Below are positions 1-34,496 of a stretch of 34,496 nucleotides of DNA, one piece after another. Position 1 is the first letter of the stretch. Every line of letters begins with the position of its first letter. The position numbers were made by a program, and so were the translations under genes. The stretch is from Chlorobiota bacterium (GTDB taxonomy: Bacteria; Bacteroidota; Bacteroidia; Flavobacteriales; Flavobacteriaceae): assembly GCA_013153605.1 (NCBI GenBank), contig JAADED010000045.1, positions 1-34,496 of the forward strand, read 5' to 3'. Below the pieces are notes generated by a model. It was not told where the DNA came from, made no database searches, and worked only from the letters and a program-made list of their open reading frames with translations.

Positions 1-6
1 AAAGAA

Positions 7-375
7 TTATTGTTCCTCGCCGGTATTTTGAGGGGCGGTTTGCCCTTGCCCTTGGGTGCCGATGGGAGCGTTCTGTTGAACGGGCGGGAGGGCGGGTTGT
101 TCCACTTCTTCGGGCACGTTGATTTCCACCGGTTCTTCCGCCTGCTTAAACACGATGGTATTGGACAACAGAATCAATCCGATCATAATGGCGAACAGGG
201 TCCAGGTGGCTTTTTCCAAAAAGTCGGTGGTTTGTTTGACTCCTCCGATCATGGCGCTTCCGCCGCCGAAGGTGCTGTCCAGTCCTCCTCCTTTGGGGTT
301 TTGCACCATAATGACGGCGATCAACAATACGGCGGACACCACGATCAAAATGAGAAAAACAATGAAAAGTTTCAT
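7..375 (-). CDS. secG: Preprotein translocase subunit SecG
   Basis: This is the SecG subunit of the SecYEG inner-membrane channel, which assists SecA-driven export. The 122-residue product has the family layout: a first membrane helix at about residues 3-24, a conserved polar loop with VQNPKGGGL and a Gly-rich GGGSAM stretch, and a second helix at about 57-76. A Pro/Gln/Glu-rich C-terminal tail follows, as is common in Bacteroidota. The ATG at 375 overlaps the stop of the upstream TPR gene by 4 bp (ATGA), so it is probably the last gene of a translationally coupled unit. The stop is only 6 bp from the window edge, so any terminator lies outside. Confidence 0.95.
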   Translation of the reverse strand: MKLFIVFLILIVVSAVLLIAVIMVQNPKGGGLDSTFGGGSAMIGGVKQTTDFLEKATWTLFAIMIGLILLSNTIVFKQAEEPVEINVPEEVEQPALPPVQQNAPIGTQGQGQTAPQNTGEEQ

Positions 376-1163
376 GCTCGGTGATTTTTTTGGTTCATCA
401 AAGATTTGACTTCGGCCATACGTCGTGCAAAGTAACGATTTTTTGACGGATATTTCAACTTGAGGATCTCGAAGGCTTTCAAGGCTTTGTCATACTTTTT
501 TTGCTTGATGTACAAATTGGCCAAGGTTTCGGTCATCAACCCGGGATGTTCGGTTACGCTTCGTTCGGCTTCGGGAAGGGGAGCTCCGCCCGGGGCCGAT
601 TTGGGCGGGCGCGAAGGGCGTATCTCGCCTCCGGAAGCTAAAAATCGCTCGATGAGGGCCATGGTTTTGTCGGGCTTGGAAGCGAAGGAGGGAGGTTCTT
701 TCCGACTGCGGGCGAAATATTTTACCCATTCCGTATAACGCATGCGAGAGGGGGAAGACGTAGAGGATTCTTCCCGGGATTCGAGCGGTGCGGTTTCCTC
801 GATTCCTTCTTTTTTAGCTTCGACGAGGTTTGTTGAAACTTTCTCGGTTTCTCGGGTTTCCTTTTGAATTTTGAGTTCGGCTTCCTTTTCGGCTTTTTCG
901 CTCTCCGGTATAGCGGCGGGGGCTTGGGGTAGCATGCCTTTCAGCACGAACCTTCGCAAGTGGGCGCGGTCCGTGGTGACGACCGCCGCTTTGGGGAGCC
1001 AATTGCCGTATGCCGTGGGGTCTTTTTCATGCCACCGGGCCAGCAACAATGCCCGCGGGGCTTGGAAATAAGGGTAGCGCAATACCAGCTCTTCCAGCAA
1101 GTCCGGTTCGACCGAGGCCGGATGTTCCAACATGGCGATAAGGCGTTCCCGTGTGTTTACCAT
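372..1163 (-). CDS. TPR-containing protein, conserved Bacteroidota unknown
   Basis: I do not know a function. The 263-residue protein has no signal peptide or membrane helix, so it should be cytoplasmic. The N-terminal ~70 residues are helical (LLEELVLRYPYFQAPRALLLARW). Residues ~90-140 are a charged, low-complexity linker rich in Glu and Lys. The middle holds a short conserved-looking motif (MRYTEWVKYF, then TMALIERFLASGG). The last ~55 residues form a tetratricopeptide-like hairpin (ETLANLYIKQKKYDKALKAF). It overlaps lptE by 7 bp upstream and secG by 4 bp downstream. From memory, this kind of protein often sits beside lptE and secG in Bacteroidota, which suggests an envelope-linked scaffolding role; that is inference. 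Confidence 0.85.
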   Translation of the reverse strand: MVNTRERLIAMLEHPASVEPDLLEELVLRYPYFQAPRALLLARWHEKDPTAYGNWLPKAAVVTTDRAHLRRFVLKGMLPQAPAAIPESEKAEKEAELKIQKETRETEKVSTNLVEAKKEGIEETAPLESREESSTSSPSRMRYTEWVKYFARSRKEPPSFASKPDKTMALIERFLASGGEIRPSRPPKSAPGGAPLPEAERSVTEHPGLMTETLANLYIKQKKYDKALKAFEILKLKYPSKNRYFARRMAEVKSLMNQKNHRA

Positions 1164-1654
1164 TTGGCCAAGGTATCGGTGAATATTTCCTGGGTGATCT
1201 GTTCGATAATGGTTTGATGGGCTTCGGCTTGCACGTCCGACAGCATTTTGTCGGCGGGAAAATCGTAAAAATAGGAATAGGTTTTTGTAAAATTGTTTTC
1301 GGGATGTTTGGTGTCGGTGAATTCCAATTTAAGCTTGACGGTCAACCGGTTGAGGGCGGCCGTTTGATCGGCGGTAGCCGCCGCGGGTTGGACGTGGTAG
1401 TCGGTGATGGTGCCGTTGTAAATCAAATCGCCGTTTTGCGGCTGGTAATCCAGCCGGCTCATTTGTTGGATTTTGTCCGTGAGCGCAAACCGGAATTCGT
1501 CGGCAAAGCCCGGTACCACCAGCGAAGCGGTATTGCCGAAAGGCAATACGGTAAAAGTCTTTACGTCGGGCTCGATGTTTACTCCCGAGAAAGAGTAAAT
1601 TCCGCATCCGCTCAAGGCAAGCGAGAGCCACCATATGAATACCCGTCGAATCAC
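1157..1654 (-). CDS. lptE: LptE-like LPS-assembly lipoprotein
   Basis: The product is a 165-residue lipoprotein resembling the Bacteroidota LptE family, the plug partner of LptD that inserts lipopolysaccharide at the outer membrane. The signal sequence ends in a lipobox, SLALSGC, with the acylated Cys at residue 17, followed by GIYSFSGVNI. The body is beta-rich with the family-like pattern of a short 'FTVLPFGN' strand and a helical end (HQTIIEQITQEIFTDTLAKW). The start codon is GTG at 1654, overlapping the stop of the sigma-54 activator by 4 bp (GTGA). No in-frame ATG fits the lipobox. It sits between the activator and the TPR/secG pair in one minus-strand operon. Confidence 0.85.
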   Translation of the reverse strand: MIRRVFIWWLSLALSGCGIYSFSGVNIEPDVKTFTVLPFGNTASLVVPGFADEFRFALTDKIQQMSRLDYQPQNGDLIYNGTITDYHVQPAAATADQTAALNRLTVKLKLEFTDTKHPENNFTKTYSYFYDFPADKMLSDVQAEAHQTIIEQITQEIFTDTLAKW

Positions 1655-2889
1655 CGCAAATTGTATTGTTTGATTTTCCGGTAAAGCGTGCGTTCCGATA
1701 TGCCCAATTCTTTGGCCGCCGGTTTGCGGCGTCCGTTGTGTTTTTCCAACGCTTTTTTGATCAGATCTTTCTCTTTTTCCACCAGCGAGAGGGTTTCTTC
1801 TTCCTTTTTTTCTTCCGCCACTTCGGCGGGCTTATGTTCTTCCACGATGGTGTAGGCTGGTTCTTCCACTTTGGCGTCGTCGGGGCGGGCGGGCGGAGCT
1901 TCTATGGACACCACTTTTTCGGGTTTGGTATCCGCCGGGGCGTTGAGGGCCGGTTGTCCGCTATTGACCAAATCGTTGACCACCGTTTTGAGCCGGTCCA
2001 CGTCTTTTTTGAGTTCAAACAGAAATTTGAAAATCAGCTCTCTGTCTTTGTCGAAATCGAAGCGGGCTTTCTCGCCGGCCACCACTTCGGGCAAGTTGCG
2101 CTTGTAATCGGGTAAATATTTACGAAGAATTTCGGGAGTGATGGTGCGTGTCTCCTCCAAAATGGACATTTGTTCCACCAGATTGCGCAATTCCCGGATG
2201 TTGCCGGGCCAATGGTATTTTTTGAGCATTTCCTGGGCTTCGGGCGTTAGGCGCACGGGCGGCGTGTGGTATTTGTAGGCGAAATCCGAGGCAAATTTTC
2301 GAAACAGGAGGATCACGTCGTCTCCCCGTTCGCGGAGGGGAGGCAAAGGGATTTCCACCGTGTTGAGGCGATAGTAGAGGTCCTCGCGGAATTTCCCTTC
2401 CTCCACCAGGCGGCGCAAATCCTTATTGGTGGCCGCTACGATGCGCACGTCGGTTTTTTCCACTTTGGACGAACCCACTTTGATAAATTCCCCCGTTTCC
2501 AACACCCGAAGGAGGCGTACCTGCGTAGTGAGAGGCAATTCGCCCACTTCGTCCAAAAAGAGGGTTCCTCCGTTGGCCACTTCGAAATATCCCTTGCGGG
2601 TGCCGGTAGCTCCGGTGAAGGCCCCTTTTTCGTGTCCGAACAATTCGCTGTCGATGGTGCCTTCGGGAATGGCGCCGCAATTGATGGCAAAATAGGGACC
2701 GTGCTTGCGATGCGAAAAATGGTGAATGATTTTGGGTATGGTTTCTTTACCCGTTCCGCTTTCGCCGGTTACCAGCACGCTGATATCGGTAGGGGCCACG
2801 CGAATGGCCCGTTGGATGGCGTGGTTGAGTTTGGGATTGTTGCCGATGATGCCGAACCGTTGCTTGACCGATTGAATGTCCGTTGTCAT
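1651..2889 (-). CDS. Sigma-54-dependent transcriptional activator (no receiver domain)
   Basis: This is a 412-residue bacterial enhancer-binding protein that remodels RpoN-RNA polymerase by ATP hydrolysis. The AAA+ domain spans about residues 13-245, with Walker A GESGTGKE at 42-49, the sigma-54-contacting loop GAFTGA at 89-94 and Walker B GGTLFLDE at 107-114. Arginine-finger region residues (REDLYYRLN) follow. A charged linker of ~110 residues leads to a Fis-type helix-turn-helix at the C-terminus (KELGISERTLYRKIKQYNL). There is no N-terminal receiver, GAF or PAS domain, so the protein begins almost directly at AAA+. Control must come through a partner or expression level. It is the first gene of a tight unit with lptE, which suggests an envelope-linked regulon. 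Confidence 0.93.
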   Translation of the reverse strand: MTTDIQSVKQRFGIIGNNPKLNHAIQRAIRVAPTDISVLVTGESGTGKETIPKIIHHFSHRKHGPYFAINCGAIPEGTIDSELFGHEKGAFTGATGTRKGYFEVANGGTLFLDEVGELPLTTQVRLLRVLETGEFIKVGSSKVEKTDVRIVAATNKDLRRLVEEGKFREDLYYRLNTVEIPLPPLRERGDDVILLFRKFASDFAYKYHTPPVRLTPEAQEMLKKYHWPGNIRELRNLVEQMSILEETRTITPEILRKYLPDYKRNLPEVVAGEKARFDFDKDRELIFKFLFELKKDVDRLKTVVNDLVNSGQPALNAPADTKPEKVVSIEAPPARPDDAKVEEPAYTIVEEHKPAEVAEEKKEEETLSLVEKEKDLIKKALEKHNGRRKPAAKELGISERTLYRKIKQYNLR

Positions 2890-2921
2890 AAAAAATTAAT
2901 AAGGTTTTTATTAATGATTGG

Positions 2922-4352
2922 TCATACCCGTTTTCCCAACAAAGTGGCGCCGGTGGTGTCTTCGATATGAACATTAACGAAATCTCCCGGCTTTTCTTTA
3001 CCCGTTTTCGGAAATACGACCACCGCATTTTGCAAGGTGCGTCCCATCCAATGGGCGTCCGATTTTTTCGAATTCCCTTCGATCAACACTTCAAAGGTGC
3101 GTCCCACGTAATTTTTCATCCGGGCTTTGGAATGGGCGTTTTGTTTGGCAATGATTTCGTTGAGCCGCCGGATTTTTATACCTCGCGGCACATCGTCTTC
3201 ATACAGGCGGGCGGCCGCCGTGCCGGGACGTTCCGAATAGGCGAACATGTACCCGAAATCGAACACCACTTCGTCCATTAGAGAGAGGGTTTGGGCATGG
3301 TCCTCTTCGGTTTCGCCCGGAAAGCCGGCAATCACGTCGTGCGAGAGGGCGATGTCGGGAATGCGTTCCCGGATGCGGCGGATCAAATCCAAATATTGCT
3401 CGCGCGTATATTGGCGGTTCATTCGCCGGAGGATGCGGTTGCTTCCCGATTGAAAAGGGAGATGGATATACCGTCCCACGTTCGGATGACGGGCAATCAC
3501 GTCGATAACCCGGTCGGTCATGTCCTGGGGGTTGGAAGTGGTGAAGCGAATGCGCATATCGGGAAAAGCCGCGGCCACCCGGTCGAGCAATTCCGCAAAA
3601 TCCACGGCCGAAGCACGAACTTCGGGCGGTTGCTTGTAAAATTCTTTTTTGGGGCCTCCGCCGTACCAGAGGTAGCTGTCCACATTTTGACCCAAGAGGG
3701 TAACTTCCTTAAACCCTTTGTCCCGTAACCGGGCGATTTCTCGGAGGATGGTTTCCGGATTCCGGCTGCGCTCCCGCCCGCGGGTGTAGGGCACCACGCA
3801 AAAGGTGCACATATTGTCGCATCCCCGGGTAATGGACACAAAAGCCGAGATGCCATTGGACATGATATGCACCGGCTCGATGTCGTCGTAAGTTTCTTCC
3901 AGGCTCAGGAGGACGTTCACCGCTTTGCGGCCGTCTTCCAAATCTTTGATCATGGCGGGCAATTGGCGGTAGGCGTCGGGCCCGGCCACCAGGTCCACCA
4001 ATTCCTCTTCTTCCAATAATTTATCTTTGAGCCGCTCGGCCATGCATCCCACCAATCCTACTTTCAGATCGGGATTGTGTCGTTTGATGCTTTTGAATTG
4101 TTTCAGCCGGTTGCGTACGGTTTGTTCGGCTTTGTCGCGAACGGCGCAGGTATTGACCAAAATCAAATCCGCCAGGCGGGGATCCGAAGTGATGGTATAT
4201 CCTTGTCCTTCAAGGATACTGGCGATGATTTCCGAATCGTTGGCATTCATCTGGCATCCGTAGGTCTCGATATATACGTGTCGCAAACCCCCGCCCCGCC
4301 CGCGTTCGCGAACCGGGATGCGCGCAAAAGTATGTGCTGATTTTTGATTCAT
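2922..4352 (-). CDS. miaB: tRNA-2-methylthio-N6-dimethylallyladenosine synthase MiaB
   Basis: This radical-SAM methylthiotransferase adds the 2-methylthio group to i6A37 of tRNAs reading UNN codons. The 476-residue protein has three domains in the usual order. The N-terminal domain carries the auxiliary cluster cysteines at about 33 (ETYGCQMN), 69 (VNTCAVR) and 103 (VGCMAE). The radical SAM core has CxxxCxxC at about 178/182/185 (RGCDNMCTFCVVPYTRGRE). The C-terminal TRAM domain ends in GATLLGKRV. I take the ATG at 4352; the frame extends 4 codons further to a TTG at 4364, but a TATCTTTG promoter element lies only 18 bp upstream of the ATG. It is separated from the sigma-54 activator by 32 bp and may be co-transcribed with it. 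Confidence 0.96.
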   Translation of the reverse strand: MNQKSAHTFARIPVRERGRGGGLRHVYIETYGCQMNANDSEIIASILEGQGYTITSDPRLADLILVNTCAVRDKAEQTVRNRLKQFKSIKRHNPDLKVGLVGCMAERLKDKLLEEEELVDLVAGPDAYRQLPAMIKDLEDGRKAVNVLLSLEETYDDIEPVHIMSNGISAFVSITRGCDNMCTFCVVPYTRGRERSRNPETILREIARLRDKGFKEVTLLGQNVDSYLWYGGGPKKEFYKQPPEVRASAVDFAELLDRVAAAFPDMRIRFTTSNPQDMTDRVIDVIARHPNVGRYIHLPFQSGSNRILRRMNRQYTREQYLDLIRRIRERIPDIALSHDVIAGFPGETEEDHAQTLSLMDEVVFDFGYMFAYSERPGTAAARLYEDDVPRGIKIRRLNEIIAKQNAHSKARMKNYVGRTFEVLIEGNSKKSDAHWMGRTLQNAVVVFPKTGKEKPGDFVNVHIEDTTGATLLGKRV

Positions 4353-4369
4353 GAACACGGTCAACCGGT

Positions 4370-4377
4370 CAAAGATA
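4370..4377 (-). promoter_or_regulatory. miaB promoter -7 element (TATCTTTG)
   Basis: The plus strand reads CAAAGATA, so the minus strand is TATCTTTG, a perfect match to the Bacteroidota TAnnTTTG -7 element. It ends 18 bp upstream of the miaB ATG. I see no TTG at the usual 17-23 bp spacing. A short direct repeat, ATGTCA-aa-ATGTCA, sits just upstream at 4386-4399 and could be an operator; that is speculative. Confidence 0.5.
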
Positions 4378-4410
4378 ACAAAATTATGTCAAAATGTCAT
4401 AAGGCCGGTT

Positions 4411-5988
4411 TCAGTCTTCTTCTTTTGCTTCGGTATAATAGATGATAAGTTCCAATGGTTTGTCGCCCGAGCGGTTACCTTGGAGCACGGTACCGTAAGG
4501 GATGAACCCGTCGGGGTCGAGGAAAGAGTTGGTTTTGCGTGCTTCCAGGAAGGCGCCCAAATTGTAGCAAACCCGTAAGCCGAGGTCCACGTTGGCGGAA
4601 TCTTTTCGGAGAATGCGTTTCACGTGTCGCGTGATGTTGAATTCATAGTAGCGCACGCCTTCCACCGAGTCGTGGCGGAGGCGGCCGTCGTAGGTGGAAA
4701 GGATGTAATTGAAGTCCACCATCTGGCCTTCGTCCGTAACGGGGTCCAGGTCGGTCAGCGGTTGGCCGCTTTGCAAATTGTACAAATAAAGTTGTTGCGG
4801 AAGTTCTTCGTCTTCCATACCTGCCATTTCGGTTTCATCCACATAGAGGCGGAGGTTCACCTGGTTGATCATCCAATCGTTGTTGCGGAGGTTGTAGAGT
4901 TCCACCGGGTCGAACAGGCGAATCACTCCCATGGCGCCCGCATCACCTTTGACATAAATTTTTTCTTCCCCGTTTTGGCGGTCGGGTGCAGTCAGGCGTT
5001 GTTGAACCGAGGGGAGGAAATCCTTTTCGTAGTGCTGAATGAGCCGCGTGGGCAAAAGGATGATTTTTTCCACCCCGTGGTCCGGGTAATCGTCGGATGT
5101 GTCGTTGGGCGTTCCGTTATCGTTGATAAACATGTACCGATATGCCAACACCAATTGCACGCCCGCCGGGTCGAGCAACATAAAAGACCCGTCTTGATTC
5201 ACCGCTTCGGTATGTACGTATATTCCCCGGAAATAATTGAGGAACAATCCGGGATCGCTCATTTGGGGCGTGCCCGCGCGGTCCACGAATTTTCGTTTGA
5301 AGAAAGCGGTATCCAACCGAACTACGAAATGGGGCGGCAAAGTGTCTCCGCTGAATCCGGGCATGTCTTTCATATCTTCCACTTCCAAACCCGATTCTCC
5401 GCTGACGGGGATGGTATCCACGATGTAGTAGGGTTCGGGCACGTAATCGGGGTCGTGGGCCAGAAGGTTGCGCGTACGCGAAAGAAAATCGAAGTCGGAA
5501 TAAAAATGGTTGGGTGTCAATAAGTTGTTGTTCGGATCGTAGGGATAGAGATAATATCCCGATTCATATACTTTGACCGAAATAGGACGGGTGCCGTACA
5601 CGCTGTCCAAATCGTATATGGGTTCGGTGTCGGTGCTGAGGTCTTCGTTTTTGGTGGCGAAAAAGGGAATGCGCAATTCTACGAACAAAATGGAATCGGC
5701 GTTAATAAAATTAATGGAATTAAAAGCCGGCGAGTGGTTGAACTGAATCAGCAAATCGGCCGAGGACAATCCGAATGCCGGATGGCGATATATCCCCAGG
5801 TTGATCAAAAGAGGCAATTCGCCCGACACGCGCTCCACATCCTTGCTGTAGGCGCGCACTTTGGCTTGATAGGTTTTGAATTCGAAATTTTCCTCTTTGA
5901 TCGTATCGAATCCGGCGGTGGAAAAATCTTTCTTACATCCGGTCAGCAGGAGCATCCATACCCCGGTCCACCATATCCATTTTTTCAT
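4411..5988 (-). CDS. DUF4270-type outer-membrane-associated lipoprotein
   Basis: The product is a 525-residue predicted lipoprotein with a hydrophobic signal and the lipobox LLLTGC (Cys at residue 18 from this start), then KKDF. It matches what I remember of the Bacteroidota DUF4270 family in length, in the early 'FKTYQAKVRAYSKD' region, in repeated beta segments with statements such as LGIYRHPAFG, and in its place beside the GlgA-like gene. The family has no established biochemical role. No catalytic motif is visible. The frame continues to a TTG at 6000 and an ATG at 5994; I chose the ATG giving MKKWIWW as the more typical signal start. The gap to the upstream GlgA-like stop is only a few bases, so the two are probably translationally linked. 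Confidence 0.85.
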   Translation of the reverse strand: MKKWIWWTGVWMLLLTGCKKDFSTAGFDTIKEENFEFKTYQAKVRAYSKDVERVSGELPLLINLGIYRHPAFGLSSADLLIQFNHSPAFNSINFINADSILFVELRIPFFATKNEDLSTDTEPIYDLDSVYGTRPISVKVYESGYYLYPYDPNNNLLTPNHFYSDFDFLSRTRNLLAHDPDYVPEPYYIVDTIPVSGESGLEVEDMKDMPGFSGDTLPPHFVVRLDTAFFKRKFVDRAGTPQMSDPGLFLNYFRGIYVHTEAVNQDGSFMLLDPAGVQLVLAYRYMFINDNGTPNDTSDDYPDHGVEKIILLPTRLIQHYEKDFLPSVQQRLTAPDRQNGEEKIYVKGDAGAMGVIRLFDPVELYNLRNNDWMINQVNLRLYVDETEMAGMEDEELPQQLYLYNLQSGQPLTDLDPVTDEGQMVDFNYILSTYDGRLRHDSVEGVRYYEFNITRHVKRILRKDSANVDLGLRVCYNLGAFLEARKTNSFLDPDGFIPYGTVLQGNRSGDKPLELIIYYTEAKEED

Positions 5989-5996
5989 GTCCATGT

Positions 5997-6815
5997 TCAA
6001 TGTGCTTCGAATTGTTTTAACAGGTCCACAAACAGGCGGGGGTTTTCTTCGAGAAGGGGGAGGGTGATTTTACCTTTGATACGGGGAAATTCCTTGTAAA
6101 TTTGTTCCAATTCGGGCGGAAGATCTTCGTCACCCGCCATAAGGATATCCGAATAATGCGAAGCGCCCCGTTCCAGATTTACCACGGTGGGAGGAAGGTA
6201 AACCTTGTATTTTTCGGGCGGAATTTCGTCGAACCGGAATTTTTTCTCCAAATCCCCGGGCAATTCGCCTTCGAACATTTCGTCTTTGACCAGGAAATGG
6301 ATGAGTTTGGATTTTTCGAACAAAGGTTCGTGGGCATAGTAGGTCTTGAGATAGAGCGGAAGAAAATCGGTAAACCACCCCAGGGTAATGATATAATCGG
6401 CGTCCCAATTGAGTTTTTTGGCCGTTTCCACCACGCTTTTACTGAAGAAAATCATAAAGTCGGTCAGATCTTTGCGCAAGGAGCCGTCTTCTTCGTAAAA
6501 GAGAATTTTTTGGTTGAAATTTTCCATGCTGTCGATGAAATACACTTGCATGCGCTCCTTGGGAATGGACGCCACTTTGATAATGAGGGGGATATCTTCG
6601 TCGTCCACCACGATGTTGGTCCCCGAAAGGCGAATTACTTCGTGGAGTTGCAAGCGGCGTTCGCTGATGACGCCGAAACGGGGCATCATCATGCGTACGT
6701 GCGCCCCGGCGGATGTGACGGCTTTGGCCAGGCGGAAGGCCAATTCGGTAAAGGGGGCGTAGGTCAAATAGGGAGGAAATCCGGTGGAGGCTATGAGGAA
6801 TCGCTTGTCTTTCAT
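5997..6815 (-). CDS. Short GlgA-like (GT5 N-terminal domain) protein
   Basis: This 272-residue protein resembles only the N-terminal Rossmann half of glycogen/starch synthase. Conserved features include the opening RFLIASTGFPPY, then RLAKAVTSAGAHVRMMMPRFG, and the LHEVIRLSG...VYFIDS region that I recognise from the Bacteroidota 'glycogen/starch synthase' family of this size. The classical ADP-glucose-binding K-T-G-G-L near the N-terminus is replaced by TYAPFTEL, and the whole C-terminal GT-B domain is absent, so glucan synthesis by this protein alone is doubtful. The frame opens 23 codons earlier, but the ATG at 6815 matches the family start. It begins 24 bp downstream of a TATCTTTG element and is followed directly by the DUF4270-type gene. 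Confidence 0.85.
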   Translation of the reverse strand: MKDKRFLIASTGFPPYLTYAPFTELAFRLAKAVTSAGAHVRMMMPRFGVISERRLQLHEVIRLSGTNIVVDDEDIPLIIKVASIPKERMQVYFIDSMENFNQKILFYEEDGSLRKDLTDFMIFFSKSVVETAKKLNWDADYIITLGWFTDFLPLYLKTYYAHEPLFEKSKLIHFLVKDEMFEGELPGDLEKKFRFDEIPPEKYKVYLPPTVVNLERGASHYSDILMAGDEDLPPELEQIYKEFPRIKGKITLPLLEENPRLFVDLLKQFEAH

Positions 6816-6838
6816 AAAGGCACACTCAATCTTAATGG

Positions 6839-6868
6839 CAAAGATACAAAAATAAAGGGAAACCCTTT
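6839..6868 (-). promoter_or_regulatory. Promoter -7 element and adjacent inverted repeat of the GlgA-like gene
   Basis: TATCTTTG on the minus strand (6839-6846) matches TAnnTTTG and lies 24 bp upstream of the ATG at 6815. Immediately upstream is the inverted repeat AAAGGG-aaa-CCCTTT (6854-6868), placed where it would fall in the -7/-33 spacer. The nearest TTG is at an over-long spacing of about 27 bp. The repeat could be an operator or a weak hairpin. Confidence 0.45.
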
Positions 6869-6987
6869 TCGTCCAAAAGGGCAAGAGTGTGCCAAAGTGG
6901 CTGATATCGAATAAATTTTAACCCGAAATTAAGGGTGTTGTGCAAAGATTCCTCAAAATATAAACCCGTTTGCCAATCGACCGATAG

Positions 6988-7069
6988 TGCGGGTGGAGGG
7001 ACTCGAACCCCCATGCCTTGCGGCACCGGATCCTAAGTCCGGCGCGTCTACCGATTCCGCCACACCCGC
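6988..7069 (-). tRNA. tRNA-Leu, anticodon UAG
   Basis: The minus strand folds into an 82-nt class II tRNA. The acceptor stem pairs GCGGGTG with CACCCGC, followed by discriminator A. The D arm has GGCGGAATCGGTAGACGC. The anticodon stem CCGGA/TCCGG encloses CTTAGGA, giving anticodon UAG (reads CUN leucine). A long variable arm (GTGCCGCAAGGCAT) and a T arm with GGTTCGAGTCC complete it. The CCA tail is not encoded (CTA follows). It lies between the downstream GlgA-like gene and an upstream lipoprotein gene, with a TATATTTG promoter element 11 bp upstream. Confidence 0.97.
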
Positions 7070-7070
7070 A

Positions 7071-7102
7071 AAAATGCCCGCAAATATACAAAACTTGCGG
7101 GC
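7071..7102 (-). terminator. Intrinsic terminator of the lipoprotein operon
   Basis: On the minus strand GCCCGCAA (7102-7095) pairs perfectly with TTGCGGGC (7083-7076), with an 11-nt loop, followed by ATTTTT (7075-7070). It lies 19 bp after the stop of the 7122-7613 gene and just before the tRNA-Leu. The loop and 3' arm contain the tRNA promoter -7 element. Confidence 0.7.
7081..7088 (-). promoter_or_regulatory. tRNA-Leu promoter -7 element (TATATTTG)
   Basis: The plus strand CAAATATA reads TATATTTG on the minus strand, a perfect TAnnTTTG. It is 11 bp upstream of the tRNA 5' end, predicting a leader of only a few bases. The only TTTTG upstream (7102-7106) is at about 13 bp, shorter than the usual spacing. 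The element is embedded in the terminator hairpin of the preceding gene. Confidence 0.55.
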
Positions 7103-7121
7103 AAAAGGGGAGTGAGCATGT

Positions 7122-7613
7122 TTACGGCTCGTACCGGTAAATAAATTCGAATTCTTCGCCCGTCGGCTCGCCCGATTCGTCCACTTCGTAAATTTTCACC
7201 CGGTACCTTACTTCCTGAGAATCGTAATTTACGTAGTGAAGAGCACCGTCGGGCGTGGTGGCTCCCCCGTCCAATACGTAGGGGCCGTCCAGCGGGTACG
7301 GCACGCCTATGTCCATGCGGGGGTAGCAGTTGCCGAAACATACTTCGAATTCGTCTCCCGTTCCGGTGGACGATTCCACGAGCATGGTGTATAACCGGAT
7401 GGGGTTGTCTTTTAAATTGCGGATTTTAAGCCCCAAAGTGGCCGAAGGGCCGAAGGTATGAAACACGAATTCCCGGCCGCTTTCCACCACATTTCCCAAC
7501 GGACCGATTACTTCGAAAGCCGGACCTTCGTCTTGAGGCTGTTCGGGTTCTTTTTTCTTACATCCGCTAAGTGCCATGGTGAGAATGAATGTAAAGATCA
7601 GTAGGCGTTTCAT
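7122..7613 (-). CDS. Small lipoprotein, unknown function
   Basis: I do not recognise a family with confidence. The 163-residue product has a clear lipoprotein signal, MALSGCKKKEP, with the acylated Cys at residue 18. An acidic/Gln-rich stretch (EPEQPQDEG) follows, then a beta-sandwich-like body. The segment ESGREFVFHTFGPSATLGLKIRNLKD resembles the start of the neighbouring Omp28-type protein (a 'quality plus noncovered difference' pattern), and CFGNC at about residues 92-96 could form a disulphide. It lies 12 bp downstream of the thioredoxin-type lipoprotein gene and is followed by a hairpin terminator, so the two form an operon. Cell-surface or periplasmic location is inferred from the signal. 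Confidence 0.8.
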   Translation of the reverse strand: MKRLLIFTFILTMALSGCKKKEPEQPQDEGPAFEVIGPLGNVVESGREFVFHTFGPSATLGLKIRNLKDNPIRLYTMLVESSTGTGDEFEVCFGNCYPRMDIGVPYPLDGPYVLDGGATTPDGALHYVNYDSQEVRYRVKIYEVDESGEPTGEEFEFIYRYEP

Positions 7614-7625
7614 ATTCCTAAAATT

Positions 7626-8759
7626 TTAAAAGTCGATTTGAGTGGGATCTTCGACGGCGGTGGCGGATTGGAAGACGAATTTGGTTTGATCGTCCTGGAT
7701 AAAGACCACTATTTCCAAGTCGTCGTATTCTTCGATGTGGGTGCCGGCCAGCGATGCTTGTGCCCGCACTTCGAAAGGCGTACCGTCGGTCACGGTCACT
7801 TGCGTTCCCGCGGGGTCGGGTACCATTTTCATCATCACATTGAAGAAGCGGGTTTCGCCGTTGGAAGTGGCGTTGCCCGTGGTTTCGCGTTCCACCACCG
7901 CAATGCGCACGCTGTATTGGCCGTCGATATAGGGAGTGCCTTCCACCTTCACTTTCACGATTTGGTTGGTCGTGTCGAGCAAGTACCATGCTTGGAGGTT
8001 GAAAACTCCCGGCAAGGCGTAATGACGATCCAAGTCTTGTTGGAGGGCGTTGGTGTCGAAATGGGTGCCTTCGTCTCCGTCGATAAAGAGGGTGGGCACT
8101 CCGTTGACGCCGTAATAAGCGCGGCGCTCGCCGCCTTCGTCCGTATAATAGGGATCGCCCGAGCCGGGCCAGTTCATTTGATACTTAATCAGATTGTATT
8201 TGCCTCGATTGGCTTGTAAAAAACTTTCGTTGAAATAATTGGTGTTAAACACGTAACACGGTCCGCATGTGGAACTGGTAAATTCTTCGTACAGGACGAT
8301 ATGTTGCACCGCGTTGGATGCGGCCAGCATGGTTTTGGTGCGTTCGTTGTTGGAGGGGTTGGCATCTTGGTCTTTTCCGTTGACTTTCGAAATCCATACC
8401 CGTATCTCGTGATTGCCCGTAGTGGAGGCGGTGTAGCTGTCGGAGTGGATGAATTCATAGATCCCGAAACGGCCGATATTCAGGTTATCGAAGGTGGCCG
8501 TATGTTCGGGACCCGATCCTTCGACCCATTTGATTTCGAGGCTGGTAATGGGCGTATCGGTGAAATTTTGCACTTTTCCCTTTACGGGTACGGCTTGTCC
8601 CCTCACGATCAGGAAAGGCATATCTATGCGCATAAGTACCGCATCGGGTAATTCTTCGGGTTCGGGTTCCGGTTCATCCGGGTTGACGGGTGCCGGTTTC
8701 TTACATGAAAACATCCCCAGCACCAAAAGGACGGTGGCGAAGTAAAACCATTTTTTCAT
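7626..8759 (-). CDS. Omp28-type lipoprotein with thioredoxin-like CGPC
   Basis: The 377-residue product is a predicted lipoprotein with lipobox LGMFSC (Cys at residue 19), a Pro/Glu-rich linker (~22-38), a beta-sandwich domain (~40-145) and a thioredoxin-fold domain beginning at LYEEFTSSTCGPC with the redox pair CGPC at 165-168. A cis-proline-like GVNGVPTLFIDGD follows. This order fits the Bacteroidota Omp28-related family, thought to sit in the outer membrane, whose substrates are unknown. Disulphide exchange is inferred from CGPC. The frame opens 12 codons earlier; the ATG at 8759 begins the signal peptide. It is the first gene of a two-lipoprotein operon behind a TATATTTG element at 8784. 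Confidence 0.88.
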   Translation of the reverse strand: MKKWFYFATVLLVLGMFSCKKPAPVNPDEPEPEPEELPDAVLMRIDMPFLIVRGQAVPVKGKVQNFTDTPITSLEIKWVEGSGPEHTATFDNLNIGRFGIYEFIHSDSYTASTTGNHEIRVWISKVNGKDQDANPSNNERTKTMLAASNAVQHIVLYEEFTSSTCGPCYVFNTNYFNESFLQANRGKYNLIKYQMNWPGSGDPYYTDEGGERRAYYGVNGVPTLFIDGDEGTHFDTNALQQDLDRHYALPGVFNLQAWYLLDTTNQIVKVKVEGTPYIDGQYSVRIAVVERETTGNATSNGETRFFNVMMKMVPDPAGTQVTVTDGTPFEVRAQASLAGTHIEEYDDLEIVVFIQDDQTKFVFQSATAVEDPTQIDF

Positions 8760-8783
8760 CGGTAGGTAAGTTTGATTACTTTT

Positions 8784-8791
8784 CAAATATA
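8784..8791 (-). promoter_or_regulatory. Promoter -7 element (TATATTTG) of the Omp28-type operon
   Basis: The minus strand reads TATATTTG 24 bp upstream of the ATG at 8759. No TTG is seen at the standard spacing, because that place is occupied by the terminator hairpin of the preceding gene. Confidence 0.5.
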
Positions 8792-8795
8792 CCAA

Positions 8796-8828
8796 TAATA
8801 AATTAAACTTCCCTCCCCGGGAGGGAAG
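8796..8828 (-). terminator. Intrinsic terminator after the Roadblock-like pair
   Basis: The 21-bp near-perfect palindrome CTTCCCTC-ccccg-GAGGGAAG type (8808-8828) can form a stem of at least 8 bp. On the minus strand it is followed by a T-rich stretch (TTTAATTTATTATT). It lies 43 bp after the stop of the 8871-9239 gene. Confidence 0.7.
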
Positions 8829-8870
8829 CCGAAAAGGGTTCAGCCTTTGTCTTCGGGATCGGCCGCCCTA

Positions 8871-9239
8871 TCAGGCGGTCAAGGCTTCTTTAAAGGCTTT
8901 TTGGGCGTTGGGAATGGCAATGTTGAGGAGGATTCCCAAATTCACTTTGGAATCGTCCACGAACATTACCCATTGATAATCGTCAAAGATCAATACTACA
9001 ACCAAACCTCCGTCCACTTTAAGGAGGTAATAATCTTTTAAAGTCGGAAATCCCGCTCCGTCAAGGGCCTTTTTAATATAAGTGGTTACTTGATCGAACA
9101 AGGCCGAAGCTTGGGGGTTGGAGTTGTACCCTACCAACGGAGTTCCTACACCGCTGGGATAAATGTCGGTGGAGACCAGGGCATCACCCAAGTCGTTTCT
9201 CAACACTTCGATGGCTTTTTGTAGTTTTTTGATGTCCAT
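8871..9239 (-). CDS. Roadblock/LC7-like small protein (putative)
   Basis: The 122-residue product has no signal or membrane helix. It reads as helix (LQKAIEVLRNDLG), strand (DALVSTDIY), strand (GTPLVGYNS), long helix (ASALFDQVTTYIKKAL), three strands (DYYLLKVDGG, LVVVLIFDD, YQWVMFVDD) and a closing helix (LGILLNIAIPNAQKAFKEAL). That order and the ~120-residue length are those of Roadblock/LC7 (MglB-type) proteins, which dimerise and often regulate small GTPases. The assignment is by predicted topology, not by a diagnostic motif. It follows the 9244-9984 gene by 4 bp and ends at a strong terminator, so the two form a closed operon. No GTPase gene is nearby. Confidence 0.6.
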   Translation of the reverse strand: MDIKKLQKAIEVLRNDLGDALVSTDIYPSGVGTPLVGYNSNPQASALFDQVTTYIKKALDGAGFPTLKDYYLLKVDGGLVVVLIFDDYQWVMFVDDSKVNLGILLNIAIPNAQKAFKEALTA

Positions 9240-9243
9240 ATTT

Positions 9244-9984
9244 TTAAAGTTTTAATTTGTCCAGGTGATTTAAAAATTCTCGTACGCGAGGATGAATGAT
9301 GGTGAGGGCCGTACCTTTATTTATATAATCGGCTTCAAGAAATACGAATACGGCATATTGGCTCCCGAAAGAAATGTCTAACGCATAAGGACCGAAATGA
9401 AATAGGGCAAAATCGCTTACCCTGATATGCGGATTATCTTTCAAGAGCTTAATTAAGCCTTTAATTTTGGCATTGTGATATTTCATGTTTTGAAAAAGAG
9501 GAATACGAGTAATATGGGATAAAATCTGTTGGGTCTTTAAATCGTAAAGGAGCATGGCCGAAATAGGGTGATGAATGAGTTTTTCTATTTCTTTCACCAA
9601 AGAATTCATGCGAACTTCCACAATGGCCTTATGTCGCGGATCTATAGGTGGACGGGAAATAGGGGACGGAGATTTTTTTGAAGTTATGGGGTTTGTAGGA
9701 GTTGCGTTTTTTTGATTTTGATTTTTTCCGGCGGAGAGAGTGGAAGAAGTAGTTTTGAAGGGGGCATTGGAACTGATTCCCGGTTTGCGAAGAGAACCGG
9801 AAGAAGGAGCGGGGGCTTTCTTTTTATTAAAATTCAAGGATTGTTCTTTTTTGAGTTCGATTTTCTTTCTTACGGCCGGCTTTTTTACTCCTCCGTTCTT
9901 GAGAGAAGCGGAAGTTGCTTTCCCGTTTTTGCGTGAGACGTCTTGGGACTTAGGATCCCCGAACAAGAGTTTCCACACTTTCAT
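9244..9984 (-). CDS. Basic disordered N-terminus plus Roadblock-like C-terminal domain (putative)
   Basis: I do not recognise the whole protein. Residues 1-~125 of 246 are low-complexity, rich in Lys, Ser, Asn and Pro (for example KKPAVRKKIELKKEQ), and probably disordered and strongly basic. Residues ~125-246 form a compact domain: helix (VRMNSLVKEIEKLIH), strand (SAMLLYDLKTQQILSHI), helix (KYHNAKIKGLIKLLKDN), strands (DFALFHFGPYALDISFG, QYAVFVFLEA) and a final helix (PRVREFLNHLDKL). This again suggests a Roadblock-like fold, and it may pair with the product of the next gene. The DNA is visibly AT-richer than its neighbours. Transcription probably starts at the TACCTTTG promoter at 10033. Confidence 0.6.
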   Translation of the reverse strand: MKVWKLLFGDPKSQDVSRKNGKATSASLKNGGVKKPAVRKKIELKKEQSLNFNKKKAPAPSSGSLRKPGISSNAPFKTTSSTLSAGKNQNQKNATPTNPITSKKSPSPISRPPIDPRHKAIVEVRMNSLVKEIEKLIHHPISAMLLYDLKTQQILSHITRIPLFQNMKYHNAKIKGLIKLLKDNPHIRVSDFALFHFGPYALDISFGSQYAVFVFLEADYINKGTALTIIHPRVREFLNHLDKLKL

Positions 9985-10318
9985 TTTTAAATTGTTTTAT
10001 GCGAGTTAGTTATATTTCCCCCGATTAATCAGCAAAGGTAAAATAAATTTTTTTAGAATTTCAACCATTCCGAAACCTTAACTATTTAATTTTTTTATAT
10101 GATTTTTGTGGGTATAAAGCTAATAAAAAATGTAATTTTTAACAAGCTTTGGGAGTAAAAAAATGAAAAATCAACACCCGTTAATGATTTTTTCAATTTC
10201 TTTAAATTCTTTTCCATCTTTCCTAACATCACTTCCATTTTTTTGTGGGGAAAAATGAACCTCTTCTTATTTCATCCGCTCGAAATATGCTATCTTGCGA
10301 GCAAGAACCATGCCGCCG
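9985..10318. other. AT-rich divergent intergenic region
   Basis: This stretch of ~330 bp separates the minus-strand Roadblock-like pair from plus-strand serC. It is very AT-rich with many A and T runs. It holds the minus promoter at 10033-10064. A TATCTTGC-like element at 10291-10298 may serve serC. A 31-codon ATG frame at 10163-10258 has no support beyond being open. I see no RNA gene or riboswitch. Confidence 0.6.
10033..10064 (-). promoter_or_regulatory. Promoter of the Roadblock-like operon
   Basis: On the minus strand TTG (10064-10062), a 21-bp spacer and TACCTTTG (10040-10033) match the Bacteroidota TTG-N17-23-TAnnTTTG pattern. The -7 element ends 49 bp upstream of the ATG at 9984. Confidence 0.6.
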
Positions 10319-11386
10319 ATGAAAATCAAAAAGCATAATTTTTACGCCGGACCCAGCATTTTGCCCCAACCGGTTTACGATCAGGCCAAAGCGGCCATCG
10401 ACGATTTTGCCGGAACGGGGGTTTCTTTACTCTCCATCTCCCACCGGAGCAAGGAATTTACGGAAGTGATGGAAGAGGCTCGGTTATTGGTCCGAGAATT
10501 GCTCGGCTTGGACGAGGATTTCGAAGTGCTCTTCCTTCAAGGAGGAGCCAGTATGCAATTTTTTCTCATCCCTCTCAACTTGCTTCGTACCCGGGCCGCT
10601 TATTTGGATACCGGCCGTTGGGCCGCCCGCGCCATCGAGGAGGCCTCCTACGTGGGAGAGGTTTCCGTGGCGGCTTCGTCCAAAGACGGAGGATACCGCT
10701 ACATTCCCGAAGATTATGAAATACCCTCCGACGCCGATTACTTCCATATTACGACCAACAATACCATTTACGGCACCCAAATGCACCGAATTCCGGATTC
10801 GCCCGTCCCTCTGGTGGCGGACATGAGTTCTGATATATTCAGTCGGGTGATGGATTTCAATCGGTTCGGCCTCATTTATGCCGGCGCTCAAAAGAACATG
10901 GGCCCGGCCGGCACCGTAATGGTGGCGGTCCGCAAATCTTTGTTGGGCAAAACGGGACGCCGATTGGCTCCCATGACCGATTACGCCGTGCATATCGCCA
11001 AAAAGAGCATGTTCAATACGCCGCCGGTATTTGCCGTATATGCCTCCATGCTCACCCTCCGGTGGGTAAAAGAACAAGGGGGAGTGGCCGCCATGGAAGA
11101 GCGAAATCGCCGGAAAAGCGCCCTTTTGTATGAAGAATTGGACCGCAATCCCCTTTTCCGGGCTTTTGTGGAACCTCCCTATCGAAGCATGATGAACGTT
11201 ACTTTCGATTTGACCGAACCCGCCCTTCGCGAACGATTCGACCGCATGTGGCAAGAGGCCGACATCGTAGGCCTTAAGGGGCACCGCAGTGTGGGAGGAT
11301 ACAGGGCATCTTTATACAATGCTTTGCCCTTGGAGAGCGTGCAAGTGTTGGTGGACGTCATGCGCGAGCTGGAACGTACGGCATAA
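10319..11386 (+). CDS. serC: Phosphoserine aminotransferase
   Basis: SerC is a PLP-dependent class V aminotransferase converting 3-phosphohydroxypyruvate and glutamate to O-phosphoserine in serine synthesis; it can also act in vitamin B6 synthesis. The 355-residue product opens with the family signature KKHNFYAGPSILP. It has the GGAS phosphate-binding turn (FLQGGASMQF), TTNNTIYGTQ, DMSSDIFSR with the pyridine-N aspartate, and the PLP lysine at about 192 in YAGAQKNMGPAG. It ends with VGGYRASLYNALPLESVQVL. I chose the ATG at 10319; an ATG at 10310 and a TTG at 10295 extend the frame but precede the family start. The next step upstream in the pathway, serA, is at 23.5 kb on the other strand. Confidence 0.96.
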   Translation: MKIKKHNFYAGPSILPQPVYDQAKAAIDDFAGTGVSLLSISHRSKEFTEVMEEARLLVRELLGLDEDFEVLFLQGGASMQFFLIPLNLLRTRAAYLDTGRWAARAIEEASYVGEVSVAASSKDGGYRYIPEDYEIPSDADYFHITTNNTIYGTQMHRIPDSPVPLVADMSSDIFSRVMDFNRFGLIYAGAQKNMGPAGTVMVAVRKSLLGKTGRRLAPMTDYAVHIAKKSMFNTPPVFAVYASMLTLRWVKEQGGVAAMEERNRRKSALLYEELDRNPLFRAFVEPPYRSMMNVTFDLTEPALRERFDRMWQEADIVGLKGHRSVGGYRASLYNALPLESVQVLVDVMRELERTA

Positions 11387-11411
11387 AACCCCCCTCGGAG
11401 GAGCACTGCCG

Positions 11412-11438
11412 TTGGACGGGAATTTTGATTTAACTTTG
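11412..11438 (+). promoter_or_regulatory. pheS-arcC promoter
   Basis: TTG (11412-11414), a 16-bp spacer and TAACTTTG (11431-11438) resemble the Bacteroidota promoter, ending 20 bp upstream of the pheS ATG. The spacer is one base below the common range. Confidence 0.5.
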
Positions 11439-11458
11439 TAAGCCCAGTTTTTAAAAAG

Positions 11459-12478
11459 ATGATTGAGGACATCGAAAAATATTTGGAAGAGGTGCGGCAA
11501 TTCCAAACCGCCGACGGGGAGGAATTGGAAAAATTCCGCATTCGCTTTGCCGGCAAGAAGGGCATCCTCAACGAGCTGTTCGCTCGGTTTAAGCAGGTGC
11601 CCAAGGAAGACAAGCCGCGCTACGGAAAATTGCTCAACGAATTAAAAAAAGCGGTGGAGGATAAAGTGCGTTCCCTCCGCGAAGAATTGGCGCGGGCTTC
11701 GGCCCGGGCGGGGAGCGGCGAAGATCTCACCAAACCCGGATACCCGTATCCGTTGGGTGCCCGCCATCCGTTGAGCATCACCAAAAACCGGATCATCGAC
11801 ATTTTCAAACGCATCGGCTTCAACGTCTCCGAAGGACCCGAAATCGAAGACGACTGGCATAACTTTACCGCCCTCAATTTGCCCGAATATCATCCCGCGC
11901 GGGATATGCAGGATACGTTTTTCATACGCCGCAATCCCGATTGGTTGTTGCGTACCCACACTTCGTCGGTGCAAATCCGGTATATGGAAAAGCACAAGCC
12001 GCCCATACGTACCATTTCGCCCGGTCGCGTTTATCGCAACGAAGATATCAGCACCCGTTCCCACATCCAATTTCACCAAATCGAAGGGTTGTATGTGGAC
12101 GAAGGGGTTTCGTTCGCCGATCTGAAACATACCATTCTTTTCTTTACCAAAGAATTGTTCGGCAAATCCAAAATTCGTTTTCGCCCTTCCTATTTTCCTT
12201 TTACGGAGCCCAGTGCCGAAGTGGACGTGTATTGGGGATTGAAAACCGAGCACGACTACCGGATTACCAAGGGTACGGGGTGGCTCGAAATCATGGGAGC
12301 CGGCATGGTGGATCCCAATGTGTTGGAAAACATGCAAATCGATTCGCAAAAATATACCGGCTTCGCTTTCGGACTGGGGATCGAACGGATTGCCATGTTG
12401 CTGTTCGGCATTCCCGACATCCGGATGTATTACGAGAACGATCTTCGCCTTTTGGAACAATTTAAGTCGGTCTTATGA
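11459..12478 (+). CDS. pheS: Phenylalanyl-tRNA synthetase alpha subunit
   Basis: PheS is the catalytic alpha subunit of the alpha2beta2 enzyme that charges tRNA-Phe. The 339-residue length is typical. The N-terminal ~90 residues form the coiled-coil tRNA-binding arm (VRQFQTADGEELEKFRIRFAGKKG). The class II core starts at HPLSITKNRIIDIFKRIGF. It includes motif 2 (SPGRVYRNEDISTRSHIQFHQIEGL region, the catalytic Arg within GRVYR) and motif 3 (GFAFGLGIERIAMLLFGI). The beta-subunit gene pheT is not adjacent and not in the window. The stop overlaps the ATG of the carbamate kinase gene by 4 bp (ATGA), so the two are translationally coupled. Confidence 0.97.
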   Translation: MIEDIEKYLEEVRQFQTADGEELEKFRIRFAGKKGILNELFARFKQVPKEDKPRYGKLLNELKKAVEDKVRSLREELARASARAGSGEDLTKPGYPYPLGARHPLSITKNRIIDIFKRIGFNVSEGPEIEDDWHNFTALNLPEYHPARDMQDTFFIRRNPDWLLRTHTSSVQIRYMEKHKPPIRTISPGRVYRNEDISTRSHIQFHQIEGLYVDEGVSFADLKHTILFFTKELFGKSKIRFRPSYFPFTEPSAEVDVYWGLKTEHDYRITKGTGWLEIMGAGMVDPNVLENMQIDSQKYTGFAFGLGIERIAMLLFGIPDIRMYYENDLRLLEQFKSVL

Positions 12479-13413
12479 GCGGCACGTACGTGGTGGCATT
12501 GGGCGGTAATGCTTTGATGCCGCCCGGCGGCGGAAGTTCGGCCGAAGACATGGCCCGGGCCGTTCGCCGTGCATTGGAGGCAGTGTTTGATTTCGTCCCT
12601 TCGGATGCGCGGTTGATTATCACCCACGGCAACGGTCCCCAAGTGGGCAATTTGTTGCTTAAAGACGATGCGGGAGCGTCCCGCTACGGTACGCCTTCTT
12701 ACCCCCTGGATATGTTGGTGGCCCAAACCCAAGGGGAAATAGGGTATTTGATCGAACGCGAGTTGCGCAACCTGTTGGCCCGGCGGGGCATTAGGCGGGA
12801 AGCCGCCACGCTGGTGACCATGATCGGAGTGGATGCCTCGGACCCGGGATTCGCCGATCCCCAAAAACGGGTGGGGCCCATGTATGATGCCGGGGAAGCC
12901 CGCCGCCTTTCCCAGGAAAAAGGATGGCGCATGGCGGCCGAACAAAAAGGAGGCCGTTCGGGCTATCGGCGGGTGGTGGCTTCGCCCGAGCCCAAGGAGC
13001 TGGTCAATAAAGCGGCGCTCAAAGCCCTGGTGGATTCGGGATTTATCGTGACGGCCGTAGGAGGAGGAGGCATTCCCGTGGTTCGTAAAAACGGGCGGTG
13101 GGAGCCCGTGGAAGCCGTGATCGACAAGGATTTGGCATCGGCGCTGGTGGCCGCCGAAGCGGATGCCGACGCATTGATTATCCTCACCGACGTGCCCCGC
13201 GTGTACCGCAATTACGGCAAGCCGGGACAAATCCCGCTGGATCGCCTTTCACCCGAGGAGGCCGAACGTTTGGGACGCGAAGGGGAATTCGGCAAAGGAA
13301 ATATGTGGCCTAAAGTGCGCGCCGCCGTCCGGTTTGCCCGCGCCACGGGCCGCACGGCTCGCATCACCGATTTCGAGGGTTTGAAATCGGGCGGGGGAAC
13401 CGTAATCGGTTGA
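12475..13413 (+). CDS. arcC: Carbamate kinase
   Basis: The product belongs to the amino-acid kinase fold and matches carbamate kinase, which makes ATP from carbamoyl phosphate and ADP. The 312 residues carry VVALGGNALMPPGG at the N-terminus, the nucleotide/phosphate loop IITHGNGPQVGNLLL, AVGGGGIPVV in the middle, DKDLASALVA, and the C-terminal GNMWPKVRAAVRFA. Partner genes of arginine deiminase or allantoin catabolism (arcA, arcB) are not in the window. It is instead coupled to pheS by a 4-bp overlap, so its metabolic source of carbamoyl phosphate cannot be told. It converges on rsmI with only 2 bp between the stops. Confidence 0.93.
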   Translation: MSGTYVVALGGNALMPPGGGSSAEDMARAVRRALEAVFDFVPSDARLIITHGNGPQVGNLLLKDDAGASRYGTPSYPLDMLVAQTQGEIGYLIERELRNLLARRGIRREAATLVTMIGVDASDPGFADPQKRVGPMYDAGEARRLSQEKGWRMAAEQKGGRSGYRRVVASPEPKELVNKAALKALVDSGFIVTAVGGGGIPVVRKNGRWEPVEAVIDKDLASALVAAEADADALIILTDVPRVYRNYGKPGQIPLDRLSPEEAERLGREGEFGKGNMWPKVRAAVRFARATGRTARITDFEGLKSGGGTVIG

Positions 13414-13415
13414 AC

Positions 13416-14096
13416 TTATTTTTTGGGCTTTCCGCCCACCACGATCACGATTTCTCCTTTGGGAGGACGGCTTTCGTAATGAGCCGCCAATTCGCTCAAA
13501 GTGCCCCGACGGATTTCTTCGAACTTTTTGGTGAGTTCCCGTACCACGGCGGCCGGGCGATCGGGACCCAAATGGTCGGCCAGTGCATGGAGGGTTTTAA
13601 CCAGGCGGTGGGGCGCTTCGTAAAAAATCATGGTGCGTGTTTCGTCTTCAAGCCGGGTGAGGCGTGTTTGGCGCCCTTTTTTGACCGGCAGGAATCCTTC
13701 GAACACAAACCGTTCCGAGGGGAGGCCCGAAGCCACCAAGGCGGGAATCAAAGCCGTGGGGCCGGGCAATACTTCCACCGGAATGCCGCGGCGCAAAGCT
13801 TCGCGAACCACCAAAAAACCGGGGTCGGAAATGCCGGGAGTTCCCGCATCGGTAATGACCGCTACCCGTTTGCCCGCTTCCAGCATGTCCATCACGCTTT
13901 CCAGCCGTTTGTGTTCGTTATGCTGGTGAAAAGCCGAGACGGGCGTGTCGATGCCGAAATGTTTGAGCAATTTGCCCGATACGCGTGTGTCTTCGGCCAA
14001 AATCACGTCGGCGCCTTCCAGTACTTCAAGGGCTCGAAGGGTGATGTCCTTCAGGTTGCCGATGGGTGTGGGAACGATATATAGTTTGCCGCTCAT
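13416..14096 (-). CDS. rsmI: 16S rRNA (cytidine(1402)-2'-O)-methyltransferase RsmI
   Basis: RsmI is an SAM-dependent enzyme of the tetrapyrrole-methylase fold that 2'-O-methylates C1402 in the decoding centre of 16S rRNA. The 226 residues show the signature start KLYIVPTPIGNLKDIT, LAEDTRVSGKLLKHFGI, the SAM loop VITDAGTPGISDPG, and PGPTALIPALVASGLPSERFVFEGFLP. The length is at the short end of the family, ending soon after the catalytic domain (RPPKGEIVIVVGG). The ATG at 14096 overlaps the stop of the upstream unknown gene by 4 bp. Confidence 0.96.
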   Translation of the reverse strand: MSGKLYIVPTPIGNLKDITLRALEVLEGADVILAEDTRVSGKLLKHFGIDTPVSAFHQHNEHKRLESVMDMLEAGKRVAVITDAGTPGISDPGFLVVREALRRGIPVEVLPGPTALIPALVASGLPSERFVFEGFLPVKKGRQTRLTRLEDETRTMIFYEAPHRLVKTLHALADHLGPDRPAAVVRELTKKFEEIRRGTLSELAAHYESRPPKGEIVIVVGGKPKK

Positions 14097-14680
14097 CTCG
14101 CGTATTTGGCGTGAATCAATTGCAAGAGGCGAAATTCGTATTCATCTTTTCCTTCCCAATCGTAGCGGGATTTGAATTCCCGGACTATATGTAATGCATC
14201 TTCATAGGTGGGGGCTTCTTCCACCCGGGCCGTAAAGGCCGAATATGCCTCTTCGTCGCCGTCGAACAGATGGCGTACGAAAGCGATTTTGTCCGCCAGT
14301 CCGATGTTCAGAGGAGGCAGGCGCCGCGGCGATTTGGGCTCGAACCGGGTGCGGGCCGACCGGCGGTAGGTATCCATATGGCGCTCGAACGTAGGAGGGT
14401 CGGCGGGCGGTTGGGCGATTTCGTCCGTTGAAGGTTCGAACGGAGAAGCGGCGGATTTTTCTTCCGGATTCCGTACCGGTTCCGGGGAGCGAAAAATTTC
14501 TTCCCATCCTTCGTCGCCTTGAGCGGAAAGGTAGCGGTATGCGGCGATTTTGCGGTACAAATCGTCGAATTTTTCCAGGGCCTTTTCAAAGGATTCGTCT
14601 CCTTTGGCATAGAGCAAATCCTTGGCCGCCAGAATGATTTCGGCTCTAAGAATGTTTCGGATTTCTTCTTTGCGGTCCAT
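14093..14680 (-). CDS. Conserved Bacteroidota protein of unknown function
   Basis: No function is known to me. The 195-residue protein is soluble and charged. The N-terminal ~50 residues are helical (AEIILAAKDLLYAKGDESFEKALEKF). The middle (~65-125) is Pro/Glu-rich and probably disordered. The C-terminal ~70 residues form the recognisable part: PLNIGLADKIAFVRHLFDG, a helix, then YDWEGKDEYEFRLLQLI. I have seen this LNxxDxIAFxxxLF...W.GK.EYE pattern in Bacteroidota proteins encoded near rsmI/tdk. The frame opens 6 codons earlier at 14698; the ATG at 14680 gives a cleaner start. It is coupled to rsmI by a 4-bp overlap. Confidence 0.8.
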   Translation of the reverse strand: MDRKEEIRNILRAEIILAAKDLLYAKGDESFEKALEKFDDLYRKIAAYRYLSAQGDEGWEEIFRSPEPVRNPEEKSAASPFEPSTDEIAQPPADPPTFERHMDTYRRSARTRFEPKSPRRLPPLNIGLADKIAFVRHLFDGDEEAYSAFTARVEEAPTYEDALHIVREFKSRYDWEGKDEYEFRLLQLIHAKYAR

Positions 14681-14818
14681 GATTCGATTTTTCAACAACG
14701 GAAACCCAAACCGAGGCTCCCACCCGATTTTTTCTTACTTTTATCCCGGTCGGGGGGCGCGACGTTCCGCCGGCAATTTACGAATTAGAAACGGAATCAA
14801 CCCTTAAAATATTTCTCT

Positions 14819-15415
14819 ATGTTTTTGGAAATTCCCGTGAATTTACACGACAATCTGGGGTGGATCGAGGTAATTACCGGTTCCATGTTTTCGGGTAAAA
14901 CCGAAGAATTGATCCGCCGCCTCAAGCGGGCGCAAATCGCGCGTCAGAAGGTGCAAATATTTAAACCGGCCGTGGATAATCGTTACGACCAATCCAAAGT
15001 GGTATCCCACGATGCCAATTCCATCCCTTCCACGGTGGTGCGGCGCGCGAGAGAAATTTTGGATTTGGTGGACATGGACCAAACCAGGGTCATCGGCATA
15101 GACGAAGCCCAATTTTTTGATGACGACATCGTGGATGTGTGCAATACCTTGGCCGATAACGGGAAGCGGGTGATTGTGGCCGGTCTGGACATGGATTACC
15201 GCGGAAAGCCCTTCGGACCCATGCCCTATTTGATGGCCGTGGCCGAATATGTGACCAAAGTGCACGCCATATGTGTGGAAACCGGCAACCTGGCCCATTA
15301 CAGCTATCGCAAGACCGATGACGAAGATTTGATCGTGGTGGGCGAAAAAGACGTGTACGTGCCGCTGAGCCGGGCGGCGTTTGTCAGACGCATGAAAAAA
15401 CAAAAAGTCCGCTGA
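14819..15415 (+). CDS. tdk: Thymidine kinase (type II), zinc-site cysteines largely missing
   Basis: Type II thymidine kinase phosphorylates thymidine to dTMP in nucleotide salvage. The 198 residues show the P-loop GSMFSGKT at 21-28, [14 protein letters not shown] as Walker [18 protein letters not shown], and the lasso-region tyrosine in [11 protein letters not shown]. Most members carry four zinc-binding cysteines (CxxC and C-R-x-C). Here the first pair reads CVET and the second PLSRAAF, so at most one Cys remains and the structural zinc site appears lost. The stop overlaps the alr ATG by one base (TGATG), coupling the two genes. Confidence 0.95.
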
Positions 15416-16515
15416 TGTGCGACACCGTTTTGCGGGTATCGCCTTCGCGCATAAAAAATAATTTGGCCTACATCCGAAGCCGCATTCCCCCGGGCACGCG
15501 GATTTTGGTGAATTTGAAAGCCAATGCTTACGGGCACGGAGCCTACTTGACGGGACCCGTGGTGGAAGAGGAGGCCGATTATGCGGCCGTGGCTTGCCGC
15601 GAGGAAGGAATGCGGTTGCGCAGGGACGGATTTGGTCTGCCTTTATTGGTGTATAACCCGCCCTTGGAGTGGGACGACGAATTTTTTGAAGCCGGATTGG
15701 AACCGGTGCTGTACTCGGTGGAACAAGCCGCTACTTTACTCGGCTATTTGGCCGCCCGACGTCGCGGTCCCGTCAAAGTGCATATCCAGTTGGACACCGG
15801 TATGCACCGAAGCGGACTCATGCCCGATCGGACGGAAGAAATGATCGCCTTGCTTCGCGACAATCCTTTGGTCCGGGTGGTGAGCGTGTTTTCCCATTTG
15901 GCCGCCGCCGATGATCCCGCCGAAGACGAATTTACGCGCGGTCAAATCCGCTTATTCGAGCGCTTGTCGTCTCGTTTTCGCGTGTTGAATCCCGATTTGA
16001 TCCGCCATATCGCCAATTCGGCGGCCGTTTTTCGCTTTCCCGAAGCGGCCTTCGATATGGTGCGACCCGGACTGGCGGTGTACGGTATATCGCCGGTGGA
16101 AGGAGAACCCGAAAAAGTTTTACGGCCCGTCGGACAACTCACCAACCGGGTGACCCAGGTGCGTACCATAGGTCCCGGTGAAACGGTGGGCTATAATCGC
16201 CGCTTCCGGGCCGAGCGGCCCGTCAGAGTGGCTTTGATTCCCGTCGGATACGGAGACGGTTATAAGCGTGCTTTGGGTTTGGGCAAGGGATACGTGCTGA
16301 TCCGTCAAAGGCGGGCGCCCTTGATCGGAGTGGTCAACATGGATATGATCACCGTGGACGTAACCGCCGTTCCGGGGGTGGAACCGGGCGAGTCGGCCGT
16401 TCTCATCGGCGACGACCCTTCGGCGGCCGAATTGGCCAGGCGTGCCGGTACCATTCCTTACGATATTTTGGCTTCGCTCACCGCCCGTGTGCGGCGGGAA
16501 TGGGGTGAGTTTTAA
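15415..16515 (+). CDS. alr: Alanine racemase
   Basis: This PLP enzyme interconverts L- and D-alanine and supplies D-Ala for peptidoglycan. The 366 residues include the PLP-binding signature with lysine 35 (VNLKANAYGHG), IQLDTGMHRSGL, VFSHLAAAD, HIANSAAVFRFPEAAFDMVRPG, and the region VGYNRRF that should hold the catalytic tyrosine. IPVGYGDGYKR and GVVNMDMITVDVT follow. This is a stand-alone racemase; Bacteroidota often carry a MurF-Alr fusion elsewhere, which cannot be seen here. It is preceded by tdk (1-base overlap) and followed by a lipoprotein gene 12 bp downstream, so the three probably share a transcript. Confidence 0.96.
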   Translation: MCDTVLRVSPSRIKNNLAYIRSRIPPGTRILVNLKANAYGHGAYLTGPVVEEEADYAAVACREEGMRLRRDGFGLPLLVYNPPLEWDDEFFEAGLEPVLYSVEQAATLLGYLAARRRGPVKVHIQLDTGMHRSGLMPDRTEEMIALLRDNPLVRVVSVFSHLAAADDPAEDEFTRGQIRLFERLSSRFRVLNPDLIRHIANSAAVFRFPEAAFDMVRPGLAVYGISPVEGEPEKVLRPVGQLTNRVTQVRTIGPGETVGYNRRFRAERPVRVALIPVGYGDGYKRALGLGKGYVLIRQRRAPLIGVVNMDMITVDVTAVPGVEPGESAVLIGDDPSAAELARRAGTIPYDILASLTARVRREWGEF

Positions 16516-16527
16516 AAACTTCGACAT

Positions 16528-17706
16528 ATGAAACGCCTTATTTTGTGGATGCTGGCTTCGATGCTTGCGGCGGGTTGCGGAGGACCCAAAAAACTCCGGG
16601 CCCGGTTGGCGGCCGGCGAGTATGATCGTGTGATCGAGGTGGCGGTAACCAAAATCCGCCACGGAGCAAAAAAGAAGGGGGAATATATCCGCCTGTTGGA
16701 AGAAGCCTATGCCCGGGCCACGGACCGCGATTTGCAAGAAATCCGACGGTTGGAAAAAGAATCCGATCCCGCCAAATGGAAAGAAATTTACCGGCTTTAT
16801 GCGCGGATCATGGACCGCCAGGACAAGGTGCGTCCCCTCTTGCCGCTGAAAGTGGCGGGCGAAAACCGCTATGCCCGCTTCGACATGACCGATTATACGC
16901 CCCGCCTTCGGCAAGCGCGGGACCGAATGGTGGAATATACCTACCGCCAAGCCCGCTCGCTGATGGAACGGGCCGGCGACGACCGTGGCAAATACCGCGA
17001 AGCGTACGGCCTGTTGGAAGAAGTGGTGCGCATGTCGCCGGGATATCGAGATGCCGAGGCCTTGATGGCCGAAGCGCGGCGTAAAGGCACGGTGCGCGTG
17101 GGAGTGGCGGTGGTGAACGAGACGAATAAACCTTTGCCTCTTTCGGTTACCCGCATTTTGACGGATTTTACCCGCCTCAACGGACAAGTGTTTTGGAACC
17201 GCTTCGAACCCGCCCGCCCCGGAGGAGCTTATGATTACAACGTATGGGTGCGCGTAACCGATGTGTGGGTAAGCCCTCCGAGAGAGGATAAAGAAACCGT
17301 ACGCCGCGAGCGTCAAGTAAACGACAAGACCGGATATGTGCGCGACCAGCGGGGACAAGTGGTCAAAGACAGCACGGGACGCCCGGTTCAACAGGAAAAA
17401 TTACGCACCGTCCGGGCTACGGTCCATAAGTATCGCCGGTATCGGGAAGCACGCATGACCGCATTGGCGGAAATCCGAAAGGCCGGAGGCGGAACTCCCA
17501 AAGTGCATCCGTTGAGCGGAAAGGGGGTGTTCGAAAATATCTACCTGGTGGTGGAAGGCGACGAGCGGGCATTGGATGACGAGTTGGCGCGCTACCGCAA
17601 AAACAGACGCTTGCCTTTCCCTTCGGAAGCCGAAATGACGGCCCGGGCGGCCGCCGATCTCAAAACCGAATTGGACCGCCTTTTGGCTCAAACGCCTTTC
17701 GAATGA
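16528..17706 (+). CDS. Lipoprotein with TPR-like N-terminal half, unknown function
   Basis: I do not recognise a named family. The 392-residue product has a lipobox LAAGC (Cys at residue 17). Residues ~25-185 are helical and repeat-like (ARLAAGEYDRVIEVAVTKI, then YIRLLEEAYARATDRD, and AYGLLEEVVRMSPGYRDAEALM), suggesting TPR-like helical hairpins. The C-terminal half starts with VRVGVAVVNETNKPLPLSVTRILT and is beta-rich with several Arg-rich turns, ending in a helix (AAADLKTELDRLLAQ). It lies 12 bp after alr and overlaps the convergent HEFGH gene by 19 bp. An envelope role is inferred from the signal. Confidence 0.85.
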   Translation: MKRLILWMLASMLAAGCGGPKKLRARLAAGEYDRVIEVAVTKIRHGAKKKGEYIRLLEEAYARATDRDLQEIRRLEKESDPAKWKEIYRLYARIMDRQDKVRPLLPLKVAGENRYARFDMTDYTPRLRQARDRMVEYTYRQARSLMERAGDDRGKYREAYGLLEEVVRMSPGYRDAEALMAEARRKGTVRVGVAVVNETNKPLPLSVTRILTDFTRLNGQVFWNRFEPARPGGAYDYNVWVRVTDVWVSPPREDKETVRRERQVNDKTGYVRDQRGQVVKDSTGRPVQQEKLRTVRATVHKYRRYREARMTALAEIRKAGGGTPKVHPLSGKGVFENIYLVVEGDERALDDELARYRKNRRLPFPSEAEMTARAAADLKTELDRLLAQTPFE

Positions 17707-18287
17707 TCGCGGAAATCCCAATCGGCACGGGAACGGGGCAAGCGGGGTAGAAAGACCGACCAATCGAGTCCGTACCGCGAGCCGAAATACCGCGCGGCCA
17801 ATCGGTTGGCGCGCATTTCCCAAGGGCTGAGGTTGTGGCTCCACAAAATACGATGATGGCGGTACACGGGTTTGTTTCGCCAAGCGGTCCATAAGCTGGG
17901 CAATCCCGTAATTGCCAAATAAAACGGTCCCAGCCGGAGGCTGTCCAGCCAATGTCCGAATTCATGAAGGAGCAAATCGGAATCCAACGGCCGGGACAAT
18001 GCTTTGTCCAATTGATCAGGAGGCATGTGAATAAAGAGATAAGGTCCCAACGACATTCCTCGGGTTCGGCGATCGGGTACGGCCGTCACGCATGCCCCTT
18101 CCCAGGAAATGAGCCGTATCTTTCGCCGGTACAGAAGTCCGTAAACGACCAAAAAAATCCAAGCGGCAAGGATTTGCGGACCTTGCCACAATCCGCGAAG
18201 CAATCCTCCCGTCAAGCTCGCTTTTCCGCCGGGAGCTCCGGCGGCGCATCGAATCAATCTCGTTCCTAAGCGAAAAACCTTCATCAT
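17688..18287 (-). CDS. Membrane-anchored HEFGH-motif protein, putative metalloprotease-like
   Basis: The 199-residue product has one predicted membrane helix (~residues 37-52, ILAAWIFLVVYGLLY) and the zinc-protease-like motif HEFGH at about 108-112. The motif is followed by WLDSLRLGPFYLAITGLPSLW, a hydrophobic segment that may be a second membrane pass, and by NLSPWEMRANRLAARYFG. I recall short Bacteroidota proteins with the same 'H-E-x-G-H...S.RLGP.YL...G.PSL' pattern; none has a known function. The third zinc ligand cannot be assigned; the Glu in SPWEMRANRL is a candidate. I chose ATG 18287; a TTG at 18308 also opens the frame. Its 3' end overlaps the convergent lipoprotein gene by 19 bp. 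Confidence 0.72.
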   Translation of the reverse strand: MMKVFRLGTRLIRCAAGAPGGKASLTGGLLRGLWQGPQILAAWIFLVVYGLLYRRKIRLISWEGACVTAVPDRRTRGMSLGPYLFIHMPPDQLDKALSRPLDSDLLLHEFGHWLDSLRLGPFYLAITGLPSLWTAWRNKPVYRHHRILWSHNLSPWEMRANRLAARYFGSRYGLDWSVFLPRLPRSRADWDFRDHSKGV

Positions 18288-18324
18288 GACGGAATGCGGC
18301 AAAAACAATACCGCGCGATAAAAT

Positions 18325-18371
18325 TTTGGAAAAGATTTTAAACTTTATATTTGCCTCAAACTTTATATTTG
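18325..18371 (+). promoter_or_regulatory. Tandem promoter -7 elements before the small membrane-protein genes
   Basis: Two perfect TATATTTG elements lie at 18346-18353 and 18364-18371, 18 bp apart because of a tandem duplication. The first has TTTG at 18325-18328 with a 17-bp spacer; the second has no clear -33 TTG. They end 60 and 42 bp upstream of the ATG at 18414. Confidence 0.6.
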
Positions 18372-18375
18372 CCTC
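18340..18375 (+). repeat. 18-bp perfect tandem duplication carrying a promoter element
   Basis: The unit aaactttatatttgcctc occurs twice head to tail (18340-18357 and 18358-18375), followed by a partial third copy (aaaact with one mismatch beyond aaac). Each unit holds one TATATTTG. Confidence 0.95.
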
Positions 18376-18413
18376 AAAACTAAAAAGTTTTATCCCAAAA
18401 ATTTGTCAAAAAT

Positions 18414-18701
18414 ATGATTAATCCTGCAAGTGCATACCGCCGGGCGGTCACGGCCATTCAAATCGCTTATATTTTGGCGGCGGGCGGGTATTTGCTCCAT
18501 CGACATAAAGGTGTAGAGGTCCGTATTGCCCTGTATGCGGCCGAAATATTGGGTTGGGCGGCATTGGTGTGGATTTTATACGCCGTGATCAAAGGTTTGT
18601 CCCCGAGAAAGGGACGGTGGGAACGAATCGAACCCTTTATTTGGTTGCTGTCGGCTGTGGGGGTAGTGGTACTTGCCCGGATGGTGCGAACCGAAATGTA
18701 A
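18414..18701 (+). CDS. Small multi-pass membrane protein, unknown
   Basis: The 95-residue product has three hydrophobic stretches (about residues 10-25 AVTAIQIAYILAAGGYLL, 38-60 YAAEILGWAALVWILYAVI, and 74-90 PFIWLLSAVGVVVLAR), so a three-helix inner-membrane protein is likely. No functional motif is visible. It follows the duplicated promoter elements and precedes a second tiny membrane protein by 4 bp, which supports both being real and co-expressed. Confidence 0.7.
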   Translation: MINPASAYRRAVTAIQIAYILAAGGYLLHRHKGVEVRIALYAAEILGWAALVWILYAVIKGLSPRKGRWERIEPFIWLLSAVGVVVLARMVRTEM

Positions 18702-18705
18702 AATC

Positions 18706-18897
18706 ATGAAGAACAAATCTCGGATTCGAAAAGTGCTTTATCTCTTAATCGGGCTTTATACGGTTCAATTGGTCTATTTCTTTGCCAGTGGTAAGATCGG
18801 GGCGCAAGTTTTTTATTCCCTTTTCGTCTCCATGGGGCTGTTGGCTCTCGCCCTGTATGGGAGCGCCGGGTATGATTCGCGCAAAAAAGAAAAGTAA
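18706..18897 (+). CDS. Small two-helix membrane protein, unknown
   Basis: The 63-residue product has a basic N-terminus (MKNKSRIRK), two hydrophobic helices (about 10-27 and 35-52) and a basic C-terminus (DSRKKEK), consistent with a hairpin with both ends in the cytoplasm. The frame opens 11 codons earlier inside the preceding gene; the ATG at 18706, 4 bp after that gene's stop, is the natural start. No family is recognised. Confidence 0.65.
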   Translation: MKNKSRIRKVLYLLIGLYTVQLVYFFASGKIGAQVFYSLFVSMGLLALALYGSAGYDSRKKEK

Positions 18898-18904
18898 TTT
18901 ATCG

Positions 18905-18927
18905 AGGGAAAATTTTCCCTACTTTTA
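18905..18927 (+). promoter_or_regulatory. 16-bp perfect palindrome next to a promoter-like element
   Basis: AGGGAAAATTTTCCCT (18905-18920) is a perfect palindrome. It sits 8 bp after the small membrane-protein stop and abuts TACTTTTA (18920-18927), a near match to the -7 element, 16 bp before the lipoprotein ATG at 18943. It could be an operator for that promoter or a weak terminator stem. Confidence 0.45.
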
Positions 18928-18942
18928 GGCGTTGATTTAAAG

Positions 18943-20469
18943 ATGAAACGCTTAATTGTTTTATTGGGGCTGGCCATGGGAATAGGCTCGGCCGGATGTC
19001 GCAAGGCATTCGACGTGGCGCCTTCATACGGAGATTTTCGGACCGATCGCGATACTCTCTTTTTGGATTCGGTGTTTATCCGTATATCGTCTCCTACTTA
19101 TTATTTTAAAATTTACAACACTTCCGATAAAGCGATTGTGTTGGACGAAGTGGCTCCCGCCCGGGGCGAAGAGAGTTATTTTCGTCTCAACGTGGACGGT
19201 GATGCGGGTAAAATTTTTAAAAACGTGAGCATTCCTCCCCGAGATTCCATATATGTGTTTGTGGAATTTACCGCCGATGTTTCGGCCCTCCCCGATCCCG
19301 TTTACGAAGAACCGCTCCTCATCCGCGACCGGGCCGTAACCGATACGGTCTTGCTCACGGCCTTTGTGAAGGATGCTTATTTTCTCTATCCCGCTCTTTA
19401 TGCCGACCGGAGCGTGGATTCCATTCAAATAGGGACTTACGGCGACGGCACGCCCGTGCGGGTGCCCGGTTTTTTGATTTCACGGGATACGGTGCTTACC
19501 GCCGACAAACCCGTGGTGATCTACGGCCATTTGGGTGTGCCGCCCGGAAAAACGCTTACCATCGAAGCGGGGGCCCATATTTATTTTCATTATAACTCGG
19601 GCATAGTGGTATTTGAGGATGCCACCCTTCGCATCGAAGGGACATTGGACCGTCCCGTTATATTGGAAGACGACCGCATGCAACCCGAGTACGAAACCGC
19701 GCCCGGAATGTGGAATTTCATATGGCTGAAAGAAGGAAGCAAAAATAATTTGATCCGGTATGCGGTGATTAAAAACGCAGTCGCCGGCATCATCGCCCAT
19801 CCGCCGGGGCCGGGAGGAGAACCCGTGCTCGAAGTGGCCAATACCCGCATTTTCAATATGTCGGCTTTCGGGTTGATAGCCCTGGGTTCCAAGGTGACGG
19901 GATATAACGTGGTGACCAACAATTGCGGCCTCTCGTCTGTCGCTCTTCTCTTGGGCGGAAATTACGATTTCAAGCATTGCACTTTCGCCAATTATTCGTC
20001 AGCGGTGCGGCGGCTCCCCTTTGCGGCCGTGTGGATCAGTAACGGATACGAAACCTATGATACGGAAGGCAATCCGGTTACTTATACCCGCGATTTGGAA
20101 AATTGCCGCATCGCCAACAGCATCATTTACGGGAATCAGGAAGTGGAATTGTTTGTCCATGGTTACCCCGATGCCGACATGCATTTTTTGGTGCACAACA
20201 ATTTGATTCGATTCGAGGACCCGGCCGGCCGCATCCATTCCCCTTACATGGATTTCGATAATCCTCTCTATTATCGGGACAATGTGCTCAACGGACGCCC
20301 CGACTTCGAAGATCCGGCGGCCAATAAAATGCGTATAGGACTCGAAAGCGACGCCATCGGCATAGGAGACCCGGCCGTGACGGCCACGGTCCCTCTGGAT
20401 ATCACCGGAACCGATCGAACCGATTCCCCCGATGCGGGGGCCTATAAACACGCCCCGTTGGACGACTGA
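18943..20469 (+). CDS. Right-handed beta-helix lipoprotein
   Basis: The 508-residue product is a predicted lipoprotein with lipobox GSAGC (Cys at residue 19) followed by RKAFDVAPSYGD. Residues ~35-150 look like an Ig/choice-of-anchor beta domain (DSVFIRISSPTYYFKIYNTSDKAIVLDEV). From ~180 on, a parallel beta-helix is suggested by short strands each ending in Asn or Gly turns (GKTLTIEAGAHIYFHYNSGIVVFEDATLRIEG; NLIRYAVIKNAVAGIIAH; NCRIANSIIYGNQEVELFVHG). No polysaccharide-lyase residues can be assigned, so binding rather than catalysis is equally possible. It may be driven by its own promoter-like element next to a palindrome. It abuts the convergent phosphatase gene with no gap. Confidence 0.85.
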   Translation: MKRLIVLLGLAMGIGSAGCRKAFDVAPSYGDFRTDRDTLFLDSVFIRISSPTYYFKIYNTSDKAIVLDEVAPARGEESYFRLNVDGDAGKIFKNVSIPPRDSIYVFVEFTADVSALPDPVYEEPLLIRDRAVTDTVLLTAFVKDAYFLYPALYADRSVDSIQIGTYGDGTPVRVPGFLISRDTVLTADKPVVIYGHLGVPPGKTLTIEAGAHIYFHYNSGIVVFEDATLRIEGTLDRPVILEDDRMQPEYETAPGMWNFIWLKEGSKNNLIRYAVIKNAVAGIIAHPPGPGGEPVLEVANTRIFNMSAFGLIALGSKVTGYNVVTNNCGLSSVALLLGGNYDFKHCTFANYSSAVRRLPFAAVWISNGYETYDTEGNPVTYTRDLENCRIANSIIYGNQEVELFVHGYPDADMHFLVHNNLIRFEDPAGRIHSPYMDFDNPLYYRDNVLNGRPDFEDPAANKMRIGLESDAIGIGDPAVTATVPLDITGTDRTDSPDAGAYKHAPLDD

Positions 20470-22386
20470 TCAGCGGAGCTCGAAAGTTTCGATGGTTTCG
20501 AATGTGTCGGGATTATATACCCGCACTTTCACTTTGTCCTTAAAGACGTCGAAAATCATAAGCGCATTTTGGGTGGAGAAAGTTTGCACCTTGTTGCGCC
20601 AAGGTACGTCTTGCAAGGCGTAATAGGGCGCTCCGGCCGCTCCGTTGGTCAATTGGATGAAGGGGCGCTTGAGCTTGAGGCGCGGTCCTTGCCAATCGGG
20701 AGGATATATGTCGGTATCGTTGTCGATCACCAGGCGGGTGTAATTATGCTCGTCTCCCACCAAAAGCGCCCGAAATTTGGAGGAACGGTTCACCAGTATA
20801 TCCACCAGTTCGTCGCGGCGTTCGATGATGCCTTTGTCCACCGGCTTGCCCGCCACCCAGGGGCGCACCTCGTTGTTGCCGTAATACCACATGCCGTCGT
20901 CGGCGTGGCCGGCATTGGGGAAGGGCGTAATATGAATGGTCACGAATACGTGGTCGATGTCGGGATTGCGCTCCATGGCCGCCAGGGTTTTTTCCAACCA
21001 AGCCAGCTGGTTGTCCATGACGTATCCGTGGGGATTGCCTCCCACCAGGGGCACGTAATTTTCGTTGGTGGTGTACCAATAATCGGCATTGAGCATAATA
21101 AAGCCCGCATTGGCGTAGGTGAAAGCATAAACGTTCTCTTTGTACGAAGGGAAATCTTGCGTCTCGGGCGAGGGGTCGTAGCGGCTGCCGTCTTCGCTCA
21201 GCGGGCCGTTGGCGGGCATTTCGAATTCTTCGGCAAACAGCGCTTCGGCACTTTGGCTGTCGAAGGGGAAGCGGTCCACCGAGATGTAACGCTCCCAAGC
21301 CAGCGAGGAAGGGCTGTCGTATTTATGGAAAGCGCGCGAAAGGGCTTCATGGTTACCCATGCCCACATACATGGGACGATAGGGGGTATAATACCTTATC
21401 GCATTCTTAAAATTGAAATATTCCAACCGCAATTGGTCTTTGAGGGTTTTGTATCCTGTAACCATATCTCCGGTGAAGAGGAAAAAGTCGGTGGAATCGC
21501 GATCGGCGGCGATCATCAGGCGTTTGAGGATGTAGGCGTTGGTGCCGTAAATATTGCGCTCTCCTCCGCCGGTCCCGCTTCGGCTGTCGGAAGCGTAGGC
21601 GAACCGAAATCCTTTTCTGTCGCCGGGCAAGGGGGCTGTGGTGAGGGTGTAGGTTTCGGTCCAAGGTCCGTATTCCACTTGGTAGGAGTAAGTGGTGCGC
21701 GGTTTCAATCCCGAAATGTAATAGATGTGTTTACGGCACACTTTGCCGTCGTCCCATACACGTCCGTCGATGCGGATGCGGGCGCGTACGGGCTTGTCGA
21801 AAGCCAGATATACGGTCATTCCGTCGGGAGCGGGGCGCGAGAGGAAGGGCCCTTCGATCAATGTGACCGAAGGGATGAATTTTCCATTCCGGTACAGAAC
21901 GTTGAGCCGGTTGTCGGTGAGGATGCGGCCTTTGGGATCGGTGACGCGGTAGCCCAATCGAATTTTTCCCCGTTTTTCCCATCCTTGAAAATCGTATTTG
22001 CCTTTGAGCTTGGCGATTTTCATTTTGACTTTGCCCTCTTTGATTTTTCCTTTGACTTTGGAAAAAATCGGTTGGCGGTACCGCGAATGTTCGTCTATTA
22101 ATCCGAAATAAAGGGTACCTTCGATGGCGGGATCGCGAAAGTTGATAATCACCCCGTCTTCGTATGCCGTTACTTCGGGCGTGGCCAGGTTATGATAGGT
22201 CAGGGGCGTATGGGCCGGCGGTTTTTCGGGATAAAATTTGCCGTTGACTTCCACTCCCAAAATCCCGTCTTTCTCCACAATGTTGTGAAACGAAGCGGGT
22301 ATGCCGATACGCGTTTGCGTAAGCGTTTCCTGAGCAAACAAAAAGGGTATCCAAAAAAGAAGAGCGATGCTAGCGATGGTCTTCAT
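20470..22386 (-). CDS. Secreted purple-acid-phosphatase-like metallophosphoesterase
   Basis: The 638-residue product has a cleavable signal (ALLFWIPFLFAQE), an N-terminal beta region, a fibronectin-III-like domain (~175-252, ending SYQVEYGPWTETYTLTTAP) and a calcineurin-like domain (~258-600). Metal motifs in order: ASDSRSG (D267), LFTGDMV (D307), GMGNHEAL (N345-H346), VTIH (H485) and VGDEHNY (H547). This order fits purple acid phosphatase-type esterases. Two ligand positions differ from the plant enzyme pattern: the GDxxY tyrosine is Thr310, and the first His of GHxH is Asp545. Substrate is unknown. I chose the ATG at 22386; it overlaps the 3' end of the sensor kinase gene by 17 bp. Confidence 0.9.
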   Translation of the reverse strand: MKTIASIALLFWIPFLFAQETLTQTRIGIPASFHNIVEKDGILGVEVNGKFYPEKPPAHTPLTYHNLATPEVTAYEDGVIINFRDPAIEGTLYFGLIDEHSRYRQPIFSKVKGKIKEGKVKMKIAKLKGKYDFQGWEKRGKIRLGYRVTDPKGRILTDNRLNVLYRNGKFIPSVTLIEGPFLSRPAPDGMTVYLAFDKPVRARIRIDGRVWDDGKVCRKHIYYISGLKPRTTYSYQVEYGPWTETYTLTTAPLPGDRKGFRFAYASDSRSGTGGGERNIYGTNAYILKRLMIAADRDSTDFFLFTGDMVTGYKTLKDQLRLEYFNFKNAIRYYTPYRPMYVGMGNHEALSRAFHKYDSPSSLAWERYISVDRFPFDSQSAEALFAEEFEMPANGPLSEDGSRYDPSPETQDFPSYKENVYAFTYANAGFIMLNADYWYTTNENYVPLVGGNPHGYVMDNQLAWLEKTLAAMERNPDIDHVFVTIHITPFPNAGHADDGMWYYGNNEVRPWVAGKPVDKGIIERRDELVDILVNRSSKFRALLVGDEHNYTRLVIDNDTDIYPPDWQGPRLKLKRPFIQLTNGAAGAPYYALQDVPWRNKVQTFSTQNALMIFDVFKDKVKVRVYNPDTFETIETFELR

Positions 22387-23542
22387 GATGCGTTTTTTTA
22401 AGTTTGATTCGAAATACCGTGCCTTTGCCGGGTATGCTTTCTTTGACAAATATATGTCCTTTGTGCATATCTTTGATGATGCGCTTCACCACCGAGAGGC
22501 CCAATCCCCAGCCTCGGGTTTTGGTGGAAAATCCGGCGCGAAAAATTTTGTTGCGGTTTTTCTTGGAAATGCCCGTTCCTTCGTCGGCCACGTCGATGAG
22601 GATGTCTTTGCCGTTTTCCGTCACGTTAATTCGGATGCTTCCCCCTTGGGGCATGGCGTCCACGGCATTTTTCACCAAATTTTCGATTACCCATTGAAAA
22701 AGTTCGGGGTTGAGGGAGGCATACAAAGGCCGTTGGGAAGGAGTGAACATCACGCGCACATTGCCGGGAATGCGCGATTTGAGGTATTGCACGGCTTTTT
22801 GAATTTCCTCGTTGATTTCGGCGGGATACAATTTGGGACGCGACCCGATTTTGGAAAAACGGCGGCTGATGATTTCGAGGCGATAAATGTCTTTTTGCAA
22901 TTCCTCCACCGGGACTGACGCGGGGTCGGTTTTCATCAATTCCGTCCACCCGATCAGGGAGGTAAGCGGCGTGCCGATTTGGTGGGCCGCTTCTTTGGCC
23001 ATGCCCGCCCACAGGAGGTTTTGTTCCGATACGCGCGAAGTATAGTAGTATAAATAACCCACCAAAAGGAACAATCCGAAAATAAGAATCAGGGTGAGAG
23101 GATACCAGGTGAGCACGTTAAATATGCGCGAATTGCCGTAATAGATCCATTGTTTGCCCGAAGGGAGGTCCACTTCCAAAGGGTCGTTTTGTTTTTTGAA
23201 GCGGGCCAGTTGTTTGTAAAGGCGAAGGCTGTCTTCCTTGATGCGGTCCAGGTTATAGGTTTCGATAATTTTGCCCGTGCTGTCGGTCATGATGACGGGA
23301 ATGTCGGTGTTTTTGGACACAATCTTTAGGGGCAGGCTTACGTCGGCATTCAAAGGGGAAGAAATGATCTTTTGGACCGCATCGGCCCACAGCTCCATTT
23401 TGACGCGTTCCTGTTCTTTGATGTGGCGAAAGAGGATGTACGAATTCCACAAAATCACCCCCACCGTGGCCAGAAGGACGGCCAGGAGGAACAGGCGGCG
23501 GTATTTATACCATATCTTATCCGGATTGGGCAGCCAGCTCAT
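22370..23542 (-). CDS. Orphan sensor histidine kinase
   Basis: The 390-residue kinase has two membrane helices (~17-37 and ~147-167) bracketing a ~110-residue extracytoplasmic sensor domain (contains IPVIMTDSTGKIIETYN). The cytoplasmic core follows: phosphoacceptor His187 in KEAAHQIGTPLTSLIGW, N box ENLVKNAVDA (~287-296), G1 DVADEGTGI (~318-325) and G2 GWGLGLSVVKRI (~344-355). There is no receiver domain and no response-regulator gene in the window. The start at 23542 overlaps the 3' end of serA by 26 bp; an alternative start at 23566 would overlap more. It is sandwiched between serA and the phosphatase gene in one minus-strand unit. Confidence 0.92.
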   Translation of the reverse strand: MSWLPNPDKIWYKYRRLFLLAVLLATVGVILWNSYILFRHIKEQERVKMELWADAVQKIISSPLNADVSLPLKIVSKNTDIPVIMTDSTGKIIETYNLDRIKEDSLRLYKQLARFKKQNDPLEVDLPSGKQWIYYGNSRIFNVLTWYPLTLILIFGLFLLVGYLYYYTSRVSEQNLLWAGMAKEAAHQIGTPLTSLIGWTELMKTDPASVPVEELQKDIYRLEIISRRFSKIGSRPKLYPAEINEEIQKAVQYLKSRIPGNVRVMFTPSQRPLYASLNPELFQWVIENLVKNAVDAMPQGGSIRINVTENGKDILIDVADEGTGISKKNRNKIFRAGFSTKTRGWGLGLSVVKRIIKDMHKGHIFVKESIPGKGTVFRIKLKKTHHEDHR

Positions 23543-24485
23543 GGATTTTTTTGACGATTTCCTCACCTATTCGTTCTTGGGCTTCCAATGTGGAAGCTCC
23601 GATATGGGGGGTGAGGGATACCTTGGGATGCATGAGCAATTTGATCGGCGGGGCGGGTTCGGATTCGTAAACGTCCAGGGCGGCGAACGAGAGCTTGCCG
23701 CTGTCGAGGGCTTTGAGAAGTTCGGCTTCGTCCACCACTCCCCCGCGGGCGGCGTTGATCAGGGCGGCGCCTTCCTTCATCATTTCCAATTCTTTTTTTC
23801 CGATTACGGGCTTGTCTTGGGCCGGTACGTGGAGGGTGACGAAATCCGCTTCGCGCAATACTTCCTCTTTGGGTTCGGTGCGTACGGTAAAGTGCGCCTG
23901 TTGGCCGTCGAAAAAGTCGAGGGTGTAGGAGGCTTCTTCCACATACGGGTCGTAGGCTTTGACTTTCATGCCCAATCCGGTGGCCAGTTTGGCCACTTCG
24001 CGTCCGATTCGGCCCATTCCCAAAATGCCGATGGTTTTCCCCCGGACTTCCCGCCCGGCGGAATATTGTTTTTTCAAATCTTTAAAATCCGTATCTCCGC
24101 GAAGGGGCATTTCCCGGTTGCTTTCGTGAAGGAATCGGGCTCCGCCCAACAAATGGGCCATCACCAATTCGGCTACCGACCGCGACGAAGCTTCGGGCGT
24201 ATTTTCCACCCGGATGCCTTTTTCTTTGGCATAAGCGGTGTCGATATTGTCCAGTCCCACGCCGGCACGAACGATCATTTTGAGCGGTTCGACCTTTTTC
24301 AACAAAGAGGCCGGCACTTTGGTGGCACTGCGTACCACCAGTACGTCGATATCGTTTTCGTTGATAAAATCGGCCAGTTCCTCTTGGGGAATTTTGCGGT
24401 CATACACGATGTGCCCCGCTTTTTCCAATTTTTCTTTGGCCGAAGGGGCCAAGCCGTCGTTGGCCAGAATGCGTAATTTTTTCAT
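23517..24485 (-). CDS. serA: D-3-phosphoglycerate dehydrogenase, short form
   Basis: SerA oxidises 3-phosphoglycerate to 3-phosphohydroxypyruvate, the first step of serine synthesis. The 322 residues show the substrate-side VRSATKV, the NAD Rossmann loop GMGRIG at 156-161, and the catalytic set Arg247 (AARGG), Glu276 and His294 (LTPHIGAST). There is no ACT or ASB regulatory domain, so serine feedback as in the long form is not expected. Other 2-hydroxyacid dehydrogenases share this fold, but the substrate motif and the presence of serC in the window favour SerA. A TAAATTTG promoter element lies 20 bp upstream of the ATG. Confidence 0.93.
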   Translation of the reverse strand: MKKLRILANDGLAPSAKEKLEKAGHIVYDRKIPQEELADFINENDIDVLVVRSATKVPASLLKKVEPLKMIVRAGVGLDNIDTAYAKEKGIRVENTPEASSRSVAELVMAHLLGGARFLHESNREMPLRGDTDFKDLKKQYSAGREVRGKTIGILGMGRIGREVAKLATGLGMKVKAYDPYVEEASYTLDFFDGQQAHFTVRTEPKEEVLREADFVTLHVPAQDKPVIGKKELEMMKEGAALINAARGGVVDEAELLKALDSGKLSFAALDVYESEPAPPIKLLMHPKVSLTPHIGASTLEAQERIGEEIVKKIHELAAQSG

Positions 24486-24504
24486 GAGCGGCACCTTTAC
24501 CTTA

Positions 24505-24512
24505 CAAATTTA
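24505..24512 (-). promoter_or_regulatory. serA promoter -7 element (TAAATTTG)
   Basis: The minus strand reads TAAATTTG, 20 bp upstream of the serA ATG, and is flanked by the inverted arms TTACCT (24498-24503) and AGGTAA (24512-24517). No -33 TTG is seen at normal spacing. Confidence 0.5.
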
Positions 24513-24537
24513 GGTAAAAAATCGGGGTGCCCTTCGG

Positions 24538-25488
24538 TTAGCCGGAAAAAGATTGATAAATAAACAGCAGGTAGAGCAAAACCAGCAAGGAAGCTTTCCA
24601 CCAGTTGATCAAGTGTTTGGGCGGCAAAAGGGCCAACGGCACCACCAGAAGGGAAATAATGAACATCCATACCACGTCGGTATGGAGGAGTTTTTCTTCG
24701 AATCCTTCGATGGGTTTGATCATGGCCGTGATGCCCAGAACCGATCCGATATTGAAAATGTTTGAGCCGATGAGGTTACCCAATGACAGGTCTTTTTCTT
24801 TCCGATAGGCCGACACCAGCGAGGCCGCCAATTCGGGAATGCTGGTACCCAATGCAATGAGGCTGATTCCGATCACTCGTTCGCTCACGTGCAATTTGCG
24901 GGCGATGTCCACCGAGCCGTTCACCAACAATTCGGACCCTCCCCACAGGGCCACTCCGCCGAACACCAGCCAGGCGGCCACTTTGAGGGGATGGGCATTG
25001 TTGAGGGCTTCGTTAAATTCGTCGTCTTTGACGTCGCCCGTTTTGTAGGAATGGCGGATGATGAATACGGTAAAGACGATGAGGGAAGTCAGCAAAATCG
25101 CTCCTTCGATACGGGAAAGCCGGAGGCCGGTATGAAGAAAAATAATGAGGAGGACGGTGAGCACCATCATGGCCGGCCAATTGAAGCGATAAGTTTGGCG
25201 CTTGACGGTGATGGGCATGAGCACGGCCGTAAGTCCCAACACCAGCGCGATATTGGCGATGTTCGAGCCCACCACGTTACTGAGGGCGATGTCGGGATGC
25301 CCTTTGACGCCCGCCATCAGGCTCACCAACAATTCGGGCAGGGAAGTGGCGAACGAAACCACCGTCATACCGATGACGATGCGCGAGAGGCGCAATTTGA
25401 GCGAGAGGGCCACGGCGGCTTTTACCAGAAGTTCGCCTCCCAAAATGAGAAGGACGAAACCCGCCAACACATAAAATACGCTTTCCAT
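24538..25488 (-). CDS. Calcium/sodium antiporter (CaCA family, YrbG-like)
   Basis: The 316-residue inner-membrane exchanger has the two inverted alpha-repeats that define the family. Repeat one holds SFATSLPELLVS and NVVGSNIANIALVLG; repeat two holds ALGTSIPELAASL and NLIGSNIFNIGSVLG, with the ion-binding Glu in each SLPE/SIPE. About ten hydrophobic helices are visible, with a charged loop (KTGDVKDDEFNEAL) between the halves, as in bacterial YrbG-type proteins. The cation pair (Ca2+ against Na+ or H+) is inferred from the family. The promoter element at 25511 overlaps the stop of the upstream protease gene. Confidence 0.95.
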   Translation of the reverse strand: MESVFYVLAGFVLLILGGELLVKAAVALSLKLRLSRIVIGMTVVSFATSLPELLVSLMAGVKGHPDIALSNVVGSNIANIALVLGLTAVLMPITVKRQTYRFNWPAMMVLTVLLIIFLHTGLRLSRIEGAILLTSLIVFTVFIIRHSYKTGDVKDDEFNEALNNAHPLKVAAWLVFGGVALWGGSELLVNGSVDIARKLHVSERVIGISLIALGTSIPELAASLVSAYRKEKDLSLGNLIGSNIFNIGSVLGITAMIKPIEGFEEKLLHTDVVWMFIISLLVVPLALLPPKHLINWWKASLLVLLYLLFIYQSFSG

Positions 25489-25510
25489 ACCCGCACGGAA
25501 TTTAGAGGTG

Positions 25511-25518
25511 CAAAATTA
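25511..25518 (-). promoter_or_regulatory. Antiporter promoter -7 element (TAATTTTG)
   Basis: TAATTTTG on the minus strand lies 22 bp upstream of the antiporter ATG and overlaps the TAA stop (25516-25518) of the S41 protease gene. No -33 element is recognisable. Confidence 0.45.
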
Positions 25519-27147
25519 ACGTTTCCCCAATATCCGGGCCCAGCGGTCGCCCGAGAGGATGGCTTTGGCTTCGCGCACTACCGGATCTTCCTCGAGTTTA
25601 TAGCGGTATGCGGCATCTCCCCCTTCGTAGCGGCGGATCAGGTCGCGGACCAGCAAGTCGGTGAGGCGTTGCATCACGCGCATGTCGTATCGCAAGGTTT
25701 CGGTGTCCGATTGGTCCAGGGAGCGGGAGACTTCTTCGAGCCGGCGGCGTATGTCGTCGTATCCTTCCAACCGGGTGAGCGAGTCCAGGCTTTTTTCGAT
25801 CATTATTTCGGCCGGGGTGCGCGGGTCGATGCGGTGTTTGTCCAGGTAGCGGAAAAATTCGGCCAGCAAGGTGGCCCCCGGAATGTCGTCGCCGCGCCGG
25901 ATCTCGGGGTGGTTCCAATAGAAATCCGTATTGAAATCAAACAGGATGTCGCGTTTTTGCAAGTCTTTCAAAAGGGGATGCAAAGGTGCGGGACGCACCG
26001 TCACGTCGGGCGTGATGCCTCCGTGTTCATAAACTTTGCGTTTGCCCGAAGTGTAAAAGATGCGGGTGGTATCTCTCCGGTACCGGAGGGCCCGTCCTTT
26101 GGCGTCCCGATGCCAATAGTCGGTTTTTTGAATTTGACGCCCCGAAGGGAGATAATATTTTGAGATGGTGATTTTGAGATACGACCCGTAGGGAAGGGGA
26201 AAGAAGCGTTGGACCAGCCCTTTGCCGAAGGTGGTGTCGCCCACGATAACGGCGCGGTCGTAGTCCTGGAGGGTGCCCGCCACGATTTCGGAAGCCGACG
26301 CGCTTTTTTTGTCGGTGAGAATCACCAGGGGAATTTCGGTATCCACCGGGGTATGGCGGGTGCGATAGGTTTTGTTGAATTTTTCCATCCTTCCTTTGGT
26401 GGACACCACCAACGACCCTTTGGGAATAAAAAGGCCCGCCGTTTCCACCGCTTGGGAGAGCAACCCGCCGGGATTGCCTCTGAGGTCCAGAACGAGGCGT
26501 TCCATGCCCCGGTTTTTCAACTCCATAAAGGCGTCCAGCACTTCGGTTCCCGCCCGGTCGGTAAAGCGGGCCAGGCGGATGTATCCGGTCCGATCGTCCA
26601 ACATGCGGTAATGGGGCACCGCCTTTTGGCGGATAATGCGGCGCTCCACCGTAAAGGTCAGGGGGCGGTTTCGGCGGAGGATGCGTATTTGCACCCGCGT
26701 GCCGGGTTTGCCTTTGAGGAGCTTGAGCCGTGCCCGGTAAGAGAGGCTGTCCAGCGACCGGCCGTCGATGGCCGTGATGAGGTCGCCCGGGGCCAGTCCC
26801 GCTTCGCGGGCGGGAGAGTCGAGCAATACTTCGCGGATCGAAAGACCTTTTTCCTTGTTTTTGACCGCTACCCCGATTCCCGAAATTTCGCCCGAACGTT
26901 TGAGGCGTTGTTCGAACATCTCGTCTTCGTCGTAAAACGAAGTGTAGCGATCGGTTTGGCGTAGCATGGCTTTAAGACCGTGCCGGTTGAGCGTGGCGGG
27001 ATCGGGCTCCTCGATATAATTGTCGAGCAGTTGGCGAATGACGCCGGCATAGATTTCCATTTGTTTGCCCCATTCGAAATAATCCGTATGCTGGGCCGGG
27101 ACGGAAAGCCATGCCAGCAAGGCGATAAGCCGGAAGCCTCTTTTCAT
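25516..27147 (-). CDS. S41 C-terminal processing protease (CtpA/Prc type)
   Basis: The 543-residue product has an N-terminal signal (LIALLAWLSVPAQ), a helical region, a PDZ domain (~85-165, including GIGVAVKNKEKGLSIREV and GLAPGDLITAIDGRSL) and the S41 protease domain. The catalytic pair is Ser284 in KSASASEIVAG and Lys309 in DTTFGKGLVQ, 25 residues apart as in E. coli Prc. DLRGNPGG marks the core. The extra ~140 C-terminal helical residues (FFRYLDKHRIDPRTPAEIMI onward) are common in Bacteroidota members. It should act in the periplasm on protein C-termini; the substrate is unknown. It lies 18 bp downstream of the OsmC-like gene. Confidence 0.95.
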   Translation of the reverse strand: MKRGFRLIALLAWLSVPAQHTDYFEWGKQMEIYAGVIRQLLDNYIEEPDPATLNRHGLKAMLRQTDRYTSFYDEDEMFEQRLKRSGEISGIGVAVKNKEKGLSIREVLLDSPAREAGLAPGDLITAIDGRSLDSLSYRARLKLLKGKPGTRVQIRILRRNRPLTFTVERRIIRQKAVPHYRMLDDRTGYIRLARFTDRAGTEVLDAFMELKNRGMERLVLDLRGNPGGLLSQAVETAGLFIPKGSLVVSTKGRMEKFNKTYRTRHTPVDTEIPLVILTDKKSASASEIVAGTLQDYDRAVIVGDTTFGKGLVQRFFPLPYGSYLKITISKYYLPSGRQIQKTDYWHRDAKGRALRYRRDTTRIFYTSGKRKVYEHGGITPDVTVRPAPLHPLLKDLQKRDILFDFNTDFYWNHPEIRRGDDIPGATLLAEFFRYLDKHRIDPRTPAEIMIEKSLDSLTRLEGYDDIRRRLEEVSRSLDQSDTETLRYDMRVMQRLTDLLVRDLIRRYEGGDAAYRYKLEEDPVVREAKAILSGDRWARILGKR

Positions 27148-27165
27148 GGGTAACCCGCCGGAGCG

Positions 27166-27603
27166 TTATTCTTCTTCTTCTTCGATAAATTGAATTTCGT
27201 GCGTGACCTCGGCAAAACTCCTGAACATTTTATATACTCCGCAATACCGCTCGCGGGAGAGGTCCACCGCTTTGGTGAGCTTGGCGCGGTCCAGGTTTTT
27301 GCCTTTAAAAATATAGGTCACGTGCACTTTGTCGTAATATTTGGGGTGCTCTTCGGTCATGTGGGCATCCACGTTTACGCGGAAGTCGGTCACGTTTTCG
27401 TCCACCCGCATTTTTTTCATCAGGGCGGCTACGTCCATGCCCGTACATCCGCCCAAGGCCACCAGCATCATGGGTTTGGCGTGGTAGCCGTAACCGCGAC
27501 CGCCGAATTTTTCTTCCCCGTCCAGCGGCAAAGGTTCATCCTTGCCCGGTGCATACGCATCGAAAGCCAATCCCCTTTGCCATACGAGTTTTACGCTTTT
27601 CAT
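27166..27603 (-). CDS. OsmC/Ohr-family protein
   Basis: The 145-residue product belongs to the OsmC/Ohr fold, a dimeric thiol peroxidase family. The two family cysteines are at 53 (LGGCTGMD) and 121 (RYCGVYKM), in the expected places for peroxidatic and resolving residues. VALGGCTGMDVAALM forms the central helix. The Glu-rich tail (EEEEE) is unusual. It is better described as the general OsmC-like (YhfA-type) group than Ohr, because the Ohr-specific motifs are not seen. The frame opens 10 codons earlier, but the ATG at 27603 fits. The promoter element TATATTTG lies 20 bp upstream. Confidence 0.92.
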   Translation of the reverse strand: MKSVKLVWQRGLAFDAYAPGKDEPLPLDGEEKFGGRGYGYHAKPMMLVALGGCTGMDVAALMKKMRVDENVTDFRVNVDAHMTEEHPKYYDKVHVTYIFKGKNLDRAKLTKAVDLSRERYCGVYKMFRSFAEVTHEIQFIEEEEE

Positions 27604-27622
27604 AACCTTGATTTTATCCGGC

Positions 27623-27655
27623 CAAATATACAAAAATGCCCCCGATTGGAGGGGC
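27623..27655 (-). promoter_or_regulatory. osmC-like promoter -7 element behind a terminator-like hairpin
   Basis: TATATTTG (27630-27623 on the minus strand) lies 20 bp upstream of the ATG at 27603. Directly upstream, GCCCC/GGGGC (27655-27651 with 27642-27638) forms a 5-bp stem followed by ATTTTTG, which is terminator-like on the minus strand although no minus-strand gene lies upstream in this gap. Confidence 0.45.
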
Positions 27656-27704
27656 GCCTTTGTCGGAACGGTTTTTGTGGCGGATCAATACGGAAGTCGG
27701 CGGT

Positions 27705-28208
27705 ATGTTATCGAAAAAATTCTTTTTTACGTGGGCGGCGGTCGTCATTGTCACCGGTGCCCTATACGGGGTGTGGAGGGAGCGTCCCCTGCGGTTCGTT
27801 CCCCCCGACTTTTCCGTTGCCCGCACTCCTGATAAAAATGAAGAAAAAGACGTGGGACCCCTTTCTTTGCGCGCGCCCGTATGGGAAGGATGCACCCGAG
27901 CCGACCCGGAGAAGGGAAGAAAATGCACGAGGGCCAAAATAAAAGCTTTTTTCGAGCGTTTTTTAAATGAAAAGGAACTTCCCGAATTGGCCTTCTCGGG
28001 CCCGAGAGCTTCCATGTTGACTTTGAGGATTAATCGTGAGGGATGGGTGGACAGCGCCGTGATTTGGGGTGCATCGCCTGAAATGAAAAAGATTTGGGCC
28101 GAGGGAATCAGCCGCATGCCGCGGTGGGAACCCGCCATTGATTCGGCCGGAAGACCGCAACCGCTCGTGATGAACATTCCCGTGATGCTGGTACCCGTCG
28201 CGGATTGA
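27705..28208 (+). CDS. Membrane-anchored TonB-C-like protein
   Basis: The 167-residue product has one N-terminal membrane helix (~7-23) and a periplasmic domain. It contains PVWEGCTRADPEKGRKCTRAKI, matching the Gly-Cys...Cys-(3)-Lys-Ile motif of the TonB-type protein encoded next (PIYPGCEKYAHDKEKLKDCMSKKI). A TonB C-terminal-like end follows (MLTLRINREGWVDSAVIWGASPEMKK, then MPRWEPA). It lacks the Pro/Glu-rich periplasm-spanning linker of true TonB, so it may be a short paralogue. The frame extends to 27636, but ATG 27705 starts just before the membrane helix. It is 75 bp upstream of the tonB-like gene, which has its own promoter-like element. Confidence 0.72.
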   Translation: MLSKKFFFTWAAVVIVTGALYGVWRERPLRFVPPDFSVARTPDKNEEKDVGPLSLRAPVWEGCTRADPEKGRKCTRAKIKAFFERFLNEKELPELAFSGPRASMLTLRINREGWVDSAVIWGASPEMKKIWAEGISRMPRWEPAIDSAGRPQPLVMNIPVMLVPVAD

Positions 28209-28231
28209 TTGCGCAAGTGCGAAAATTGCAC

Positions 28232-28239
28232 TATTTTTG
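28232..28239 (+). promoter_or_regulatory. tonB-like promoter -7 element (TATTTTTG)
   Basis: TATTTTTG lies 44 bp upstream of the ATG at 28284. A TTG at 28205-28207 is 24 bp away, at the limit of the usual spacing, and sits at the end of the preceding gene. Confidence 0.5.
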
Positions 28240-28283
28240 TGAGGTTACAGCATGAACGTTTTTGTCAATAAATTTTAACGATT

Positions 28284-29009
28284 ATGGAACCGAAAAAATC
28301 TCCGCGTGCCAATTTGAATAATTTCTCCTCCTTGTTTTTATGGTTGGGGATGGTGTTTGTGCTCTTTCTCACCTGGCGGGTGATCGAATACAAGCAATAC
28401 GAAAAAATCGAAGAAATCAAAGCCGGGTGGAACCTGAAAGACCAGGACTTGGAAGAAACCGTGGAGGTGCAACAGGAGCAACCCAAAGTGGAACAACAAC
28501 AGCAAAAGAAAGCACCGCCCGAAGTGATTGAAAAAGTGGAAGACGAAGAAGAAGTGGAAGAAAGCGTATTGGAAACCACGGAAACCTCCGAAGAAGAAGC
28601 CGTAGTGGAAGAAGAGAATATCGAAACGGAGGAGGAAGAGGAAGACGTGGAAGTGGCTTTCGACTTTATCGAACAACCGCCCATTTACCCGGGATGCGAG
28701 AAATATGCCCACGACAAGGAGAAACTCAAAGATTGCATGAGCAAAAAGATCCAAAAATTCATTAACCGCAAATTCGACACCAGCATCGCCGAAGATTTGG
28801 GCGCCACGGGCGTGATCGTCATCCAGGTGCAATTTGTGGTGGATAAAGACGGAAGGGTTAAAGACATCCGCGCCCGTTCCCGCTATAAGGAATTGGAGCT
28901 GGAAGCCAAACGAGTGATTTCCCAATTGCCGCGCATGAAACCCGGCGAACAACGGGGACGTCCCACCAAGGTGCGTTACAATTTGCCCATTAAATTCGTG
29001 ATTCGATAA
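28284..29009 (+). CDS. Energy transducer TonB family protein
   Basis: This 241-residue protein couples the inner-membrane proton motive force (with ExbB/ExbD) to outer-membrane TonB-dependent receptors. A single membrane helix (~14-34) is followed by a long acidic/Gln linker (~55-125, many Glu and Val) that would span the periplasm, in place of the Pro-Lys linker of E. coli TonB. The Cys motif PIYPGCEKYAHDKEKLKDC (Cys138 and Cys151) leads into the TonB C-terminal domain: VIVIQVQFVVDKDGRVKDIRA, then ELELEAKRVISQLPRMKPGEQRGRPTKVRYNLPIKF. No exbBD is in the window. A good hairpin terminator follows. Confidence 0.92.
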   Translation: MEPKKSPRANLNNFSSLFLWLGMVFVLFLTWRVIEYKQYEKIEEIKAGWNLKDQDLEETVEVQQEQPKVEQQQQKKAPPEVIEKVEDEEEVEESVLETTETSEEEAVVEEENIETEEEEEDVEVAFDFIEQPPIYPGCEKYAHDKEKLKDCMSKKIQKFINRKFDTSIAEDLGATGVIVIQVQFVVDKDGRVKDIRARSRYKELELEAKRVISQLPRMKPGEQRGRPTKVRYNLPIKFVIR

Positions 29010-29032
29010 AAAACCTTTCTCAAAATGACGAG

Positions 29033-29057
29033 GCCCGGCCGATTGCCGGGCTTTTTT
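29033..29057 (+). terminator. Intrinsic terminator after the tonB-like gene
   Basis: GCCCGGC (29033-29039) pairs perfectly with GCCGGGC (29045-29051) around a 5-nt loop, followed by TTTTTT. It lies 23 bp after the tonB-like stop and 25 bp before the next ATG. A TATCTTTC element (29059-29066) directly downstream is a weak candidate promoter for the next gene. Confidence 0.85.
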
Positions 29058-29082
29058 GTATCTTTCCCTAAAAGATTTTGCC

Positions 29083-32000
29083 ATGGACGCTTCGAATGGG
29101 GGTTCGCTTTTTCGCGTGGTATCGGCCTCGGCCGGCTCCGGTAAGACTTACACCCTTACCCTCGACGTGCTGGAACGTCTTTTGAGGACTTCGCCCGAAA
29201 CACAGGGCCGTTATTTACGGAAAATTTTGGCCCTCACCTTTACCAACAAAGCCGCCGCCGAAATGGCCGAAGCCTTGCGCAAGCGTTTGGGCGAGCTGGC
29301 CCGCTTCGATCCCCGTCAAAACGATTCCCAAGACGACTCATTAATGAATTACTTGAAGAAGCGTCTCCACCTTCCGGCCGAAGAAATCAGCCGGCGGGCG
29401 GCCTTTCGCCTGGCGGAACTACTCTTCCAAGCCGACGACCTGTATTATACCACCATCGATTCCTTTGTTCTGGGGTTGATTCGGCAATTCGCCCGGGAAA
29501 CGGGATTGGGGTATAACGTAGAAGTGGAAATGAACCAGGAGGAAGCGACCGATCTGGTGATCGACGATATGATGGGTTCGCTCCGCGAAGACAGCGAGTT
29601 GTTCCGAAAATTAATGATCGAACTGGAACAGGATTGGGAAAAGGATGGCAAGGGAGAGCCCGAGAAATATTTGAAAAGAATGATTCGGTACGTGCTCCCG
29701 GAACGTTATTGGGAAAAGGTGAAAATACTTTCGAACCTGTTATCCGCCTCCAACGAGCAAAAACCCGACGAAGGAAAAAATATAAAGGATCCCTTGGAAA
29801 AAGCCGATCGAATCCTGAAAGAATGGGAAGAAATTCCCGAACTTTTGGAAAATGAATGGGCGGAGTGGGAAGGTAAATACGGGGAAAAACTGGAGAAAAT
29901 AATAGGAAAAATAAACGGAAATTCTTTAAATATCAATAATTTAATTAATAGGGTGTTTACGGCATCGAATTTAAGACAACGCAAATTATTCTCTAATGAG
30001 CCGAAGAAGTATTTTCGAAATTTTTTTTATCACTCTCCCGAAAATTGGCCGCTGAAGAAAAATGAAAAATTAACCCCGGAGGAGCTGGCTGTCCTGCACA
30101 CCCTTCCGAGGGAAGAATGGTTGGTTCTGGTCCTCCGATTTTTACTTGCAGGAATTTTCGGTCGGGCTTTGAGCTCGCTCCGGTTTTTCCGCGAACTGGG
30201 TAAAGCGGTGGAAAATTTCAAGCGGGAAAACCACGTGCTTTTTATCTCCGATATCCACAAAAAAATGCATGAGATCACCGACGGACATCCGGCGCCTTAT
30301 GTGTACTTCCGATCGGGTTTGCAATTTTCCCACCAATTTTTGGATGAATTTCAGGACACCTCCCGCCTTCAATGGAAGAATTTGAAGCCTTTGCTCGAAG
30401 AAGTGCTGGCCCACGGAGGCGACGGAGCCGCATTCGGCGATGCCAAACAATCCATTTACCATTTTCGCGGAGCCGATCCGGATTTGTTTCTCAATTTGAA
30501 AGAATGCACGGGCTCCCCCACGGATGATTGTTTGCAAGGCGTGGAAACGCGGACGGAAAAATTGGAAAAAAACTGGCGAAGCGATCCTCATATAGTGGCT
30601 TTCAATAATTGCATTTTTGAAGAAATTTTTAATGATCAACCCGCAACCGAAGACTGCGATTCCTCCAGACCGCCCTTTTGGTTTATGGACCCGCGGTTTA
30701 AAAATGCTTACAAAAACGCCGCCCAAATTCCGGCTCACATACCCGAGGAGGAAGCTCGCTTTTGGAGAGAAAAAAAATGTTTTAAGCATGATGATGCCTT
30801 ACCCGGGGCCCACAAGTACGAGCATCCCGGATATGTGGAAGTGCATACGGGGACGGTAGCCGACATGGCCGAAGCCGCGGCCGGAAAGGTAAAGGACATT
30901 TTAGATAAGGAGAGTCATCCCATAGCGCCGGACGATATTTGCATATTGGTACACGAAAACGACCAGGCGTCCCGGATCGGAGAAAAACTTCAAGAAAAAG
31001 GCATCGATTTCATTACGGAAAAAGCTTTGAGTTTGGGCAATGCCCACGAAGTGGTGTTTATGGTGGAATTGTACCGCTATGTTTGCACCGGTCAAGCTTC
31101 GGCTCTTCAGGAAGCGTTGTTGCGCTACTGGAATGCTTTTCTTCGCCGGGATGATGAGGAAGATGAAGAAAAAAACGTCGCCCCCACGGAATGGTTTGTC
31201 CGCTTCGATCCCGGAGCGCGCCCGCCCGAAGTCCATTTTTCGACCGTGGTATCGGAATTGAGCGGCAAAGCGGATTTGCCGGATTGGGGACGGTTGAACG
31301 TACCCGAATTTTTCACGGCCTTGGCCGGCTTATGGGAGTGGGACAAGGGAGGTTCTTCCGCGTCCGTGAAAGAATTTTTGTCCGTTCTCCACCGGGAGGC
31401 TTCCCGCCTGACGTCTTCCGGCGATTTTTTGAGGTATTGGGACAAGGTTTTAAAAAACCGCGAAATCCAAATTCCCGAAGCGCCCGGAAAAGTGCGCATT
31501 ATGACGGTGCACAAAGCCAAAGGATTGGAATTTCCCGTGGTCATATATGCTTATGCGGATGAAAAATTATTCGAATTAAATCCCCGAAAACCCGATTATA
31601 TTTGGTTGGAAACGGGCGAGCTTTTGCAAGGTTTGCCCCATTTACCCGTGACTTACTCCGATTTGAATAAAATCGTTCGATTTTCGGGAATCATATATAA
31701 TTCTCAAGCGGTTGAAGAGATCAAGGACGAATCCCTTCGCCGTTTTTTAAAACATACATATGAGGTATGGAAAGCATTTCTCACCCGAAAAATTTTCGAA
31801 CGGGTGAATTTGAAATACGTGGCCTTTACGCGGGCGCGCAACCGGTTATATGTGTTGGCCCAGGAAGAAGAAACGGAAGAAGACGGCCGGTCTTCCCGTT
31901 CAAAAAAGAATGGAAAAAAAACTATCCCGCATATACCTACCTTTAGAGAATTGCTTGAGGACCGTTTGGACCTTACGAAAGCGGCCCGGTCCGAAGAAGA

Positions 32001-32613
32001 CGGCATTTATCGAAGGGGAAAACCGGAACCTTTACCCCCCAAAAAAAAGTCCGCGGATCATTCGGCTTCTAAAATCACTACGGGATTCCGGGCCAAAGCC
32101 GATCCTTACGTAAACCCGCTAATCCGATTATACGAACCCCGGGGCGGTATTTCCGATAAGGGACGCGCCCTCTTATGGGGAACCAAATTGCACGACTATC
32201 TCTCGCAATTGGAATGCCGCAAGGACCTGGAGCGGGTACGGAAGGCCGTGGAGCGACGCGAACATCCCGAAGAGGCCGAACGGCTCAAAAAAATTCTCGA
32301 AAGATTGACGGCCGATCCGCGCACATCCCTCTTGTTCGATTGCGAGAGAGGTCGTATCCTTACCGAACGCCCCCTTTTGGCCGAGCAAATTTACCGCCCC
32401 GACCGGCTGGTACAATCCGAGGACGGGACATGGCTCATCGCCGATTTTAAAACCGGCAGCCCGCGTCAAGAAGACGTCCGTCAAGTCCAAGCCTATGCCT
32501 ACCTGATGGAGGAAGGAGGCTATCCGGTCAAAGGAGCTTGGCTGATTTATGCGGGTGAAGAAGAAATCCGGGTGGAGGAAGTGCCGCTTCCTATGAGCCC
32601 CAACGCCAGCTGA
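29083..32613 (+). CDS. AddA/RecB-like UvrD-family helicase with C-terminal nuclease
   Basis: The 1176-residue product is a superfamily 1A helicase fused to a PD-(D/E)xK nuclease, the layout of AddA/RecB for double-strand-break end processing. Motifs in order: Walker A SAGSGKT (16-22); TTIDSFVLGLIRQFA; motif II LDEFQDTSRLQW; motif III GDAKQSIYHFRGAD; motif IV LEKNWRSDPHIV; motif V MTVHKAKGLEFPVVIY; motif VI VAFTRARNRLYVL. Near the end, YRPDRLV...WLIADFKTG...QVQAYAYL gives the nuclease Asp, Asp-x-Lys and Gln/Tyr residues. No AddB/RexB-like gene is in the window, although such a partner is often next door in Bacteroidota. ATG 29083 is used; the frame extends to a TTG at 29056 inside the terminator. 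Confidence 0.95.
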   Translation: MDASNGGSLFRVVSASAGSGKTYTLTLDVLERLLRTSPETQGRYLRKILALTFTNKAAAEMAEALRKRLGELARFDPRQNDSQDDSLMNYLKKRLHLPAEEISRRAAFRLAELLFQADDLYYTTIDSFVLGLIRQFARETGLGYNVEVEMNQEEATDLVIDDMMGSLREDSELFRKLMIELEQDWEKDGKGEPEKYLKRMIRYVLPERYWEKVKILSNLLSASNEQKPDEGKNIKDPLEKADRILKEWEEIPELLENEWAEWEGKYGEKLEKIIGKINGNSLNINNLINRVFTASNLRQRKLFSNEPKKYFRNFFYHSPENWPLKKNEKLTPEELAVLHTLPREEWLVLVLRFLLAGIFGRALSSLRFFRELGKAVENFKRENHVLFISDIHKKMHEITDGHPAPYVYFRSGLQFSHQFLDEFQDTSRLQWKNLKPLLEEVLAHGGDGAAFGDAKQSIYHFRGADPDLFLNLKECTGSPTDDCLQGVETRTEKLEKNWRSDPHIVAFNNCIFEEIFNDQPATEDCDSSRPPFWFMDPRFKNAYKNAAQIPAHIPEEEARFWREKKCFKHDDALPGAHKYEHPGYVEVHTGTVADMAEAAAGKVKDILDKESHPIAPDDICILVHENDQASRIGEKLQEKGIDFITEKALSLGNAHEVVFMVELYRYVCTGQASALQEALLRYWNAFLRRDDEEDEEKNVAPTEWFVRFDPGARPPEVHFSTVVSELSGKADLPDWGRLNVPEFFTALAGLWEWDKGGSSASVKEFLSVLHREASRLTSSGDFLRYWDKVLKNREIQIPEAPGKVRIMTVHKAKGLEFPVVIYAYADEKLFELNPRKPDYIWLETGELLQGLPHLPVTYSDLNKIVRFSGIIYNSQAVEEIKDESLRRFLKHTYEVWKAFLTRKIFERVNLKYVAFTRARNRLYVLAQEEETEEDGRSSRSKKNGKKTIPHIPTFRELLEDRLDLTKAARSEEDGIYRRGKPEPLPPKKKSADHSASKITTGFRAKADPYVNPLIRLYEPRGGISDKGRALLWGTKLHDYLSQLECRKDLERVRKAVERREHPEEAERLKKILERLTADPRTSLLFDCERGRILTERPLLAEQIYRPDRLVQSEDGTWLIADFKTGSPRQEDVRQVQAYAYLMEEGGYPVKGAWLIYAGEEEIRVEEVPLPMSPNAS

Positions 32614-33151
32614 GGCCCGCTCGGATCACCGAAGTGCCGTATCCCAGCTCGGCAAACGCGCCGAATCGCGGTGTAAACATATAACGCACGCCGAGTTGTA
32701 CGCCCCATACGGTCCGTGACACCGGAACGGGCAAGGTGAGGGGACCGCCCCCCGTTTCGCTGTGAACCCGACCCCGCAAAAAAGTACGTCCGGCTTTTAC
32801 GCCTCCATACACATCCAGCGTGTATAAATTGATAAAATGATAATTGAGCGTAACGGCCCCGTAGCGCACGTCGAAATCTCCTTCGGCCAATTGGTAATCG
32901 TCTTGCCCCGGCCGGCTGATGATAAGGCGGAAAGCAAAAGAATAATATCCTCCTTCCAATCCGGCCGAAAACAGATCGGAAACCATATATTCAAACGAGG
33001 CGGATAGGGGCGGCACCTTTACCACCGTCCCCCGCCCTTCGTACAATCCCACTCCGGCAGCGGCGTTGAGCAATACATTACCGCGGAGCAATTGTGCCTC
33101 CGAAGGGAAGAAGAAAAGAAAAAGAAGGGTCGAAATCCAAAGATTTTTCAT
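32591..33151 (-). CDS. Outer-membrane beta-barrel protein, paralogue 1
   Basis: The 186-residue product has a signal peptide (STLLFLFFFPSEAQ) and then alternating beta-strands with aromatic girdles: NVLLNAAAGVGLYEG, PLSASFEYMVSDLFSAGLEGGYYSF, VTLNYHFINLYTLDVYGGVKAGRTF, VWGVQLGVRYMFTPRFGAFAELGYGTSVIRAGLSWRW. This is an 8-stranded OmpA/OmpW-like small barrel with the usual C-terminal aromatic near the end. It is clearly a paralogue of the 33262-33855 product, sharing GxxSL-N-G/A starts and the F-AELGYGT..I.-GL end. Its 3' end overlaps the helicase gene by 23 bp. Function beyond barrel is unknown. Confidence 0.88.
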   Translation of the reverse strand: MKNLWISTLLFLFFFPSEAQLLRGNVLLNAAAGVGLYEGRGTVVKVPPLSASFEYMVSDLFSAGLEGGYYSFAFRLIISRPGQDDYQLAEGDFDVRYGAVTLNYHFINLYTLDVYGGVKAGRTFLRGRVHSETGGGPLTLPVPVSRTVWGVQLGVRYMFTPRFGAFAELGYGTSVIRAGLSWRWGS

Positions 33152-33181
33152 TTGCGAATGGCGAATTTATGGGGATTTGCA

Positions 33182-33212
33182 CAAAGTTAAATATATGTAA
33201 AAAGGAGAACAA
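33182..33212 (-). promoter_or_regulatory. Promoter of the first beta-barrel gene
   Basis: On the minus strand TTG (33212-33210), a 20-bp spacer and TAACTTTG (33189-33182) match the Bacteroidota consensus well. The -7 element ends 31 bp upstream of the ATG at 33151 and lies just downstream of the terminator of the second barrel gene. Confidence 0.7.
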
Positions 33213-33240
33213 ATAAAAACGCCCCGGACAAGCCGGGGCG
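33211..33240 (-). terminator. Intrinsic terminator of the second beta-barrel gene
   Basis: CGCCCCGG and CCGGGGCG (33240-33233 with 33227-33220 on the minus strand) form a perfect 8-bp stem with a 5-nt loop, followed by TTTTTATTT. It lies 22 bp after the stop at 33262. Confidence 0.88.
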
Positions 33241-33261
33241 AATAGGGGTATGAGGGACAGA

Positions 33262-33855
33262 TTAATAACCCAATTTCAGGGTAAGGCCGCCTTTAATGAG
33301 GGTGGTGCCGTAACCCAATTCCAGGAAAGCACCCAGTTTTTCGGTGAACATATAACGGCCTCCGATTTGTACTCCAAAAATCGTAGAGGGAATGGGGGCT
33401 TTGTACTGAAGGGTGATTCCTCCGCCTTCCCCGTCGGAAATTTCCATGTTGCTCTCCGCATTCACGATACCGTAACCCATTTTGGCCCCCGCATATACGT
33501 TATATTTGTAATCGTTCAAGAAGTAGTAATTTCCCATCAAATACCCGTAAAAAATGGAATAATCAAGGCTGGTGGATACGCTGCTGGTGCCTCCGGTTCC
33601 GCCTCCGTCATCGGTAATGTCGATGCTAATACCATAGTTATAGGCTATAGCATAATAGCCGACTTCCAAACCTACGGAAATGTTGTCCCGGACCATGTAC
33701 TCGTAGGAAGCGAAAATGTTGGGCATTTTCATTTCCGTATTCGCTTTCAGAACGGCAAAACCCACTCCGCCGTTAATGAGGGAGTTTCCTTGCATGAGCT
33801 GTGCACGGGTCGTCAGGCCCGCCAAGACGAGGAGTACGATAAGTGTTTTTTTCAT
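33262..33855 (-). CDS. Outer-membrane beta-barrel protein, paralogue 2
   Basis: The 197-residue product has a signal peptide (TLIVLLVLAGLTTRAQ) and the same strand series as its neighbour: NSLINGGVGFAVLK, IFASYEYMVRDNISVGLEVGYYAIAY, YFLNDYKYNVYAGAKMGYG, IFGVQIGGRYMFTEKLGAFLELGYGTTLIKGGLTLKLGY. A Gly/Ser/Thr-rich loop (DDGGGTGGTSSVST) is inserted between strands three and four. The two genes arose by duplication but have separate promoters and a terminator between them, so they can be regulated apart. The ATG at 33855 starts the signal; the frame opens 9 codons earlier. Confidence 0.88.
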   Translation of the reverse strand: MKKTLIVLLVLAGLTTRAQLMQGNSLINGGVGFAVLKANTEMKMPNIFASYEYMVRDNISVGLEVGYYAIAYNYGISIDITDDGGGTGGTSSVSTSLDYSIFYGYLMGNYYFLNDYKYNVYAGAKMGYGIVNAESNMEISDGEGGGITLQYKAPIPSTIFGVQIGGRYMFTEKLGAFLELGYGTTLIKGGLTLKLGY

Positions 33856-33879
33856 GGTTGCTATTTTTTTAAGGTTAAG

Positions 33880-33887
33880 CAAAAATA
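33880..33887 (-). promoter_or_regulatory. Promoter -7 element (TATTTTTG) of the second beta-barrel gene
   Basis: TATTTTTG on the minus strand ends 24 bp upstream of the ATG at 33855. No TTG is present 17-23 bp upstream of it, so the -33 half is weak. Confidence 0.5.
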
Positions 33888-34030
33888 GGTCAAATTTTAA
33901 TAGTATAAAATAAAGAGAACTCTATTTTGAATCGTTCTAAAAGAAAATATTTATTGGTTTTTAACTTTACCTTAAGTTATCTGGTAGTTTTTTGTAACAT
34001 TGTGAAATTTGTATAGAGGGGGGGTTATAA

Positions 34031-34198
34031 AAGAAAGGCAAAAACCTTATTTTAGAGAGTAGGAGGGTAAAGAAGTTTTGGATAGAATTGGAAAAATTAA
34101 TTGAAAAATGCTTCGGCCACTCATTTTTCTTTGAAGGAAGAACCGACAGAAAAATTATTCAAATCATAAATAAATACGACCAAAATGGAAGCAATTAA
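34031..34198 (+). pseudogene. Possible gene remnant, no ATG
   Basis: An open frame of 55 codons without an ATG encodes KFWIELEKLIEKCFGHSFFF followed by EGRTDRKIIQIINKYDQ, a sequence more protein-like than the usual chance product of AT-rich DNA. A TTG at 34088 is the only plausible start, giving 36 residues. An AGGAGGG lies at 34061-34067 but is not placed to serve it. The frame runs back to a TAA at 34028-34030. It overlaps the next ATG frame by 14 bp. No family is recognised. Confidence 0.3.
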
Positions 34199-34416
34199 GA
34201 GAGCAACACAAAAAGAACTGAATAAGCTTTGGAAAGGAATCATACGGTGTTTAAATTTCAATTTAAAAATTGAGCTTGAAGATTATCTTAAAAAGAGAAA
34301 TTAAGCTTTATAAAATTAAACATGGAGTTAAAAAAATATGGAGGGAAGCAAGTAAATCGAATAAGGATTTTATTATTATGCAAATTAGCCGGAAGGGAAT
34401 AAAAATTTTAAATTAA
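34185..34416 (+). pseudogene. Possible frameshifted small gene
   Basis: An ATG frame (34185-34304) encodes 39 residues starting MEAIKRATQKELNKLWKGII. In the +1 frame, after the A5 run at about 34290-34294, reading continues as REIKLYKIKHGVKKIWREAS and on through FIIMQISRKGIKILN to a TAA at 34414-34416. Removing one A from the run joins both parts into a single basic protein of about 76 residues. It could be an indel-inactivated gene, a programmed slip or a sequencing error. The Lys/Ile/Asn-rich composition is also what AT-rich noncoding DNA would give by chance. Confidence 0.3.
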
Positions 34417-34426
34417 AGATTCTCAC

Positions 34427-34496
34427 ATGGAAAAAATTTATGTAGTTTTCTATGTTTTTTCTGTTGTTTCGTGTGAAAATTGTTATATTTCAGATA
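34427..34496 (+). CDS. Start of a possible lipoprotein gene, cut by the window edge
   Basis: An ATG at 34427 opens a frame that runs off the window end: MEKIYVVFYVFSVVSCENC and a few more residues. A hydrophobic stretch ending VVSC resembles a short lipoprotein signal. Only 23 codons are visible, so neither product nor coding status can be judged. Confidence 0.35.
   Translation, partial: MEKIYVVFYVFSVVSCENCYISD

Follow-up and report, generated by a model that had tools for sequence, protein, structure and literature searches.

In the window analysed here (34,496 nt, representing contig C93 of the 1.6-Mb, 96% complete draft genome G000), two adjacent minus-strand genes encode small proteins, P0002 and P0001, whose predicted structures support a Roadblock/LC7 fold for both. 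On sequence comparison the two are diverged paralogues, and no GTPase of MglA size was detected in the same genome. We give an even chance to the reading that they constitute a membrane-tethered Roadblock heterodimer acting as a GTPase-independent docking platform.

The gene pair and its predicted folds

The upstream gene of the pair, P0002 (positions 9244-9984, minus strand), encodes a tailed Roadblock/LC7-fold protein of 246 aa, proposed below as the variable subunit, and is followed after 4 nt by P0001 (8871-9239, minus strand), which encodes a short, 122-aa protein of the same predicted fold, proposed as the constant subunit. The coordinates include both stop codons, and this arrangement agrees with the two-gene unit of the original prediction. 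The pair is flanked by a divergent gene for a class-V aminotransferase (SerC by eye) and by a gene for an Omp28-like lipoprotein.

The AlphaFold2 model of P0001, built on a 15-row family alignment (pLDDT 88.0, pTM 0.80), runs in the order H-E-E-H-E-E-E-H, which is the Roadblock order. The C-terminal domain of P0002 (residues 113-246; 9247-9648, minus strand), supported by AlphaFold2, fold search and profiles and modelled on a 12-row alignment (pLDDT 88.3, pTM 0.83), shows the same order with one short extra helix. The helix-strand-strand-helix-three-strand-helix topology, previously read by eye from the letters, is thereby reproduced in the models of both proteins. In VIA-align, P0001 scored Z 16.4 against Roadblock3 (9jue; 114 aligned residues, 1.9 Å) and the P0002 domain matched MglB best (6hjm; Z 14.4, 122 aligned residues, 2.3 Å). 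Foldseek returned TM scores to the query of 0.57-0.81 for P0001 and weaker ones of 0.50-0.68 for the P0002 domain among the matches listed; across the two methods, the matches of the pair included MglB, Asgard Roadblocks and Ragulator subunits.

Profilin-like folds were rejected for both proteins by VIA-align: 5zzb and 5zza reached 10.6 and 10.3 with P0001, versus 16.4 for the best Roadblock, and entries of Tyr p 36, which we take to be a profilin, reached 10.9 with P0002, versus 14.4.

The sequence libraries tried miss this fold. Both proteins were without a match to Pfam Robl_LC7 (PF03259), the cut-off not being reached, and searches of Pfam, NCBIfam and PDB sequences with either protein gave no credible match. 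PDB sequence searches retrieved no Roadblock with the P0001 profile (best E 0.6), with the P0002 profile (best E 0.03, to COP9 signalosome subunit 1) or with P0002 alone (best E 0.15). Structure prediction of each protein followed by fold search nevertheless preferred Roadblock/LC7, and in AlphaFold2, Foldseek and VIA-align alike the models support the fold originally assigned to the two products.

The pair is also AT-richer than its neighbours, as had been noticed from the sequence: GC is 0.454 in P0001, 0.44 in the P0002 tail and 0.376 in the P0002 domain, compared with 0.514 for the window, and GC3 is 0.37-0.53 in the pair versus 0.59-0.68 in seven other window genes. Since the GC of the pair falls below that of the rest of its own locus in all ten related loci measured (by 0.03 to 0.17), the low GC is a family trait and not peculiar to the window copy.

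A promoter and a terminator belonging to the pair alone had been claimed as well. A promoter-like TTG-N21-TACCTTTG site lies at 10033-10064 (minus strand), 48 nt upstream of the P0002 start, and fits a Bacteroidota-type promoter consensus, but a generic sigma-70 scan found nothing at 10033-10064. This is the sole match in the window to TTG-N21-TANNTTTG, a pattern whose spacing was picked to fit this very site (0.34 matches expected; at least one match in 30 of 100 shuffles). Across the window (1-34496), TANNTTTG is enriched, with 37 occurrences against 18.7 expected, a signature of Bacteroidota-type promoters. Downstream of P0001 there is a terminator-like stem-loop of 11 pairs (8806-8830, minus strand) with a modest T-run, but the five terminator-like sites found in the region, against 3.2 expected, form a total not clearly above that of shuffles.

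Divergence, pairing and distribution of the two genes

Genes of the P0001 family were read at 17 places, namely the window, 15 loci from a scan of species genomes and a divergent copy at G154:C15; G151:C11, which looks like the other end of a gene cut in G151:C112, was not counted as a place. A second Roadblock-like gene is located directly upstream on the same strand in 13 of the 17, with gaps of 2-44 nt in the 12 measured, and the homologue and neighbourhood survey supports the pairing of the two genes. At G154:C15, the upstream gene encodes a 293-aa Lys/Pro-rich protein with no Roadblock domain detected, while at L048, L052 and L053, which share flanking genes, a six-frame profile search found no partner. 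With no partner at these three of the 17 places, P0001 may also function singly or as a homodimer. The flanking genes differ among most lineages read, G156 and G151 sharing theirs. In L042, ~3.3 kb from the pair, there is a 1461-aa gene that by eye looks like Cas9, with a cas1-like start after it (L042:11647-16032).

Several comparisons bear on the paralogy of the two subunits. Comparison of the P0001 family with the P0002-domain family by hhalign gave 98.8%, and BLASTP of the long subunit of G128 against P0001 gave 30% identity over 71 aa (E 3e-10 for that single comparison). In leave-one-out searches all 12 partner domains were found by the profile of the other 11, with scores ranging from 18.9 bits (P0002, the weakest) to 100.9 bits; P0001-type genes at four loci not represented in the partner profile are picked up by it as well. 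The row sets used covered 10 places (A1), 15 of the 17 places (A3, omitting L055, where a contig end cuts the gene, and L039, the divergent G154 copy) and 12 of the 13 paired partners (A4, omitting L037).

The 14 P0001 homologues are 43-67% identical to P0001 (29% for the divergent G154:C15 copy), and 23 of the 122 P0001 positions are invariant, whereas the partner domains are 11-19% identical to the P0002 domain. We propose that P0001 is a conserved, weakly acidic constant subunit and, on these identities, that P0002 is a fast-evolving variable one.

The titles of 11 of the 15 scan contigs are those of Flavobacteriales or Flavobacteriaceae MAGs. By a merged profile, seven of the ten genomes tested contain the family, among them six of the nine within the genus, most matches being members of the alignment; two of the three pair-negative genomes of the same genus are only 80% and 89% complete. 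The P0001 profile matched a single genome in a phylum-wide sample of 395, which was G000 itself, and a search of 149 family members with P0002 alone returned nothing but P0002. Weak matches elsewhere (E > 0.003) were treated as chance. A phage or plasmid origin was likewise rejected: tblastn with P0001 finds nothing in phage and plasmid collections, and an IMG/VR scan finds no relative.

GTPase searches, the N-terminal tail and alternative readings

The window contains no GTPase gene adjacent to the pair, as originally noted, and this observation can be widened to the genome: a full match to a GTPase of MglA size was found in none of ten genomes, comprising the G000 draft, from which, at 96% completeness, a GTPase could be missing, and nine relatives. 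Across the ten genomes no PF00025 (Arf) match lay in a frame shorter than 313 aa, and those of G000 were confined to frames measuring 403 and 871 aa. Below 300 aa, PF08477 added only partial, sub-cut-off matches, covering 36-40 of the 119 positions. These fell in four EngB-sized frames (204-249 aa) of G151-G154; the sizes of the large GTPase-type frames in these genomes fit translation factors, Der/MnmE and Era. As a positive control, the same PF00025 search was applied to seven Bacteroidota genomes taken from other families. All seven yielded frames of 183-280 aa, and in every genome one or more of these lay no further than about 320 bases from a Robl_LC7 match. Robl_LC7 matches are present in 31 of the 395 genomes of the phylum sample, and no canonical Roadblock (PF03259) was found in G000. 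An MglA-like GTPase, as an MglB-type GAP would have beside it or elsewhere in the genome, was found in neither place.

In the genus g128 (Flavobacterium-like), none of nine genomes has a PF00025 frame that small, though Robl_LC7 genes are present. In this genus a Robl_LC7 gene is followed by a conserved gene of 124-126 aa (L085-L091, L097:4516-5285 and L098:4538-5261), which had no Pfam match in the two tested. Reading of seven g128 loci showed the Roadblock gene and then the second small gene, with no MglA-sized GTPase adjoining; among the neighbours named by eye are lspA and, at L098, obg, and in G276 a larger GTPase gene, obg by eye, adjoins the Roadblock pair. Homology of P0001 to the second g128 gene is not claimed (hhalign 10.8%, BLASTP E 0.17).

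These searches bear on whether the pair regulates a housekeeping GTPase, an EngB-sized protein or an ATPase in trans, in the way MglB acts on MglA, which we consider unlikely. Passages of one survey describe MglB and the conservon protein CvnB9 as acting with small GTPases (PMC4316618), possible targets exist in the large GTPase-type frames and in the partial PF08477 matches of G151-G154, and the G276 Roadblock pair adjoins a gene reading as obg. However, an MglA-sized full match was found in none of the ten genomes while the control Arf search succeeded in seven of seven, and the pair is accessory, being detected in seven of ten genomes (six of nine within the genus), which would be unexpected if it regulated a housekeeping GTPase.

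The N-terminal region of P0002 (residues 1-112; 9649-9984, minus strand) is by composition basic and Ser/Pro/Thr-rich, with 25 K/R against 4 D/E (net +21) and 31% P+S+T, and is probably disordered. The basic N-terminal tail of the original prediction is therefore present, but with a length of about 112-115 residues and not ~125. It begins with the sequence MKVWKLLFG (9958-9984, minus strand), a candidate amphipathic membrane anchor recognised by motif comparison, and this region is the most hydrophobic 8-residue stretch of the tail. A W/F (W/L..F) motif of this kind opens all nine tailed partners, P0002 included (MWKIFG, MWNIFK, MKVWKLLFG and similar), and none of 175 mechanically called background ORFs, a contrast that is partly circular because the motif was defined on the sequences in which it was counted. 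Residues 2-9 are unmatched in hydrophobicity by other tail stretches in four of the nine tailed partners and matched in five. The net charge of the nine tails ranges from +6 to +21, with P0002 at +21.

Among related proteins, tail-less partners occur in four-gene operons, and the G154 operon encodes FWKRLFG near the C-terminus of its separate 293-aa protein, in which no Roadblock domain was detected. One long-tailed relative stands alone: L040, whose tail is acidic (net -17), has neither the W/F motif nor a short partner. Long relatives of the tailed partner, in frames of 277-350 aa, are located at L040:674-1675, G155:C196:8399-8746 and G156:C254:2281-2598.

Of the binding partners first suggested for the tail (membrane, nucleic acid or an acidic partner), the conserved W/F motif favours a possible role at the membrane. 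The MinD C-terminal peptide is a short membrane-targeting sequence, and by analogy the motif may resemble amphipathic helices of this type; a literature search with that peptide returned no match. Membrane-targeting amphipathic helices are described in passages of a review, in which the MinD peptide sequence does not appear (PMC6803595).

Nucleic acid and acidic proteins are kept as rival ligands of the basic tail, in which case the pair would be a nucleoid- or RNA-associated adaptor; this we regard as quite unlikely. The tail's charge and its P/S/T content would suit such a role, as would the net positive charge of all nine tailed partners and a weak PurA-like match in the 293-aa protein of G154 (E 0.023). 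That match is, however, below the cut-off, and the conserved part of the tails is the hydrophobic W/F start and not the basic sequence.

A role in polarity or motility, proposed at the outset alongside a scaffold, did not find support, and the scaffold pair fits best. Control of gliding polarity, or of the type IX secretion/gliding motor, is very doubtful: MglB provides a precedent in Myxococcus and G000 carries gldJ, but gldJ is present in all 12 genomes tested, including three of the same genus in which no pair was found, and among the neighbours identified beside the copies read no motility gene was recognised by eye. That the pair is a decaying remnant of an MglAB-type locus, devoid of present function, is highly improbable in spite of the missing GTPase, AT-richness and patchy distribution, given intact frames in distant species, the 23 invariant positions of P0001, a pairing kept across different neighbourhoods and a promoter-like site in place.

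A proposed docking platform and its relation to known Roadblock systems

In G155, G151 and G154, the P0001-like gene is the last of a four-gene operon whose first members encode a canonical Roadblock and a protoglobin. In G155 and G154, Pfam matches were obtained for protoglobin (E 5.7e-16 and 9.9e-17) and Robl_LC7 (E 3.1e-14 and 1.9e-10), while in G151 the Roadblock was identified by search and the protoglobin by eye; by locus, the protoglobin is Pfam-confirmed at L036/L051 and L039 and read by eye at L037. Operons of a canonical Roadblock, a protoglobin and a P0001-type gene lie at L036:9552-11344, L037:1-1696, L039:7480-9692 and, with a presumed protoglobin, L035 ~2086-3873, and a haem-sensing Roadblock relay is one possible function for them. 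A canonical Roadblock is also found upstream of one pair in G156; by eye, neither it nor a protoglobin occurs beside the window pair, and since no PF03259 match was found in G000, that genome shows no operon of this type. At L047 (3120-8369), from a Chlorobiota MAG, the N-terminus of the partner resembles DUF4388 (E 5e-5, below the cut-off). The pair is divergent there from a regulator gene of the SiaC family (E 8.9e-24) and from two genes reading by eye as a response regulator/sensor kinase. The gene contexts of the relatives point to signalling, the long subunit being the exchangeable one. Literature searches on Roadblock with protoglobin or DUF4388 found nothing, and those with Flavobacterium gave none relevant among the matches listed.

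From the computed features, namely fold, paralogy, gene pairing, N-terminal motif, charge and the non-detection of a GTPase, we infer heterodimerisation, membrane binding and a GTPase-independent scaffold role. P0001 and P0002 would together form a Roadblock/LC7 heterodimer, or be part of a larger Roadblock assembly. The W/F-rich, probably amphipathic motif of P0002 and the long basic tail, probably disordered and acting as a tether, would keep the heterodimer at the inner membrane, where it could serve as a docking platform with no GTPase involved. Such a scaffold would take its input from swappable modules, such as the protoglobin and canonical Roadblock that share an operon in the relatives or the weakly matched DUF4388 that replaces the tail.

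MglB, the GAP of MglA in Myxococcus and Thermus, has the same fold as the models across the whole domain, the last helix included; against 6hjm, P0001 scored Z 15.5 and the P0002 domain Z 14.4. In contrast to MglB, the pair has ~10% identity to it, consists of two unlike subunits with a long N-terminal tail on one, and comes from a genome in which no MglA was detected. The orphan MglB homologues are a recognised group: according to passages of the survey by Wuichet and Sogaard-Andersen, 421 of 749 homologues are coupled to MglA and 328 are not, none of the orphans being experimentally characterised at that time (PMC4316618). Roadblock genes without a coupled GTPase are the shared feature; the pair differs in missing Pfam Robl_LC7, in being unlike paralogues and in that no MglA was found in the genome, not just nearby. 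Passages of an MglA-MglB paper mention C-terminal extensions in some orphan MglBs (PMC6785124), whereas the extension of P0002 is N-terminal. MglC of Myxococcus xanthus is described as a Roadblock paralogue so diverged that its identity to MglB is <9%, and as a binder of another Roadblock protein (PMC7949163); it acts in the MglA system, as a homodimer sandwiched between MglB homodimers.

Globin-Roadblock coupling has a precedent in HGbRL of Methylacidiphilum, a globin-Roadblock sensor which, from the passages of the source at hand, is a fusion protein of one genus with an MglA-like GTPase also present (PMC4476040). The protoglobin operon of the relatives couples the two as well, but in separate genes, and was not found beside the window pair. 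No published account of this Roadblock pair was seen among the matches listed, and we regard it as a variant of the orphan MglB class.

In terms of how it would work, the pair may be likened to Ragulator, in which a membrane-anchored subunit holds the MP1/p14 (LAMTOR2/3) heterodimer, unlike Roadblocks serving as a membrane docking platform; Ragulator chains are among the structural matches. The pair differs in that its presumed anchor is fused to one of the Roadblocks and looks amphipathic, and in having no Rag GTPase. More tentatively, it may represent a bacterial equivalent of Ragulator working without a GTPase, a membrane-tethered heterodimer of a constant and a variable subunit, the latter with swappable anchors or sensor inputs such as the amphipathic tail, DUF4388 or an operon-encoded protoglobin as haem sensor.

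Current understanding of bacterial Roadblocks centres on their partnership with small GTPases, and many orphans are without a known job. The present pair is a portable unit of two genes, missed by the sequence libraries tried and residing in genomes in which no such GTPase was found, and it makes the question of what a Roadblock does without a GTPase directly testable. If the Ragulator-like reading is true, Roadblock pairs would be a signalling platform in their own right, not accessories of GTPases.
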